From Heliorestis convoluta (lineage in GTDB: Bacteria; Bacillota; Desulfitobacteriia; Heliobacteriales; Heliobacteriaceae): a stretch of 64,000 nt of DNA. Made by a program: the position numbers and the translations under genes. Shown piece by piece: positions 1 through 64,000 of this stretch (its first letter is position 1; each line of letters starts with the position of its first letter). The stretch spans positions 2,337,501 through 2,401,500 of the forward strand of contig NZ_CP045875.1 in assembly GCF_009649955.1 (NCBI RefSeq). The letters run 5' to 3'. Below the pieces are notes generated by a model, which was given only the letters and a program-made list of their open reading frames with translations, ran no database searches and was not told the origin of the DNA.

Positions 1-776
1 AAGCGTGCCAGTTGATCAAGTCCATGCCAGAGTGGCGTCACATACCCATTATTATGGTCACAGACTTAGAAGACATGGAAGAGCTTGATCGCGCTTTCTC
101 TGCAGGTGCGATTGATTATATTACCAAGCCGATCAAAAAGGTGGAGCTCTTAGCGCGCATTCGTTCAGCACTCGCACTAAAAAAAGAAATGGACGAACGC
201 AAAGCGCGAGAAACAGAACTACTCGCAGTCAATGGACTATTAGAAAAAGCAATCGAAAAACTAAAGACACTCTCTTCTCTTGATGGATTAACAGAATTAC
301 CCAATCGGCGACGCTTTGATGAATACCTACATACAGAATGGAAAAGAGCGTACCGAAATAACATACCTATTTCCTTAATTATGCTAGACATTGACCACTT
401 CAAAGCCTATAACGACAGCTATGGCCATCTAGGTGGAGATGAGTGTCTAAAAGAAATATCCAGAATATTGAATAAAAAAGTGCGTCGTCCAGGAGATCTT
501 GTTTGTCGCTATGGCGGAGAAGAATTTGCCATAGTACTACCAGAAACCAACTTACATGGCGCGGAAGTGCTTGCTGAGAACATAAGAAAATCTATCGAAC
601 AAAGGAAGATTTTCCACAATAGCTCTCCCATTCATAATGTCGTTACAGTCAGCGTTGGTGTAGCTACCAAAATACCACAGTTAATTACAAGTTGGAATGA
701 CCTAATCCTAAGTGCAGATCAAGCCTTGTATAAAGCGAAAAACCAAGGTCGAAACCGTGTAGTTTTAGCGAATTAA
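1..776 (+). CDS. Diguanylate cyclase response regulator (REC-GGDEF), 5' end outside window
   Basis: This gene enters from the left edge; the frame is open from base 3 with no start required inside the window. The first ~55 visible residues are the C-terminal half of a receiver domain, including the conserved K of the switch region (TKPIKKVEL). A short helical linker follows, then a GGDEF domain. The catalytic loop reads YGGEEF and is preceded by RPGD at the spacing of the inhibitory I-site, so the enzyme should make c-di-GMP from two GTP and be product-inhibited. The substrate motif IDHFKAYND is also intact. It probably acts in the cytoplasm downstream of a sensor kinase that is not in the window. 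The phosphorylated Asp lies upstream of base 1 and cannot be seen. Confidence 0.93.
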   Translation, partial: ACQLIKSMPEWRHIPIIMVTDLEDMEELDRAFSAGAIDYITKPIKKVELLARIRSALALKKEMDERKARETELLAVNGLLEKAIEKLKTLSSLDGLTELPNRRRFDEYLHTEWKRAYRNNIPISLIMLDIDHFKAYNDSYGHLGGDECLKEISRILNKKVRRPGDLVCRYGGEEFAIVLPETNLHGAEVLAENIRKSIEQRKIFHNSSPIHNVVTVSVGVATKIPQLITSWNDLILSADQALYKAKNQGRNRVVLAN

Positions 777-860
777 AACTTTCAATTTGTTGAGCTTGTG
801 CCTTTTGGGGCAAGCTACAAAAAGCATTTTCCGAGTAGTTGTAAATAAGGAGGGTGTATT

Positions 861-1172
861 GTGGAGTTACTAGGCCAGATACTGTCGTTAATCATAGTAG
901 CGGCTACTATATTCTGGCTTCTGCTCTTTACAACGGATCGTTCTTCTCGCATCATTCTTGCTTTCTCTTGTGGAGCCTTGCTTGCCTTAGGAACGACAGA
1001 ACCCTTTATCTATCAGATATGGGGTATGCGAGTTTTAGCACCTTTGTTTGCTGGTTGGGCAGTTGCCTATTCTTGGATTTTCCCAAAAACTCTCATCTTC
1101 GGAGCTCTTTTCTACTACATCACCATACTTCTGGAAAGAATCATAGGAGAGAAAAAAGAGGAAGAATCATAA
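861..1172 (+). CDS. Small hypothetical membrane protein, 103 aa
   Basis: A GTG start at 861 is chosen because a GGAGG core lies at 849-853, seven bases upstream. The product has about three hydrophobic segments (roughly residues 5-24, 30-47 and 58-92) and a charged tail ending KKEEES. I do not recognise the family. A longer reading in another frame (854-1237) has no ribosome site and looks like a shadow. The gene stands alone between the diguanylate cyclase and the nif leader region; a shared transcript with the cyclase 84 bases upstream is possible. Confidence 0.72.
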   Translation: MELLGQILSLIIVAATIFWLLLFTTDRSSRIILAFSCGALLALGTTEPFIYQIWGMRVLAPLFAGWAVAYSWIFPKTLIFGALFYYITILLERIIGEKKEEES

Positions 1173-1399
1173 GAGCCAAAACCTACTCTTGCTTTTGTAT
1201 CAGAAAAGAAAGGTTTCTAGGTTTAAAAAACATTTAATAAAATGAAATACTGAGAAAACAAGAGATAACCGGAATTAAATGGTTTACAATAGATATAATT
1301 GGCTGAGATTCCTGATTATAAGAAGTGACCTTATCAATAAATTGATGTATCGTAATAGCATAAGTTGACGGAAAGAAATCGATAAAAAAGATGGCAAAG

Positions 1400-1444
1400 G
1401 CGCCATTTTGAAGTGAAAGTTTACTTCAAAATGGCGCTTTTTTG
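1400..1444 (+). terminator. Rho-independent terminator before the nif operon
   Basis: A perfect 15-bp stem (1400-1414 with 1423-1437; arm GCGCCATTTTGAAGT) with an 8-base loop is followed by a run of six Ts. It lies 228 bases after the membrane protein stop and probably insulates the nif operon from upstream transcription. No gene is visible in 1173-1399. Confidence 0.85.
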
Positions 1445-1488
1445 TTTCTTCAACCGTCCATCTCTTTGGTAAAAAGAAACGGTAAAAG

Positions 1489-1581
1489 ACTCTTACGATG
1501 GCAATGCTGCCATAGCAGTGCACTGGATTGGTGCCAGTACACTGCGCGCCTTAAAGCAGCAGATCGTAAGAGTTTTTTTTA
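1489..1581 (+). ncRNA. Folded leader element or small RNA ending in a T-tract, upstream of nifI1
   Basis: An 11-bp outer stem (1489-1499 with 1563-1573) encloses a second pairing (GCTGC 1506-1510 with GCAGC 1556-1560). Inside that is an inner hairpin with arms near 1515-1526 and 1534-1545 (GCAGTG..ACTGG / CCAGT..CACTGC). Eight Ts follow directly (1573-1580). The element ends 116 bases before the nifI1 start. It could be a second terminator, a transcription attenuator of the nif operon, or a small RNA with its own terminator. The structure is seen directly; the function is inference and no promoter was identified with confidence. Confidence 0.55.
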
Positions 1582-1696
1582 CACCTTAAAAAGGGGGTGG
1601 TGCCCAGTAAAATATAACCAATCACGTACTCGTCAGAAGAACGAGCAAGTTCACTCCAAAAATATAAAAAGAGGATATAAGGAGGAGTAGGGTCTT

Positions 1697-2014
1697 ATGA
1701 AAATGATTCGAGCAATCATCAGGCCTGAACGGGCAGAAGCTGTAGCAGAGGCACTTTCCGAAGAGGGTTTGAACTCTCTCACGAAAATGCACGTCTTCGG
1801 GCGGGGTAAGACAAAAGGCATGCGCATTGGCGACATTGTCTATGATGAGTTCCCCAAAGTAATGCTGCTCATGGTTGTAGAAGATGGCATGGCTGACAAA
1901 GCCATCGAAACCATCGTCAATATCTCAAAGACAGGTGCCATGGGAGATGGCAAAATCTTTATCACTCCCGTTGAAGAAGCATACACCGTAAGAACGGGGG
2001 AAAGGGGGCTCTAA
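1697..2014 (+). CDS. nifI1: Nitrogen regulatory PII-like protein NifI1
   Basis: This 105-aa protein of the GlnB/PII superfamily starts at an ATG with GGAGGAG at 1681-1687. It carries the NifI1 signatures VFGRGKTKGM in the T-loop region and TGAMGDGKIFI near the C-terminus, the nucleotide and 2-oxoglutarate binding part of PII folds. In archaea and anaerobic bacteria NifI1 and NifI2 form a heteromeric complex that inhibits nitrogenase after ammonium addition, relieved by 2-oxoglutarate and ATP. It is the first gene of the nif operon and is separated from nifI2 by one base, so equal synthesis is expected. Confidence 0.96.
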   Translation: MKMIRAIIRPERAEAVAEALSEEGLNSLTKMHVFGRGKTKGMRIGDIVYDEFPKVMLLMVVEDGMADKAIETIVNISKTGAMGDGKIFITPVEEAYTVRTGERGL

Positions 2015-2015
2015 C

Positions 2016-2402
2016 ATGAAGGAAATAACTGCCTTCATCAGGCGCCACCAGGTTCCTGCAACCAAGAAGGCTTTAGAAGAAGCCGGTTTTGCCGCTTTGA
2101 CCATCCAGAGTGTTGAAGGTCGAGGCAAGCAAAAAGGAATAGGCGGCTGGGCTGCTGAGATAGACCCAGAGCTTAACACCGTAGAAGCAGGCCTCCAACT
2201 TCAAGGCGAACCGGAAATAAAATGGATTCCCAAAAGAATGCTCACCATCATCGTACAAGATGATCAAGTGGAAAGTGCTGTTGCAGCCATCATGGCTGCC
2301 AACCGAACAGGCCATATTGGAGATGGCAAGATATTCGTATCTTCAATGGAAGAAATCCTTCGTGTTCGTACGGAGGAAAGTGGTGTCGAAGCGGTTAGCT
2401 AA
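2016..2402 (+). CDS. nifI2: Nitrogen regulatory PII-like protein NifI2
   Basis: This 128-aa PII-family protein is the usual larger partner of NifI1. It has the longer T-loop insertion of NifI2 (around residues 40-70) and the conserved segment TGHIGDGKIFV near the end. The ATG at 2016 lies one base after the nifI1 stop and a GGGG-rich ribosome site overlaps the end of nifI1, indicating translational coupling. With NifI1 it is expected to bind NifDK and block NifH docking when nitrogen is sufficient. Both genes lie upstream of nifH here rather than between nifH and nifD as in methanogens, which is the heliobacterial arrangement. Confidence 0.95.
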   Translation: MKEITAFIRRHQVPATKKALEEAGFAALTIQSVEGRGKQKGIGGWAAEIDPELNTVEAGLQLQGEPEIKWIPKRMLTIIVQDDQVESAVAAIMAANRTGHIGDGKIFVSSMEEILRVRTEESGVEAVS

Positions 2403-3290
<888 letters not shown>

Positions 3291-3332
3291 ATAAAAAGCC
3301 TTCAATAATTATAAAGAAATGGGGTGTGGCCT

Positions 3333-4775
3333 GTGAGTGAACAACCAAAAGTCAGTCGGGAGATGGTCGATGATATTTTATCGGCCTACCCGGAAAAAGC
3401 CAGAAAAATGAGGGCCAAACACATCGTCGTTAAGGATGAAGGCTGCACCACCTGTGCAATTAAGTCCAACTCCAAAACGATTCCCGGTGTCATGACGGCT
3501 CGCGGTTGTGCCTACGCCGGATCAAAAGGTGTTGTTTTTGGTCCTGTTAAAGATATGATTCATATCTCCCATGGTCCTGTTGGTTGCGGTTACTATTCCT
3601 GGTCCACCCGACGGAACCTGGCTGCTGGTGAACGAGGGGTCGATAACTTCGTCCCCTTCCAATTCACCTCTGATTTCACCGAAAATGACATCGTCTATGG
3701 CGGTGACAAAAAGTTAGAAACCCTAATCAGAGAGATCAAAGAACTTTTCCCAAAAGTCAAAGGCATCTCCATTCAGTCAGAGTGTCCTGTCGGTTTGATC
3801 GGTGACGACATAGAATCGGTCGCTAGGAAGATGAGCAAAGAACTAGATATGCCTATTGTGCCTGTTCGTTGTGAAGGTTTCCGTGGCATTAGCCAATCTT
3901 TAGGACATCATATTGCCAACGATGCCATCCGCGACCATATGATCGGAAAAAAAGAAAGAGCCGATGTCGGTCCCTACGACGTGGCTTTAATCGGTGACTA
4001 CAATATCGGTGGTGACGCTTGGGCCACGAAAACAATTCTAGAAGAGATGGGTCTTACTGTAACCAACATCTGGACCGGTGATGGTACCGCTGAAATGTTG
4101 CAAACAGCCCATCAAACAAAGCTCAACTTGATTCACTGCTACCGCAGTATGAACTACATCTGCAAACACCTCGAAGAAGAATATGGTACTCCTTGGATGG
4201 AGTTTAACTTCTTTGGTCCTACTAAGATAGAAGAATCTGTCCTTCAAATTGCCGAGCGTTTTGACGAAAAGATCATGAAAAAGGCCAAAGCCGTTATTGC
4301 CAAGTATAAGCCACAAATGGAAAAAGTAATCGAACAGTATCGCCCTCGCCTAGAAGGGAAAAAGGTTATGCTCTATGTCGGTGGCTTGAGACCACGTCAC
4401 ATCATCGGAGCATACGAAGACCTGGGTATGGAAGTAATCGGTACAGGTTACGAATTTGCCCACAAAGATGATTACGACCGCACCATCCCCGAGATGGGCA
4501 ATGCCACTGTTATTTATGACGACGTAACGGCCTACGAATTCGAAGAGTTTGTAAAACGGCTAAAGCCAGACTTGATTGGTTCTGGTATCAAAGAAAAATA
4601 TGTCTTTGAAAAGATGGCCGTTCCTTTCCGTCAAATGCACTCCTGGGATTACTCCGGTCCCTACCATGGCTATGATGGATTCCCCATTTTCGCTCGTGAC
4701 ATGGATATGGCCATCAACAGTCCAACCTGGGCTTTATCGCAAGCGCCCTGGAAAAAAAGTGCGAAGGAGGTGTAG
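3333..4775 (+). CDS. nifD: Nitrogenase molybdenum-iron protein alpha chain NifD
   Basis: This 480-aa subunit holds FeMo-co. The P-cluster cysteines are recognisable in [21 protein letters not shown] and [11 protein letters not shown]; the cofactor ligands are the Cys in CYRSMNYIC and the His in [17 protein letters not shown] start at the GTG at 3333, which has GGGGTG six bases upstream; the in-frame GTG at 3324 would lie inside that ribosome site. All residues needed for a molybdenum nitrogenase are present, so this is not a vanadium or iron-only homolog. It is followed at once by nifK, with three bases between stop and start. Confidence 0.98.
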
Positions 4776-4778
4776 CCC

Positions 4779-6227
4779 ATGAGCGTCGATACGACTTGCT
4801 GTAACAACAGCTGTGACAATCAAGCGATTTCCGAATGGATTAAGTCAGAAGAGTACAAAGAGAAAAACTTTAGCCGTGAAGCCTTGACGATCAACCCGTC
4901 CAAAGCTTGCCAACCCCTAGGCGCGATGCTCTGTGCCCTTGGCATCGAAGGCTGCCTTCCTTTTGTACACGGTTCTCAAGGTTGTGCCGCCTACTTCCGG
5001 AATAACTTGAGCCGCCACCTCCGTGAGCCTGTTCCGACCGTCTCTGATTCCATGACAGAAGACGCTGCCGTATTCGGAGGGCAGGCCAACATGATAGATG
5101 GGCTAAAAAACGCCCATGCACTCTACCACCCTGCCATGATGGCTGTCTTTACCACCTGTATGGCTGAAGTTATCGGCGATGACTTGAAAGCTTTTATCAC
5201 CAACGCCCGCAACCAAGGTGCCATTCCTGAAGACTTTCCCATTGCCTTCGCTCACACACCTAGTTTTGTGGGTTCCCACATTACAGGCTGGGATAACATG
5301 TTCAAAGGATTGCTACAATCCTTGGCCGATCCTCGCCACGGTAAATGGACCAACGGAAGACTCTATCTGGTACCTGGCTTTGATGCTTATCCAGCCAACT
5401 TGCGAGAATATCGTCGTCTCGTAGATGCCATGGGCATTCCTGTCACCATCCTTCCTGATGCAAGTGAACCCATGGATGCGCCCCATACGGGAGAATACGA
5501 GCTTTACCCAGGCGGCACACCCATGGCAGAGCTTGCCGATGCATTGAACGCTTCTGGCTTCGTCTTCATGCAGAAGTATTCAACCCAGAATAGCTTTAAG
5601 TTTGTCAAAAATGTTCAGAAGATCAACACCGAAGTTGTCACCATGCCAATTGGTATTAAGAACACCGATAACTTCTTGATGGCTCTGACAGAAATGACAG
5701 GCAAAGCTGTACCTGCTGAATTAGAAAGAGAGCGTGGTCGTGCAGTGGATGCTGCCACAGACGCGCACCAATATATTCACGGACGCCGTTTCGCACTCTT
5801 TGGAGATCCGGACTTGCTGATCGGACTCGTAGGATTCTTGCTCGAAATGGGCGGCATGCCAGTTCATATCGTATGCACCAACGGAAACGCAAAATTCAAG
5901 AAAGAAATGGATGCCCTCTTAGCCAGCAGCCCTTTTGGCTCAGAAGGAAAAGTATACATTGGCAAAGACCTCTGGCACTTACATTCTCTCTTAATGACAG
6001 AACCTGTTGACATGCTCATTGGTGACTCCCATGGAAAATACCTAGCCAAAGACGCCGGAATCCCTTTGGCTCGCGTAGGTTTCCCTTTAACAGACCGTGT
6101 CAACTTACACCGCTCTCCGATTGTTGGTTACCAGGGTGCAATCAACTTAATCAGCTTGATTGCCAACACCTTCATTGAAGAGCTAGACAGAACCTGCTCC
6201 GATGAAAGGTTCGAATTGCTCCGCTAA
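4779..6227 (+). CDS. nifK: Nitrogenase molybdenum-iron protein beta chain NifK
   Basis: This 482-aa subunit completes the alpha2-beta2 MoFe protein and shares the P-cluster with NifD. Cluster cysteines appear in KACQPLGAML, HGSQGCAAYF and TTCMAEVIGDD, followed by the serine-containing HTPSFVGSH. The ATG at 4779 lies three bases after nifD with GGAGGTG at the end of nifD as its ribosome site. The length is near the shorter clostridial form rather than the ~520 aa of proteobacteria. A 147-base gap with a hairpin separates it from nifE. Confidence 0.98.
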   Translation: MSVDTTCCNNSCDNQAISEWIKSEEYKEKNFSREALTINPSKACQPLGAMLCALGIEGCLPFVHGSQGCAAYFRNNLSRHLREPVPTVSDSMTEDAAVFGGQANMIDGLKNAHALYHPAMMAVFTTCMAEVIGDDLKAFITNARNQGAIPEDFPIAFAHTPSFVGSHITGWDNMFKGLLQSLADPRHGKWTNGRLYLVPGFDAYPANLREYRRLVDAMGIPVTILPDASEPMDAPHTGEYELYPGGTPMAELADALNASGFVFMQKYSTQNSFKFVKNVQKINTEVVTMPIGIKNTDNFLMALTEMTGKAVPAELERERGRAVDAATDAHQYIHGRRFALFGDPDLLIGLVGFLLEMGGMPVHIVCTNGNAKFKKEMDALLASSPFGSEGKVYIGKDLWHLHSLLMTEPVDMLIGDSHGKYLAKDAGIPLARVGFPLTDRVNLHRSPIVGYQGAINLISLIANTFIEELDRTCSDERFELLR

Positions 6228-6260
6228 AATTGTCACTCTCTTACTATTTCGATAGAGGGA

Positions 6261-6325
6261 CCTCACAGACCAGACTGCCTTTACCGTGAGGGAACCCGGC
6301 ACCCGCGCGAGAAAGGCAGCTGGTC
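6261..6325 (+). promoter_or_regulatory. Stem-loop in the nifK-nifE gap, no T-tract
   Basis: A 13-bp stem with one bulge pairs 6268-6281 (arm GACCAGACTGCCTT) with 6313-6325. An alternative six-base stem pairs 6261-6266 (CCTCAC) with 6286-6291 (GTGAGG) and would exclude part of the first. No T run follows, so it is not a standard terminator. It sits between the highly expressed nifHDK part and the scaffold genes, where an RNA processing or mRNA-stability element would make sense. That role is inference. Confidence 0.5.
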
Positions 6326-6374
6326 GCCCCGGTCCCCCAGCCCAGTTAAGAAGAAACAAAAAGGGGGGATAGCG

Positions 6375-7733
6375 ATGTTTGTCAATCTCTCTAAACTTCA
6401 TCTCAAAGAAGAATGTCCTCTCGAAGACAAAGGAGCCCCCAAGCTCTGCATGAAAGCCCTGCCGGGTGAAGGCGCTGAAAGAAGCTGTGCTTTTGATGGC
6501 GCAAGAGTTGTTCTCATGCCGATTGCTGATGCCGCTCACATCGTTCACGGTCCCATTGCCTGTGCCGGGAATTCTTGGGACAACAGAGGTGCCCGTTCTT
6601 CGGGTCCACAACTGTACCGCCGAGGTCTTACTACAGACTTACATGAAATGGACGTTGTCTACGGCGGTGAGAAAAAATTAGAAAAAGCCATTGTCGAAGT
6701 AGCCTACACTCATCAGCCAAAAGCAATTTTTGTCTATGCCAGCTGTGTATCTGCCCTCATTGGCGACGATATCGATAAAGCTTGCCAAGAAGCACAAAAA
6801 GAAGTTTCCGTACCTGTTATTCCTGTAAATGCCCCAGGCTTTATGGGAGACAAAAACATCGGCAACCGGGTTTCTGGTGAAGTGCTATTACAGCAAGTTA
6901 TTGGTACAGCCGAACCAGAAGAAGACCATCCTTTTGCTATCAACTTTATCGGTGAGTACAACATTGCCGGGGATCTCTGGGGTATTCTACCTTCCCTTGA
7001 TGCATTGGGAATCAAGCTTCTCTCATCTATCAGCGGTGATGGCCGCTTTGACGATATTAGAAAAGCTCATCGCGCCAAACTGAATGTCCTTGTATGTTCC
7101 AAAAGTTTGACCAACTTGGTAAAGAAGATGGAACAAAAGTGGGGCATGCCTTATATAGAAGGATCTTTTTACGGGATTCACGACACAAGCGAAACCTTGC
7201 GAATGATAGCACAGATGCTGGGAGATCAAAGTCTGATCGAAAGAACAGAAAAGCATATTGCTGAACAAGAAGAAAAAACACGCCAAATTATTGACCCCTA
7301 CAAGAAAAAGTTAGCCGGGAAAAGAGCCGTCCTCTTTACAGGGGGCGTAAAAACTTGGTCCATGGTCACAACGTTGAAAGAACTGGGGATTGAAGTTCTT
7401 GCCGGTGGGACGCAGAACTCGACGCCAGAAGATTTTCTGCGCATGAAAGCTCTCATGGATCCAGAAGCGCAGATTATCGAAGACACCAGTGCGGCAGGCT
7501 TTTTAACACTGATCGCTGAGAAAAAGCCCGACTTAATTGTAGCTGGCGGTAAAACAAAATATCTGGCCCATAAGACAAGAACACCCTTTTTAGATATTAA
7601 TCACGGCCGTAGCTTGCCCTATGCAGGTTATAGAGGCATGGTCACTTTCGCAGAAGCCGTTCACCGCACTGTATTCAGCCCCGTCTGGGAAAAGCTCCGC
7701 CAATCTTTTCCACCAGGAGGTGAAGCAAGGTGA
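6375..7733 (+). CDS. nifE: FeMo-co scaffold protein NifE
   Basis: This 452-aa protein resembles NifD and with NifN forms the scaffold on which the NifB product is matured to FeMo-co. The conserved cysteines occur in ERSCAFDGAR, HGPIACAGNSWD and YASCVSALIGDD. It lacks the NifD cofactor histidine context (MHSWDYSG), which separates it from NifD. AAGGGGGGAT at 6360-6369 precedes the ATG. The stop overlaps the nifN start. Confidence 0.97.
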   Translation: MFVNLSKLHLKEECPLEDKGAPKLCMKALPGEGAERSCAFDGARVVLMPIADAAHIVHGPIACAGNSWDNRGARSSGPQLYRRGLTTDLHEMDVVYGGEKKLEKAIVEVAYTHQPKAIFVYASCVSALIGDDIDKACQEAQKEVSVPVIPVNAPGFMGDKNIGNRVSGEVLLQQVIGTAEPEEDHPFAINFIGEYNIAGDLWGILPSLDALGIKLLSSISGDGRFDDIRKAHRAKLNVLVCSKSLTNLVKKMEQKWGMPYIEGSFYGIHDTSETLRMIAQMLGDQSLIERTEKHIAEQEEKTRQIIDPYKKKLAGKRAVLFTGGVKTWSMVTTLKELGIEVLAGGTQNSTPEDFLRMKALMDPEAQIIEDTSAAGFLTLIAEKKPDLIVAGGKTKYLAHKTRTPFLDINHGRSLPYAGYRGMVTFAEAVHRTVFSPVWEKLRQSFPPGGEAR

Positions 7734-9019
7734 AAGCTCCAATCAAGCTAAAACAGCGTAGCTATAGTGGTAATCCACAAAAAAACAGTCCTGCTCTTGG
7801 TGCTACCATTGCCTATATGGGCGTCGACGGTCTCTTAGCACTCTTGCACGGATCACAAGGATGTTCAACTTTCATCCGACTTCAGCTCTCAAGGCATTTC
7901 AAAGAGCCTATTCCATTGAATTCAACAGCCCTATTAGAAGATACAGCCATCTTCGGTGGCTGGGATCATCTCAAAAAAGGAATTGCCAAAGGTGCTGATA
8001 AGTTCAAACCACAAATTATCGGCGTTATGAGCTCAGGCCTCACCGAAACTTTTGGCGATGACATGGTAAGCGCTCTTGCGGCCATGCGTCAAGAAAGAAC
8101 GGACCTAGCGGACCTTCCAGTCGTTCTGACACGAACAGCCGATTACGTAGGTTCTTTGCAGGAAGGGTATCAGTTGGCTACACTATCCCTGCTAAAAACC
8201 CTAACGGTGGAAAAAGTTCCAAAAGAAGGGCAGACTGTTGCTCTGTTTCCAGGTGCCCATTTCACCCCGGCTGACGTAGAAGAATTAAAAGAAGTTCTGA
8301 CCTTGTTCGGGCTCAAAAGCCTTGTCTTGCCAGACATCTCCACTTCCCTCGATGGTCACGCCGAATTGGAACCGGCGCCCGTTGTGCAAGGTGGAATTAC
8401 CCTAGAAGAAATCAAAAAAATTCCTGGCGCTGTAGCAGCATTTTCTTTCGGCACAAGCATGGCTGTAGTTGGCCAAAAGCTTCAAGAAATGCATGGAATT
8501 GCCCATTGCAACATTCCATCGCTAACAGGCTTAGAAGCCGTCGATAACTTTTATCTAAAGCTTTCTGAAATATCTGGAAAGCCAATTCCAACACAACTGC
8601 TACGCCAGCGCAGTCGCTTGCTCGATACTTTAGCCGATTACCACGATGCACTGGCTGAAAAACGAATTTCCATTGCTTTAGAGTCTGACTTACTCCTCTC
8701 TTTAAGTGGCTGCTTACAAGAAGTAGGCGCTCATATCAACATAGCTCTCACTGCCACACCCTTACAGGAAGCATTCATTCCTGAAAATCTGCCCATTGCT
8801 GTCGGTGACTTAGAACATCTAGAAGAAAGAGCGGCCGGAAGCCACTTAATTATAGCCAACTCTAACGCTCGTCAAGTTGCTGTCCCCTGGAAAATACCGC
8901 ACTTGCGAGCAGGCCTGCCTGTCTTTGATAGAGCAGGCATCCCTCAAAAAGTATGGATTGGTTATCGAGGAACACAACGATTTATCTTTGATGTCCTTAA
9001 CACCATGTCATCTCAATAA
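7730..9019 (+). CDS. nifN: FeMo-co scaffold protein NifN
   Basis: This 429-aa NifK-like protein is the partner of NifE. It starts with GTG at 7730 and overlaps the nifE stop in the sequence GGTGA, indicating translational coupling; AGGAGGTG lies upstream in nifE. The N-terminal segment keeps HGSQGCSTF but lacks the full NifK P-cluster set, as usual for NifN. The TRTADYVGS segment corresponds to the NifK serine loop. No NifX fusion is present, and nifX follows as a separate gene. Confidence 0.96.
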   Translation: MKAPIKLKQRSYSGNPQKNSPALGATIAYMGVDGLLALLHGSQGCSTFIRLQLSRHFKEPIPLNSTALLEDTAIFGGWDHLKKGIAKGADKFKPQIIGVMSSGLTETFGDDMVSALAAMRQERTDLADLPVVLTRTADYVGSLQEGYQLATLSLLKTLTVEKVPKEGQTVALFPGAHFTPADVEELKEVLTLFGLKSLVLPDISTSLDGHAELEPAPVVQGGITLEEIKKIPGAVAAFSFGTSMAVVGQKLQEMHGIAHCNIPSLTGLEAVDNFYLKLSEISGKPIPTQLLRQRSRLLDTLADYHDALAEKRISIALESDLLLSLSGCLQEVGAHINIALTATPLQEAFIPENLPIAVGDLEHLEERAAGSHLIIANSNARQVAVPWKIPHLRAGLPVFDRAGIPQKVWIGYRGTQRFIFDVLNTMSSQ

Positions 9020-9040
9020 AAACGAGTGGAGGTGGACTAT

Positions 9041-9418
9041 ATGCTTGTAGCCTTTGCCTCAAAAAGTATGAAAACAATTGATTCTCACTTTGGGCTTGCT
9101 GAGTCTTTTGCTATCTATAAAGTAACAGCAGAAAAAATTGAGTCACTCGGTGTTACAGCTTGTCCGCAAGGAGAAGCTGGCGACGAAGACAAGGTGGAAA
9201 GCAAGCTTAACTTGCTGAAAAACTGCTCTGTTGTCTACTGTACGCAAATCGGAGGCCCTGCTGCAGCGCGGTTGGTGCAATCCAACATACACCCCTTAAA
9301 AGTACCAGAAGGAAGACCTATCCAAGACGAGCTAGAGCGACTGCAACTCTTATTGGCTACCAATCCACCTCCTTGGCTGGTAAAAAAAATAAAGAAAGAA
9401 CAAGAAAAGGAGGCCTAA
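9041..9418 (+). CDS. nifX: NifX-type FeMo-co carrier protein
   Basis: This 125-aa protein of the dinitrogenase iron-molybdenum cofactor family begins MLVAFAS and contains IDSHFGLAESFAIY, typical of NifX/NifY/NafY folds that bind NifB-co or VK-cluster during transfer to NifEN. The ATG at 9041 is chosen because GTGGAGGTGG at 9026-9035 serves as its ribosome site. It ends with a lysine-rich tail. It sits between nifN and the nif ferredoxin. Confidence 0.92.
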   Translation: MLVAFASKSMKTIDSHFGLAESFAIYKVTAEKIESLGVTACPQGEAGDEDKVESKLNLLKNCSVVYCTQIGGPAAARLVQSNIHPLKVPEGRPIQDELERLQLLLATNPPPWLVKKIKKEQEKEA

Positions 9419-9423
9419 GCGCG

Positions 9424-9693
9424 ATGAGCAAGTATGTGACCGGATTGACTTATGGCGGTCAAGAATGGACCCCCCAATTCATCACAGAAGTGGATCCTAT
9501 GAAATGCATGGGCTGTGGACGCTGTGTAAAAGTTTGCGCACAAAAAAGCTTGGGCATTGACATGTTTGAAGATGAAGACGATATGCAACGAATGGTAGCC
9601 ATTGTAGCCAACCAAGACAGCTGTTCAGGCTGTCAAGCCTGTGGTCGTGTCTGTGTAAAACACTGTCATCGCTTTGAGCCCAAGTTGGCCTAG
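9424..9693 (+). CDS. nif-associated ferredoxin (FdxB type), two [4Fe-4S] clusters
   Basis: This 89-aa ferredoxin has cysteine groups CMGCGRCVKVC (residues ~28-38) and CSGCQACGRVCVKHC near the C-terminus, enough for two Fe4S4 clusters with the longer spacing seen in nif ferredoxin III. The ATG at 9424 follows AAAAGGAGG at 9405-9413; an upstream in-frame ATG at 9373 lies inside nifX and has no ribosome site. It likely supplies electrons for cofactor assembly, possibly to NifB, which begins 22 bases downstream. Confidence 0.93.
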   Translation: MSKYVTGLTYGGQEWTPQFITEVDPMKCMGCGRCVKVCAQKSLGIDMFEDEDDMQRMVAIVANQDSCSGCQACGRVCVKHCHRFEPKLA

Positions 9694-9715
9694 ATTCAAG
9701 AAAGAGGTGAAAAAC

Positions 9716-10552
9716 ATGGGATGTCAAGGTGGTTCCTGTGGTTCAGAAAAAAAATCGTCGCTGGCGAATCATCCCTGTTTTTCCCCTCACGGTCACGGAA
9801 AAACAGGACGGATTCACCTCCCCGTAGCACCAGGTTGTAACATTTCTTGTGGTTACTGCGTACGCAAATTTGACTGCGCCAACGAGTCTAGACCCGGTGT
9901 TACCAGTCGAGTCATCAACCCGGAACAAGCACTCTGGCGTGTCGAAAAAGCATTGGCTGGCTCTATGGGGCCTTACCTGGCTGTCGTTGGCATTGCAGGC
10001 CCAGGAGAGCCATTGGCCAATCCCAATACATTCAGAACATTGCGCCTGGTCAAAGAAAAGTATCCTCATATGATGCTTTGTGTCAGCTCGAACGGACTTT
10101 TGCTTACAGAAAAAGTAGAAGAGCTTATAGAGATTGGCATTAGCCATATCACCGTAACCTTAAATAGCCTGCGCCCAGAAACAGGTGCAGCCATTTATCC
10201 CTATGTATACTGGAAGGGAGAAAAGCTCACTGGATTGGCTGCTGCAGAGCGACTGATTGAACAACAATTAAAAGGAATTGAAAAAGCAGCGCAGGCCGGT
10301 CTGCTTGTTAAAGTCAACACTGTTGTCATCCCTGGTATCAATGACGAGCAAATCGAGGAAATCGCAGAAAAAGTGAAAAGCCTTGGTGCAGCTGTCTTAA
10401 ATCTAATGCCTTTGATCAACCAAGGAATATTTGCTCATTTAGAGCCTCCAACGGTTACTGAAATGACGCAACATCGACAAAAAGTGGCCACCATTCTTCC
10501 TCAGATTGCCCATTGTCGCCAATGTAGAGCCGATGCCATTGGGCTCATCTAG
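9716..10552 (+). CDS. nifB: NifB, radical SAM NifB-co synthase (short form)
   Basis: This 278-aa protein makes NifB-co, the Fe8S9C precursor of FeMo-co. The radical SAM motif reads CNISCGYC (CxxxCxxC), with further cysteines at FDC and CRQC near the end, as in NifB. The ATG at 9716 has GAGGTG at 9704-9709. There is no C-terminal NifX-like domain, so this is the minimal form known from archaea and some Firmicutes, which fits the separate nifX gene. The N-terminus contains a Cys-rich stretch (GCQGGSCG). Confidence 0.96.
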   Translation: MGCQGGSCGSEKKSSLANHPCFSPHGHGKTGRIHLPVAPGCNISCGYCVRKFDCANESRPGVTSRVINPEQALWRVEKALAGSMGPYLAVVGIAGPGEPLANPNTFRTLRLVKEKYPHMMLCVSSNGLLLTEKVEELIEIGISHITVTLNSLRPETGAAIYPYVYWKGEKLTGLAAAERLIEQQLKGIEKAAQAGLLVKVNTVVIPGINDEQIEEIAEKVKSLGAAVLNLMPLINQGIFAHLEPPTVTEMTQHRQKVATILPQIAHCRQCRADAIGLI

Positions 10553-10571
10553 TAGATAGGAGGTGCAGAAA

Positions 10572-11744
10572 GTGCATTGCAATCAAAACAATCAAGAAAT
10601 CGCCTTAATGGATACAACCTTGCGAGATGGCGATCAAGCGGCTGGTGTGGCCTTTCGCAGAAAAGAAAAAGAAATTATTGCGAGAGCTTTGGCTGACATT
10701 GGCGTACAGGAAATCGAAGTTGGCATTCCAGCGATGGGGCCAGAAGAAGTGGAGTCTGTTAAAGCACTCGTCAAGCTCAACCTTCCCTTACGAGTCTCTA
10801 CTTGGAATCGTTCCGTGATTAGTGACTTAGAAGCAAGCTTGCGCAGTGGTGTAAATGCTGTTGCCATCTCCATGCCAGCGTCGGATCAGCAAATTGCTCG
10901 CAAGCTTTGTCAATCAAGGGAATGGGCTCTAGAAAAGTTAGGGCAGGCCATTCGTTGGGCAAAAGATAGAGGTCTCTATGTAACCGTCGGCTTAGAAGAT
11001 GCCAGTCGAGCAGATTTCGAACACCTGATCGCCATTGGAAGAGAAGCAGAACGATTGAAAGCCGATCGCATGCGCTTTGCTGACACCTTGGGAATTCTAG
11101 AACCAATCGGAACGTATAAAATCTTCTCTCAACTCTCCAAAGCGTTGACCATACCTTTAGAAATTCATGGTCATAACGATCTTGGAATGGCAACTGCCAA
11201 TTCTGTTGCTGCCATTCAAGGTGGTGCTAGAGCGGCCAGTGTTACTCTCTGTGGTCTCGGTGAAAGAACAGGAAATGCTCCACTCGAAGAAGTTGCCATT
11301 GCTTTGGCCCAAAGCTGTCAAATTGACTGTGGCATTAACTTCGAAAAACTGCCTTCTCTCTGTCGTCTAGTTAGTAAAATTACAGGTCGCCCCATTGCCT
11401 ATCACAAGCCTGTTATCGGTCGTTATGCTTTTACCCATTCCTCTTCGATTCACGTCGATGGCTTTCAAAAAGATAGAGCCAATTATGAAAGCTATCCGCC
11501 TGAGAAAGTAGGAAGACGCCATCGCATTGCTTTAGGTAAATACAGTGGACGAAAAGCCTTAGAGACCTTTTTAGCAGAGCAAGGAAAAAGCCTACCAGAA
11601 AAAGAGCTAAATGCTCTTTTAGAACAAGTCAGAAGAATGAGCGAAATTCTCAAAAGACCGCTTCGGCGGAGCGATATCTTAGCCTTACTTCCTAGAGCAG
11701 AGGAAAAGTGCAGTATTTCTATGGAGTCAAGCAACCTTAACTAG
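10572..11744 (+). CDS. nifV: Homocitrate synthase NifV
   Basis: This 390-aa enzyme of the DRE-TIM metallolyase family condenses acetyl-CoA and 2-oxoglutarate to homocitrate, the organic ligand of FeMo-co. The signature DTTLRDGDQAAGVAF opens the barrel and the metal-binding HGHNDLGMA is intact. I start at the GTG at 10572, eight bases after GGAGG (10559-10563); the in-frame GTG at 10563 lies in that ribosome site. It is the last gene of the operon and is followed by a terminator. Confidence 0.95.
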   Translation: MHCNQNNQEIALMDTTLRDGDQAAGVAFRRKEKEIIARALADIGVQEIEVGIPAMGPEEVESVKALVKLNLPLRVSTWNRSVISDLEASLRSGVNAVAISMPASDQQIARKLCQSREWALEKLGQAIRWAKDRGLYVTVGLEDASRADFEHLIAIGREAERLKADRMRFADTLGILEPIGTYKIFSQLSKALTIPLEIHGHNDLGMATANSVAAIQGGARAASVTLCGLGERTGNAPLEEVAIALAQSCQIDCGINFEKLPSLCRLVSKITGRPIAYHKPVIGRYAFTHSSSIHVDGFQKDRANYESYPPEKVGRRHRIALGKYSGRKALETFLAEQGKSLPEKELNALLEQVRRMSEILKRPLRRSDILALLPRAEEKCSISMESSNLN

Positions 11745-11779
11745 CTAGAGGCTTTTATCGAAGAGACTATTTCTACGAG

Positions 11780-11816
11780 ACCATAGCGTATGTAGCTATG
11801 GTTTTTTATTTTTTCG
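11780..11816 (+). terminator. Terminator of the nif operon
   Basis: An 8-bp stem (ACCATAGC 11780-11787 with GCTATGGT 11795-11802) and 7-base loop are followed by a T-rich run, 36 bases after the nifV stop. Confidence 0.88.
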
Positions 11817-11830
11817 GTGAATTTTATGTG

Positions 11831-11859
11831 TTGCAATAAATAAAATTATAGGGTATAAT
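11831..11859 (+). promoter_or_regulatory. Sigma-A type promoter of first tRNA-Arg
   Basis: TTGCAA (11831-11836) and TATAAT (11854-11859) are separated by exactly 17 bases, 30 bases before the mature tRNA 5' end. Confidence 0.85.
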
Positions 11860-11888
11860 ACTATTTGTCTTTGAAAAAAGAACAATTT

Positions 11889-11965
11889 GCGCCCGTAGCT
11901 CAGCTGGATAGAGTAACTGACTACGAATCAGCAGGTCGGGAGTTCGAATCTCTCCGGGCGCGCCA
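11889..11965 (+). tRNA. tRNA-Arg (anticodon ACG), copy 1
   Basis: A 77-base cloverleaf has acceptor arms GCGCCCG and CGGGCGC, discriminator G and an encoded CCA. The anticodon loop CTACGAA gives anticodon ACG, read as ICG after deamination. It is identical to the copy at 13642-13718. A strong promoter precedes it and a terminator follows 15 bases later. Confidence 0.98.
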
Positions 11966-11980
11966 TTTTAAGAAATGATA

Positions 11981-12009
11981 AAGCCTCGCATTTTTGCGAG
12001 GCTTTTTTG
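11981..12009 (+). terminator. Terminator after tRNA-Arg copy 1
   Basis: An 8- to 10-bp GC-rich stem (core GCCTCGCA / TGCGAGGC) with a T loop is followed by a run of six Ts. Confidence 0.92.
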
Positions 12010-12086
12010 TTTTTTTGTGTGTTTTAGAGAACTACTTACTTTTGGCTACATAGAGACCTTGCAATAGAAATCACCACATAATCACA

Positions 12087-12145
12087 TAAACAAAAAGGAG
12101 ATGGAATCAAAAGATGCAACTAAGGCATCGTAATGATTCCATCTC
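12087..12145 (-). terminator. Minus-strand terminator after the 99-aa paralog
   Basis: A perfect 12-bp stem (GAGATGGAATCA 12098-12109 with 12134-12145) contains an inner GATGC/GCATC pair. Read on the minus strand it is followed by CTTTTTGTTTATG. It lies about 100 bases beyond the stop of the minus-strand gene at 12244. The rest of 12010-12243 shows no gene. Confidence 0.75.
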
Positions 12146-12243
12146 GCTATAATTGGAATGGTGAAGATATGTTTACGTATTAATAGAAGAATACGTTAAT
12201 GCTCTGTGGTTCTCAAGGAGTTAACAACCAATGGGTATCAGGG

Positions 12244-12543
12244 CTACTCTTTGATATCAAGGGCCAGTTCTAGCTTGAACTGTAAAAGCATTTCTTTTTT
12301 GATGATGACTTTGAGCATTTCAGCCACAGACTTATCAAGATCGATCAAGTTACCAATAGTTATTGGCTCTGCAATACCACCTGTGGTACTGTCTAATGTA
12401 CCGAGAACTTTTTGGATCTTTTCTCCTTCTGCGTTGATAATGTGGGCGAGAGCAACTTGCTCTATGGCAATGGCTGCAATGATGTCCGCTTTGGCTTCTT
12501 CAAGTGTTCTTTCTGATTTATCAGGAAACGTAGGTGTTGACAT
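12244..12543 (-). CDS. Small helical paralog A (IALEE-LAH-INAE family), 99 aa
   Basis: This 99-aa protein is of unknown function. It shares with three other proteins in the window the core AIAIEQVALAHIINAEGEKI (residues ~24-43), then after a variable loop KKEMLLQFKLE near the C-terminus. This is the shortest variant: it has no proline-rich tail. GTAGGAGGTATCTTC precedes the ATG. The sequence predicts two or three amphipathic helices and no signal peptide. From memory, similar helices occur in hypothetical proteins of endospore formers, so a spore coat or exosporium role is possible but unproven. Neighbour on the same strand: the 73-aa gene upstream. Confidence 0.85.
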   Translation of the reverse strand: MSTPTFPDKSERTLEEAKADIIAAIAIEQVALAHIINAEGEKIQKVLGTLDSTTGGIAEPITIGNLIDLDKSVAEMLKVIIKKEMLLQFKLELALDIKE

Positions 12544-12605
12544 GAAGATACCTCCTACACAAGAAATTTTGTAACCCTGTAAACTTTATGTGAGGCGGTT
12601 TTGCT

Positions 12606-12827
12606 TTATACTTTTTCAGAAATGGTAATTCTTAGGTCACCTTCTTTTTCTTGAAGCCAATGGTTGCGTTCTTCAAGGAGTGAATAAATCGAGGAAAAAT
12701 CGAAAGTCTGATCTAGATTTTTTTGAAGAAATTCTCTATTTACGGCTTCCATTCTTCGAAGTGAGATCCGAAGCAGTGTCTGAGACTGTTGGAGAGATCC
12801 AAGCGATAGGGGTTCTCTTCTTTTCAT
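12606..12827 (-). CDS. Hypothetical protein, 73 aa
   Basis: This short charged protein is predicted largely helical (SLLEERNHWLQEKEGDL near its end), with no recognised family. The reading is supported by a ribosome site GAAGGTGA six bases before the ATG and by its place between two members of the helical paralog family on the same strand. A 65-aa reading overlapping its 5' end starts with TTG and has no ribosome site; I treat that as a shadow. Confidence 0.55.
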   Translation of the reverse strand: MKRREPLSLGSLQQSQTLLRISLRRMEAVNREFLQKNLDQTFDFSSIYSLLEERNHWLQEKEGDLRITISEKV

Positions 12828-12942
12828 AGATAGTCACCTTCATTCGCATAGTAGGCAAGATGGTCACATATTGTTGGCATGTCAAGTTACTTTCATAGCT
12901 CTCTAGATTTAGGACTATGTACTCTTTTTTCAAAGAGTCTTT

Positions 12943-13422
12943 TTACCTAAGCGGACGATAGCTTTGTCGAGACTTTACTCTATATTTTGGTACCATTTGT
13001 GGTGTTGATATGGTACGAGTCGAGTAAATTCGTTCAGGAACAACAGGTTCTTTTTTCTCTGGCGGTTTTGGTGGCTCTGATGGCTTTGGTGGTTCAGGTG
13101 GTTTTGGTGGCTTTGGTGGTTTCGGTGGCTTTGGCGGATCTGGTGGCGTGGGCGGTTTTGCTGGCAACAGTTGTGTAACCAATTCTAGTTTGAAGTGGAG
13201 GAGCATTTCTTTCTTTACGATTGTGGTCATTAAATCTTTTACGCTTTGATTTAGTTGGACCAATTCTGTAATGGAGACAGAGTCTGTCTTTATGGCATGC
13301 TGAACTTTTTCTGCTTCTGCATTGATCAGATGGGCCAGCGCCGTTTCTTCAAGTGCAATTGATTCGATAATATCATTCAAAGCTTCATCGCGAGTCCGCT
13401 TTGGTACTGTAGGTGGTGTCAT
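12943..13422 (-). CDS. Small helical paralog B with PPKP-repeat tail, 159 aa
   Basis: Residues ~20-40 read ESIALEETALAHLINAEAEK and residues ~69-80 VKKEMLLHFKLE, the same core as the other three paralogs. It is followed by a proline-lysine rich tract (residues ~90-126, repeating PPKP, PPEP, PPDP) and a basic, Arg/Tyr-rich C-terminus. TAAGGAGG lies ten bases before the ATG. The extended, positively charged tail could bind an anionic surface or be a cross-linking substrate; this is inference. No signal peptide. Confidence 0.88.
   Translation of the reverse strand: MTPPTVPKRTRDEALNDIIESIALEETALAHLINAEAEKVQHAIKTDSVSITELVQLNQSVKDLMTTIVKKEMLLHFKLELVTQLLPAKPPTPPDPPKPPKPPKPPKPPEPPKPSEPPKPPEKKEPVVPERIYSTRTISTPQMVPKYRVKSRQSYRPLR
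13045..13158 (-). repeat. In-gene proline-codon repeat tract
   Basis: On the + strand this appears as repeated GGTGGCTTTGGTGG-like units of 9 bases encoding PPKP/PPEP in the minus-strand gene. It could change length by slippage. Confidence 0.75.
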
Positions 13423-13581
13423 CTGCTATACCTCCTTATGGAAGATATATGCATAAGAAGACAAGCCAATGAGTTTCTTTGGTGCAAAATATATATTTTT
13501 TTTCTATTACATGAATTTTTCAGAAACTGCATTGTTGAGAACCGACCACTTCAAGGGAATGTTTTTTCCAAATTCTTACGC

Positions 13582-13610
13582 TTGCATCTACTGTAAGAAT
13601 AAGATATAAT
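13582..13610 (+). promoter_or_regulatory. Sigma-A type promoter of second tRNA-Arg / tadA
   Basis: TTGCAT (13582-13587) and TATAAT (13605-13610) are spaced by 17 bases, 31 bases before the tRNA 5' end. Confidence 0.85.
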
Positions 13611-13641
13611 TAGTTTCGTCTTCTTGACAGATAGGAACAAT

Positions 13642-13718
13642 GCGCCCGTAGCTCAGCTGGATAGAGTAACTGACTACGAATCAGCAGGTCGGGAGTTCGA
13701 ATCTCTCCGGGCGCGCCA
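13642..13718 (+). tRNA. tRNA-Arg (anticodon ACG), copy 2
   Basis: This is identical over 77 bases to the copy at 11889, including the encoded CCA. Flanking sequence differs except for a few bases after CCA. No terminator is visible before tadA, which starts 78 bases after the tRNA, so co-transcription with tadA is likely. Confidence 0.98.
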
Positions 13719-13796
13719 TTTTTTATTTGTTGAGATGGTTTTTTACCTTTTTCTTTATGTAAGAAGACATCGTGTTGGTTTGAGGAAGTTAGTAGC

Positions 13797-14270
13797 ATGG
13801 ATTACGTCTCAGACGATTACAAGTATATGGGTCTTGCTTTGGAAGAAGGGAAAGTAGCCCAGTCCAAAGGGGAAGTACCGATTGGTGCAGTTATCGTCTT
13901 AGATGGCCAAGTCATTGGTCGAGGCCATAACTTGCGAGAAAGCGATCGCAATCCTGTAGCCCATGCAGAAGTTCTAGCTATTCAAGAGGCAGCGCAAAAG
14001 CTAGAGCGGTGGCGCTTATCAGGCAGCACTCTTTATGTGACTGTGGAGCCTTGTCCGATGTGCGCAGGAGCCATTGTCTTGGCTCGTATTTCTAGAGTGG
14101 TTTTTGCTGTTATGGATCCCAAAGGCGGTGCTGCTGGTACCTGCTTTAATATTCTAGAAAGCCCTTGGACGAATCATCGTGTTGAAGTAACTTCTGGCGT
14201 TCGAGAAGAAGAAGCGCGAGCGTTGATGCAGAGTTTTTTTCGCTCTTTGCGGGAGAAGCGAGGGAAGTAA
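13797..14270 (+). CDS. tadA: tRNA-specific adenosine deaminase TadA
   Basis: This 157-aa zinc enzyme converts A34 to inosine in tRNA-Arg(ACG). The catalytic motifs are HAEVLAI (zinc His and proton-shuttle Glu) and PCPMCAGA (two zinc cysteines). The length is normal for the family. Its upstream neighbour is the very tRNA it modifies. The ATG at 13797 has only a weak GAGGAA ribosome site. Confidence 0.96.
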   Translation: MDYVSDDYKYMGLALEEGKVAQSKGEVPIGAVIVLDGQVIGRGHNLRESDRNPVAHAEVLAIQEAAQKLERWRLSGSTLYVTVEPCPMCAGAIVLARISRVVFAVMDPKGGAAGTCFNILESPWTNHRVEVTSGVREEEARALMQSFFRSLREKRGK

Positions 14271-14343
14271 CTTTTTCTACTGGTGATGTCGGTATAGGAC
14301 GATTTGTTTCCCGATGGTAGGATATGAATATTGCATTAATTAC

Positions 14344-14435
14344 GGAGAGATGGCTGAGTTGGTCGAAGGCGCTCGACTCGAAATCGAGTAGGCGGTAACC
14401 CCGTCTCCAGGGTTCGAATCCCTGTCTCTCCGCCA
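14344..14435 (+). tRNA. tRNA-Ser (anticodon CGA)
   Basis: A 92-base tRNA has acceptor arms GGAGAGA / TCTCTCC, a long variable arm typical of serine tRNAs, an anticodon loop CTCGAAA (anticodon CGA) and an encoded CCA. Confidence 0.97.
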
Positions 14436-14476
14436 TAAACATAATAATATCAAGGGTTCTGGGGCTTTTTGCCTTA

Positions 14477-14509
14477 GAGCCCTTTCTGCATTTTAGGGCT
14501 CATTTTTTC
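14477..14509 (+). terminator. Terminator after tRNA-Ser
   Basis: GAGCCCT (14477-14483) pairs with AGGGCTC (14495-14501) and is followed by A and six Ts. Confidence 0.85.
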
Positions 14510-14533
14510 TTCGTGATAACATTTTGATAACAC

Positions 14534-14569
14534 TAAAAAAACCTCCCTTTTGCGTTTGCGGGGAGGTTT
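14534..14569 (-). terminator. Minus-strand terminator-like hairpin
   Basis: AAACCTCCC (14539-14547) pairs with GGGAGGTTT (14561-14569). On the minus strand a run of seven Ts follows. No minus-strand gene is evident immediately upstream of it, so what it terminates is unclear. The rest of 14570-14787 shows nothing I can name. Confidence 0.6.
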
Positions 14570-14787
14570 CTTTGTACTTTCCTGTCCCATCACTTGCTAA
14601 AATGTGTTCCTGTTGCTTTTTGTTCTGAACTAAATGAATAAAGAGATTCCCAGTAAGAGGTAAGAAGCATACCATGTAGTTATGCTTTGAATGTAAACGA
14701 CAAAGGGAACTCACTTTACTCCCGAAGCCTTAAAAACAGGTAAAAAATCTCTTGCTAACAAAGTCTATCATTTAGAAAGGGTGAATT

Positions 14788-15159
14788 GTGAATCCAATGA
14801 GTCAACAGTTCCGAGTGATAAACCAAACAAAACAAGAGTTAGTTTTTCAACCCATTCAAAAAGCTGATAGATTTTGGAAGAGATTGTTAGGATTAATGGG
14901 AAAAAAGGAACTTCATTTTGGGCTCTTATTAACGCCCTGTTACAGCATTCACACCTTTTTCCTGAAGCATGAAATTGATGTTGTCTTCCTAGGAGAGAAT
15001 AATCAAGTTCTTTTTTTGATACAGCAGGCTCAACGAGGAAGAATTTTTGTAGGGGTACCAGGAACAAAAACAGTGCTTGAACTTCCACCGACAGTTACCA
15101 AAGGGAAACTTCATATTGGAGATATTTTAGCATTTATACCCTTTTCCACTAGTCAGTAA
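14788..15159 (+). CDS. DUF192 family protein, 123 aa
   Basis: The sequence DRFWKRLLGLMGKKEL, then LLTPCYSIHTFF and DVVFLGENNQV, matches the DUF192 domain (PF02643) over nearly its whole length; the biochemical function is unknown. The GTG at 14788 has AAAGGG at 14776-14781. It faces the end of the Tad pilus operon, with only 17 bases between the two stops. DUF192 genes are often found beside tad genes in other bacteria, suggesting a link, which is inference. Confidence 0.88.
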   Translation: MNPMSQQFRVINQTKQELVFQPIQKADRFWKRLLGLMGKKELHFGLLLTPCYSIHTFFLKHEIDVVFLGENNQVLFLIQQAQRGRIFVGVPGTKTVLELPPTVTKGKLHIGDILAFIPFSTSQ

Positions 15160-15176
15160 CCAATGACATCTAGGTC

Positions 15177-16277
15177 CTACTCTATTAATAAAAAGATTGT
15201 TTTGGGTTCACTGTTAAAAGATTGAGGCGCTCTAATATCATAGGCACCAATGATCTCTGCGTTGTTGTTTTTCCAGTAAATTTCATTCGCTATTAAAGCT
15301 CCGTAAAAAGTATTGTTATTCCCGTCGAGGGTAAGTAAGCCGGGGGTATATAAAATACCATTTATTCTACAATTGTTAGACTTTATATAAATACCTTGGG
15401 TAGCATACATGGCTATAAGATCAGTCGTTTCGTTTGTATACTCTAATTTGTTTCCACTAATGTATAAAAGACCATCTACCAGCAATTGACCACTGCCAGA
15501 AAATAAATTATCCCTTAATTCCAAGTCTCCATCTACATAGATGATACCATTATTAGGTGCGATTGTTGTATTACTAAAAACTGTTAATGATGAGCCATCT
15601 CCATATACCTCAGTAGCGCCAGCAGCCATACCATAAAAATCAAACTCCGGGAAGGGGATAATAGGTGAATTCTTATTAATTGTTCCTGTAATTCCGCTTA
15701 AATCTCCTGAAGAACCTCGACAAGATAAATTTCCATATATATACCGATTCGCACCTTTAACTGCAAACTTGCCATTGGTGTGTACATTACCGTGTATTTC
15801 AAAATTATTCCCTTGAATGTTAAAGTCTTTTGTACTGCCAACAAAAAGGGCGTAATTAAGTGGCTCAAGTGTGACAATAGCTTGAGATGATTGCTGAGCT
15901 CGGGCTACCGCCCGTACAGTTATAACATGCTTATCAAAACCAATAATTTTTAGAAAAGCAAAGTCTACAGTCCTACTACCAACGACTTCTAACATTAAGT
16001 CACTTCCATTATAGGGATAATTCACTGTTACTTCACTTCCATCTAGACCATTTATTTTTGCAAAGTTTATGGCTTTACTTGTGACTTGACCTTTATTTTT
16101 CACTACCTCTTGAACGGCAGACAATGCTGCAAGATCCACAGCATTTTGCATACGATTTTTGTTATAAAACAGTAGAGATAAATCCAATATTAAACCTGTC
16201 AAAATCAAAATAATAGGCATCAAAATAGCAAATAAAATAGCAATTATGCCTTTTTGATTATTACAATATCGAAACAC
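15177..16277 (-). CDS. TadG-like pilus-associated protein with repeat-rich C-terminus
   Basis: The N-terminus (NNQKGIIAILFAILMP then a hydrophobic segment to about residue 35, and MQNAVDLAALSA) is the TadG/TadE-like Flp assembly N-terminal domain. The remaining ~250 residues are rich in G, N and short hydrophobic repeats (NIQGNNFEIHGNVHTNG, LTLDGNNNTFYGALI), suggesting a beta-helix exposed outside the cell. I choose the GTG at 16277, seven bases after GAGGTG; the upstream in-frame GTG at 16286 overlaps that site. It is the last gene of the operon. Confidence 0.85.
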   Translation of the reverse strand: MFRYCNNQKGIIAILFAILMPIILILTGLILDLSLLFYNKNRMQNAVDLAALSAVQEVVKNKGQVTSKAINFAKINGLDGSEVTVNYPYNGSDLMLEVVGSRTVDFAFLKIIGFDKHVITVRAVARAQQSSQAIVTLEPLNYALFVGSTKDFNIQGNNFEIHGNVHTNGKFAVKGANRYIYGNLSCRGSSGDLSGITGTINKNSPIIPFPEFDFYGMAAGATEVYGDGSSLTVFSNTTIAPNNGIIYVDGDLELRDNLFSGSGQLLVDGLLYISGNKLEYTNETTDLIAMYATQGIYIKSNNCRINGILYTPGLLTLDGNNNTFYGALIANEIYWKNNNAEIIGAYDIRAPQSFNSEPKTIFLLIE

Positions 16278-16347
16278 CCCAATCACCTCTATAAAGCCCC
16301 CTGACCGTGAAAAAAGCGAAGGATATGCTTGTCAGAGTCACAATACG

Positions 16348-16842
16348 CTACGGTGGAGGGCTTTCTACTCGTCCGATATAGGTGGCATTTATATCGGCTG
16401 TTGCCCCAAAGATTGTAGATATAGGCGTTAGAAAGTCCATCTTATAGTGAATGGAAACGCCTATCTGCTCTCCTATAGTCAAAGAAGTATCATAGGGCGG
16501 GGTTACCGTCACGATCATGACATGGCCTGATGCAGGTGTTAGTGTAAACTGGGTGCATAAATCACCTTGATCATCCGTGGAAGTTGAAGAGATGACGGTC
16601 GTAGTACCAGTCAAGGGTGCTGTGATTGACGATAAATTGTTAGCAATCTCTTCCTCAGATATTCCAACAGAGATCATGCGCATGGTAACTCTGGTAGCAT
16701 TATCAACCATTGTATGGTAATACATGAGTCGTCCCAAATCGATAATTGAAAAGAAAAACATTATAAATATTGGTAAAATCAGAGCGAATTCAATCAAACC
16801 CTGCCCCTTGTTATGGTTACTCCATACTTTTTTTACGCTCAT
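16348..16842 (-). CDS. TadE-like pseudopilin
   Basis: The sequence has the TadE signature KGQGLIEFALILPIFIMFFFSIIDLGRLMYY: a GQG.IEFA processing-like site before a hydrophobic helix. I choose the ATG giving MSVKKVW at 16842; an in-frame ATG at 16878 has no ribosome site. A 25-codon reading in another frame (ATG near 16892, with GAGGTGG eight bases before it) ends just after the chosen start and could couple translation. The prepilin peptidase encoded upstream is the likely processing enzyme. Confidence 0.85.
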   Translation of the reverse strand: MSVKKVWSNHNKGQGLIEFALILPIFIMFFFSIIDLGRLMYYHTMVDNATRVTMRMISVGISEEEIANNLSSITAPLTGTTTVISSTSTDDQGDLCTQFTLTPASGHVMIVTVTPPYDTSLTIGEQIGVSIHYKMDFLTPISTIFGATADINATYIGRVESPPP

Positions 16843-16909
16843 GATCCGATGCCTGCCCTTCCTGCCGGGTAAGGTCATTCATAGATGGGTCCATAGGGAA
16901 TACCACCTC

Positions 16910-17815
16910 TTAAAAGAAATTTTCTATCATACTGATCATGGCTGGGCCCAGTAAGATGATAAAAAGTTGTGGAAAGATAAAAAAGACCAGAGGAAAAAGA
17001 AGCTTGACAGGAATTTTGTAGGCAGCTTCTTGGGCTTTTTGTTTACGCATGAGACGAATCTGTTCTCCCTGGGCTCTAAGAATCGTCGTTAAGCTGACTC
17101 CCATTTGCTGCCCACTTAACAATGCTGTAATAAAATTAGATAATTCAGGTATGGAAATACGGCTGGCCATATTTTGAAAGGCCTCCTTTTTGGCCTTTCC
17201 ATACTTTATATCAGTCATCGTTAAGGCTACTTCTTCCGCAACAGGACCTTGAAGATAGGTAACGATACGAGTAAGGGCCAAATCAAGCCCTATGCCTGCT
17301 TCCACACTGATCATTAAGTAATCAATGAAAGCAGGAAGAGAACGATAAATCGCCTGTTGCCGCTTGGCAACTTTCTTTTTCAGATACAGAATAGGTGTTA
17401 AAAAGCCGAGTATAAAGAGTAGCAAAGTGCCGACCCATTGGAATGTTACATCTGCAATCATTCCCAAGAGAAAATAACCTGTCAGGCTAAATAATACTGA
17501 GAAAAGAAAGCTATATCCTACGATTAATTCGGAGCTGCAGTTAGACCCTGATGCTTTGACCAGCTTAGACAACCTTTCTTGCAATGAGAGAGGTAAAAAA
17601 AGAAAGATTCTCTTTCCTTGTTCTGACAAAACGTTGAGGCCCGTTGAAATATTTTTTAAGGAATATTTTTCTGAAGAGTCCATGGGTGATAAGAGCTTTG
17701 AGCGAATGGAACGGTGAAGAAGCTTTTCTTGTAGAAATAGAAAAAGAAGTATGAACAGGCCGATACATATAAGTAGTAACCAAATGAAGTTTTGAAGAAT
17801 TGTAAACATGATCAT
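16910..17815 (-). CDS. tadC: Tad pilus assembly platform protein TadC
   Basis: This 301-aa type II secretion F (T2SSF) family membrane protein has several hydrophobic segments and the typical LPAFIDYLMISVEAGIGLDLAL and MGVSLTTILRAQGEQIR motifs. The ATG at 17815 shares its A with the tadB stop TGA, so the two are translationally coupled. It acts with TadB and the CpaF ATPase to extrude the Flp pilus. Confidence 0.93.
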   Translation of the reverse strand: MIMFTILQNFIWLLLICIGLFILLFLFLQEKLLHRSIRSKLLSPMDSSEKYSLKNISTGLNVLSEQGKRIFLFLPLSLQERLSKLVKASGSNCSSELIVGYSFLFSVLFSLTGYFLLGMIADVTFQWVGTLLLFILGFLTPILYLKKKVAKRQQAIYRSLPAFIDYLMISVEAGIGLDLALTRIVTYLQGPVAEEVALTMTDIKYGKAKKEAFQNMASRISIPELSNFITALLSGQQMGVSLTTILRAQGEQIRLMRKQKAQEAAYKIPVKLLFPLVFFIFPQLFIILLGPAMISMIENFF

Positions 17816-18753
17816 CACCAATTCAACGAAACGATTCTTTTGATCAGCAGAGCACCAATGATTTGACTTACTACGCCAGCAAGGAGCAATTGCTGGCCCA
17901 GGCTATGGGTGAGTAGTATGCTGATGTAAGTGGGGTTCATTACATAGAGAAAGATAAATATTACAATAGGCAATAACACAAGAATCATTCCCGACATTTT
18001 TCCTTGCGCTGATAAGCTTTTTATTTCTCCTTTTATTCGCTGTTTCTCTACCATCGTTTCCGCTAATGTTTGAAGGATTTTTATCAGGTTTCCTCCTGTT
18101 TCCTTAGAAATCATGATGGCTGTTGTGAACGTTTCAACATCTTCTGTAGGATTGCGTTGATAGAAAAGGTAAAAGGAATCTTCGTAACTTTTTCCTAGCT
18201 GAATGTCTTGAAATACAAGCTGAAGTTCTCGCTTCATAGGAGCAGGGGCTTCGTCAGCGACGATTTTTAAGGCATGTTGAAAACTATAACCAGACTGTAA
18301 ACTACTACAAAGAAAGTTAACGACATCAGGAAGTTGACGAGATAAGGACTCAATTTTCTTTCTAGCCAAATAAGAAAGAAAAATATGAACGCTTAAGGGG
18401 AAAAGGACAGTCACGATGATGCTACTTAGCAGTGATCTTGTAAGCAAGACGGTGAATAGAATCGTTGTAATCCATCCTGCACTTACATAGATCATGAATT
18501 TGGTTACTTCTATTTCTACAGAGGCTTTATTTAGTGCAGTTTGAAGCCAGGATGTAAAAGTAGCCTTCTGATTTGACGATTTTTTCAAGAGGAGTTTTGC
18601 TTCTTTGGAGATGGTGTTGTCAATTTTTTTTTCATTACGAAGACGTTTTATCATCATCTGTTGAAAAAATAAACCTTTAAGGAGTAAATAAAGAAAAAAG
18701 GTCAGAACTGTCCCCAAAGCAAGTAAGAGTAATGGGACAAGCAATTGTATCAC
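17815..18753 (-). CDS. tadB: Tad pilus assembly platform protein TadB
   Basis: This 312-aa inner-membrane T2SSF-family protein has hydrophobic segments at both ends and in the middle, and the motif LPDVVNFLCSSLQSGYSF. It starts with GTG overlapping the cpaF stop in GTGA, with AAGGGG as ribosome site. It partners TadC. Confidence 0.93.
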   Translation of the reverse strand: MIQLLVPLLLLALGTVLTFFLYLLLKGLFFQQMMIKRLRNEKKIDNTISKEAKLLLKKSSNQKATFTSWLQTALNKASVEIEVTKFMIYVSAGWITTILFTVLLTRSLLSSIIVTVLFPLSVHIFLSYLARKKIESLSRQLPDVVNFLCSSLQSGYSFQHALKIVADEAPAPMKRELQLVFQDIQLGKSYEDSFYLFYQRNPTEDVETFTTAIMISKETGGNLIKILQTLAETMVEKQRIKGEIKSLSAQGKMSGMILVLLPIVIFIFLYVMNPTYISILLTHSLGQQLLLAGVVSQIIGALLIKRIVSLNW

Positions 18754-20102
18754 CCCTTAATCTCAATACCTAAGGTTCTAAAGCGGATCTCTATCTTCGC
18801 TGGTAAGTCTGTAGAAACAAATTCTCCTCTGACTTTTCCGTTAGCACGGTCTTTGCTGTTAAAATAGTACAGATCTTGAAGTAAAATGGAGTCTCCTCCC
18901 ATGCCCGCAATCTCCGTAATATGGGTTACCTTTCGAGTTCCATCAGACATGCGCTCAATGAAGCATATTAAATCGATAGCACTATGAATCTGTTCCCTGA
19001 TGGCACGAAGAGGAAGATCTATTCCCGCATAAAGGGTCATGGTTTCAAGCCGGGATAGTGCATCGCGAGGTGAATTGGCGTGTACTGTTGACAAGGAACC
19101 GTTGTGACCTGTATTCATCGCTTGCAACATATCCAAAGTCTCTGCCCCTCTTACTTCGCCTACGATAATTCGGTCTGGTCTCATTCGCAGGCTATTGCGA
19201 ACTAAATCTTTAATGGTAATGGCACCTTTACCTTCAATATTCGGGGGACGAGCTTCTAAAGATATGACATGGGGCTGTAATAGTTTCAATTCGGCTGCAT
19301 CTTCAATGGTTATAATTCTTTCTCCCTCAGGAATAAAAGAACTTAATGTATTGAGTAAGGTGCTTTTTCCACTTCCCGTCCCGCCAGCCACCATAATATT
19401 GGCTTTTGCCTTAACAGCCTTGCTTAAAAAAAGGGACATTGCTTCGTTGAGTGAACCATACTGAATTAACTTTTCAATCGTTATAGGTTTGGATGAAAAC
19501 TTGCGAATTGTTAATAAGGGGCCTTTTAAGGAAATGGGGGGGATCACTGCATTGACCCTTGAGCCATTTGGTAAACGGGCATCTACCATGGGAGAGCTTT
19601 CGTCAATTCTTCTTCCTAAGGGAGCAACAATTTTATCGATGATTTGCAATACATGTTTGTCATCACGAAACTTGATTTCAGATACTTCAAGGCGGCCCTT
19701 TTTTTCTATATAAACTTGATGCGGTCCATTTACCATAATTTCACTGATGGAATCATCCATTAGGGCATGCTCTAATGGGCCAAACCCTCGTAACTCATCG
19801 AGTACGGAATGAAGAACCACTTCTCTTTCTCGTCGAGAAAGAGAAGGAAATTCTTTAGCAACCAAGTCATCTAGGAGCATTTCTAAGTAGGCCCCTATCG
19901 CTGTATCTGATTTCAAGGTAGGTACAAGTGTTGCATCAATTTGACTGATTAACTTGCGTTGTACAGTAACCAATGCAGAATTGTGATAAACATTTTCTGT
20001 AACCGTTTTGTGAATATCTTCTACTTGGGTTCCTTGGTCTTTCTTTTTGGTTTTATTATTTAGAGAGTCCTTTAAATTGGGGTTACCACTAGAAAATTCC
20101 AT
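18750..20102 (-). CDS. cpaF: Tad/Flp pilus secretion ATPase (CpaF/TadA type)
   Basis: This 450-aa type II/IV secretion ATPase powers pilus assembly. The Walker A motif GGTGSGKST is followed by the Asp box (IITIEDAAEL), Walker B region (RPDRIIVGEVRGAE) and His box (GHNGSLSTVHANSP). The N-terminal domain has the usual EVLDELRGFGPLE-like segment. GAGGGAA inside the end of tadZ is its ribosome site. Not to be confused with the tRNA deaminase TadA at 13797. Confidence 0.96.
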   Translation of the reverse strand: MEFSSGNPNLKDSLNNKTKKKDQGTQVEDIHKTVTENVYHNSALVTVQRKLISQIDATLVPTLKSDTAIGAYLEMLLDDLVAKEFPSLSRREREVVLHSVLDELRGFGPLEHALMDDSISEIMVNGPHQVYIEKKGRLEVSEIKFRDDKHVLQIIDKIVAPLGRRIDESSPMVDARLPNGSRVNAVIPPISLKGPLLTIRKFSSKPITIEKLIQYGSLNEAMSLFLSKAVKAKANIMVAGGTGSGKSTLLNTLSSFIPEGERIITIEDAAELKLLQPHVISLEARPPNIEGKGAITIKDLVRNSLRMRPDRIIVGEVRGAETLDMLQAMNTGHNGSLSTVHANSPRDALSRLETMTLYAGIDLPLRAIREQIHSAIDLICFIERMSDGTRKVTHITEIAGMGGDSILLQDLYYFNSKDRANGKVRGEFVSTDLPAKIEIRFRTLGIEIKG

Positions 20103-20105
20103 TTG

Positions 20106-21326
20106 CTATTCCCTCCCCCTACCAAAAATCCTTTTTAAAAAGGAAGTTTTTGGTTTTGAGGAAGGAGTAGAGGTGGTTTCAATCAAAGAACGACTCAAAG
20201 TGATTAATTGTTTTGCTACAGTTGAATCTTTATGCTGCAGTACAATAGGTTCTCCTGTATTGATGGAATACCTGATCAATTCTGAATTATCATCAATGAG
20301 AAACAAGTTTACTCTACCTAGAAACGCTTGGATGTCATCTACTTTCAATTCGCAAGAAGTTTGAAAACGGTTTAAAACCAACTCTATTTTATCGTCAGGT
20401 ACATTTAGTTTTTGAAGAGTATCCAAACCGCCTTTGACATTTTTAAGAGTTGGAATTTCCATGGTTGCCAAAAGTAAGATTTTATCGGCTCTTTCAATCG
20501 AACCAAGAACCACTTGATTGAAGAGTGGAGGTAGATCAATGATGATATAGTCATAAATTTGAGTATACAAGTCAATTATTTCTTGAATATCTTGGGCCTT
20601 AATCATTTCTGCTTGCTCAGGTTCAGTGGGTGCAGGAAGAACGTGAATGCCACTTGGATGAATTGTCACGTATTGAAGCAAGTCTTTCGGTTCTAGCCCC
20701 ATTCGGTCCGTAGGAATGTCAACAATTGTGTTTTTGGGTGTTAGATTGAGCATGTCAGCAACATCACCAAACTGTAAGTCCAGATCGATCAACAGGACGT
20801 CTTCTCGAGTTTCTTCTTTCAAGCTAACGGCTAGATTAATAGCTAAGATACTTTTCCCTACACCACCTTTGGTGCTGAAAACGACAATGATATTCGGCTC
20901 TCGGTTAGAAATTTGCTTCGGATTAGAGAGGAATTTTTGCTTTTGCTGCAGCTTCCATGCGTGAACTTCTAAAATGGAGTGATGGAGTTTAGACGATGTA
21001 AGAGGGAACTCTAAGAAGTCATTAGCACCTGCCTGCATGGCTTTACGAATGACATCGAGTGAAGCAGCAGTACCCATCAATATTACACCGATATAAGGGT
21101 AGAGCTCTTTAATCTTCTGGGTTGTTTCAAACCCTGTCATCTCTGGCATGTTTGCATCAATGATAGCTACGTCTGGCTGATATTTATCTATAAATTCAAG
21201 GGCTTCTTGACCCGTTAATGCTTCCCCTGTGACCTTAATATTTTCAAATGGTTCTATTAAAGCCTTGAACGTTTTTATGGATGTAGGATTGTTATTGACA
21301 AGCAATATTCGTATTTTTTTTCTCAT
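20106..21326 (-). CDS. cpaE: Pilus localisation protein TadZ/CpaE (receiver-like plus MinD/ParA ATPase)
   Basis: This 406-aa protein has an N-terminal receiver domain (residues ~1-125, with DANMPEMTGF around the phosphorylatable Asp) and a MinD-like ATPase (residues ~145-390, deviant Walker A FSTKGGVGKS). This domain order is typical of TadZ/CpaE, which places the pilus machinery in the cell. The conserved Asp is kept, so phosphorylation is possible, unlike many degenerate TadZ receivers. GGGGGGATAGAAGG precedes the ATG. Confidence 0.93.
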   Translation of the reverse strand: MRKKIRILLVNNNPTSIKTFKALIEPFENIKVTGEALTGQEALEFIDKYQPDVAIIDANMPEMTGFETTQKIKELYPYIGVILMGTAASLDVIRKAMQAGANDFLEFPLTSSKLHHSILEVHAWKLQQKQKFLSNPKQISNREPNIIVVFSTKGGVGKSILAINLAVSLKEETREDVLLIDLDLQFGDVADMLNLTPKNTIVDIPTDRMGLEPKDLLQYVTIHPSGIHVLPAPTEPEQAEMIKAQDIQEIIDLYTQIYDYIIIDLPPLFNQVVLGSIERADKILLLATMEIPTLKNVKGGLDTLQKLNVPDDKIELVLNRFQTSCELKVDDIQAFLGRVNLFLIDDNSELIRYSINTGEPIVLQHKDSTVAKQLITLSRSLIETTSTPSSKPKTSFLKRIFGRGRE

Positions 21327-21424
21327 CCTTCTATCCCCCCCTCAAACAAGTCATTTTGCAAATTCAGTTTCAGAAGCGCTAACATAAGGTCTGTATAGGT
21401 ATAGGAATGTGGCTTTGTTATTCT

Positions 21425-22783
21425 CTATTTTCTTTGTAGCTTTTCCGGCTGGCTTTGACAAGGCAGAAAATCAAGAATATCAAGATAGAGTCGATGATAA
21501 AACTGCCATCTTTCTTTGTCTTTTTCGGGTTCTATATTTTCCTTCTGATCACAAGCAAAAAGCAAAAGCTCTTTCGTGTATGTGTCACGATGTTCACGGA
21601 GAAGATTGCTCAAAGCTCTATCGTGATTTTCTGAGGTAATCTCTAGCTCTGCAATACGCTCTTTTGCATCGTCTAGTTTTTCTCGAAGATCATTCACCTT
21701 GTTCATTTGCTCTACTCGTAGAGCCTGCAGAGCTTTTTCATGTTCAATCTCTTTTTGTTGCATCTGCCGCTCTGTCTCTGCTTCTTTGTCTGTTACTTCT
21801 TTTTGCAATATGGACAAATGCTCTTTCAGCATTGCTTTTTCTTGTTGCTCTGTCTGCAACTGCTCTTGCCATGTGCCTTTGTCGCTTTCATAGCTTTCAC
21901 TTTTGCTTTGTAGGCTTTCGACTTTGCTTTGCAGCTCTTTGGTTTTACCCTCTGTTTCCTGTCCTGCTTTTTCTGCCAGCAGAGCCAGTCGGTTGAATTC
22001 CTCTTGGGCTTTCGCCAAAGTGCTTTCAGCAATTGCTACTCTTTCAAGAAGCTCTTTTTCTTTTTCTTCATACTGTATCTTTGCTTCTGCCAGTTTTTGT
22101 TGCACTTCCCTTGTTTCTTGCTCTGCAAAGGCTATCTTGTTCTGAAGGCTTTCTTGTTGATCCGCAAGGGGAGAACGTAAGGTAAGCCGAACTTCTCCAA
22201 GTATGCTGTAATAAAATAGCTTTTCTGCATCAAAAGGGCTCATTAGAAAAGTAATATAATTGGACTCGACAGATTTATTTTGACCTGTATCAATAACATA
22301 AACATTTTGGAAAATGGTTTTTACTATTTCTTGCTGGCTGTAAGGGGGTTTCAAGTACACGAGAATATCCACTTGGTCGCCATTTTGGATCTGTCCTCCA
22401 ACACCGCTGATTGAATCGACTTTCATTGTAATTGCTCGTTGGTCTTTAGGAACTAAGTAAGCTAGACCATCTTGTTTCCCCTGTACGATGCGCCCTAGGA
22501 TGATTTGTTCGCCTTTGTAAATGTTTTCTTTGGTAATTTTTCCGACAATCTGACTCTTAGATTGCAGAGCGCCTTCTACAACTTGTTGCCTAGTAACCTT
22601 GGAATTAGATAGATGCTTCTCGGTGATCAAGGTGTTTGCGGGAATATTCTCACTGGCTACAATGACACTTATCAATGAACCTGTTTCTATGGTTTTTTGC
22701 TGAAAAAAATAAAGCAAAAGACCTGTTATCGTCATAGCGATGGCAAGAGATAGAATTAATGCTTTTTTCTTAACTGTAGTCAA
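21425..22783 (-). CDS. cpaB: CpaB/RcpC-like pilus protein with long C-terminal coiled coil
   Basis: Residues ~10-30 form one membrane segment, then an SAF domain (VASENIPANTLITEKHL) and the RcpC/CpaB core to about residue 210. The last ~240 residues are an uninterrupted, highly charged coiled coil (many EK, QE and LQ heptads, residues ~215-400), much longer than standard CpaB of ~250-320 aa. The start is TTG at 22783 with AAGGAGGTG eight bases upstream. In diderms CpaB works with the outer-membrane secretin; no secretin gene is present here, fitting a Gram-positive cell in which the coiled coil may reach into the wall. Confidence 0.88.
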   Translation of the reverse strand: MTTVKKKALILSLAIAMTITGLLLYFFQQKTIETGSLISVIVASENIPANTLITEKHLSNSKVTRQQVVEGALQSKSQIVGKITKENIYKGEQIILGRIVQGKQDGLAYLVPKDQRAITMKVDSISGVGGQIQNGDQVDILVYLKPPYSQQEIVKTIFQNVYVIDTGQNKSVESNYITFLMSPFDAEKLFYYSILGEVRLTLRSPLADQQESLQNKIAFAEQETREVQQKLAEAKIQYEEKEKELLERVAIAESTLAKAQEEFNRLALLAEKAGQETEGKTKELQSKVESLQSKSESYESDKGTWQEQLQTEQQEKAMLKEHLSILQKEVTDKEAETERQMQQKEIEHEKALQALRVEQMNKVNDLREKLDDAKERIAELEITSENHDRALSNLLREHRDTYTKELLLFACDQKENIEPEKDKERWQFYHRLYLDILDFLPCQSQPEKLQRK

Positions 22784-22795
22784 AGATTCACCTCC

Positions 22796-23299
22796 TTATC
22801 CCGGCAGAAACAATGAACAGTACCAACGAAGGAGAATACCAATTCCTAAAAAAACACCGAGTGGGAGTGAACCAGTTGGCGAGATGGTACTAAAGTTTCG
22901 ATATAACAAAGCAAATCCAATGTTGCGAAAGACATATTTCAGCTTTCCTTGCAGTGCTAATACAATTAGTGCTACCAACCCAAATAGAATCAAACCATAT
23001 AGGGTGCCATGCATGACAATGGAAGTGCCTACGAATGCGCCAGAAGTGGCCAAGAACTTCACATCGCCTCCACCGACCCAACCCCAAACAAACGGTAGAA
23101 TCAGTAAGCCTAAGCCCAAAAAGGCGCCTAAAAGTGCATCAAAAATTCCATGAAAGCTCCCAAACCAGCCATGTAATGCCATAGCTGATATAAAAAATGA
23201 AAGTGTAGTCCAATTGTAAATTTTTTTGTAACGAATATCTGTGTAACAGACAATGAGTATGAATATGGACAAAAAGATGGAGATGATTGTATGAAGCAT
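22796..23299 (-). CDS. cpaA: Prepilin peptidase (TadV/CpaA type A24 aspartic protease)
   Basis: This 167-aa multi-spanning membrane protein has the two catalytic aspartate regions CYTDIRYKKIYNW near the N-terminus and GGGDVKFLA (GxGD motif) in the middle. It should cleave the Flp prepilin at its G/x-E-Y site. AGGAGGAG lies five bases before the ATG. The short length without a methylase domain is normal for TadV. Confidence 0.95.
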   Translation of the reverse strand: MLHTIISIFLSIFILIVCYTDIRYKKIYNWTTLSFFISAMALHGWFGSFHGIFDALLGAFLGLGLLILPFVWGWVGGGDVKFLATSGAFVGTSIVMHGTLYGLILFGLVALIVLALQGKLKYVFRNIGFALLYRNFSTISPTGSLPLGVFLGIGILLRWYCSLFLPG

Positions 23300-23321
23300 G
23301 TTTCTCCTCCTTTTGTATAGA

Positions 23322-23352
23322 GAACCGAATAGGTCTCAGACCTATTCGGTTC
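23322..23352 (-). promoter_or_regulatory. Perfect hairpin between flp and the prepilin peptidase gene
   Basis: A 15-bp perfect stem (arm GAACCGAATAGGTCT) with a single central base, no T-tract after it in the direction of transcription (TCTATACAAAAGG). It begins 17 bases after the flp stop. It is well placed to limit read-through or protect the flp mRNA so that pilin is made in excess over the assembly proteins; this role is inference. Confidence 0.7.
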
Positions 23353-23369
23353 AGGCGGGTCAGGGCTGG

Positions 23370-23534
23370 TTAATCAAGACTGGTGTTGATTTCTTCGTAT
23401 TTTGTTTCAAGTTTTGTACCGATTGCGGTGATTACGCCGATAAGCACAACTGCGATGAGGGCGAGTATAAGTCCATATTCAATCATGCCCTGACCAGATT
23501 CGTCGGTGATGAGAGTCGTTAAAAGTTTTTTCAT
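23370..23534 (-). CDS. flp: Flp-type pilin, 54 aa
   Basis: This short gene encodes a 54-aa prepilin beginning MKKLLTTLITDESGQGMIEY and continuing with a hydrophobic helix GLILALIAVVLIGVITAIG. The processing site is at SGQG/MIEYGL, with the E(+3)-Y pair typical of Flp pilins. GGAGGG lies just before the ATG. It is the first gene of the Tad operon. The polar tail is only about 15 residues. Confidence 0.95.
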   Translation of the reverse strand: MKKLLTTLITDESGQGMIEYGLILALIAVVLIGVITAIGTKLETKYEEINTSLD

Positions 23535-23728
23535 ACCAATCCCTCCTTGATGACCGCCTTCAATAATAAACTATTCAAAAAAATAGAAAAAAGTTCCAGA
23601 AACTTGATGTTACATGGGGAATAATGACGAATAATATCGAATTCTGGGTTGGGTGCGTAACCTTGATTTGCCAATACCGTTCTAAAGCTTTATATCCTGC
23701 ATAATCTTTACTTTCATATCATAGATAA

Positions 23729-23762
23729 AACCCCCTTACCTTTTTAAGTAAGGGGGTTACAG
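23729..23762 (-). terminator. Hairpin between paralog C and the Tad operon
   Basis: AACCCCCTTAC (23729-23739) pairs with GTAAGGGGGTT (23748-23758). Read on the minus strand a short TTTTATC follows. It separates the minus-strand gene at 23954 from flp. The remainder of 23535-23953 shows no gene; it must hold the flp promoter, which I could not place. Confidence 0.6.
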
Positions 23763-23953
23763 ATTATTGACAAAGTGTGCTCTGTATGGTTATTCAGGGG
23801 CAATTAATTGCCAGTATTCATAGGCTTGTCAATTCAGTATTTAACAAAAGAAACCAAAGAATAAGCCGTAATAGCGTCGTAACTTGAGGTAAGGTCATCA
23901 AAAACCTAGCCTATTCAGCCCAGTAATTTAGGAAGTTTTTGAAAACAGAAATT

Positions 23954-24376
23954 CTACTTTATGAAACACTTCTTGATTTTTCTTTTTTTCTTTTTACGCT
24001 TAACTGGCTTTCCGATTATTTGAACTTTCGCTACAGCTTTACACACCACTGGTTGAGGATAAATTATAGGAGGACAAAGTAAAGGTTTCGGAGGACATGG
24101 TGGGGGTGGGCATGGTGGCTTTGTATCCATGGCTGTTTCTAGCTTAAATTGAAGTAGCATCTCTTTCTTTATAATGGTTTTCAAAACTTGTTCAACTGTT
24201 TTGTTTAATGCTATCAGTTTATCCGGACAAATAGTTTTACTCTTTAAATAATGCTCTATTTTATCAGCCTCTGCGTTTATGAGATGGGCCAATGCTGTTT
24301 CTTCCAAGGCAATGGATTCAATTACATCGGTAATAGCCTCTTCACGAGTTCGCTTAGGAATCGTTGGCATCGTCAT
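23954..24376 (-). CDS. Small helical paralog C with Cys-Pro and Lys-rich tail, 140 aa
   Basis: It shares the family core: ESIALEETALAHLINAEADK and IIKKEMLLQFKLE. The tail differs from the others: PPCPPPPCPPKP with four to six cysteines, then a strongly basic end (KRKKKKRKIKKCFIK). The ATG at 24376 is seven bases after AGGAGG; an in-frame TTG six bases upstream is less likely. Cysteine and lysine-rich tails resemble spore coat proteins that are cross-linked, but this is only an analogy. It lies between the Tad operon and the double ATP-grasp gene. Confidence 0.87.
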   Translation of the reverse strand: MTMPTIPKRTREEAITDVIESIALEETALAHLINAEADKIEHYLKSKTICPDKLIALNKTVEQVLKTIIKKEMLLQFKLETAMDTKPPCPPPPCPPKPLLCPPIIYPQPVVCKAVAKVQIIGKPVKRKKKKRKIKKCFIK

Positions 24377-24558
24377 AGGCAAACCTCCTTACCAACGATA
24401 TATGCAGAAAAAAATGGAGCGGATGGTTGTCCTATAGATTTATATTGCATATTTTTCCTAATGTTATTACTATTTCTGCAGCAGTTTCTAATTTTAAAGG
24501 GCTAGACGACTTTTCGCCTAACCCTTTTTTGAACTGCTGAAAGAAAATCGTCAGGCCT

Positions 24559-27273
24559 TTAAATAAATCCGCCAATTCGTTTGCAGTATTGAAGTGGTGT
24601 CTGGAAAACTTTTTCAATCATGGATCGATCACAAGATTTGTACATAGCATCATAACCAGGTTTTGCATTTGATTCAATGAACCATAAATTTAGATTTTCA
24701 TCAAAAGCAAAATCTATGCCTAATTCCCCAAAGGTACCATACTCTTTTTCGATATAAACATAACAAGTGCGTAAAAATCGTTCAACTTTTTCTTTTAGTT
24801 TCTTTAGCTCATCATCTGATAGTTTAAAGTACTCAGCAAAAAAAACGTCAAACTCAAATACTTTTGAACCGGATTGCGTACTTGTAATCGGTGATTTTCT
24901 TACACCCATTCTTACAGGATAAGAGTGGATTTGCAAATCACCATTTATATCTCTTTGTAGAGTCGCTCTTAGGTCAATTTTTTTATCGTCAATCGTTATG
25001 AGAGGAATGGCTTGTTGTATCAGAACTTTTTTATTTGCGAAAAATAGTCTAACAGTTTCAGCAACTTCATGGACCGTCTCTAGTTCTTCTGAAAAAACTT
25101 GCCCTTTGAAATAGCTGTAAATAAATTTACCATTTCTTAATTTCTCTACATAGAAAATATCACGACCATTGCTACCTAAACAGTCTTTTATATAAAGCTT
25201 ATGAGAAAGATCGAACATTTTTTCTATAGATGCAATATCTGTAAACAGATTTGTAATGGGAAGATAAGGTTGCATTTTTTCATGCTTTGATAATTTTTCA
25301 TGTAAATCCCACTTATCAAAAAAGTATTGTGGATTCAATGTAATGATCTCTGGACAAAGAGCCAATTGTTCTCGGATATAATGCGACTTAATCTTTTGTT
25401 TTGGTAGTACACCGCCGCCGCGGTCATATAAAATATCAGGAAAAGGAAACTTTCTTCTTTCCCAACGGTCTAACATCTCATTGTAGTAGGTTCCGTTAAT
25501 TTTTTGATTAAGAAAGTCTACATCTTTAATTGAAAAAAAGTATAAGATTGTTTTCTCATATTTATTAGCAATTGCAAATTCTCGATGCCTGAATTTAGGT
25601 GTTTGGCGATGCATTCTTCGAATATGTCCATTGCTTAAAAAAGCAGCGATGACCGGTCCAAAACGAAGGCTATTATCTTCTACCACAAGCTGACAGCTTG
25701 TTCCCTCGATAAGACTAAGCTTATTCATGAGATCTGGACAGAAGTAAATTTCACCGGTGCTTTCTTCACATAAATTTGCTGTTACATTTTCTTCAGATAA
25801 TCCAACTTGTACAGAGATATTCTGATGAATGTCCAATCTTTCAAAAATTTTTCTAGGTACAGTAATACAGTGGGGTCTTAATTCAGAAGAACGATATAGT
25901 TTTACTTCAGTTGTATTTCGACCAGAGGTCATATTTCCTTGTATTAAGTATTTGGTATAATTCAGTATCGAAAGAAAGGGATAACTGGGCTCATCGATAT
26001 ATAGATCACTCGCCGTTGGATATTTTTCAGGCTTTGTATTTGCCTCAATAAACCATATTCTTCCTTGGGTGTCAACAGTAATATCCATGCCAATCTCAGC
26101 AAAAGTACCGAATTCTTTTTCAATGGCTTTCATAATTTCTAAGCTAACAGTTCGAACTTCAGCGTCTGTTGGAAAAAAAACATCTTTATCCTTCATGCGT
26201 GGGTAAAAATCTGCATATTCTATTTCTTCGCTTTCAATCGTTGTTATGGAATAGTCTTTTTTTGCAATACTTACCCTGTTGTATGCTATCGTCCATTTCC
26301 CACAATGATTTTTTTGCATTAAGACACGAGTATCAAAGTTCCTTCCTTCATACTTCATAATCTTGATGCCTTGTTGGAGGATAAACTTTTTGTTATTTAC
26401 GAAAGCGGACACTAGATCTTGCGTATCCCTTAAGTCTTGATAGACTTCTCGAAGGAGGCCATTTTTATAATAGACAACTACATATTCGTTATTTACTTTT
26501 TCAAATGACATTACTTCAAGTCCACGGCTGCCATAAAAGGATTTTAGAAAAATAAAGCGATGCTTTTCTATCATTTCTTCTAAATCCTTAAAGTCACGGT
26601 ACTCTACTGTATCTGGTAAATAAGGTCTAATTTGCGAGTTTTTGTTGAGCCGCTTAAATAATTGCCATTTTCCCAGATAGTCGCGACTGTTAATAAACGT
26701 AACATCTGAATGCTTTCTAAATTGCTCTCGAATATGCTTTACCAGTATTTTCTGTTCTGGATAAAAGCTAGCGCCTCGATCATAGATTACATCGGGCATG
26801 GGAAAGGTATCTTGTTTCCATTTATTTTCTTTAGTGTCAAACCAATATCCTTTTATAGATCTAGCAAACCAATTGATGTGGTCAATCGAAAAAAAATAGA
26901 GCAAACAGTGAGCCACTTCATTTGCAATAACCGTATTATAGAGAATCGGCTCCCTTTGATCTTTTTCAATAACATCCATGTATTTTGTATTGAGAAAAAC
27001 CCCTAGAACGGGTCCTAATTGAATCACCTTGTCTTTCCGCCAAATATTTAATGTGACTTTGTTAATCAGTTTAAGTTTGTTAAAACTATCCTCGCAAATA
27101 AAAAGTTCACGTCCCCTGGCTTCTTTTCGAATCACTATAACTTCTGCTTCTAAGGCCCCGCATTTTAAAATATAGTTTTCATTTTCTTTCACACCAAGCT
27201 CTTCCATTATCTTTTGATCGACTAAACATACCCCTTGCTTAAGCTCCCTCGATTTTATAATGTCTATATGCAT
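24559..27273 (-). CDS. Double-module ATP-grasp protein (YheC/YheD type), 904 aa
   Basis: Two complete modules lie in tandem (residues ~1-450 and ~455-904). Each has an N-terminal beta-rich domain (second copy contains ITVPRKIFERLDI), a middle segment with YFFSI..INW/VDF and FPDILYDRGGG, and an ATP-grasp domain ending in the metal-binding strand IGMDITVDTQ...WFIEANTKP or LGIDFAFDEN...WFIESNAKP. The resemblance is to the YheC/YheD family (ATP-grasp_YheCD), associated with spore coats in Bacillus where the two are separate genes. ATP-grasp enzymes join a carboxylate to an amine or thiol; the substrate here is unknown. Small paralogs C and D flank the gene. Confidence 0.9.
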   Translation of the reverse strand: MHIDIIKSRELKQGVCLVDQKIMEELGVKENENYILKCGALEAEVIVIRKEARGRELFICEDSFNKLKLINKVTLNIWRKDKVIQLGPVLGVFLNTKYMDVIEKDQREPILYNTVIANEVAHCLLYFFSIDHINWFARSIKGYWFDTKENKWKQDTFPMPDVIYDRGASFYPEQKILVKHIREQFRKHSDVTFINSRDYLGKWQLFKRLNKNSQIRPYLPDTVEYRDFKDLEEMIEKHRFIFLKSFYGSRGLEVMSFEKVNNEYVVVYYKNGLLREVYQDLRDTQDLVSAFVNNKKFILQQGIKIMKYEGRNFDTRVLMQKNHCGKWTIAYNRVSIAKKDYSITTIESEEIEYADFYPRMKDKDVFFPTDAEVRTVSLEIMKAIEKEFGTFAEIGMDITVDTQGRIWFIEANTKPEKYPTASDLYIDEPSYPFLSILNYTKYLIQGNMTSGRNTTEVKLYRSSELRPHCITVPRKIFERLDIHQNISVQVGLSEENVTANLCEESTGEIYFCPDLMNKLSLIEGTSCQLVVEDNSLRFGPVIAAFLSNGHIRRMHRQTPKFRHREFAIANKYEKTILYFFSIKDVDFLNQKINGTYYNEMLDRWERRKFPFPDILYDRGGGVLPKQKIKSHYIREQLALCPEIITLNPQYFFDKWDLHEKLSKHEKMQPYLPITNLFTDIASIEKMFDLSHKLYIKDCLGSNGRDIFYVEKLRNGKFIYSYFKGQVFSEELETVHEVAETVRLFFANKKVLIQQAIPLITIDDKKIDLRATLQRDINGDLQIHSYPVRMGVRKSPITSTQSGSKVFEFDVFFAEYFKLSDDELKKLKEKVERFLRTCYVYIEKEYGTFGELGIDFAFDENLNLWFIESNAKPGYDAMYKSCDRSMIEKVFQTPLQYCKRIGGFI

Positions 27274-27388
27274 GGTTAACCACCCTTTTACAAAAAGTAA
27301 CCAAACTTTTTTCTTGTCATAACCTGTAGTTAGTTAAGTTGTTTTTTCGACTTACCTAACTATTATGATAAAGAAAGGAAAGTTGTTC

Positions 27389-27706
27389 ATGTCATCTCCG
27401 ACCATTCCTACGATCGATCCTCAGATTAATATCGATCGAGAGGACGCAATTAATCTGCTTTTAACGTCCATTGCTCTCGAAGAAATAAGCCTAGCGCACA
27501 TTATCAATGCTGAAGGCGAAAAAATTCAATCTATCTTAGGAACCTTACCAGGGCAGACCGTAAATAACCCAACACTCGACGAGCTTATGGCAATCAATAA
27601 AAGCGTTAAAAGTACACTGCAGACTTTGATTAAAAAGGAGATGCTTTTGCAATTTAAGTTAGAAGCGGTGTTGCAGATTCCAAGGCCCGTGCCACCGGAA
27701 GATTAA
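27389..27706 (+). CDS. Small helical paralog D, 105 aa
   Basis: It contains the family core TSIALEEISLAHIINAEGEK and LIKKEMLLQFKLE. The tail is short (PRPVPPED). The ATG at 27389 is preferred to one at 27365 because GAAAGGAAAG at 27374-27383 is the only ribosome-like site. It is divergent from the double ATP-grasp gene (116 bases between starts) and its last 53 bases overlap the 3' end of the convergent, frameshifted ATP-grasp gene. Confidence 0.85.
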   Translation: MSSPTIPTIDPQINIDREDAINLLLTSIALEEISLAHIINAEGEKIQSILGTLPGQTVNNPTLDELMAINKSVKSTLQTLIKKEMLLQFKLEAVLQIPRPVPPED

Positions 27707-28873
27707 ACGGGTTAGCAAGTGAATCCATCTTCATGACAAGGTATTTAGCATATTCCAATGGGTTTAAAAAGGCTTTTTCAATTGTTTTCCTATCATAAGC
27801 TTTGATTAAAGAAGCCTTGGTCGGTTGGTTGTTGCTTTCAATGAACCAAATATGGTTTTTCTTATCTAATGCAAAGTCAATGCCCATCTCACCTGTGGGA
27901 CCGTAAGATTTTTCAATTCCTCTATAGAGGGCAGATAAAAAATCTTCTACTCTATTTCTTAAAGCGATGATTTGTTCTTGAGAATAATTCATATGCTTTG
28001 TAAAAAAATCTTCGAGACGATAGCAGTCCCCATGGGTCGTGATGGGGGCATTTTTTTTGCTTATCCTGACAGAAATCGACGTATACTCTAATTCTCCGTA
28101 ACCATTTCGCTGAACCTCTGCCCGCATATCCATGATCTTTTTATCGATACTGTGTAAATCAATTGCTTGCTGAATGATAAATGGACTTCCTTGAAAAAAG
28201 TTATGGACTACTTTGAGAAGGGAGTGAAGATTTGTTTTACCCGTCATTACGCCGTCGTCCATTGTGAAGTAGCTGTATTCATAGCTCGCATCGTCAAACC
28301 TTGCAACTCTCATCACATGATAGCCTCTTCTTCCTCGACATGCTTTTAGATAAAGGCTAGGATGGTTCTTGAGCATATCGATCAAATCTTTGTCTCTTCG
28401 ATATTTCATGGTTATTGGTAAATGGGGTTGTATATTGTCCAAATCATTCAAAGCTCGATATACTTCCCATTTATCAAAACCTTTACAATAATTTATGCTT
28501 CTTGCGCCTTTTTTCACTAACTCTTCGATAAAGCTACTATATTTTTTTTTTCGCTTTTGAAAACCCCACCTCGTTTATATAAAACAGTGGGAAAGGGAAA
28601 GGATTTACTAAGCCATCTTTTGCTTTCATCATCGTAATAGAAACCTTCGATGGTTAAGTGACGTAAACGAATGTTATCTATAGAAAAAAAATACATAGTT
28701 GTTTTTGCTTTTTTATTAGCTTGATGAAGTAGAAGGATTCTCTTGTTAGCAAGGCCTTTTTTCAGATATCTTATATTTCTTTTTGTTAGTAAAACGCCTA
28801 CAATCGCATCATGGGAAATATCGACAGATTCAGTAGCTTTCATTTTGCTTGTCACCCATTTCTCCGGAACCAT
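27654..28873 (-). pseudogene. Single-module ATP-grasp (YheC/YheD type) gene, split by a frameshift at an A10 tract
   Basis: The N-terminal part (118 codons, start at 28873 with AAAGGT upstream) reads through FPTVLYKRGGVFKSEKK and then stops. The C-terminal part is open in another frame and reads FIEELVKKGARS...FDKWEVYRAL to MGIDFALDKK...WFIESNNQP. The break is at ten Ts on the + strand (28542-28551). One extra base restores a 406-residue protein that aligns with the modules of the 904-aa gene (RGGGVLPKQK...FDKWDLHEKL). It lacks the N-terminal beta domain. Slippage-based phase variation, a recent mutation and a homopolymer sequencing error are all possible. Confidence 0.85.
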
Positions 28874-28998
28874 TATTTACCTTTCTTAACAGTATTCAAA
28901 ATGGCTTCCTATTGATACAAATAAAGAAGAACTGCCATTCATAAGGTATAAGTCTGAAGCTACTGAATCTGTCAATCTCAACTTTTTTTCCATAAGAA

Positions 28999-29062
28999 AG
29001 GCAACAGTTGTCACTACCCCGCTAAGTCATGAATGACTAACAGGTAATGTCAACCGTTGCCT
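28999..29062 (+). other. Long imperfect inverted repeat of unknown role
   Basis: AGGCAACAGTTG (28999-29010) pairs with CAACCGTTGCCT (29051-29062) with one mismatch. The pairing extends imperfectly inward to an inner hairpin AGTCAT-GA-ATGACT. It lies in the 301-base gap before the membrane protein gene at 29175. I compared it from memory with common riboswitch consensus motifs and found no match. The rest of the gap holds no gene. Confidence 0.5.
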
Positions 29063-29174
29063 AGGAGTGCTTCTTTTAGCATTTTCGAATAAGGATGAAT
29101 GGTAGGTGTATTCGTGACAAGAAATCATAGGTATAGGAGGTCTGAATCTTTCTTTCTGTCAGGAGGTGTCTTTC

Positions 29175-29630
29175 ATGACGAAGGTCCTAGGGAGCTATAT
29201 AGGGCGTTATACGCTCGTACATGTCCTGATCTATGGGATTGCTGGTATGTTTTTTTATCAGGGTACAGGCTATGAAGAAGCAATGGTTCCAATGGATGTA
29301 ATAAAACAGTATGGGCCCCTTGACAATTTTCTTACGGCTGTAGTTGCCTTATTAGGACAGATTGCACGTGGTGCTTTGATCGCTTTATTACTCTACCCAT
29401 TTTACAAGGTTATTGTAAAAAAAGATCATGGTTGGTTGTTGCTCTTCGGATTGCTTTTCGGCTTGAATGTGTTGGGTTTTCAAATATTTTTCGTTGAAAG
29501 CATAGAGTACTTTACAGTGGTAGACTCTTTGCCTGAAGTAATTGAAACTTTCAGAATCGAAGTTCCTGAAATCATTGTTAAAAGCTTGCTTATCTCGGTT
29601 CTATTTTTTGGTGGGAGAGAAAGCGGCTAA
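29175..29630 (+). CDS. Hypothetical membrane protein, 151 aa
   Basis: About four hydrophobic segments (residues ~8-28, 52-78, 85-106 and 130-146) separated by an acidic outside loop (EEAMVPMDVIKQYG). No family is recognised. The ATG at 29175 follows AGGAGGTG at 29161-29168; the in-frame GTG at 29166 lies inside that site. A terminator-like hairpin follows. Confidence 0.75.
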   Translation: MTKVLGSYIGRYTLVHVLIYGIAGMFFYQGTGYEEAMVPMDVIKQYGPLDNFLTAVVALLGQIARGALIALLLYPFYKVIVKKDHGWLLLFGLLFGLNVLGFQIFFVESIEYFTVVDSLPEVIETFRIEVPEIIVKSLLISVLFFGGRESG

Positions 29631-29669
29631 GAAAAGCGATTGATTTGCGTGGTTGGTAACGTGATGACG
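29625..29669 (+). repeat. Dispersed repeat, copy 1
   Basis: This 45-bp segment begins GGCTAAGAAAAGCGAT and continues TGATTTGCGTGGTTGG. It matches 30397-30445 closely apart from scattered substitutions and a 4-base indel near the end. The two copies lie 770 bases apart and bracket the pair of small basic genes. Confidence 0.75.
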
Positions 29670-29708
29670 GCAAGGCAAAGCGCGCGGGACCACGCAAGAG
29701 AGTGCTCA

Positions 29709-29777
29709 AACCCCTTGATTTCAGTACTTGCTTCTTTCCATGGAAAAATAATCAAAAAAAGAAGGGGTTCTTTTTTT
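29709..29777 (+). terminator. Terminator-like hairpin after the membrane protein gene
   Basis: AACCCCTT (29709-29716) pairs with AAGGGGTT (29762-29769), with further GATT/AATC pairing and an inner TTTCCATGGAAA, followed by C and seven Ts. Confidence 0.65.
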
Positions 29778-29865
29778 GATGTAGAAGTAATCATTGTAAG
29801 CACAAATACAAGCTGAATTAATGAAAAATATAGAGCAATAGAATGTATAGAAAGGAGGTTTTGGT

Positions 29866-30012
29866 ATGAGGCTAAAGAATAAGCTAATGCTTCATGCGAA
29901 AAATATTCGCTCATCCCAAGATCGTAAGAAGCATGCCAAGAGGTTTGTTGCCCAGTCGCAAAGTGCTTTTCGTGCGAGAGCGAGTAACAATAACCATAGA
30001 AAATTGAAGTAA
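29866..30012 (+). CDS. Small very basic protein, 48 aa
   Basis: AAAGGAGG lies eight bases before the ATG. The product begins MRLKNKLMLHAKNIRSSQ and is rich in Lys, Arg and His (about one third), with no hydrophobic segment. No family is recognised. A nucleic-acid or small-acid-polymer binding role would fit its charge, but that is a guess. The next gene, 12 bases downstream, is also basic, so the two are probably one transcript. Confidence 0.65.
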   Translation: MRLKNKLMLHAKNIRSSQDRKKHAKRFVAQSQSAFRARASNNNHRKLK

Positions 30013-30024
30013 GGTAGTGGTAGC

Positions 30025-30348
30025 ATGATTAAGAAAAGAATTGCCAAGAAAAGAGAAAAAGCTGCTTTTCTAGAAGGAGAAGCAAAAGAACAATTCATTG
30101 CCGACGCCAAAGCGGCTCGTCGTATCAAAAGGGCGATCAACCGAGCAACGCGTCGACAACAACATAAAGCAGAACAAAGTCGTTATCGAGTTATGATCAA
30201 CAACGCCAAGATGTTTGTAACCAATGTAGCCAACGAAGAAGAAGCTTTGAAAAAAGCTTCCACCCATCGTACTTTCAAAGAGCAAGTGCGTATGGCCAAA
30301 AGCGCAGGAAGAGAACCAAATATTTCTGTTCAAATCCTTGAAAAGTAG
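30025..30348 (+). CDS. Basic helical hypothetical protein, 107 aa
   Basis: It starts MIKKRIAKKREKAAFLEGEAK and contains AARRIKRAINRATRRQQHK. It is predicted almost entirely helical and strongly positive in its first 60 residues, with a more mixed C-terminal half. No family is recognised. AAGGTAGTGG is the ribosome site. A terminator follows directly. It forms a cassette with the preceding 48-aa gene, bracketed by the two dispersed repeats. Confidence 0.7.
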   Translation: MIKKRIAKKREKAAFLEGEAKEQFIADAKAARRIKRAINRATRRQQHKAEQSRYRVMINNAKMFVTNVANEEEALKKASTHRTFKEQVRMAKSAGREPNISVQILEK

Positions 30349-30366
30349 CCAATGGCTACTTTTTTT
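30343..30366 (+). terminator. Terminator of the basic small-protein pair
   Basis: AAGTAGCC (30343-30350) pairs with GGCTACTT (30354-30361) and continues into a T run. The stem includes the stop codon of the preceding gene. Confidence 0.88.
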
Positions 30367-30396
30367 GTGCCCTGCAGAGCCGAGGATTACCAGGGT

Positions 30397-30445
30397 GGCT
30401 TAGAAAAGCGATCGATTTGCGTGGTTGGCAACGTTGCTCATGACG
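30397..30445 (+). repeat. Dispersed repeat, copy 2
   Basis: Second copy of the repeat at 29625-29669 (GGCTTAGAAAAGCGAT then CGATTTGCGTGGTTGGCAACGT). It lies directly after the terminator. Confidence 0.75.
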
Positions 30446-30559
30446 CATATTCATCGATGAAAATTAATGCTACAATAAGCAGCGTAGGAAGAAAAGACAA
30501 GCAAATCAAAATCACGTCAAGATCAAGATTAATAATCGAGGGAAGAGGTAAGACAAACC

Positions 30560-31537
30560 ATGGTAGCAAAATCAAGCAATGAAACAACAAAAAAACGAGC
30601 CGGAAGAAATCGTACCCTCTTCCTGACAGAAGAAGATAGAATTCGACTAAAGCCAAAATTGATTACAGAAATGCCCTTAGAGCGATTCAAAGAGATGCCT
30701 CAAGGCACAGCCAATGGCGACTGTCTACAATGGGCGCAAGTATTGCCGCTTGCATCGATAGACTTACTTTTTTTAGATCCACCCTATAACTTAACGAAAA
30801 ACTTTAATGGTAGAAACTTTACCAAAAAAGATGTAAAAACATACTCCCAGTGGCTTGATGGTGTCCTACAAACCTTAGATCCTTTACTTAAAGAAACAGC
30901 CTCTATCTATATCTGTGGAGACTGGTATACATCGACGTCAATTTTTGAAGTGGCGTCAGAATACTATCATGTCCAGAATCGAATCACCTGGGAGCGGGAA
31001 AAAGGAAGAGGTGCACTGGGTAATTGGAAAAATTCCAGTGAAGACATTTGGTTTTGTACCAAGTCCAAAAGCTACACCTTTCATGTAGATAAAGTAAAAC
31101 TGCGTCGCAAGGTTATTGCGCCTTATAAAGAAAACGGCAAACCAAAAGATTGGCAAGATACAGAGGCTGGAAAGTTTCGCGATACCCATCCTTCGAATCT
31201 GTGGACTGACATTACCATTCCCTTTTGGTCCATGCCTGAAAACACTGATCATCCTACACAAAAAAGTGAAAAATTGCTAGCGAAAATCATTCTTGCGAGC
31301 AGCAATCCTGGTGACCTCGTTGTTGATCCTTTTGTAGGCAGTGGCACCACTTCGGTGGTAGCGAAAAAATTAGGCCGACGCTATCTAGGCATAGAACTCG
31401 ACGAAGAATATGCCATGTTAACAGAGCGCAGGCTGGAGTTGGCTGAGATAGATAAAGAGATACAAGGATATCAAGATGGCGTCTTCTGGGAGCGCAATAC
31501 CTTGGCTATACAAGGCAAACAAAGTAAAAGCAGCTAA
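30560..31537 (+). CDS. DNA methyltransferase, N6-adenine/N4-cytosine family (beta-class order)
   Basis: In this 325-aa enzyme the catalytic motif DPPYN comes first (near residue 75) and the SAM-binding motif PFVGSGTT later (near residue 258), the order of beta-class amino-methyltransferases. DPPYN favours adenine N6 methylation. The TRD-like middle region holds GRGALGNWKNSSEDIWF, and HPTQKSEKL precedes motif I. No restriction endonuclease is nearby, so it is an orphan or solitary enzyme, perhaps regulatory. AGAGGTAAG precedes the ATG. The recognition site cannot be read from the sequence. Confidence 0.93.
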   Translation: MVAKSSNETTKKRAGRNRTLFLTEEDRIRLKPKLITEMPLERFKEMPQGTANGDCLQWAQVLPLASIDLLFLDPPYNLTKNFNGRNFTKKDVKTYSQWLDGVLQTLDPLLKETASIYICGDWYTSTSIFEVASEYYHVQNRITWEREKGRGALGNWKNSSEDIWFCTKSKSYTFHVDKVKLRRKVIAPYKENGKPKDWQDTEAGKFRDTHPSNLWTDITIPFWSMPENTDHPTQKSEKLLAKIILASSNPGDLVVDPFVGSGTTSVVAKKLGRRYLGIELDEEYAMLTERRLELAEIDKEIQGYQDGVFWERNTLAIQGKQSKSS

Positions 31538-31566
31538 ATTGTATCGGTCGACGCTGCTGTTTTTTC
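31529..31566 (+). terminator. Terminator after the methyltransferase gene
   Basis: AGCAGC (31529-31534, overlapping the last codons) pairs with GCTGCT (31553-31558) and is followed by G and six Ts. Confidence 0.65.
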
Positions 31567-31615
31567 CCACTTCCTCCTCTTCTGAATACTATAGAATCGT
31601 AAGGAGGAGAAGTAG

Positions 31616-32701
31616 ATGTCGATTGCTCGAGGAACTTATTTTTTATATACGGTCTTTCCGGGTGATTCGCTTTATGCCATTGGAAGGAGATTTGGCAGCT
31701 CTGTAGAAGAGCTGGAACAGTTAAACGCATTGTACCCACCTTTTACCGATCCGGGGCTGATATTTCCCGGTCAATTGTTAATTGTACCTTATGGATATGG
31801 TGATCTTGCCGCAGGGACATTTCTTTTTGTTAGACCTGGCGATAGTCTCTATCGCATCGCAAGGCAATTTTCTACATCTGTAGAAAATCTAATTCAAATA
31901 AATCCTCAGATTGATAATCCTGCCTTGATTTACCCAAATGAACTGGTACAACTTCCTGCTCAGATTTATATCGTATCTCCTAGTGATTCTCTATATAAGA
32001 TTGGAGCTCAAAGCGCTGTTTCTGTTGGTGCATTGATTCGAGCAAACCAAGACCGTCCAGGATTTTCAGCCGACGCCCTCTATCCTGGATACGGGTTGAT
32101 TCTTCCGCGATTTGAACCAGTCATAGAACCGCTGGAGCCTTTGGATCAACTGGCCAGCTTGCTGCCGAATCAAGCTGGTTTTACTTGGTACTACGAAGGC
32201 TTTGCTGAATATGGTCATGTCATGACCTTGCAGTCGATCGAGAGGGAACCGAATCGGTATGTGTATCGCGTGACGGGTGAAGTCAATGATCCTTCTGAGG
32301 GTGAAGCTGTAGGAAGAGATTTTCGTTTAGCCCTACAATATGTCATTACCGGGGAATCGTTGTTTCAGATTAAAAGGGAAGAAGCAATGTTGGATTCGCC
32401 CTTTGATCAGTTAGAATTGATTCGACTCCCTCTTCAGCAGGGAAATCGCTGGAGACAAGAAGTGACAGACCGAGCCGGTCAAACATTCGCTTTAGACTCT
32501 ATCATTGAAGATGTTCAAGAAGATCGAGGGGCTAGAGTTTACACGGTTCGTTATACTTTAAATGGTAGCGACTACTATGAGTTACGGAGAATTAGAGAGG
32601 GGATCGGGGTAGTCTATTTTGAGAAGTTGCTAGTCTTAGGGGATCAACAGTTTCCGGTGAGTTATTTTCTCTATGAAGATATCTCTGGTCTACAACGTTG
32701 A
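31616..32701 (+). CDS. Protein with three LysM domains, 361 aa
   Basis: Three LysM repeats lie at roughly residues 9-56 (YTVFPGDSLYAIGRRFG), 70-113 (FVRPGDSLYRIARQFS) and 117-163 (YIVSPSDSLYKIGAQS). A ~190-residue C-terminal domain (from about residue 175) is not recognised. There is no signal peptide, so it probably stays in the cytoplasm or mother cell, as LysM spore-coat proteins do. AAGGAGGAG is the ribosome site. LysM binds N-acetylglucosamine chains in peptidoglycan or spore cortex. Confidence 0.88.
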   Translation: MSIARGTYFLYTVFPGDSLYAIGRRFGSSVEELEQLNALYPPFTDPGLIFPGQLLIVPYGYGDLAAGTFLFVRPGDSLYRIARQFSTSVENLIQINPQIDNPALIYPNELVQLPAQIYIVSPSDSLYKIGAQSAVSVGALIRANQDRPGFSADALYPGYGLILPRFEPVIEPLEPLDQLASLLPNQAGFTWYYEGFAEYGHVMTLQSIEREPNRYVYRVTGEVNDPSEGEAVGRDFRLALQYVITGESLFQIKREEAMLDSPFDQLELIRLPLQQGNRWRQEVTDRAGQTFALDSIIEDVQEDRGARVYTVRYTLNGSDYYELRRIREGIGVVYFEKLLVLGDQQFPVSYFLYEDISGLQR

Positions 32702-32834
32702 GGGGTTTTACAAAGGTAGGTTCATAGGAACGCCTCGCCATTAAGATCATACAGAAAAAAATTTTTGAACTAGAAGGAATAACTCTTTTTACGTAGAATT
32801 AAATATAATATCAAGAATAATTATGAATACCAAT

Positions 32835-32881
32835 AGGAGGTGAATTCCGGTTTTCTCTGTGAAGACCGGAAAGAGACTATG
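32835..32881 (+). promoter_or_regulatory. Ribosome site separated from its start codon by a hairpin
   Basis: AGGAGG at 32835-32840 is the only strong site, but the ATG that fits the protein is at 32879. Between them CCGGTTTTC (32847-32855) pairs with GAAGACCGG (32861-32869, one G-U pair). Folding would bring the site to about 15 bases from the start. Confidence 0.45.
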
Positions 32882-33283
32882 ACGATGAAAGCGTATTTTG
32901 AAAAAGCCCAAGGTACAGGCATTCTTTCTACAGCTGATGGTGAGGGGAATGTTAACGCAGCGCTCTACGCCACGCCTCACTTCATGGAAGATGGTACCGT
33001 TGCTTTTATCATGAGAGAGCGATTGACCTATCAGAATGTGCAAGCCAATCCCAAAGCATGCTATCTCTTCAAAGAAGCACATAAAATCGGTGGATACCGT
33101 TTGTATCTGACGAAAGTAAAAGAAGAGGTAGACAGCGAACTGCTCTTTGAAATTCGTCGCAAAGAGACTCACATTCAAGAAGATGAAAAACTATACCTCG
33201 TGTACTTCAATGTAGATAAGATTCTTCCTATACTCGGCGGCAAAGAAGTAACTTCTTGCCCTCATAGTAAAGGTTGCTGCTAA
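32879..33283 (+). CDS. Pyridoxamine 5'-phosphate oxidase-like flavin split-barrel protein, 134 aa
   Basis: The sequence GTGILSTADGEGNVNAALYATPHF followed by RLTYQNVQANPKACYLF and a C-terminal CPHSKGCC matches small FMN-binding split-barrel proteins of the PNPOx-like superfamily. The start could be the ATG at 32879 or at 32885; an upstream GTG at 32840 lies in the ribosome site itself. The C-terminal cysteine cluster (C-P-H-S-K-G-C-C) could bind metal. Substrate unknown. Confidence 0.8.
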   Translation: MTMKAYFEKAQGTGILSTADGEGNVNAALYATPHFMEDGTVAFIMRERLTYQNVQANPKACYLFKEAHKIGGYRLYLTKVKEEVDSELLFEIRRKETHIQEDEKLYLVYFNVDKILPILGGKEVTSCPHSKGCC

Positions 33284-33372
33284 GAATTGGTGCCTAGGTG
33301 GGTGATTCTACGATAAGATGATAGGAAAAGAAAATCTGTCGAAGAAGTAGCATAATGAAATAGCAGGAAGAT

Positions 33373-33419
33373 AAAAAGCCTTTCCCGGTGCTCATAAAAA
33401 TGGCCGGGAGAGGCTTTTT
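33373..33419 (+). terminator. Strong terminator before the ABC exporter
   Basis: A long stem pairs AAAAGCCTTTCCCGG with CCGGGAGAGGCTTTTT around a 16-base loop. It works in the + direction after the split-barrel gene and is near-symmetric. Confidence 0.9.
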
Positions 33420-33532
33420 GCATAGAATTGGAAACCCAATGCTTTGTGACTGTGCTGCTTATTTACCTTACGTCCTTTACAGGGCAAGTGAGAAGCCCAC
33501 AATATGAATATAGGAGTACGAAAGCAACGACC

Positions 33533-35281
33533 ATGGAAATCATAAAAAAACTGAACGATTTATTAGATAGACAAGAAAAAAAGAAATACATCCTCTTATT
33601 TCTGCTTATGCTTATGGCTGCAGCACTGGAGGTTTTTGGACTTAGCATGATCATTCCTTTTATCAGTCTCGTCATCAATCCTGCCTATATGGAAGAACAG
33701 CCTTTGGTATATCAGCTTTATGCACTTTTGCGTTTTGAATCTTACCAAGCCTTTTTAGTTACGACTACCTTCGCTTTGTTAAGCATTTTTATCTTCAAAA
33801 ACTTTTTTCTCTATTCTATGTACTCTTTTAAATATCGCTTGACCAACGATCAGCAAGCCCTTATCGCCAGCCGCTTGTATAGCACCTACCTCAAGCGACC
33901 TTATGCTTTTTACTTAGATCGAAACTCAGCCGAGTTATTACGCAATACGAATGAGGAAGTAGGCTTGGCTTTTACAAGAGTCGTACAACCTTTTCTGATT
34001 CTTGCCACAGAAACACTGGTCTTACTGGCCATTGCCATTTTTTTGCTTACCATCGAACCGGTCATCACTGCGACTGCCATGGTCGTGCTTGGCGGCTTTG
34101 TCTTGCTTTTCTTTACCTTTCAACGTAAGAAAATGATTCAATTGGCTCAAAAACAACGGACTTTGCGGAAAGAAAAAGTAAAGTGGCTCAAGCAAGGCTT
34201 TGAAGGAGGCAAAGAAATCAAAGTAAATGGCAAAGAAAAGTTTTTTATTGAAGCATTCCAGAACCAGGCTATGCCTTTTGCACAGATCAACCGTTATTTT
34301 CAAGTGATTCGAGAAGTGCCTAAACTATTTATTGAGTCTCTTGTTGTAGTCACCATCTTGCTGATTACGGCTATGGTCATTCTGCAAGGTGATACTTCGC
34401 AAAGCCTCTTACCGACGTTAGCGCTCTATAGCATGGCCGCTTTTCGGCTTATGCCGTCGATCCAAAAAATTGCCGGTTCTATGACACAAATAAAAAACGG
34501 CATGCCTTCATTAGAAACAATACACAGTGAGCTTTTGGAGTTAGAAGATGAGAAAAGCGAAAGGGAGCATGAGTTACCTAGCGCCAAAGCCATAAAGGGC
34601 TCTAGCAATAAATTTCACCAGGCCATTGAAGTAAAAGATATTTACTACCGCTATCCCAATGTAAAGGAATATAACCTTCAAAAGGTGAGTCTGACCATTC
34701 CCATTGGCCAATCGGTGGCTTTTGTCGGTCCGTCGGGTGCTGGAAAAACAACACTTGTAGATATCATTCTAGGTCTACTCCAACCTGAAAAAGGTCAAGT
34801 TACCATTGATGGAATGGATATCTATCAAAATCTAAGACGATGGCAACAAAAGATTGGCTACATACCGCAGTCTATCTATCTTTCTGATGACACAATTCGT
34901 AACAATGTTGCTTTTGGCTATGATGGGGATCAAATTGCTGATGAAGCTGTATGGCAAGCTTTAGATGCCGCCCAGCTAAAAAGCTTTGTGGAAAAACAAC
35001 CACAGGGGCTGGACACCTTAGTCGGTGAAAGAGGTGTGCGTTTATCAGGTGGGCAGCGACAGCGTATCGGTATTGCCAGAGCGCTTTATCACAATCCAGA
35101 GATTCTTTTTCTCGATGAAGCGACTTCTTCTTTGGATCAGGAGACAGAAAAAGGCGTCATGGAAGCCATTGAAGGGTTGCGAGGAGAAAAAACCTTGATC
35201 ATCATTGCCCACCGCTTGAGTACCATTGAGCATTGTGACCTTGTCTATGAGATTCGGGATGGTCAGTTGGTGGAATTCTAA
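33533..35281 (+). CDS. ABC transporter, fused membrane and ATPase domains (MsbA/PglK-like)
   Basis: The first ~320 residues hold about six membrane helices; residues ~340-582 are the nucleotide-binding domain with Walker A FVGPSGAGKTT, signature VRLSGGQRQRIGIARAL, Walker B ILFLDEATSSLD and the switch His in IIAHRLST. It should act as a homodimeric exporter or flippase; PglK-type lipid-oligosaccharide flippases look similar, but the substrate is unknown. I start at the ATG giving MEIIKKLND; an upstream in-frame ATG at 33428 adds 35 residues and lacks a ribosome site. The site for 33533 is also weak. Confidence 0.85.
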   Translation: MEIIKKLNDLLDRQEKKKYILLFLLMLMAAALEVFGLSMIIPFISLVINPAYMEEQPLVYQLYALLRFESYQAFLVTTTFALLSIFIFKNFFLYSMYSFKYRLTNDQQALIASRLYSTYLKRPYAFYLDRNSAELLRNTNEEVGLAFTRVVQPFLILATETLVLLAIAIFLLTIEPVITATAMVVLGGFVLLFFTFQRKKMIQLAQKQRTLRKEKVKWLKQGFEGGKEIKVNGKEKFFIEAFQNQAMPFAQINRYFQVIREVPKLFIESLVVVTILLITAMVILQGDTSQSLLPTLALYSMAAFRLMPSIQKIAGSMTQIKNGMPSLETIHSELLELEDEKSEREHELPSAKAIKGSSNKFHQAIEVKDIYYRYPNVKEYNLQKVSLTIPIGQSVAFVGPSGAGKTTLVDIILGLLQPEKGQVTIDGMDIYQNLRRWQQKIGYIPQSIYLSDDTIRNNVAFGYDGDQIADEAVWQALDAAQLKSFVEKQPQGLDTLVGERGVRLSGGQRQRIGIARALYHNPEILFLDEATSSLDQETEKGVMEAIEGLRGEKTLIIIAHRLSTIEHCDLVYEIRDGQLVEF

Positions 35282-35393
35282 AAGGCTACTGCTTTTTTTA
35301 GACAATAAAAAAAGGAACTTTACCCCATCTGTGTAGAAAAGTTTAGTCTCCAAACAAAACCAATAGATACAGAAGGAGAAAAGAGGTAAGCAA

Positions 35394-35969
35394 ATGTCTA
35401 CGTTCGTATGTCCTTGGTGGATGGGGTATTTACTACTGAATCCTTTTCGAAAACTAATTCACGATCCTCACAAAATTCTAGGCAAACAGGTAAAGCACGG
35501 GATGAAAGCAATGGATGTAGGATGCGCAATGGGATACTTTAGTTTGCCTATGGCAAAGATGGTCGGAGATCAAGGCAAGGTTATTTGCATTGATCTTCAG
35601 GATAAAATGCTCGAAAGACTGGTTAAAAGGGCTACAAAAGAAGATCTACTTCATCGAATCGAGACCCGAGTTTGCAGTTATGACTCCTTAAAAGTAAGCG
35701 ATATGAAAGAAGAGATCGATTTTGTCTTGGCTTTTGCAATGATTCATGAAGTTAAGGATAAGGAGCGCCTATATAAAGAGCTTTACGAAGTGTTAAAACC
35801 AAAGGGCACTTTGCTGGTCGTTGAACCCAAAGGACATGTGAGCGAAAAAGACTTTGCTTATAGCATGACTCTATGTGAAGAAAGCGGCTTTACACTGATG
35901 GAGCGTCCGGTTATTGGGAAAAGTAATGGTGCCTTGTTTCAGAAAGGTATCGCCTTTAATCAAAAGTAG
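35394..35969 (+). CDS. SAM-dependent methyltransferase, class I, 191 aa
   Basis: The motif MDVGCAMGYFSLP is the SAM-binding motif I, followed by KVICIDLQDKML (motif II) and LKPKGTLLVVEPKGHV. It belongs to the UbiE/Methyltransf family, but the substrate is not predictable. AGAAGGAG precedes the ATG. A conserved-looking Cys-Trp N-terminus (FVCPWWMGYLL) is a feature of a subgroup of these proteins. It may be on the same transcript as the ABC gene 112 bases upstream. Confidence 0.85.
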   Translation: MSTFVCPWWMGYLLLNPFRKLIHDPHKILGKQVKHGMKAMDVGCAMGYFSLPMAKMVGDQGKVICIDLQDKMLERLVKRATKEDLLHRIETRVCSYDSLKVSDMKEEIDFVLAFAMIHEVKDKERLYKELYEVLKPKGTLLVVEPKGHVSEKDFAYSMTLCEESGFTLMERPVIGKSNGALFQKGIAFNQK

Positions 35970-35972
35970 GAT

Positions 35973-36016
35973 GGCAAGTGCTTAAGGTGTATTACACCCA
36001 AAGCCTTGCCTTTTTA
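35973..36016 (+). terminator. Terminator after the methyltransferase gene
   Basis: GGCAAG (35973-35978) pairs with CTTGCC (36005-36010) around an inner GGTGTA/TACACC hairpin, followed by five Ts. Confidence 0.8.
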
Positions 36017-36083
36017 TTTTGCCACCAGAATTGAGTAGGACGGTTTTCTTTTTTCCACAAAAAAATCAACAAAGCTTTTCAGA

Positions 36084-36635
36084 TTGACATCGGTTCAAAG
36101 CATAAAAGCCAATCCTTATTTTGAGCTCTTTTTTGTTCAGGGAACGGACGGCATGCAGACAGCTCGTAGCAGTGGAGAACTTGGCGATCGTGCAAACCGT
36201 TGGTGGTTTAAGAAGATCATGGATGGGCCAGACAAACCTTTTGTTAGCAAATCCTACTACTCCATAAGCGGAAATATGGCTGTATCGTCCGTTATTATGC
36301 CTATCTATCGGGACAACGAACTTGTCGGGATTTTTGGCAGCGATTTAAAACTAGAGTCTCTTCAGGAGTTGGTGGATCGTACAATTGAAGGGCAGGAGCG
36401 GTATGCCTATATCATTGACGGTGAGGGATATGTCGTCGCCCAGGAAATTAAGAAGCTGGCCGAGCAAACGTCTGAGGCGACGAAGGAAATTACAGACCTT
36501 ATTGTTGCAACCCAGACGAATGTGAAGAAAGTGGTTTCAATGATCAGTGAAAGTTCTCAACAAATGGAACAAGGCTTTCATTTTTGCTTCAATCATGACA
36601 TTAGAGAAGGCAATTGTGTGTTTAAACAGGCGTAA
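36084..36635 (+). pseudogene. Remnant of a methyl-accepting chemotaxis receptor
   Basis: Residues ~1-118 are a piece of an extracellular dCache sensor domain (YFELFFVQGTDGMQT, then VIMPIYRDNELVGIFGSDL). The sequence then jumps to a fragment of the cytoplasmic signalling domain (QEIKKLAEQTSEATKEIT, a typical MCP stretch) without the second membrane helix, HAMP or the EAGE hairpin tip. The last ~20 residues are out of frame. The start is a TTG with no ribosome site. An internal deletion plus loss of both ends best explains it. Confidence 0.85.
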
Positions 36636-36680
36636 CCAGGTCGTATCAACTTTTTCAATCCTTTGCTCTGCTTTATTTAA

Positions 36681-39422
36681 TCAACCCGTATTACCAACTC
36701 CTGCTGCAATGCCACTTATGGTAAGCAAGACATCTGTAAAGAGATCATCATCATCTTCCACATGCTCGCGCATTTCTTTAATCAATTCCACTTGTATAAA
36801 GTTTAAGGGGCATATATAACTGCTTCTTCTTTCAACCCAATCAACAATATTTGGGGAATGCTCAGGGCATTTCTCTTTCGTAATTTTCTTTACAATTTCT
36901 TCGGTTCGTCTAAATTCTGCTACGATATCATTAAAAACTTCATCGGCAACCTTTTTATCTTGAACCAATTTCTTGTATTCCGTCGCGATGGTTATGTCCG
37001 CTTTGGTCAGTGCAATTTGCAAATTTTGAATCACTGCACGGAAAAAGGGCCACTTTTCATACATTTCTTCTAACAACTTCATGTTGGCTTCCGATTCTTC
37101 GGCAAAGCTTGATAATCCCGTTCCTGCTGCGTACCAGGCAGCGAAAAATAGGCGAGTTTGGGTCCAAGAAAAAACCCAGGGAATGGCCCTTAAATCTTCA
37201 AAGCGAGTGCTGTTTTTACGAGCCATGGGACGAGAGCCAATCTTTAATTCACCGAGCTCCATTAATGGAGTGGCTTGCTTAAAGTATTTTAAAAAGTTTT
37301 CATTATGGAAAACGAGGGATTGATATTTTTTCAAGGATATTCTCGTTACTTTTTCCATTGCCATTTCCCAGGCCTCTGCTTGCAAAGCCCAATTTTTTTG
37401 CTCTTTTGTGATTGCACCCTTTAATAAGGCTGTAGCAGCTTGCTCTAAGTTCAAGTAAGCAATATCGGGTTGCAAATAACGAGAAGAAAGTACTTCTCCC
37501 TGTTCTGTAATTTTCACGCTGTTTCCTAAGATTTCTGGCGGCTGAGACATAATGCTTTTATTCAAAGGCAAGGCGCCTCGACCTAACGTACCGCCTCGAC
37601 CGTGGAAAAATTTCACAGAAACAGCCTGTTCTTTCGCAATTCGATCAATCTCTTGCTGCGCTTTGTAGAGTCGCCAATGAGCTGTTAAGGTACCACCATC
37701 TTTGCTACCGTCAGAATAGCCGAGCATGATTTCTTGGTGATGATTGCGCGCTTGCAATTGCTGGCGATATATATCCATGCTAAAAAGTGTTTTCATCATC
37801 TCAGGTCCTGCCAGTAAATCATCGATCGTTTCTAAGAGCGGTGCAACGTTGATATCGCTTTCCACTTGACCCGTTGGCAAGACGCGATAAATCCCTGCTT
37901 CTTTCGCCAGTACTAAGACTTCAAGTATATCGCTAACCGATTGCGTTTTACTAATCAGATACACTTCAATTGCACGTTTCCCAAAGGTCTGATGGGCTCT
38001 GCGAATCATGCGAAAAACATTTAACATTTCTTCTGTTGCTTCTGAATATTCGGCATGGACGATGACTAAAGATCGGGGATCCCTTAAAACTTTTTGTAAT
38101 AGTATGATCTTTTCATGCTCTGTAAGGTCTGCATATTTTTCCGTGATCGCCACTCTTTGTAGCAATTCTGTAATCGCTGCCTCATGCTCACCGCTATGGT
38201 TTCGCACATCGAGCGAAAGAAGGTGGAAGCCAAATAACTGAACTTGACGAATGATTTTGGATAACATTTTCTTTTCATATTCCACTGGATGATGCTGTTG
38301 TACACTTTCCCGAATGGACAATAAATCTTCTAACAGTTGATCTGGCGACTGATAACCCCTGCTGGGTTCTCCGATATGTCTAAGCCTTTCAAGCATAATG
38401 GCGAATTTCCGGCGATAGATTTCCGTTGGCACGGGCCATTTTTTCTTGTCCTTTACATACAACTCTTCCTCTTGCCGTACCTTCTCTTGAAAGGCATTGC
38501 TAACCTCTACACGGTTCGTCGAGTGACTGAATCTTCTCATTAACTCTACCAAGGCTTTGTCGTATTTTTTTAGCACCAGCTCTCTTTGTTTTAACAAAGT
38601 TTGACTTGTAATGGCAGAGGTTACATTGGGATTTCCATCGCGGTCACCACCAATCCAGGAACCAAAACGTAAAAAGTTAGGAACTTTTACTTCTTGTCGC
38701 CCGTAAAGGGCTTCGAGCTCTTTTTCTAAATCTTGATGAACATCAGGCAATATATCAAATAAGGTTTCTTCAAAATAACGAAGACCCTGTCTTACTTCAT
38801 CCATGACCGTGGGTTTTTGGCAATGAAGTTCGTCAGTTTGCCATAAAGCAGCAATTTCGTTAAACAAACTTTGATCCAATTTTCGTAAATCTTTCGCCGG
38901 TATCATCGGTTGATCTAAGCGTTGAAGGAGCGATAAAATCCTTTTCTTAATATCTAGCACCGTTCGTCTTGAGGCTTCTGTCGGATGTGCCGTAATCACT
39001 AATTCGAATGATAAACGATTTAATACTTGTTGAATGGTTTCTTTAGAGATTTGCTTCTCCTTCATTGTAAGAATAGCGCTCTCTAACGTATCAGGATGGC
39101 TTTCGAGTTCCTCATGGAGTCTCAGTTCCCGATTTTTACGAATGAGATGGTATTCTTCAGCAATATTGATGAGACGCAGATGGATCGCAAAAGCACGAAT
39201 TACCTGCTGTCGTAACGGAGGCTTTAGTTGAATCATTTCCTCTTTTAATGCTTTGTATAAGCTTTCAGAGTTATTGCTTTCTAACATTGCTGTCATTTCT
39301 CTAATTTTATGTATCTGTTGCAATAAAGCCTTTCCACCATGGTGTTCTAGTATTTGGTCCAGCACTCGTCTTAACTTTTCTAAGTCCTGTTGTAGCTGCA
39401 TAGAACAAGCATTCATATCCAT
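36681..39422 (-). CDS. ppc: Phosphoenolpyruvate carboxylase
   Basis: This 913-aa enzyme makes oxaloacetate from PEP and bicarbonate. The catalytic His lies in TAHPTEASRRT and the glycine-rich loop is FHGRGGTLGRG; the C-terminus ISGIAAGVGNTG is the conserved end of the family. GGTGATATC precedes the ATG. Length is normal for the bacterial type. A beta-carbonic anhydrase gene 1.8 kb away can supply its bicarbonate. Confidence 0.97.
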   Translation of the reverse strand: MDMNACSMQLQQDLEKLRRVLDQILEHHGGKALLQQIHKIREMTAMLESNNSESLYKALKEEMIQLKPPLRQQVIRAFAIHLRLINIAEEYHLIRKNRELRLHEELESHPDTLESAILTMKEKQISKETIQQVLNRLSFELVITAHPTEASRRTVLDIKKRILSLLQRLDQPMIPAKDLRKLDQSLFNEIAALWQTDELHCQKPTVMDEVRQGLRYFEETLFDILPDVHQDLEKELEALYGRQEVKVPNFLRFGSWIGGDRDGNPNVTSAITSQTLLKQRELVLKKYDKALVELMRRFSHSTNRVEVSNAFQEKVRQEEELYVKDKKKWPVPTEIYRRKFAIMLERLRHIGEPSRGYQSPDQLLEDLLSIRESVQQHHPVEYEKKMLSKIIRQVQLFGFHLLSLDVRNHSGEHEAAITELLQRVAITEKYADLTEHEKIILLQKVLRDPRSLVIVHAEYSEATEEMLNVFRMIRRAHQTFGKRAIEVYLISKTQSVSDILEVLVLAKEAGIYRVLPTGQVESDINVAPLLETIDDLLAGPEMMKTLFSMDIYRQQLQARNHHQEIMLGYSDGSKDGGTLTAHWRLYKAQQEIDRIAKEQAVSVKFFHGRGGTLGRGALPLNKSIMSQPPEILGNSVKITEQGEVLSSRYLQPDIAYLNLEQAATALLKGAITKEQKNWALQAEAWEMAMEKVTRISLKKYQSLVFHNENFLKYFKQATPLMELGELKIGSRPMARKNSTRFEDLRAIPWVFSWTQTRLFFAAWYAAGTGLSSFAEESEANMKLLEEMYEKWPFFRAVIQNLQIALTKADITIATEYKKLVQDKKVADEVFNDIVAEFRRTEEIVKKITKEKCPEHSPNIVDWVERRSSYICPLNFIQVELIKEMREHVEDDDDLFTDVLLTISGIAAGVGNTG

Positions 39423-39636
39423 TTTGATATCACCGATCCTTTACACATTGTGTCCATGACAGAACAAGAGCTTTGATATTTGGATTCATATATTCAGTTT
39501 CTTCGGATCGACTATATTTTTCGACGCGAAATATATAACCCCTGCTACTTTCTCCGCCATGCATAATAAAATCAAGGGTTAGATAGTTCTTAAACGAATC
39601 CTTCTGGTCTGATCTATCGAGGTACCTCAAATATTC

Positions 39637-39677
39637 AAAAAACGACAAGAAAGCACAGCTGCCTTCTTGTCGTTTTT
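39637..39677 (-). terminator. Terminator of dapL
   Basis: AAAAACGACAAGAA pairs with TTCTTGTCGTTTTT around a short asymmetric loop, followed on the minus strand by TTTTTTGAAT. It lies 46 bases beyond the dapL stop. The 39423-39636 interval between ppc and this hairpin holds no gene I accept. Confidence 0.85.
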
Positions 39678-39722
39678 GAATTCTTACGTGAATCTTTACG
39701 GTGATTTATAAAGCTTTTTCCT

Positions 39723-40952
39723 TTACATTCTAGTCCGAATTCTTTCTAGCGCCTTTTCCGTGTTTTCTCTTGTACCAAAGGCTGTCAGGCGGAAGTAGCC
39801 TTCACCGCTTGCACCAAAGCCTGCACCGGGTGTGCCGACAACATTGGCTTGGTTCAAAAGCGTATCGAAGAAGTCCCAAGAGCTTACATTGTCAGGCGTT
39901 TTCAGCCAGATGTAGGGAGCGTTGACACCGCCAAAGACTTTGTAGCCAGCGTTGATCAAGCCTTCTCGAATGATTGTAGCATTGTCCATGTAGTAGCGGA
40001 TGTTGGCCTGGATTTCTTTTTGCCCTGCTTCAGAGTAAATGGCTGCAGCGGCCGCTTGCACAGGATAGGATACACCATTAAATTTTGTTGTCTGTCTTCT
40101 CAGCCAGAAGCTGTTCAAGCTGTGGGCATTGCCTTGTGAATCATAAGCTTTCACTTCTTTGGGTACAACGGTGTAGGCGCAGCGCGTGCCTGTAAAGCCA
40201 GCTGTCTTAGAGTAGCTGCGGAACTCTACAGCAACTTCGCGAGCCCCTTCAATTTCGTAGATGCTGCGAGGAATGTTCTCTTCTTGGATAAATGCTTCAT
40301 AGGCAGCGTCAAAGAGAATGAGCGCTTTGTTATCTCGCGCGTAATCGACCCATTGCTTCAGCTCATCTTTCGTTAAGGTCATGCCTGTGGGGTTGTTCGG
40401 GAAGCACAGATAGATCATGTCTACTTTGGTTGTGGGCAATTGGGGCTTCATGCCGTTTTCTTCTGTACAAGGCAGATAGACAATGCCATCGAATTGACCT
40501 TTGGCATTGAAAGCACCAGTACGACCGGCCATAACATTGCTGTCTACGTAGACAGGATAAACGGGGTCTGTTACGGCAATGATGTTAGTAACGCCTAAAA
40601 TATCAGGGAAGTTGGCTGTATCTGTTTTGGCGCCGTCGCTGATAAAGACTTCATCGGTGTTCAATTCCACACCGAGGGGTTTATAATCATTTTCGATAAT
40701 TTTTTCGCTTAGAAATTCATAGCCTTGCTCTGGTCCATAGCCTCTGAAAGATTCAGCACGACCCATCTCGTCTACAGCTGCTTTCATTGCGTCGACAATG
40801 GCTGGTGAAAGGGGTCGAGTCACATCACCAATGCCTAAGCGAATGATATCTGCATCTGCGTTCTCTGCTTTGAATTGATTCACTCTGCGAGCAATCTCCG
40901 AAAAAAGGTAGCTGCCAGGCAACTTCAAATAATTCTCGTTAATTAATACCAT
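39723..40952 (-). CDS. dapL: LL-diaminopimelate aminotransferase
   Basis: This 409-aa PLP enzyme converts tetrahydrodipicolinate directly to LL-diaminopimelate for lysine and peptidoglycan. Family motifs: [11 protein letters not shown] near the N-terminus, FPNNPTGM, and the PLP-lysine in [17 protein letters not shown] is 13 bases before the ATG. DapL is found in chlamydiae, cyanobacteria, methanogens and some Clostridia, fitting the taxonomic assignment. Confidence 0.96.
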
Positions 40953-41111
40953 AGTTTCAAAAAACTCCTTCTCTCAAAAAGGTTGTCTTTATTTATGATA
41001 TATTTTCCCTGTAGCAATGTCAAAGTCTGTATTTAAAGTATACAGGGATACTTGAGTACGGAGCCATTGAGTGTACATAGGGTCTCTGGAATTAGAGATT
41101 ATAGGCATAAT

Positions 41112-41166
41112 AAAAAAGCCAGCTCTTTTCGTATCGAAGGGATACAAAAAAAGCTGGCTTTTTATG
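41112..41166 (-). terminator. Terminator of the carbonic anhydrase gene (bidirectional)
   Basis: AAAAAGCCAGCT pairs with AGCTGGCTTTTT around an inner GTATC/GATAC hairpin. A/T runs on both sides make it usable in both directions. Between it and dapL (40953-41111) only the dapL promoter region is expected. Confidence 0.88.
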
Positions 41167-41207
41167 GGGTTATGAGCATAGGAGGAATTAGAACCGTCCC
41201 CCCAGTG

Positions 41208-41825
41208 TTATTCGAAAAAGACAACTTCGCCAGACTGTAAAAGATACTTAGCACCGACAATAGATATTTTGCCTTGCTCTACCAATGGACGAAGAGTTTC
41301 GTTATTCATAAGTTTTTCAACGACGGCTTCTACATTTTTATCGGTCGCTGCTTCATACAGTAAAGTTTCTTCGTAGCCTTCGTTCTGCGCTTTTTGAACT
41401 GATGGATGAATCAATGAAAGTAGTTTTGCCATATTGCTGTCTCCGAGACTTTCCCCTGCGGTGCAGCAAGTATCAACAGCCGCTCTGACAGCGCCACACT
41501 TTTCATGACCTAATACAACAACGAGGGGGCTTTGTAGATGCTCTACTGCATATTCCACAGAAGCCATTGCAACAGCATCAACAACGTTGCCAGCCATTCG
41601 AACAATGAAAAGGTCGCCTAGGGCTTGATCAAAAACAATTTCAGGTGGTACCCTGGAATCAGAACAACCAACAATGATAGCAAAAGGCGCTTGCCCTTGC
41701 TCGTTCAGTTCTTTCCGACGTTCTTCACCGATGTTTTTACTTGCAAGCTGGTTCTCTACGTACCGCTTGTTTCCTTCTACGAGCCGTTGCTTTGATTCTT
41801 CAGGTGTTGATGCTACTTTTTTCAT
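41208..41825 (-). CDS. Beta-class carbonic anhydrase
   Basis: In this 205-aa zinc enzyme the zinc ligands are in CSDSRVPPE and GHEKCGAV, with the Asp-Arg dyad in SDSR. It interconverts CO2 and bicarbonate in the cytoplasm; the nearby PEP carboxylase is a likely consumer. GGGAGTGAAG precedes the ATG. No signal peptide. Confidence 0.95.
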   Translation of the reverse strand: MKKVASTPEESKQRLVEGNKRYVENQLASKNIGEERRKELNEQGQAPFAIIVGCSDSRVPPEIVFDQALGDLFIVRMAGNVVDAVAMASVEYAVEHLQSPLVVVLGHEKCGAVRAAVDTCCTAGESLGDSNMAKLLSLIHPSVQKAQNEGYEETLLYEAATDKNVEAVVEKLMNNETLRPLVEQGKISIVGAKYLLQSGEVVFFE

Positions 41826-42071
41826 TCTATTATCTTCACTCCCACTTCCATGATTGCTTGTCTATAACAGTTCATTCTGCCCAGCGTTTTTTATTATATC
41901 AAGGCGAGGTCTTTTGTCACAGCTTTATTTATCAAATTTGCTCTAGAAAATATTACACAGTCATAGTAACCTGAGAAGGTGCAAAAATCTTTGTTGATAA
42001 AGCGTTATTTTTAGAGCATGATAATGATCTCGAATAAGGCGCTTACTTATGTTATGAAAGGATTTATAACG

Positions 42072-42989
42072 ATGAAAACAGATGCTGCGAACTTAAGAAG
42101 AATTATCATAATGCCTCTTCTTGGTCTATTATTTCTAATGATTATTGGTGCATTCGTCGTAAACACAGTAATCAACGATAGTACTAAAAGTTCAATCTCA
42201 GCGAGTACTGCCCCGGTGCTTCTATCTGCGGATGAGCTGGGCGAAATCTACAATCAACTGTCAGTACTGAATCCCCAAGGTCTTGAAGGTGCTATCAGTG
42301 ATGCCATTAAAAATCAAGGAAAAGGCTATTACCCTGGAGAATATCTCACAGAAGGTCATATTATTTTAGGTCTTGAGAAAAAAGACAAGGACCTTATCGT
42401 CTATACGATTGCCAGTACAGGTTGGTTTGGCTTTGAAAATGCTATCTTTACCAAAACAAGCGGTACTGGTGCAATTCCTACCGTTATGACCTTTACCTAC
42501 AATGAGTTGGGAGAATATGAGCTTCTAGATTATCAAGAGCCTAGGGACGGTAGTGAATATGCACCATCCCTTAAAAAGCTTTTTCCTGAAAGCTTACAAA
42601 AACCCCTACTTTCTGGAAACATTGACACGACTGACTTGGACCGTCAACAAGAAGCACAAGCAGAAGTGTATTTGCAAAATATAGGTAGAAGTGCTCAAGT
42701 TCAAATCGATTATGTAGAAAAACAGCTGCCCGAAATTGATGTTACCGCTTCTAACAAACTTTTTAGTGAGCTGAGCAAGCATGATTCTTTTCTCAATAAC
42801 TGCCCTTACTGGCTTGGTACAAGAGAAGAAATAGAAGAAGGGATTCGCTATATCTATGAAACTGCTCAAAGCAAAGCCGACGATGGCACAGACTTGATCA
42901 CTTTTTCTAAAACCAAAGAAGATGGGGCAATGGTGGAAAAGCGAGTATACATGATTGTTGGCCAAGAGCCTATGCCTATTTACCCTTAA
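42072..42989 (+). CDS. Membrane-anchored extracytoplasmic protein, possibly related to BlaR1-associated domains
   Basis: A basic N-terminus and one hydrophobic anchor (RRIIIMPLLGLLFLMIIGAF, residues ~9-30) are followed by a ~270-residue outside domain. The stretch GTGAIPTVMTFTYNELGEY and YQEPRDGSEYAPSLKKLFP recalls C-terminal parts of M56/BlaR1-type membrane proteins of Clostridia, but no peptidase motif (HExxH) is present. The ATG at 42072 follows AAAGGAT; upstream in-frame ATGs at 42018, 42024 and 42054 lack ribosome sites. Function not assigned. Confidence 0.75.
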   Translation: MKTDAANLRRIIIMPLLGLLFLMIIGAFVVNTVINDSTKSSISASTAPVLLSADELGEIYNQLSVLNPQGLEGAISDAIKNQGKGYYPGEYLTEGHIILGLEKKDKDLIVYTIASTGWFGFENAIFTKTSGTGAIPTVMTFTYNELGEYELLDYQEPRDGSEYAPSLKKLFPESLQKPLLSGNIDTTDLDRQQEAQAEVYLQNIGRSAQVQIDYVEKQLPEIDVTASNKLFSELSKHDSFLNNCPYWLGTREEIEEGIRYIYETAQSKADDGTDLITFSKTKEDGAMVEKRVYMIVGQEPMPIYP

Positions 42990-43054
42990 TAGTTTTTTTA
43001 CAAGCAAAGTCATTCTCTGACAAGGCGAAGCAAAATGAAGAATCTTACTTTCAT

Positions 43055-43086
43055 GGTCCTCACTTTATTAAGGAGGACCTTTTTTT
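43055..43086 (+). terminator. Terminator upstream of the formate dehydrogenase-like gene
   Basis: GGTCCTC (43055-43061) pairs with GAGGACC (43073-43079), followed by seven Ts. Confidence 0.9.
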
Positions 43087-43187
43087 CATGGGGAAGTGTG
43101 AATTGAACTTACAGACCTTTTAAAGTAGAATGACAGTAGCGATATTTCGACAATATTATCAATTTTCTGAAGAAGGGGTCGCTTGCA

Positions 43188-45488
43188 ATGGAAACACTAT
43201 TGTTATTCAAAAAAGAAGCTGACATAGACATTAACAACCCTTTTTTCTTTCGTGATTACTCTTTGTGTATTAAGTGTGGGAAATGCGTTAAGGTTTGCTC
43301 TGAAATTAATGGAGCTGCCATGTATGAACTTGTCTACGGACCAAAAGGCAGAGAAGTTAGCCACCGTTTTAATGAACCCGATCATAAAGACAAGTGCACC
43401 TACTGTGGCATGTGTATCAATGTTTGCCCTGTGAAAGCCATTCAAGAAAAATCTTCTGCTGATAAAAAGGTAGATAAATTGGTGAAAACAACCTGCTCTT
43501 ACTGTGGCGTGGGTTGTCAATTGCAACTGAAAGTTCAAGATAATCAAGTTATCGGCGTTACATCTGACAAATCGAGCTCCAATAAGGGGCATTTATGTGC
43601 AAAAGGACAATTCGGATGGGAATATATTCATACTGAAAAGCGCTTAACCCATCCATTGATTAAAAAGAATGGAACCCTTACAAAGGCAACTTGGGACGAA
43701 GCTTTCGATCTGATTCAGAAGCGGTTCTGTGAAATCTCAAAGCATTATGGTAGTGAAGCTATTGCAGGCCTTGCTTCTGCGAAAATCACCAATGAAGAGA
43801 ACTATTTGTTCCAAAAATTCATGCGTTCCATTTTGAAAACGAATCACATCGACCATTGTGCGCGCTTGTGTCATGCTGCTTCCGTCGTAGGCCTGCAAGC
43901 GAGCTTTGGCAGTGGGGCTATGACCAACACCATCAATGAAATTCTAGAGTCCGATCTTCTTTTTGTAATTGGTGCCAATCCAACAGAAGCCCATCCTGTC
44001 ATTGGCTATCGAATCAAAGAAGCCCTTCGCAAAGGTGCCAAGCTGGTTGTGGCCGATCCTCGAAAAATTGAGCTATCTTCTTATGCTGACATTTTTGTAC
44101 GGCAAAACTCAGGAACAGATATTGCGCTACTCAATGGAATTGCCCATGTAATTTATAAAGAAGGTTTATGGAACAAAGAATTCGTCGCAAATCGAACGGA
44201 AGAATTTGAATCATGGGCTAAGGCCATCGAAAAATATTGCCCTGCATATGTAGCGGAAATCACTGGCATCGATGCGGAAGAGATTGTGTCGATGGCCAGA
44301 ATGATTGGACAAGCCAAAAAGATGATGATTCTTTATGCCATGGGGATTACACAGCATATACATGGAACAAATGGTGTACTCGCCATTGCCAATCTGGCGA
44401 TGCTGACAGGCAATATTGGCAAAAGAGGTGCAGGCGTAGCTCCCTTGCGCGGACAAAATAACGTACAAGGTGCCTGTGATATGGGTGCTTTGCCCAATGT
44501 GTATCCTTCCTATCAACCGATCAATGAAGAAAATAGAAAGTTCTTTGAAAGTTTTTGGGGTACCTCCTTGCCTGCAAAGCCGGGGATGACGCTTAATGAA
44601 ATTACCCATGCCGTCTATAACGGTCAGATCAAAGCCCTGTATATTGTAGGTGAAAACCCTTCCTTATCCGAGCCCAATGGCAAGCACGTTAAGGAAGGCT
44701 TTGATAAGATTGATTTTCTGGTTGTACAAGATATCTTCTTAACAGAAACAGCAGAGCAAGCCGATGTAGTCCTTCCTGCCGTTTCTTTTGCTGAAAAAGA
44801 TGGTACCTTTACTAATACAGAGCGGAAGATTCAAAGAGTTCATCGCGCCGTTTCTCCACCGGGAGAAGCAAGAGCAGACTGGGAAATCTTCATTGAACTG
44901 GCGAAGCGTTTTGGACAATTCTGGTCTTATCAAAGCCCTGAAGATATTATGAATGAGATCAATCAATGCAGCCCTCTTTACCGTGAGGCTACCTATGACC
45001 AAATCGAAGCAGGCACCGTGTACTGGAACTACCCGGGTACGCAAACACCAATTCTACATACTGAAAAATTTGTTCGTGGAAAAGGAAAGTTTCATGCTGT
45101 GGAATTTATCTCAACAGCAGCAGAAGAGCCTTGTGAAGACTACCCTCTCCTTCTAACAACAGGGCGCATGCTTCATCAATACCACACTGGAACCATGAGC
45201 AGAAAGTCAAAGCTAGAGTTGTTGCAGCCAGAAGAACATATCTTGATTCACCCGAATACGGTAGCTGCTTATGCTATGGAAAATGACGAAATCGTCTTGG
45301 TAGAATCTCGACGTGGTAAGATTAAAGCCAAGATTCGTTGTAGCGATAAAATGCCGGAAGGCGTTGTTTTTATGACTTTTCATTATGCGGAAACGCCTTC
45401 GAACATTTTAACGAATGACGCTCTCGATCCAGCTTCTAAAACTCCGGAGTTAAAAAGTTGTGCTGTGAATATTAAGAAGATTTGTTGA
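43188..45488 (+). CDS. fdhA: Formate dehydrogenase-like molybdopterin oxidoreductase, Cys form
   Basis: The N-terminal ~90 residues hold two [4Fe-4S] motifs (CIKCGKCVKVC and CTYCGMCINVCP). Then comes the Mo/W-bisPGD catalytic subunit with its own cluster motif CSYCGVGCQL and the active-site segment HCARLCHAASVVGL. The metal ligand is Cys where E. coli FdhF has selenocysteine; there is no in-frame TGA. The C-terminal dinucleotide-binding domain (LTTGRMLHQYHTGTMSRKS) is complete. Longer FdhA proteins carry an N-terminal [2Fe-2S] domain that is missing here. AAGGGGT precedes the ATG. It probably oxidises formate or reduces CO2, but no FDH partner gene is adjacent. Confidence 0.9.
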   Translation: METLLLFKKEADIDINNPFFFRDYSLCIKCGKCVKVCSEINGAAMYELVYGPKGREVSHRFNEPDHKDKCTYCGMCINVCPVKAIQEKSSADKKVDKLVKTTCSYCGVGCQLQLKVQDNQVIGVTSDKSSSNKGHLCAKGQFGWEYIHTEKRLTHPLIKKNGTLTKATWDEAFDLIQKRFCEISKHYGSEAIAGLASAKITNEENYLFQKFMRSILKTNHIDHCARLCHAASVVGLQASFGSGAMTNTINEILESDLLFVIGANPTEAHPVIGYRIKEALRKGAKLVVADPRKIELSSYADIFVRQNSGTDIALLNGIAHVIYKEGLWNKEFVANRTEEFESWAKAIEKYCPAYVAEITGIDAEEIVSMARMIGQAKKMMILYAMGITQHIHGTNGVLAIANLAMLTGNIGKRGAGVAPLRGQNNVQGACDMGALPNVYPSYQPINEENRKFFESFWGTSLPAKPGMTLNEITHAVYNGQIKALYIVGENPSLSEPNGKHVKEGFDKIDFLVVQDIFLTETAEQADVVLPAVSFAEKDGTFTNTERKIQRVHRAVSPPGEARADWEIFIELAKRFGQFWSYQSPEDIMNEINQCSPLYREATYDQIEAGTVYWNYPGTQTPILHTEKFVRGKGKFHAVEFISTAAEEPCEDYPLLLTTGRMLHQYHTGTMSRKSKLELLQPEEHILIHPNTVAAYAMENDEIVLVESRRGKIKAKIRCSDKMPEGVVFMTFHYAETPSNILTNDALDPASKTPELKSCAVNIKKIC

Positions 45489-45494
45489 GACTGC

Positions 45495-45526
45495 AAGGGT
45501 TAGATTTTTTATCTAGCCCTTTATTG
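45495..45526 (+). terminator. Weak hairpin after the formate dehydrogenase-like gene
   Basis: AAGGGTTAGAT pairs with ATCTAGCCCTT with one G-U pair. The T run after it is short. Confidence 0.5.
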
Positions 45527-45632
45527 AATAGGTCTGAAGATTTATTGACAATGAAGAAAACTCTTATTACCATTAAAAGAGTTTGTAAAACAGTTTGCAA
45601 AAAGGATAAAGCGAAAGGAGTTGGTTCTACCG

Positions 45633-46058
45633 ATGCGATGGAAACACGTAAGTCTCGGAGCGATTCTTGCAGTGCTATTACTATTTTTAACAGGATGTGG
45701 CTCTGGTGCGAAGGAGAAGAATAGTGTAGAAGTGGACAAGTCTGAACAGATAGAGCAGACATCATCTCTTCCAACGACGGTGCTCTATCAGCATAAAGCC
45801 CAGGTCACCCCAGCAACGACCAATGTTCGTATGGGTCCATCTATCACCAGTGATAAATTAACCTTAGTACATAGTGGCGAAATTGTTGTGATTGAAGATG
45901 TTGTTGAAAATGATGATCAAGAAATCTGGTTCGAAGTGATTTTGCCTACGGGGAGTAAAGGCTTTATTCGCGGAGATCTGCTCCTATTGTTACATGAAAA
46001 AGCATTTACTTACGATGCTGTACATAGTTATAGTGAGGAAGAGTCTTTGAGCAATTAA
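45633..46058 (+). CDS. Lipoprotein with bacterial SH3-like domain
   Basis: This 141-aa protein has a signal peptide and lipobox LFLTGC (Cys about residue 23), then an acidic linker and an SH3b-like domain (TPATTNVRMGPSITSDKLTLVHSGE, ending GFIRGDLLLL). It should be tethered outside the membrane and may bind peptidoglycan. The ATG giving MRWKHVSL follows AAAGGAG; an in-frame TTG at 45621 abuts that site and is unlikely. Confidence 0.85.
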   Translation: MRWKHVSLGAILAVLLLFLTGCGSGAKEKNSVEVDKSEQIEQTSSLPTTVLYQHKAQVTPATTNVRMGPSITSDKLTLVHSGEIVVIEDVVENDDQEIWFEVILPTGSKGFIRGDLLLLLHEKAFTYDAVHSYSEEESLSN

Positions 46059-46119
46059 GGGCTCATTTCCCAAAAGGCGGATTCAGAGAATCAAATATGA
46101 GAGGCTTCATATAGCCTCA

Positions 46120-46181
46120 AAAAAAAGGAAGAAGTAACTTTAGCGACTACACTATCGTTACTTCTTCCTTTCTCTTTTTTA
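46120..46181. terminator. Bidirectional terminator between lipoprotein gene and ParM partner gene
   Basis: AAAGGAAGAAGTAAC (46125-46139) pairs perfectly with 46157-46171. A run of As on the left and Ts on the right serve the two convergent genes. Confidence 0.92.
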
Positions 46182-46574
46182 TGTTCCCAAAGAGGCGAAT
46201 GCTTGTACGTCAAAAGTGATACCATTGTTGTCCTGTACTTCAGAGGGAATAGAAGGTTTATCTGCAGGCAATGTGCCCCCTTTTGAATTGGCTTTTGAAG
46301 AAATCTTTGTGGAACTGTCGGGAATTTTTTTTACTTTTTCCTTGGTACTCACGAAAGAAGTCGGAGCTGACGGCGCTTGCTCTTGCTCCATTAAGCCGGA
46401 ACAAATGGAGAATAAACGGGCTTTATCAGGGTGATAAAGGGCGTTATTAATTAATACTTCTAAAGCGAGATTGCGATAATCGGGAGGTAAGGATTCAAGC
46501 CACTGGCCAGCTGGAGAGGATGAAGGGACTTTGAAATAATAACGCTTATATTTCCCTTTGCCTTTTTGAGTCAT
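46179..46574 (-). CDS. Partner protein of the actin-like ATPase, ParR-like candidate, 131 aa
   Basis: The N-terminal ~65 residues are basic then globular (KYKRYYFKVPSSS, LEVLINNALYHPDKARLF). The rest is a low-complexity Ser/Lys/Pro-rich tail. It begins two bases after the ParM-like gene stop and is clearly co-transcribed. By position it should be the DNA-binding adaptor of an actin-type segregation system, but I see no diagnostic ParR motif, so the call rests on context. Confidence 0.6.
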   Translation of the reverse strand: MTQKGKGKYKRYYFKVPSSSPAGQWLESLPPDYRNLALEVLINNALYHPDKARLFSICSGLMEQEQAPSAPTSFVSTKEKVKKIPDSSTKISSKANSKGGTLPADKPSIPSEVQDNNGITFDVQAFASLGT

Positions 46575-46576
46575 CG

Positions 46577-47578
46577 CTATTCTAGCAGCTTCAAAAATCC
46601 CAGTGAATTGGCCCAGACGGGGTCTTCAATCACTGTCGCCTGCATGTCCTCAACCAGACGGGGAAATACATGAGAACCGCCGCCGGCCATGTATATGGCA
46701 TCTAAATCGTAATGGATTTCAGCCAGTGACTTTTTAATACGGTCTCCAATTGCTTTGGCAATCATGGTTTGAGCTTTGAGCATATCATCGGATAAATCGA
46801 TGATTTTCCTGCGGTAGGCGATCCGACCTTGCCGCTTGATTACATCTTGGATGCGATTACCATTGGCGGGAGCGCCAGTATGTGCCTGGTAGATCTCTCC
46901 GATGGCTCGATAATAATCGGCAACACCAATCTCAATGCTTCCCGTTTGACTGAGGACAGGCGTTACGCGTCCATCTTGAATACGAGCGGTAATATAATCG
47001 GTCGTGCGTTGGCCAATATCGATTAAAGAAACCATTCCTTCTTGGGGTAAACTCTTCAGTGTAAGCAAAGCGGCAGCGCCCTGGGGATAGACGATAATGT
47101 TATCGAAGAAGATTTCTCGAGGTTTCATGCCGTCGACAGAAACTTCGGCTTCTAACTGAGTGAGACTTCTCTGCAGATCCACTCTTTGGTCAGCAAAGTA
47201 GGCAATGGGCAAGCCAACAGCAAGATGACAACCTGGTTCTGCATTAAGGAGGCGAGCCGCTGTCAAGATCAAGACATCGTGTTCTTGATTGTGGTGCTTC
47301 GTCCGTTCTGTTTGCTCAATAAGACTGTTGCTCGCCTCTCGTTCAGCCAAATCCCCTACGAAAAAAGGCTCTCCATCGATGGTAACTTGATAGTTTTCCA
47401 ATCGGGCAATACCGGAAGCGGAAAAAGTACGAGCCGGTGCAACGCTTGATGGAAAAGAAATTCTTGAACGGGCGCTTACTGCCTTTACTTGTCGGTATCC
47501 CACATCGATAGCTATTCGGTTTGCCATAGGAATGGCAGGTGTGACGGACGCCGTAGAGCTCTTGCGTGCTCTTGTCAT
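46577..47578 (-). CDS. Actin-like ATPase of the ParM/Alp type
   Basis: In this 333-aa protein the actin-fold motifs are the phosphate 1 loop IAIDVGYRQVKAV, the phosphate 2 loop SLIDIGQRTTDYI and the adenosine loop IYMAGGGSHVF. It belongs to the ParM/StbA-like family that forms filaments to move plasmids or other DNA. GAGGAGGGAC precedes the ATG. A cluster of TTCCAAGA repeats lies upstream, as expected for a partition operator. Whether this is a chromosomal cassette or a relic of an integrated element cannot be decided here. Confidence 0.88.
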   Translation of the reverse strand: MTRARKSSTASVTPAIPMANRIAIDVGYRQVKAVSARSRISFPSSVAPARTFSASGIARLENYQVTIDGEPFFVGDLAEREASNSLIEQTERTKHHNQEHDVLILTAARLLNAEPGCHLAVGLPIAYFADQRVDLQRSLTQLEAEVSVDGMKPREIFFDNIIVYPQGAAALLTLKSLPQEGMVSLIDIGQRTTDYITARIQDGRVTPVLSQTGSIEIGVADYYRAIGEIYQAHTGAPANGNRIQDVIKRQGRIAYRRKIIDLSDDMLKAQTMIAKAIGDRIKKSLAEIHYDLDAIYMAGGGSHVFPRLVEDMQATVIEDPVWANSLGFLKLLE

Positions 47579-47591
47579 AACAAGTCCCTCC

Positions 47592-47661
47592 TCTTGGAAT
47601 CTACATCAATATTACCATATAGTTCCAAGAAAGTCCTTCTTTCTTGGAAAGTTTTCCTAGA
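47592..47661. promoter_or_regulatory. TTCCAAGA repeat cluster upstream of the actin-like gene
   Basis: Three exact copies of TTCCAAGA or its complement (47592-47599, 47623-47630, 47642-47649) and one degenerate copy (TTCCTAGA 47654-47661) lie within 70 bases. Two of them form the inverted repeat TTCCAAGAAAG / CTTTCTTGGAA. Candidate operator or parC-like site. Confidence 0.55.
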
Positions 47662-47757
47662 AAGAATTGATCATAGCTCATGAAAGGCTATCTGTGAAGA
47701 ACTTATAAAAGCTACAAAGAAGTAAAGTAATGTGATTAAAACCATGAGATAAAGATG

Positions 47758-47797
47758 AAAAAACAGACCCTGTATAAGAACAGGGTCTGTTTTCTTT
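47758..47797 (-). terminator. Terminator of the glutamate dehydrogenase gene
   Basis: AAAACAGACCCTG pairs with CAGGGTCTGTTTT around an 8-base loop, with TTTTTT following on the minus strand. It could also work in the + direction. Confidence 0.9.
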
Positions 47798-47857
47798 CAT
47801 TCAACAATGACGTAGCACAAAATGTGAAATACATCGTCCGATTTAAGCAATTTGAAC

Positions 47858-49237
<1,380 letters not shown>

Positions 49238-49447
49238 TTATTTGGTAGAAGTAATAAATATATAATAAGTACTGCATCTATTACTTTATGTCCATTATAA
49301 AGACTTTGTGGGTTCTAATACAATATTTTTGAATAAAACTATGAAAAAAAGACTGGGGAAATTGTTATTGCAACATAATCAGACAAGGTTTATCCTATTT
49401 CTTACCAAGCTTACCAATAACCGATAGATATCTTGAGAAGGTACACG

Positions 49448-49477
49448 ACACAGTGGGGACAAACATCCCCACTGTGT
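49448..49477 (-). terminator. Hairpin just after hydA, no clear T-tract
   Basis: ACACAGTGGGGA pairs perfectly with TCCCCACTGTGT around six bases, nine bases beyond the hydA stop. The following minus-strand sequence is CGTGTACC, so it would be an atypical terminator or a 3' stability element. The rest of 49214-49447 holds no gene; it should contain the gdhA promoter. Confidence 0.6.
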
Positions 49478-49485
49478 GACTGTGG

Positions 49486-51383
49486 CTAACGCCAGAGATT
49501 TCGAGCTTTGTAATGGGTATGCAAGATTTCGCGGGCTTTTTCACTGCCGGGGTGACCAAGGTAGGTGTCGTAAAGTTTTTTTACGGTCGCATTTTCATGG
49601 CTGTTGCGCATTTTTTTGCTGTAGTCAATATTGTAGAGAGCATCGGAACGGTTATGGCGGTAATCGAGAGATATTTTCCGGTGATCACGACCTCCTAAGA
49701 TAGGTTGGCCGCCACCGCCAACACAACCACCGGGACAAGCCATGATTTCTACGTAATCCACCTTTTCTCCAGCAATGATAGCATCCAGAATTTGTCGTGC
49801 ATTGCCTGTGCCGTGGGCTACAGCTACTTTGATTTCTCGATCACCCAATCGGACCGATGATATTTTTAAGCCGGACTGTCCTCGAATCTCACGAAACTCT
49901 ACAGTCTGCTCTCGGACTTGCTCATCTGGTGAATTTTCCATCTTTTTGCTGCCACTGCTCATGGCCCAATAAGCCGTACGCAGGGCTGCTTCCATAACAC
50001 CACCAGTAGCACCAAAGATTGTACCAGCACCGGTGTATTCGCCTAAAGCAGCATCATAGTCACTGTCTGGCAGTTTGACAAAATCAAGGCCTGCTTGCCG
50101 AATCATCATGGCCAGTTCTCTCGTTGTTAGAACATAGTCAATATGAGGTCGTGTACCATCGCTATGTTCAGGCCGAGCTGCTTCATACTTTTTAGCGGTA
50201 CAAGGCATAATGGCCACTGAAATCAAGTTCTCTGGCGGTATATCTCTTTTCTTACCATGATAATAGCGAGTTAAAGAGCCAAACATGGACATGGGTGATT
50301 TGCATGTGGATAGATTGGGGATAAACTGTGGATAAAAATGTTCGCAAAACTTGATCCAGCCAGGACAGCAAGAGGTCAGAAAGGGAAGCTTGCCTTCTTC
50401 TAAGCGCTCCATAAACTCATAAGCTTCTTCCATAATTGTCAAGTCGGCTGCAAAATCAGTGGCAAAGACTTGATCAAAGCCCAGTCGCCGCAAAGCCGTC
50501 ACCATTTTACCAGTAACGACGGTTCCAACAGGCAGACCAAACTCTTCGCCCAAAGTAACTTGAATAGAAGGAGCTGTCTGCACCACCACATGACTTCTCG
50601 GGTCCTCCAAGACTTTCCAGACAGGGCTCATGTTTTCTTTATCTGTTAAAGAGCCGACGGGACAAGCTATTACGCATTGACCACACATAATGCAAGCCAC
50701 TTCGCCGAGATCGCGCATAAAGGAAGGGGCAATAACTGTTTCAAAACCTCGATTCTGCGCGGAGTAGACATGACACTCTTGCATTTTAGAGCAAATACTT
50801 TCACAGCGACGACAGTGAATACACTTGTTGTAGTCTCTTTTTATGGCCGGATTGTTCTCGTGGATCTCGTAGCGACGCACTTCTCCCGTTGGTTCAATGT
50901 CTCGAATGGCCAGATCGTCGGCAACGTTTTGCAGTTCACAGTTAAGGTTGCGGTTGCAAGTGGTACATTCACGGTGATGGTTTGACAAGAGCAGCTCTAC
51001 CGTTCTTTGCCGTGCCTTGCGAACCCGTGATGTATTGGTGCGCACCACCAGCCTTCTGTTGATGGATAGACACAGGCGGCTTGCAACGTTCTTTGTCCTT
51101 CAATTTCAACGAGACACACACGACAAGCGCCAATCTCGTTGATTTCTTTCAAATAACAGAGACTGGGAACGTTGATACCGATGGAGCGGGCTGCTTCTAA
51201 CAAGGAAAGGCCTTTATCCACTTCTACGTCAATGCCATCGATTTGTAGCTTTACTTTTTCCGTCGCCTTGGAATGAGTATCTTTGGTGCTATTACGATGG
51301 GAGCCATGCTTTTCCATTGTCTTTGCTCCTTCATAATCTTCCTCAGACACAGTCAAAAGACGATTCTTATTCCGTTTCTGCAT
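49486..51383 (-). pseudogene. hydA: [FeFe] hydrogenase catalytic subunit HydA, split by an apparent one-base deletion
   Basis: The two reading frames together encode ~632 residues: an N-terminal [2Fe-2S] domain (VPSLCYLKEINEIGACRVC), a His-ligated cluster segment (HHRECTTCNRNLNC), two [4Fe-4S] motifs (CIHCRRCESIC, CIMCGQCVIACP) and the H-cluster domain with all three signatures (TSCCPGWIKF, MPCTAKKYEA, MACPGGCVGGGGQP). The start is the ATG at 51383 after AGGAGG. The frame breaks near 51051: after ACVYPSTEG the expected L-V-V-R-T-N-T is restored by adding one C to GGCTGG. Everything else is intact, so a sequencing or assembly error is a serious alternative. It is the third gene of hydCBA. Confidence 0.9.
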
Positions 51384-51409
51384 AAATAACCTCCTGGTTC
51401 TGAAAAAAA

Positions 51410-53305
51410 TTAACGACGCAGAATGGCTTTCGGAGGACACTTTTCAACACAAATACCACAGTTGGTACAAATGTCAGGATTAATGGTGAAAGGTTTTATC
51501 TTACGTTCTCCTGAAATCGCCTGTACGGGGCAATGCTTGGTGCAAATGCTACAGCTGATGCATTTTTCTAGATCAATTTCATGACGAGCCAAAGCTTTAC
51601 ATACACCGGCAGGGCAACGCTTTTCTTTGATATGAGCTTCATATTCGTCTCGAAAATACTCAAGTGTACTTAATACAGGGTTCGGCGCTGTTTGGCCTAG
51701 CCCACAGAGAGAGGCTTCTTGAATGTCATGACCCAACTCTACGAGCATATCTAGATCGGATAAAGAACCACGCCCTTCTGTAATTCCTGTCACTATTTCG
51801 AGCAACCGCTTGGTACCTATGCGACAAGGCGTACACTTTCCACAAGATTCGTCTTGTGTAAACTCTAGATAAAAGCGAGCAATGTCGACCATACAGTCAC
51901 TTTCATCCATGACGATAAGACCGCCAGAGCCCATCATGGAGCCAATTTCGGTTAAGCTGTCATAATCAATCGGTTTATCAAGATGTTCAGTCGGCAAACA
52001 ACCGCCAGAAGGACCGCCTGTTTGGATGGCTTTAAATGATTTACCTTGAGGAATGCCGCCGCCGATGTCATAGACGATGGTCCGTAAGGTGGTGCCCATG
52101 GGTACTTCGATAAGTCCAGTATTATTAATTTTACCGGCCAAGGAAAAAATCTTCGTTCCCTTGCTACCTTCCGTTCCCATACTGGCAAACCAGGCAGGTC
52201 CTTGCAAGATTATCTGAGGAATATTGGCATAGGTCTCTACATTATTAAGAAGCGTTGGTTTTTCCCAAAGGCCGGACACAGCGGGATAAGGTGGGCGAGA
52301 GCGTGGTTCCCCGCGCTGGCCTGTAACAGAGCGGAGCAGTGCCGTTTCTTCGCCACAGACAAAAGCACCGGCGCCTAAGCGAATTTCTACGGTAAAAGAA
52401 AAGCCTGTTCCTAAAATATTTTCACCGAGCAAGCCCGTTTGCAAAGCGTCCTCGATGGCTCGCTCTAGCCTTTCGACGGCGACAGGGTATTCAGCTCGTA
52501 CATAGATATAGCCTTCTTTGGCGCCAACAGCATAGGCTGCAATGGCCATGGCTTCTAGGATAGAATGAGGATCGCCTTCTAAGATACTGCGATCCATGAA
52601 GGCACCAGGATCGCCTTCATCGGCGTTACAGACAACATACTTCATTTCTTGTTGCACAGAAGCGGTAAAAGCCCACTTTTTGCCTGAAGGAAAGCCAGCA
52701 CCGCCACGACCGCGGAGTTCTGAAGCAGTGATAGCTTGTACCACTTCTTCGGGTGTCATCTCCATCAAGGCTTTGGCCAAGGCATAATAACCGTCACGAG
52801 CAATATACTCTTTGAGCTCTTCTGGATTGATAACGCCACAGTTTCGAAGAGAGACACGAGTCTGAGGTTGGAAAAATTTATTATCATCCATTTTTTCGGT
52901 AACTTCACCGGTCGATGGATTTTTATATAGAAGACGCTGAACAGGCTTGCCCTGGGCAATATGGTTGTCAAAAAGTTCTGTTACATCTTCTGGCTGTACG
53001 CGGCAATAGAAATAGCCCTGGGGATGAACAACTACGACAGGCCCTAATTCACAAAAGCCAAAGCAACCTGTTTTGACGATTTCTACTTTGTCTTGTAGTT
53101 TGCGGTTTTTTATTTCTTCGACAAGGCGGTCTTTTACTTTTTGGCTGTTGCTTGACAAGCAGCCTGTTCCTGCACAGACCATAATGCTATGGCTATAGGG
53201 TGCTGGGACGGTAGAATGATTTTGTAAGCGCAACGATAGAAAAGGTAGTGTTTTTTCTTTGATCTGATTCAAATCTTCTAAGGATTGAATTTTTTGCAAA
53301 GCCAT
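51410..53305 (-). CDS. hydB: Hydrogenase NADH-binding subunit HydB (NuoF-like)
   Basis: In this 631-aa flavoprotein an N-terminal thioredoxin-like [2Fe-2S] region (CAGTGCLSSN ... TGCFGFCELGP) is followed by the NuoF core with GRGGAGFPSGKKW for FMN/NADH binding, the N3-type cluster ESCGKCTPCRIG, and two C-terminal [4Fe-4S] motifs (CISCSICTKHCP, CTNCGICVEKCP). The ATG at 53305 follows AAGGGGTG; 35 upstream in-frame codons lack a ribosome site. With HydA and HydC it resembles the NAD- and ferredoxin-dependent electron-bifurcating hydrogenases of Thermotoga and acetogens. Confidence 0.95.
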   Translation of the reverse strand: MALQKIQSLEDLNQIKEKTLPFLSLRLQNHSTVPAPYSHSIMVCAGTGCLSSNSQKVKDRLVEEIKNRKLQDKVEIVKTGCFGFCELGPVVVVHPQGYFYCRVQPEDVTELFDNHIAQGKPVQRLLYKNPSTGEVTEKMDDNKFFQPQTRVSLRNCGVINPEELKEYIARDGYYALAKALMEMTPEEVVQAITASELRGRGGAGFPSGKKWAFTASVQQEMKYVVCNADEGDPGAFMDRSILEGDPHSILEAMAIAAYAVGAKEGYIYVRAEYPVAVERLERAIEDALQTGLLGENILGTGFSFTVEIRLGAGAFVCGEETALLRSVTGQRGEPRSRPPYPAVSGLWEKPTLLNNVETYANIPQIILQGPAWFASMGTEGSKGTKIFSLAGKINNTGLIEVPMGTTLRTIVYDIGGGIPQGKSFKAIQTGGPSGGCLPTEHLDKPIDYDSLTEIGSMMGSGGLIVMDESDCMVDIARFYLEFTQDESCGKCTPCRIGTKRLLEIVTGITEGRGSLSDLDMLVELGHDIQEASLCGLGQTAPNPVLSTLEYFRDEYEAHIKEKRCPAGVCKALARHEIDLEKCISCSICTKHCPVQAISGERKIKPFTINPDICTNCGICVEKCPPKAILRR

Positions 53306-53318
53306 AGGCACACCCCTT

Positions 53319-53879
53319 TTATTCTTTTGGCTCTTCTGGTTCTGTTTTTTTATAAGAAGCGAGTATAGTAGGAATATCTTCTTTTTTGACGCGACCATAG
53401 ATTTTTTCATTGATCGATAGTACCGGCGCTAGGCCACAGGCACCAATGCAGCGGCTGCCTTCTAAAGTAAAGAGGCCATCGGGTGTTGTTTCTTTTACGT
53501 CAATGGATAAATTTTCTTTGATGGCATCAACAATATCTTGCGCTCCTTTGACATAGCAAGCCGTACCTAAACAGACAGAAATGGTAAATTTGCCTTTAGG
53601 CTCTGTAGAGAATAAGCTATAAAAGCTAACGACACCAGCGACTTCACTGACAGGCAGATCCATGCGAGCGGCAATATAGCACTGAACTTCTTCAGGCAAG
53701 TAGCCTACTATTTCCTGGCTTCTTTGTAACACTCGAATCAGTTGGCCTGGTTGCTCGCTATATTCTTCTATTATTTCATCAATTTTTGTTCTTACTTCTT
53801 TATCAGGAATGAGCTCTTCATAGGTTCGTACAAGTGCTTTCCATTCATGTTCATGAACATACTCTTTTTGAGATTCCAT
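53319..53879 (-). CDS. hydC: Hydrogenase subunit HydC (NuoE-like [2Fe-2S] protein)
   Basis: In this 186-aa thioredoxin-like protein four cluster cysteines lie in CLGTACYVKG and SRCIGACGLAP. The helical N-terminus (residues ~25-90) with VLQRSQEIVGYLPEEVQ is typical of NuoE/HydC. AGGAGG lies upstream of the ATG. It is the first gene of the hydCBA operon, 13 bases before hydB. Confidence 0.95.
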   Translation of the reverse strand: MESQKEYVHEHEWKALVRTYEELIPDKEVRTKIDEIIEEYSEQPGQLIRVLQRSQEIVGYLPEEVQCYIAARMDLPVSEVAGVVSFYSLFSTEPKGKFTISVCLGTACYVKGAQDIVDAIKENLSIDVKETTPDGLFTLEGSRCIGACGLAPVLSINEKIYGRVKKEDIPTILASYKKTEPEEPKE

Positions 53880-54074
53880 GAATCGAGTCGCCTCCTTAAC
53901 TGCTTGCTACGCGCAGGCGCAAAGAACAATCATTTTTTAGATTCTTTCGCTACATAGATAGGGTTTCCCTGCTCTGCATAAAGATTGTCCGTACAAATGC
54001 AAAGGTTATTAAAAGGGTAGAGAGGGAGAGAAGGTTCAATCAATGGTATCAACCTGTTTGGGCTAAAATATACA

Positions 54075-54121
54075 AAGAAGAATCTCAGACAAGTAGAGGG
54101 TCACTGTCTGAGATTCTTCTT
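54075..54121 (-). terminator. Long hairpin after the lipoprotein gene
   Basis: A perfect 17-bp stem (AAGAAGAATCTCAGACA with its complement at 54105-54121) lies 20 bases beyond the stop of the gene at 54142. The following minus-strand sequence CTTTGTATATTTT is T-rich but broken. The rest of 53880-54074 shows no gene. Confidence 0.75.
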
Positions 54122-54141
54122 ATGTTCGTTTTTTTCTGTTA

Positions 54142-54888
54142 TTAGAGTCTTTCGCCCAAAAGCTCTACATTTTCTTCCGTTACGTTGACGCCTTCTTCCA
54201 CAATGAGGTTGCCTTGAATGGTTACATTTTTCAGGGTAACATCATCTTTTACAGTTACACAACCGCGAATGGTAACGTTTTCAATGGTGACTTTCTCTGT
54301 TACAACGACATCACCATTGAGCACGGTGTACTCTGCTTTTTTTCTATCAAAATGCTCAGAATTGTCGCCGTCAAAGTCTTTGTCAATGACGACATCGCTC
54401 CAGATAGCGGGGTAGGTTTCGTCAAGTCCTTGGCTCAATGTTTGCTCGATTTTTTGTACTTTACCAGTAACACCTGCTATTTCGTTACCTTCAAGATCTT
54501 TTAGTACACCAACCAAAGATACAGTTGTACCTTCTTCTGCTCTTTCGCCAAGCTCTAGAACTGTCCAGAAGACTTCGTCAGCGTTAATGCCGATGGGTGG
54601 TCCTGGTGGTCCTACACTGGTGACGCCTTTAACGGTAAAACCATCAACAGCAAAAGTCTCTTCTGTAATACCATCGTTGGCCATCAGTTGATCATAGCCA
54701 ATGGCGACTTTACTGCCAAAAGCATAAATATAAGGGGCATCGTTGAAAGTTTTTAATTGGGGCGTACTGCTCAGTGTCACTTCTACATCTTCAGCAGGCA
54801 TGGAAGTATCCTCCACTTGTGCTTGTCCACCGCAAGCGGTTAAGACTAAAGAAAGCCCTAGTATACCTACCAGTAATAACTTCTTCAT
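54142..54888 (-). CDS. Lipoprotein, 248 aa, with short beta-repeat C-terminus
   Basis: A signal peptide with lipobox LVLTAC places the mature protein outside the membrane. The middle part (residues ~40-160) is not recognised. The C-terminal ~60 residues repeat a six-residue pattern (VTIENVTIRGCVTVKDDVTL), suggesting a small beta-helix as in right-handed repeat proteins. GAGAGGACC precedes the ATG. No operon partner on this strand. Confidence 0.82.
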   Translation of the reverse strand: MKKLLLVGILGLSLVLTACGGQAQVEDTSMPAEDVEVTLSSTPQLKTFNDAPYIYAFGSKVAIGYDQLMANDGITEETFAVDGFTVKGVTSVGPPGPPIGINADEVFWTVLELGERAEEGTTVSLVGVLKDLEGNEIAGVTGKVQKIEQTLSQGLDETYPAIWSDVVIDKDFDGDNSEHFDRKKAEYTVLNGDVVVTEKVTIENVTIRGCVTVKDDVTLKNVTIQGNLIVEEGVNVTEENVELLGERL

Positions 54889-55147
54889 GGTCCTCTCCCT
54901 TTTTCATTACAATTTACCACACTAGAAACCAAGAAAAACTTCGGTTCTTTGTGGGCATTACAGTAAACCATGGTAATACAAAGAAATTTCGATTTCAATC
55001 ATATAGAGGGAATTTATTACAGTTAGGGTTTTTATTAAAATTAATATTTATTTTTAATATAATTCAAAGAAGCTTTGATAGATAGGTGGAAAAAGAGTTC
55101 CTTTTTGATACAATAGGTACATAACCTTCGAAAGAGAGGCCTTGAAC

Positions 55148-56272
55148 ATGCTTGTGAAAGCTGCTACGAATGAGAAAGTACTAGAAGCTGTAGATCAATT
55201 GTCGATTCCTTCTGGTAAAACATTGTTTTTGCTGCTCGGTGAAAAAGGTATTTATGATTTACCTGCTATGAAGGAGGCCTTAAAAGCAAGAGGGGTTCCT
55301 TTCTTCGGCGCTCTTTTTTCGAGTGTTATTTATGGAGATAAGAAGTATGACGACAGCGCTGTGCTTACCTTAATAGAATTGGAAGAAAAGCCCTATATCG
55401 TTGAAGGCTTAAATGGTGAAGACCCTGTTTTACCGGAAGTTTTTACCCAGCCGTTATTTGTAGAAAAAATGATCGATCGTACAGCCCTGGTTCTTGTTGA
55501 TGGGCTTACTTCTCATATCTCTTCCTTTTTGACAGCTCTCTATGATCATTTTGGGCCCGGTGTAAATTATGTAGGGGGCGGCGCTGGTTCTTTGTCTTTT
55601 GTTCAAAAACCTTGCTTGTTTACGGAAGATGGTATTTATCAAGATGCTGCCATTGTAGCTTTTTTACGACATAGAATTAGCTTAGGTGTTCGCCATGGTT
55701 GGAGAAAGGTTGAGGGCCTACTTGTGGCAACGAAAAGTCATAAAAATGTGATATGTCAACTGAACTGGGAAAATGCTTTTGAAGTCTACAAAAAAGTGGT
55801 AGAAAAAGATGCTGCCATTACATTGACGAAAGATAATTTTTTTGATGTAGCGAAAGGATATCCTTTTGGTTTGGTGAAAGAAAACCTAGAATGCATCGTT
55901 CGTGATCCCATTGCAGTGAATGAAGAAGGTCACTTGATTTGTGTTGGAGAAGTTCCTGAAGATGCCACTTTAGATATCTTAAAAGGGGAAAACAAAGAAC
56001 TCATTGATGCAGCTGCTCAAGCAGCAGCAGACTGTTTTCGAGACCCAAAAAGTCATTATAGTGGCTGTTTAATCTTCGACTGTATCTCCCGAGTTCTTTT
56101 TATGGAAGAAGATTTTGAGCGTGAGTTGTCTGGTGTATTAGAAATTGTGCAAAAAGAGGTATCGACTCTTCCTGTGGGTGCCCTAACGCTTGGAGAAATA
56201 TCTTCCTACGGTGATGGGTTTTTGGAGTTTTTCAACAAAACAATGGTAGTAGGGATACTTTATGAAGGATGA
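55148..56272 (+). CDS. FIST-domain sensory protein
   Basis: This 374-aa protein has FIST N domain features (residues ~10-200, GVPFFGALFSSVIYG, YVGGGAGSLSF) and a FIST_C domain (residues ~220-360, DPIAVNEEGHLICVG, HYSGCLIFDCISR, ending LGEISSYGDGFLEFFNKTMV). FIST domains are predicted to bind small ligands such as amino acids. It has no membrane segment. The ATG at 55148 follows GAGAGG; a TTG two codons upstream is possible. Its 3' end overlaps the histidine kinase gene by 11 bases, so the two are a functional pair. Confidence 0.9.
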   Translation: MLVKAATNEKVLEAVDQLSIPSGKTLFLLLGEKGIYDLPAMKEALKARGVPFFGALFSSVIYGDKKYDDSAVLTLIELEEKPYIVEGLNGEDPVLPEVFTQPLFVEKMIDRTALVLVDGLTSHISSFLTALYDHFGPGVNYVGGGAGSLSFVQKPCLFTEDGIYQDAAIVAFLRHRISLGVRHGWRKVEGLLVATKSHKNVICQLNWENAFEVYKKVVEKDAAITLTKDNFFDVAKGYPFGLVKENLECIVRDPIAVNEEGHLICVGEVPEDATLDILKGENKELIDAAAQAAADCFRDPKSHYSGCLIFDCISRVLFMEEDFERELSGVLEIVQKEVSTLPVGALTLGEISSYGDGFLEFFNKTMVVGILYEG

Positions 56273-57590
56273 CAATATTTTCAAAGATCTAACAGTGCTT
56301 TATGAGATGGCCTTATCGATTGGGCAGTCTTTAGATCTTGAAAAAAATTGTGATAACTTTTTGAAAATTTTAATGGCCCGTAAAAATTTAAGTTTTGCCT
56401 CCGTTTGGATACGAGAAGACAAAATCATTCCCCAGGGTGAAAAGAACAATCTTCTTCTCACCTATGGCAAGCCTCGCTACTTTGTTCGAGAACGTATTAT
56501 CAATGAGTGTGAGCAATTACGAGATTTTTTTCAAGGGAGAAAATATCTACCCATTTCTTATGACAACCCCTACTTTAGGCACTTTGTTCATGAAAATAAT
56601 ATTAAAGGTGGGACCTATGTCATATTTCCGCTCGCTGACCTTGGCTACTTAAAGCTCTATACCATGCAAAATCAGCTCCGTTTTTTTGAAGAGCGAGAGA
56701 TTAACCAGCTGGAGAAAGTGATGAAAAAGTTTGCCATATCTCTAGAGGGTTGCCTATCTCACCAAAAGCTTGTAATAGAAATTGCAGAGCGGAAAAAGGC
56801 AGAGCAGGAACTATCGACTTTGAATGAAACACTGGCAGAGAAGATTGAGCAGGAAGTGACAAGGAGTCGACAAAAAGATATTATATTACAAAGACATGCT
56901 CGACAAGCAGCCATGGGAGAAATTATTAATTCAATTGCACACCAGTGGAGACAACCGCTCAATAGCATTAGCTTGGCTGCTTCTAACATTTTGCTCGATC
57001 TGGAATTAGAAGAAGATCCAGAAGAAATTAAGAAGTCCTGCGATTTTATCTTAAAACTTACAGAAGATATGTCTAACACGATTACCGACTTTATGGACTT
57101 CTTCCGTCATGACAAGGAAAAAAGCGAAGTACTAATTGAAGATATTTTTCAAGATATTGCGGGGATGCTGCAAGCGCAATTGTTTAGTCATAATATTATG
57201 TTTACCTGGCAGGTTGAAGCAGGTCTTAGGATGGTGACCTACAAAAAAGAACTACAGCAAATCCTGCTTAACTTAATCACAAACTCCATTCAGGCTTTTA
57301 AGGATAGATCATTGCTAGAAAAAAGGGTTGAAGCACGGGTTCATAAAGATGGCAGCTACATTATCGAACTGCGCGATAATGCCGGTGGCATACCAGAAGA
57401 GATAATCGAGAAAATTTTTAACCCCTATTTTACAACAAAAGAAAAAGGGCAAGGCACAGGGCTAGGCCTATCTATCTGCAAAAGCATTGTCGAAGACAGC
57501 TTACGTGGTGAGATAAGCGTATGTAATGAAGGCGAGGGTGCTTTCTTTCGGATTAAACTGCCAACGGATCGAGATTTCTTAACAGCATAG
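56262..57590 (+). CDS. Histidine kinase with GAF-like sensor
   Basis: In this 442-aa soluble kinase residues ~10-165 are a GAF-like domain, followed by a coiled-coil linker (~170-215). The dimerisation domain carries the phospho-His in SIAHQWRQPLNS, and the HATPase domain has NLITNSIQAF (N box), DNAGGIPEE (G1) and KGQGTGLGLS (G2). No membrane segment is seen, so it is cytoplasmic and likely takes its signal from the FIST protein encoded just upstream. The next gene encodes its probable response regulator. Confidence 0.93.
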   Translation: MKDDNIFKDLTVLYEMALSIGQSLDLEKNCDNFLKILMARKNLSFASVWIREDKIIPQGEKNNLLLTYGKPRYFVRERIINECEQLRDFFQGRKYLPISYDNPYFRHFVHENNIKGGTYVIFPLADLGYLKLYTMQNQLRFFEEREINQLEKVMKKFAISLEGCLSHQKLVIEIAERKKAEQELSTLNETLAEKIEQEVTRSRQKDIILQRHARQAAMGEIINSIAHQWRQPLNSISLAASNILLDLELEEDPEEIKKSCDFILKLTEDMSNTITDFMDFFRHDKEKSEVLIEDIFQDIAGMLQAQLFSHNIMFTWQVEAGLRMVTYKKELQQILLNLITNSIQAFKDRSLLEKRVEARVHKDGSYIIELRDNAGGIPEEIIEKIFNPYFTTKEKGQGTGLGLSICKSIVEDSLRGEISVCNEGEGAFFRIKLPTDRDFLTA

Positions 57591-57626
57591 AGTAGACACC
57601 AAGGGAGAAGAAGGGGAATAAAGACT

Positions 57627-59339
57627 ATGCTTAAAGAGTTAAAAGAAAAAGCGAAGAAGCTTTCTGTTCTACTTGTAGAAGATGATGAAAACATAAGAAT
57701 GCAGATGGAGCGGATTTTGAAACGCTTTTTTCAGAAAGTCTATATTGCTGAAGATGGAGAGAAAGGCCTAGAACTATTTAATAGTAAGACAAAGCAGATA
57801 GATCTAATTCTCACCGATATTGCTATGCCTAATATGAATGGTCTCGATATGATACAGGCCATGGGAGAAAACCGCTATGATCAGCCCGTCATAATGATTT
57901 CAGCACACAATGATAGTGACAATCTTTTAAGAGCCATTACAGTAGGTGTGGACGACTTTATAATCAAGCCTGTCAACGTAGATAAGCTTATGCAAGTACT
58001 ACATAAAGTGATTCTTGAGCAAGAAAAAGAAAAAAAGTTAAAACAATTGGCCAAACTGTCCATAGACAACGTAACAGGCTTGCCCAATCGTTTTGCCTTA
58101 TCACAAGATCTAGAGGAAAAGAACCCTTTAGCTCTCATGCTTTTGAATATAGATTTTTTCAAAGAAGTTAACAATGTCTATGGCTTTTCCAATGGTGATA
58201 AATTGATTTGTGAAATGGCCAGACGCATTAAAAAGCACGTCGACGATAAGAACTACAGCTGCTATAGCCTACAGGGAGACGAATTTGTCATTTTGTTAGA
58301 AACAGATCAAGAAAGTGATTCTTTTACCGTGTATTCCTGTGCTGAAGAAATGGTAGAGCTTATAAAAAAATTAGAGAGTGAGCCTTTTGAGATCGAAGGA
58401 TGGGAGATCTTCCGTAACTTTACGGTCGGTATTGCCTGGAACGACAAAGGTGATAGCTCCGATCTCCTACGGCAAGCTGATATTGCGTTGAATCAAGCCA
58501 GAGCAGACAATAAAAAATGGGCCATCTATAAAGAAAATCACAGTATTTTTAAAGAGTATGAGAACAATATTCACTGGTTAAAAAAGATCAAAGAAGCAAT
58601 TCAAAATGAAGGCGTTCTTTTGTACTTTCAGCCCATTGTAGACAATACCAGCGGCCAAATTACAAAATATGAATGTCTCGTTCGGCTCCGTGATCAAGAT
58701 GGGGTTATTCATAGCCCCAATGTCTTCTTGCCGATTGCGAAAAAGACAAAGACGTACTTGCTGATTATGAAAGAAGTGATTCGAAAAGCCCTTCAATGTT
58801 TTAGAGACAGCACTTCTGATTTCTCGATTAACTTATCGGTGGAAGATATTTTAAACCAGGAGATGCGTGAGTATATTTTTCAGCAGATAGATAGCCATAT
58901 GGATGTAGCTCCGAGACTGATATTTGAGATTCTTGAATCGGAAGGAATCGATAATTACGAGCAAGTGATCGAGTTCATTGAAGAAGTGAAAAAAAGAGGA
59001 TGCAAGATTAGCGTTGATGACTTTGGCACGGGCTATTCAAATTTCTACCATGTCATACAGCTAGATGTTGACTACTTGAAGCTTGATGGAACTTTGATTA
59101 AAAATCTTCATTGTGATGATAATGCAAAAGCAGTTGTAGAATCGATCGTTGACTTTGCCAATAAGTTAAATATAAAGACCGTTGCTGAGTATGTGCACTG
59201 TGATGAGGTCCAGGAACGAGTTCGTCAGTTACAAGTGAACTATTCGCAAGGATACTACATAGGGAAACCGGAAAGTTGCCCTCTTCCAAAATATTCAGAA
59301 GACAATAAAATAGAAAAAAGAAGCCAAAGCTCACCCTGA
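57627..59339 (+). CDS. Response regulator with REC, GGDEF and EAL domains
   Basis: In this 570-aa protein the receiver (residues ~12-130) has the phosphorylatable Asp in LILTDIAMPNMNG. The GGDEF domain (~145-300) is degenerate, with LQGDEF in the catalytic loop, so cyclase activity is unlikely. The EAL domain (~320-560) reads YECLVRL at the signature (Glu kept, Ala changed to Cys) and keeps SVDDFGTGYSNF and LKLDGTLI, so phosphodiesterase activity is plausible. The operon FIST-kinase-regulator would then lower c-di-GMP on a signal. The stop codon lies inside the terminator stem. Confidence 0.92.
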   Translation: MLKELKEKAKKLSVLLVEDDENIRMQMERILKRFFQKVYIAEDGEKGLELFNSKTKQIDLILTDIAMPNMNGLDMIQAMGENRYDQPVIMISAHNDSDNLLRAITVGVDDFIIKPVNVDKLMQVLHKVILEQEKEKKLKQLAKLSIDNVTGLPNRFALSQDLEEKNPLALMLLNIDFFKEVNNVYGFSNGDKLICEMARRIKKHVDDKNYSCYSLQGDEFVILLETDQESDSFTVYSCAEEMVELIKKLESEPFEIEGWEIFRNFTVGIAWNDKGDSSDLLRQADIALNQARADNKKWAIYKENHSIFKEYENNIHWLKKIKEAIQNEGVLLYFQPIVDNTSGQITKYECLVRLRDQDGVIHSPNVFLPIAKKTKTYLLIMKEVIRKALQCFRDSTSDFSINLSVEDILNQEMREYIFQQIDSHMDVAPRLIFEILESEGIDNYEQVIEFIEEVKKRGCKISVDDFGTGYSNFYHVIQLDVDYLKLDGTLIKNLHCDDNAKAVVESIVDFANKLNIKTVAEYVHCDEVQERVRQLQVNYSQGYYIGKPESCPLPKYSEDNKIEKRSQSSP

Positions 59340-59361
59340 TCAGGGTGAGCTTTGGCTTTTA
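59320..59361 (+). terminator. Terminator of the FIST signalling operon
   Basis: A nearly perfect palindrome of about 36 bases (arm AAGCCAAAGCTCACCCTG) centred at 59340 ends in a T run and contains the stop codon at 59337-59339. Confidence 0.92.
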
Positions 59362-59515
59362 CAGATACTTATATCGTATACAAAATACTATATCCAAAAG
59401 AATGATATTTGCCTAACTTTTAGCAATTAATTATACAAAAAGCCTTTACAAATATAACCTTAAAGAAGGATAATAAAAAGAAAGCATAAAAAATAGGGAG
59501 AGAGGTTGCAGTGTA

Positions 59516-62500
59516 ATGAGACGAATGGGATATCCAAATAAGCAAGGTCTATATGACCCTCAATTTGAGCATGATGCCTGTGGCATCGGGGTGGTTGCTC
59601 ATATTAAAGGAAAAAAATCACATAGCATTGTTCAACAAGCGCTCACTGTATTGCTCAATCTCGATCATCGAGGGGCTCGTGGCAGCGATGCCAACACAGG
59701 CGATGGTGCTGGAATTTTAATGCAGATCCCTCATGATTTTTTCCGTGAAGCTTGTAGTCAACTCGGTTTTCAATTGCCTGAGCCTGGTAAGTACGGTATC
59801 GGCATGCTCTTTCTATCGCCGGACCAGAAGGAACGTGAACAATGTCAGCAGGCTTTAGAACGTATTATCAAAGAAGAGGGGCAGCACTTGCTAGGTTGGC
59901 GTGCTGTGCCAACCGATAATAGCACCTTAGGGACTTGTGCCAAAGAGGTGCAACCTTACATTGCCCAGGTTTTTGTTGAATCTGCTAACCCTTGTATCGA
60001 TCCGTTGACTTTTGAGCGCAAACTTTATGTGATTCGCAAGCGAGCAGAAAAGGAGATTCGCCGTGATGGCATGGCCGGTGGTGAATTTTTCTATGCAGCA
60101 AGCTTTTCTTCTCGAACGATTGTGTATAAAGGAATGTTGGCGCCAGAACAAGTGGATCGGTTTTACCTTGAACTACAAGATCCTTCTTTGGAGACTGCCA
60201 TTGCCCTTGTCCATTCTCGTTTTAGCACCAATACCTTTCCCAGTTGGGAGAGAGCCCATCCTTACCACTACATCATTCACAACGGTGAAATTAACACCTT
60301 ACGGGGCAATGTGAACTGGATGCATGCCCGCCAAGCACTCTGTCGCTCTGAACTATTCGGTGATGATATGGCAAAAATTTTGCCAGTCATTGACAACGAC
60401 GGCAGTGATTCGGCCATGTTTGACAACTGCTTTGAACTGCTTGTTCTTGCGGGACGAGAATTGCCCCATGCGGCTATGATGATGATTCCAGAGCCTTGGG
60501 CCAATCATGAAAGCATGCCAGAAAAGATTCGCGCTTTTTATGAGTATCATAGTTGCCTTATGGAGCCTTGGGATGGCCCAGCAGCCATTGCATTCACCGA
60601 TGGAAAAGTTATTGGAGCTTCTTTAGATCGCAACGGTTTGCGACCTGCTCGCTATTATGTAACCGACGATGATCTGATCGTACTTGCTTCTGAAGTAGGT
60701 GTCCTCGATATTGCTCCTGAAAAAATCGTTTGTAAAGAACGCTTACATCCCGGGCGAATGCTTGTTGTAGACACAGAGCAAGGGCGGATTATTACAGATG
60801 AGGAAATCAAGAATCAATATGCATCAGCCCAACCCTATGGCCAATGGCTTCAAGAGCACTTAATAGACTTGAAAGATTTACCGGAGGCGCCTTCTTTCTA
60901 TGAAGAAAGGCATGTTGATAATCGTCAAACACCTTCTTGTCTCGATATTTTGACGCGTCAACAGGTATTTAATTATACCTACGAAGTTTTAACAAAGGTC
61001 TTAGAACCTATGGCGAAAAACGGCGTTGATCCCGTTGGTTCCATGGGCTATGATGGGCCGCTTGCTGTTTTGTCTGAAAAATCTTGCCTACTTTATGATT
61101 ACTTTAAGCAACTTTTTGCTCAGGTTACCAATCCACCAATTGATGCCATTCGAGAAGAGTTGATTACTTCTACGATAACGACCATTGGTTCTGAGAAGAA
61201 CTTGATTGACCCAGAGCCAGAAAGCTGCCGCCACATAAGCCTCCAAACGCCCATTTTAAGCAATGCAGAATTGGCCAAACTTCGCCATATCAATCGCAGC
61301 GGTTTTCATGCTTTGACTTTGCCAATTCTTTACCCTGCTGGTAGTGGTGGAAGGGGCTTAGAAGAAGCTCTAGAGTCATTGTTTCAAGCAGCCGATCGAG
61401 CAATTGATGAAGGAACCAACTTACTTATTCTTTCCGATCGCGCTATCAATGAGCAAATGTCACCCATACCTGCTTTGCTGGCCGTAAGCGGATTGCACCA
61501 TCATTTAATTCGTCAGGGAACGCGCACTCGTGTTGGCTTACTTGTAGAATCAGGAGAGCCTCGAGAAGTACACCATTTCTCTGTGCTTATCGGCTACGGA
61601 GCCAGTGCCATTAATCCTTATCTGGCTTTTGAAACGATCGAAGACATGGTAAGGCAGGGCCTATTAACGGGTGTGACATCAGAACAAGCGGTGAAGAACT
61701 ACATCAAAGCAGCCACCAAAGGCGTTGTAAAAGTCTTGTCTAAGATGGGCATATCTACCATTCAGAGTTACCGTGGTGCTCAGATTTTTGAAGCATTGGG
61801 CATTCACAGTACCGTCATTGATAAGTACTTTACGTGGACGGCTTCTCGCATTGGCGGTATTAGACTCAACGAGATTGCCCAAGAAGTAGAGATGCGACAT
61901 CAAAGTGCATTTGTCAGTGTAAAAGGCTGTGAACGCAGCCTTGACTCCGGCTCTGATCTACAGTGGCGCCATGATGGAGAAGAACACCTTTTTAATCCAG
62001 AAACGATTCAAATGCTGCAACAGTCCTGTCGCAACGGTGATTATCAACTTTTCAAAAAATACTCTCAATACCTAGACGAGGAAACAACAAGGCGAAGTAA
62101 ATTGCGTGGTTTTTTTCAGTTCAAAAAAGGTTCCTCTATTTCCATCGACGAGGTAGAGTCTGTCGAGTCGATTTGTCGCCGCTTTAAGACCGGTGCTATG
62201 TCCTACGGCTCGATCAGCAAAGAAGCGCACGAAGCCATGGCAATTGCAATGAATCGCATTGGGGGAAAAAGCAATACCGGTGAAGGTGGGGAAGAAGCAG
62301 ATCGCTTTACAGCCGATGCCAATGGAGACAGCCGACGCAGTGCCATAAAGCAAGTAGCTTCGGGTCGCTTTGGTGTAACCATTCATTATCTGGCCAATGC
62401 CGATGAAATTCAGATCAAAATGGCCCAAGGCGCAAAACCGGGTGAAGGTGGCCAGTTGCCTGGTGGCAAAGTCTATCCCTGGGTAGCCAATTGCCGAAAT

Positions 62501-63019
62501 TCTACACCAGGCGTAGGTCTCATATCTCCACCACCCCATCATGATATCTACTCTATCGAAGATTTGGCCGAGTTGATTCACGATCTAAAAAATGCCAATC
62601 CGAAAGCGCGAATTAACGTAAAGCTTGTTTCTGAAGTGGGTGTTGGTACCATTGCCGCCGGTGTGGCCAAAGGTCGAGCTGACGTTGTTCTGATTAGCGG
62701 CTATGACGGAGGTACCGGTGCCTCGCCACGAACCAGTATTAAGCATGCGGGACTCCCTTGGGAATTGGGGCTGGCTGAGACACACCAGACGCTGGTGCTG
62801 AATGATCTACGCAATCGGATTGTTGTTGAAACCGATGGCAAGCTGATGACAGGACGCGATTTGGCCATTGCAGCATTGCTAGGTGCCGAAGAGTATGCTT
62901 TCGGTACAGCCGCTCTCGTCGTCTTAGGTTGTGTCATGATGCGCGTTTGTCAGCTTGACACATGCCCCGTCGGTGTGGCGACACAAAATCCCGAACTACG
63001 CAAAAACTTTCAGGGGTAA
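59516..63019 (+). CDS. gltB: Glutamate synthase large subunit, N-terminal 1167 residues (interrupted)
   Basis: The class II glutaminase domain opens with [13 protein letters not shown]; Cys22 is the expected mature N-terminal nucleophile. The central domain and the FMN-binding synthase domain follow (GANSTEGGEE-like [27 protein letters not shown]), and the 3Fe-4S cysteines appear as [12 protein letters not shown]. The frame stops at 63017-63019, about 350 residues short of the usual ~1500, exactly where a duplicated segment begins to diverge. GGGAGAGAGG precedes the ATG. It makes two glutamates from glutamine and 2-oxoglutarate, taking up the ammonium fixed by nitrogenase. Confidence 0.93.
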
Positions 63020-63026
63020 CCAGAAC
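62810..63026 (+). repeat. gltB internal duplication, copy 1
   Basis: Bases 62810-63016 are identical to 63091-63297 as read by eye (207 bases). After one mismatch (T for A at 63017, which creates the TAA stop) nine more bases match, to 63026. Confidence 0.92.
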
Positions 63027-63090
63027 TAGTCGTACGGTTTAACTAACGTTATACGGTACCTTAGTTTTTTAACGTTTCAGAGACGCACTC
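63027..63090 (+). other. 64-base linker between the gltB duplicates
   Basis: This stretch (starting TAGTCGTACGGTTTAACTAA) matches nothing else in the window. It contains several six-base palindromes (CGTACG, GGTACC, AACGTT, and ACTAGT across the junction). Its length shifts the reading frame. Confidence 0.8.
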
Positions 63091-63307
63091 CGCAATCGGA
63101 TTGTTGTTGAAACCGATGGCAAGCTGATGACAGGACGCGATTTGGCCATTGCAGCATTGCTAGGTGCCGAAGAGTATGCTTTCGGTACAGCCGCTCTCGT
63201 CGTCTTAGGTTGTGTCATGATGCGCGTTTGTCAGCTTGACACATGCCCCGTCGGTGTGGCGACACAAAATCCCGAACTACGCAAAAACTTTCAGGGGAAA
63301 CCAGAAC
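63091..63307 (+). repeat. gltB internal duplication, copy 2
   Basis: Identical to 62810-63016 over 207 bases and, after one mismatch, to 63026. Confidence 0.92.
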
Positions 63308-64000
63308 ATCTGGTTAACTATATGCATTTTATTGCCCAAGAAATGCGCGAAATCATGGCAGAATTGGGTTTTCGCAGTGTCAATGAAATGATTGGCCGTA
63401 CTGATAAACTGGAAGTAGGCGAAGCAATGACTCGCTGGAAAGCGACGGCCCTTGATTTGACGCCCTTACTGTATCAGCCTACTCTTTCTGAAAATGTAGG
63501 CTCTTATTGTCAGGTAGAACAAGATCACGCTCTTGATCAAGCCCTTGATCGTCAACAGTTGATGGATCTTTGCCGCCCTGCTTTGGAAAAAGGAGAAAAA
63601 GTGGAAGCTCGCTTGCCGATTTGCAATATCAACCGTGTTGTCGGTACCATGGTCGGGCATCAAGTAACAGAGCGCTATGGCGTCAATGGACTGCCTGAAG
63701 ATACTATTTCATTAGAATTTACTGGCTCGGCCGGTCAAAGTTTTGGCGCTTTTGTACCACCTGGTATGACGCTGGAACTGGAAGGAGATGCCAACGACTA
63801 TGTAGGCAAGGGGCTATCAGGCGGAAAGATTATCGTCTATCCACCTCGCGAAGCTTCATTTGTAGCGGAAGATAACATAATTATTGGCAACGTCGCTTTT
63901 TACGGTGCCACAGCCGGAGAAGCTTACATCCGTGGTATCGCAGGAGAACGGTTCTGTGTACGCAACAGCGGTGTAAAAGCGGTTGTAGAAGGTCTGGGCG
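63091..64000 (+). pseudogene. gltB: gltB 3' part, displaced frame, runs off the window
   Basis: From 63091 the frame is open to the window edge. It repeats [15 protein letters not shown] to KNFQG and continues with normal glutamate synthase sequence: [18 protein letters not shown], then the C-terminal beta-helix domain ([29 protein letters not shown]). The frame is +2 relative to the upstream part (281-base offset) and has no start codon with a ribosome site. If the duplicated 281 bases were removed, the two parts would join into one intact gene. Confidence 0.9.

Follow-up and report, generated by a model that had tools for sequence, protein, structure and literature searches.

Analysis of a 64-kb stretch of Heliorestis convoluta DNA (the window) revealed two adjacent genes on the minus strand: parM, encoding an actin-like ATPase of 333 aa (46577–47578), and a gene for a parR-like partner of 131 aa (46179–46574), whose start lies 2 nt from the parM stop. 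The partner comprises an N-terminal region with predicted helices, a predicted disordered linker of about 33 residues (86–118) and a C-terminal FDVQAFASL peptide. A candidate parC, or operator-like cluster, at 47592–47661 contains three exact copies of TTCCAAGA and a degenerate copy, TTCCTAGA. Immediately 5' of these repeats lies a sigma-70-like promoter (TTCACA-17-TATGAT, 10/12; 47670–47698, minus strand), and the order on the minus strand is promoter-like site, repeat cluster and GGAGGG, the last located 7 nt before the parM ATG. The promoter call is weak evidence, since the region contains six such sites against a shuffle mean of 3.1. A terminator-like stem 3' of the glutamate dehydrogenase gene (47758–47795, minus strand; 16 pairs with a T-rich tail) separates the cassette from that gene. 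At the other end, 3' of parR, a terminator-like inverted repeat with 25-nt arms that are 84% complementary (46119–46176, minus strand) has a T run in its 3' arm on the minus strand; the terminator scan did not list it.

The 12 neighbouring genes tested against Pfam were all metabolic or without a family (2/12 matched none), and no replication or transfer gene was among them. The families comprised aminotransferase, carbonic anhydrase, molybdopterin oxidoreductase, SH3-domain protein, glutamate dehydrogenase, iron hydrogenase, NADH-dehydrogenase-like subunits, FIST protein and a chemotaxis-receptor piece. A short ORF at 36084–36635 joins a dCache piece to an internal segment of an MCP signalling domain and looks like a chemotaxis-receptor remnant. 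A sequence-only reading of this DNA had described a ParM-type ATPase with a small partner and a repeat cluster upstream of parM, forming a three-part layout among ordinary metabolic genes; the open reading frames, the family matches given below, the three exact and one mismatched repeat copies and the Pfam results for the neighbours bear out this description.

The genome is a single contig of 3,218,981 bp, on which the cassette sits; according to excerpts of the genome paper, H. convoluta HH has one circular chromosome and no plasmids (PMC7143216). The GC content was 48.4% for parM, 42.1% for the window and 39.6–47.4% for parR and the other eight neighbouring genes measured, and the base composition of parM is not decisive as a sign of origin. 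The cassette is located near the antipode of dnaA, which lies at 801.7 kb (G000:C1 801657–802142). The idea that it marks the terminus was dropped, as the GC skew of 20 sampled stretches and the window revealed no clear turn at the cassette; no dif-like site with up to three mismatches was detected in the window or the genome.

The actin-like ATPase and its small partner

The parM product matched the Pfam families ALP_N (1.1e-27) and MreB-like_C (2e-23), both above cut-off, as well as phrog_691, 'partition protein' (3.5e-45), and two pCBH ParM sequences ranked first in a phmmer search (~9e-28). Assignment to PRTRC system protein D (TIGR03739) was rejected, the score being 81.8 bits against a curated cut-off of 214.8. 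With an AlphaFold2 model of the protein (pLDDT 84, pTM 0.81), Foldseek placed pCBH ParM first (E 5.4e-25), followed by Ta0583, Dh-cParM1 and pSK41 ParM, and ranked the pCBH, Dh-cParM1, pSK41 and R1 ParMs all above MreB. The VIA Z-scores of the model were 29.1 with both pCBH ParM and Ta0583, 27.9 with Dh-cParM1 and 26.9 with Anabaena CorM. Residues D25, G27, K32, Q166, D187, G189, T192 and GGG299–301 were invariant in alignments of 16 and of 12 sequences; in the actin family, these positions belong to the nucleotide pocket. These matches and the predicted structure identify the product of 46577–47578 as an actin-fold ATPase of the plasmid-partition branch.

No family model of Pfam, NCBIfam or PHROG matched the partner. 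Because of its position beside parM, it was compared with the small genes that follow parM in relatives, and both of its ends, an N-terminal start of the KRx4[LV]P type and a C-terminal FDVxAFxxL, were found again in many of the relatives' ParRs. The start, for example, reads KYKRLELRLPADHP...YPPGQR...LID in locus L052 (KYKRLELRLP) and KYKRYYFKVPSSSPAGQW...LPPDYR...LIN in the window (KYKRYYFKVP), and the C-terminus reads FDVEAFMNL in L052 versus FDVQAFASLGT in the window. In an alignment of 12 partner sequences, D122 was invariant and A125 and F126 were near-invariant, and the window partner has Gln at a position where the relatives show a near-invariant His. The partners at L051 (1075–1470, minus strand) and L081 (5005–5421, plus strand) carry a C-terminal FDVxAFLDLG and a deviant N-terminus, most deviant in L051.

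A hidden Markov model was built from 29 relatives' partners, which were chosen by eye and by the C-terminal pattern and did not include the window partner. It scored the window partner at 5.9 bits, above 4998 of 5000 shuffles of the same protein (2/5000 were higher), and every other ORF of at least 60 aa in the window scored lower, the next at 4.5. The C-terminal motif occurred in the last 12 residues of 6/200,000 shuffles, the motif having been defined after the alignment was viewed. Alignment of the single partner sequence with 14 relatives by hhalign was weak (probability 2.5%, P 0.019), and BLASTP against the L052 partner alone, a hand-picked comparison, gave 3e-4. The partner had no match in plasmids. 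Its matches in 61 genomes, besides itself only at E 0.023 and weaker, and its matches to ubiquitin-conjugating enzymes (E 0.23–1.2) were taken as chance.

The AlphaFold2 model of the partner, built with 12 sequences, was poor overall (mean 63) but confident for residues 11–40 (block means 84, 90 and 89). The monomer model contained helices at 21–28, 31–47, 51–66 and 124–127, which agree with a ribbon-helix-helix N-terminus, but no strand. Foldseek listed six weak matches, and the only ParR among them, that of pB171 (2jd3), came last (E 10; VIA Z 2.0). The sequence-only reading had ascribed to this protein a disordered tail and no recognisable ParR motif. The tail was indeed predicted to be disordered, with pLDDT below 50 at residues 86–118; the second statement was not supported, for both termini recur in relatives' ParRs, though no library model matches. 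Chromosomal ParRs are described in PMC12270681, in excerpt, as sharing little sequence and as annotated through context and predicted ribbon-helix-helix folds. On its sequence and model, the 131-aa partner is likely, though not proven, to be a ParR.

Repeat cluster and arrays of related cassettes

The exact copies of TTCCAAGA are located at 47592–47599 (minus strand), 47623–47630 (plus) and 47642–47649 (minus), and the one-mismatch copy TTCCTAGA at 47654–47661 (plus). Their orientation alternates, with centre spacings of 31, 19 and 12 bp, and the cluster lies 14–83 bp upstream of parM; of the four exact copies of TTCCAAGA in the whole window, three belong to the cluster. The repeats stand modestly above chance, by a margin that varies with the test used. 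Across the whole 279-bp intergenic region, with overlapping words counted, 98/2000 shuffles reached three copies, and for an 85-bp core picked after the cluster had been seen, the figure was 3/2000. When 300 bp upstream were examined and words of three or more letters were counted without overlap, it was 1/200, and with 9-mers of up to one mismatch 79/300 shuffles reached the observed four copies, which is not significant. Three triples of an 8-mer within 60 bp were detected in the 64 kb, two of them in one coding tandem repeat (13.1 kb) and the third being the cluster; among Markov simulations of 64 kb, 4/30 contained such a triple. The genome-wide uniqueness of the inverted pair, found once in 3.2 Mb, carries no weight, since a backward control was also found once.

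Elsewhere in the window, a tandem pair of similar-looking small proteins is encoded at 12244–12543 and 12943–13422 (minus strand), of which the second contains a tandem repeat rich in proline and lysine (DNA 13057–13165). The pair is flanked by two tRNA-Arg genes (11889–11965 and 13642–13718), both with anticodon acg and both scoring 61.9 bits with Rfam.

To describe where arrays lie in related cassettes, an array was defined as an 8-mer with at least three non-overlapping copies, reached by at most 2/200 shuffles. The census covered 40 of 49 loci, the window included; the nine left out were judged by eye to be without a convincing partner (L046, L049, L055, L065, L066, L073, L076, L077 and L079), and in the Sulfobacillus plasmid cassette the gap was inspected by eye. 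Among the 31 cassettes with a gap of more than 25 bp, 13 had an array between parM and parR (L053, L056, L059, L060, L062, L064, L068, L069, L072, L083, L086, L087 and L088), and the remaining 18 gaps contained none by the 8-mer criterion. Several of these 13 inter-gene arrays are palindromic, and their sequences differ. Arrays upstream were found in 2/40 loci (the window and L044) and arrays downstream of the partner in 5/40 (L042, L043, L044, L048 and L083), though at L048 and L083 the downstream copies may fall in coding sequence. Both Heliorestis second cassettes have four copies of TGTACTCC or GTACTCCA downstream of parR (0/200 shuffles). Several census loci are near-orthologues, so the array positions are not independent events.

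The second ParM-ParR cassette of the H. convoluta genome (L042, G000:C1:674000–688000; parM 6298–7392, parR 5917–6288) has a Replic_Relax protein and a resolvase-domain ORF in its vicinity, and the genus mate shares it, array included (L044). Other heliobacteria have a different ParM-ParR pair, located in L047 (4723–9496) between the IMP dehydrogenase and ribonuclease J genes; L048 resembles this arrangement by eye, and the search with the window ParM in the two Heliorestis genomes did not find a pair of the L047 type.

Distribution of relatives and known systems

Among 82 genomes of the class, its own included, the window ParM had no close orthologue, the best identity besides itself being 36%; counting the query itself, ten ParM matches reached a threshold of 1e-12. 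The one ParM match in the genus mate is the counterpart of H. convoluta's second ParM, and the family genomes searched yielded no orthologue of the window ParM. Of 398 genomes of the phylum, 53 contained a match at 1e-20 (own genome included), with identities up to 42%. The nearest ParMs, 41–42% identical, belong to other Bacillota families; the second ParM of the same genome is 28% identical. Eleven loci of the named genome collection, with ParMs 33–42% identical, came from Desulforamulus, Desulforadius, Desulfotruncus, Desulfofundulus, Desulfovirgula, Ammonifex, Desulfallas and Clostridiales/Peptococcaceae MAGs, and among the relatives' neighbours tested were a T4SS coupling protein by L084 and a topoisomerase by L086. 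In plasmids, 26 records matched, the first being Sulfobacillus pY0017 (29.8% identity over 92% of the query), and five phage records carry distant ParMs (22.7–28.4% identity); scanning viral contigs and genome contigs with one protein at a time confirmed no relative.

In a tree of 55 rows, the window ParM formed a lone branch (0.93 changes per column) near the Desulfotomaculum-type groups, but it fell in no supported group and thus points to no particular donor; the second ParM was placed elsewhere. In the genus mate, no ORF in the 19.5 kb around the glutamate dehydrogenase gene (84% identical) matched the window ParM, but that gene is flanked by an ABC transporter and PEP carboxylase. Since this neighbourhood is rearranged, it provides no clean empty site, and an argument from such a site was dropped.

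Chromosome-encoded ParMRC systems have been published, in Desulfitobacterium hafniense (Dh-cParMR-1) and Clostridium botulinum (Cb-cParCMR; PMC12270681). As excerpts of that paper describe them, they share with the H. convoluta cassette a chromosomal ParM-fold ATPase with a small, poorly conserved ParR nearby and the additional presence of ParABS genes; the Desulfitobacterium host is likewise plasmid-free, and Cb-cparC also has its repeats immediately upstream, those of Cb-cparC being palindromic. The window ParM is distant from Dh-cParM1 (phmmer 1.8e-5), and whereas Dh-cParM1 is reported as conserved in 5/6 Desulfitobacterium species (PMC12270681), the window ParM was not found in the genus mate. 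Chromosomal ParMRC is an already published kind (PMC12270681), to which the H. convoluta cassette would add another member. The main text of that paper does not mention Heliobacter or Heliorestis, the H. convoluta genome paper (PMC7143216) does not mention ParM, and no title on this locus was found among open-licence papers.

The ParMRC of pCBH, a Clostridium botulinum plasmid (PMC6599009), provided the top ParM by sequence and by Foldseek and, in the excerpts of its description, has parC directly upstream of parM. However, pCBH ParM is plasmid-borne and 24–27% identical in structure alignments, and the distance between parM and parR is 474 bp in pCBH, by the coordinates in PMC6599009, versus 2 bp in the window. 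The Desulfotomaculum-type Bacillota set, a label of our own for 12 loci (L052, L053 and L080–L089), has ParMs 38–43% identical to the window ParM and partners that share both ends; unlike in the window, the gap between parM and parR is 44–287 bp in 11/12 of them, with an overlap in L082, and 5/12 have an array between the genes (L053, L083, L086, L087 and L088) with repeat sequences that differ from those of the window. FcmBC of filamentous cyanobacteria is also a chromosomal, plasmid-derived ParM/ParR-like pair, with FcmC located in membrane-associated foci; unlike the window ParM, FcmB is nearest to AlfA and widely conserved in filamentous cyanobacteria (PMC12645912, in excerpt).

Probable origin and possible role of the cassette

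We consider it probable that the locus is a chromosomal partition cassette of the plasmid kind (type II, ParMRC), gained by horizontal transfer. From its family and fold, ParM would be an ATP-dependent, actin-like filament protein, and the partner would act as ParR, its predicted ribbon-helix-helix-like N-terminal part binding the TTCCAAGA cluster. The conserved C-terminal FDVQAFASL may dock on ParM and thereby capture filaments, by analogy with R1, in which the C-terminal peptide of ParR binds ParM. Since the cluster lies between the predicted promoter and the parM ribosome site, ParR bound there probably also shuts down transcription of the operon that encodes it. The most likely source of the cassette is horizontal transfer from Desulfotomaculum-type Bacillota, the home of its nearest relatives, by way of a plasmid or conjugative element; it would now be on its own after the glutamate dehydrogenase gene. 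As the cell has no plasmids, the filaments would work on the cassette's own chromosomal site.

The same arrangement could be an intact but functionless cassette, left by an integrated element and heading for loss. Its sporadic occurrence, with no other ParM above 36% identity among the 82 class genomes, would fit such an idle remnant, as would the absence of ParM near the genus mate's glutamate dehydrogenase gene, the lack of replication or transfer genes among the 12 neighbours tested and the small number of repeats. Nevertheless, neither reading frame is interrupted and the residues of the pocket have been kept on a long branch, which suggests past selection, and we regard an idle remnant as unlikely. 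The repeats might instead act in RNA, one leader repeat pairing with the repeat that overlaps the ribosome-binding site and so controlling parM translation. The predicted fold of the parM leader (47576–47665, minus strand) has −31.1 kcal/mol and a z of −4.56, with 0/200 shuffles as stable, and a z of −4.5 was reached by 2/48 relatives' parM leaders; the repeat beside GGAGGG pairs with the middle repeat with a probability of 0.87–1.0. However, inverted DNA sites fold in any case: z ranged between −1.1 and −6.8 in the inter-gene regions of 12 relatives and was −3.4 for the opposite strand at the window locus, so the leader fold cannot separate a role in RNA from one in DNA. Moreover, the ribosome site is only partly paired (unpaired probabilities 0.30–0.98), no Rfam family matched the leader at gathering score and no relative sharing this leader was found; translational control by the repeats appears very unlikely.

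A role in cell shape was also weighed, in which ParM and its partner form a domesticated cytoskeleton without segregating DNA, and any function of the repeats would not go beyond that of an autoregulatory operator. A precedent exists in FcmB, a chromosomal, horizontally acquired ParM-type actin needed for rod shape (PMC12645912, in excerpt), and H. convoluta is described in the excerpts of its genome paper as plasmid-free, with cells of unusual, tightly coiled morphology (PMC7143216). The ParM model does match Anabaena CorM, but pCBH ParM, Ta0583 and Dh-cParM1 fit it better, and the fold therefore offers no sign of a role in shape; the partner retains ParR-like ends. A general shape factor would be expected across the family, yet none of the family genomes searched yielded an orthologue. 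The same genome already contains two matches to ParB-family genes and two full MreB-family genes, indicating that the cassette replaces neither and that there is no obvious vacancy; we consider the cytoskeletal role highly improbable. A more specific version, that the captured partition actin has become a second cytoskeleton, or the mover of one chromosomal site, and adds to the tight coil of H. convoluta, is a far-fetched speculation to which we give the least credence. If true, it would be a second, independent domestication of the FcmB type, in Bacillota, with the ParR-like partner serving as anchor and autorepressor; nothing in the data favours a shape-giving actin over the plain partition reading.

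As a probable partition cassette, the locus bears on what ParM filaments do on plasmid-free chromosomes, a role left open by the authors of the 2025 paper on chromosomal ParMRC, as excerpted (PMC12270681). The H. convoluta cassette provides a compact, self-contained chromosomal example in a plasmid-free, oddly shaped phototroph. Across the related cassettes, the array occupies three positions relative to parM and parR, whereas the two ends of the partner recur, and these recurring ends provide a simple way to recognise ParRs that family models miss.
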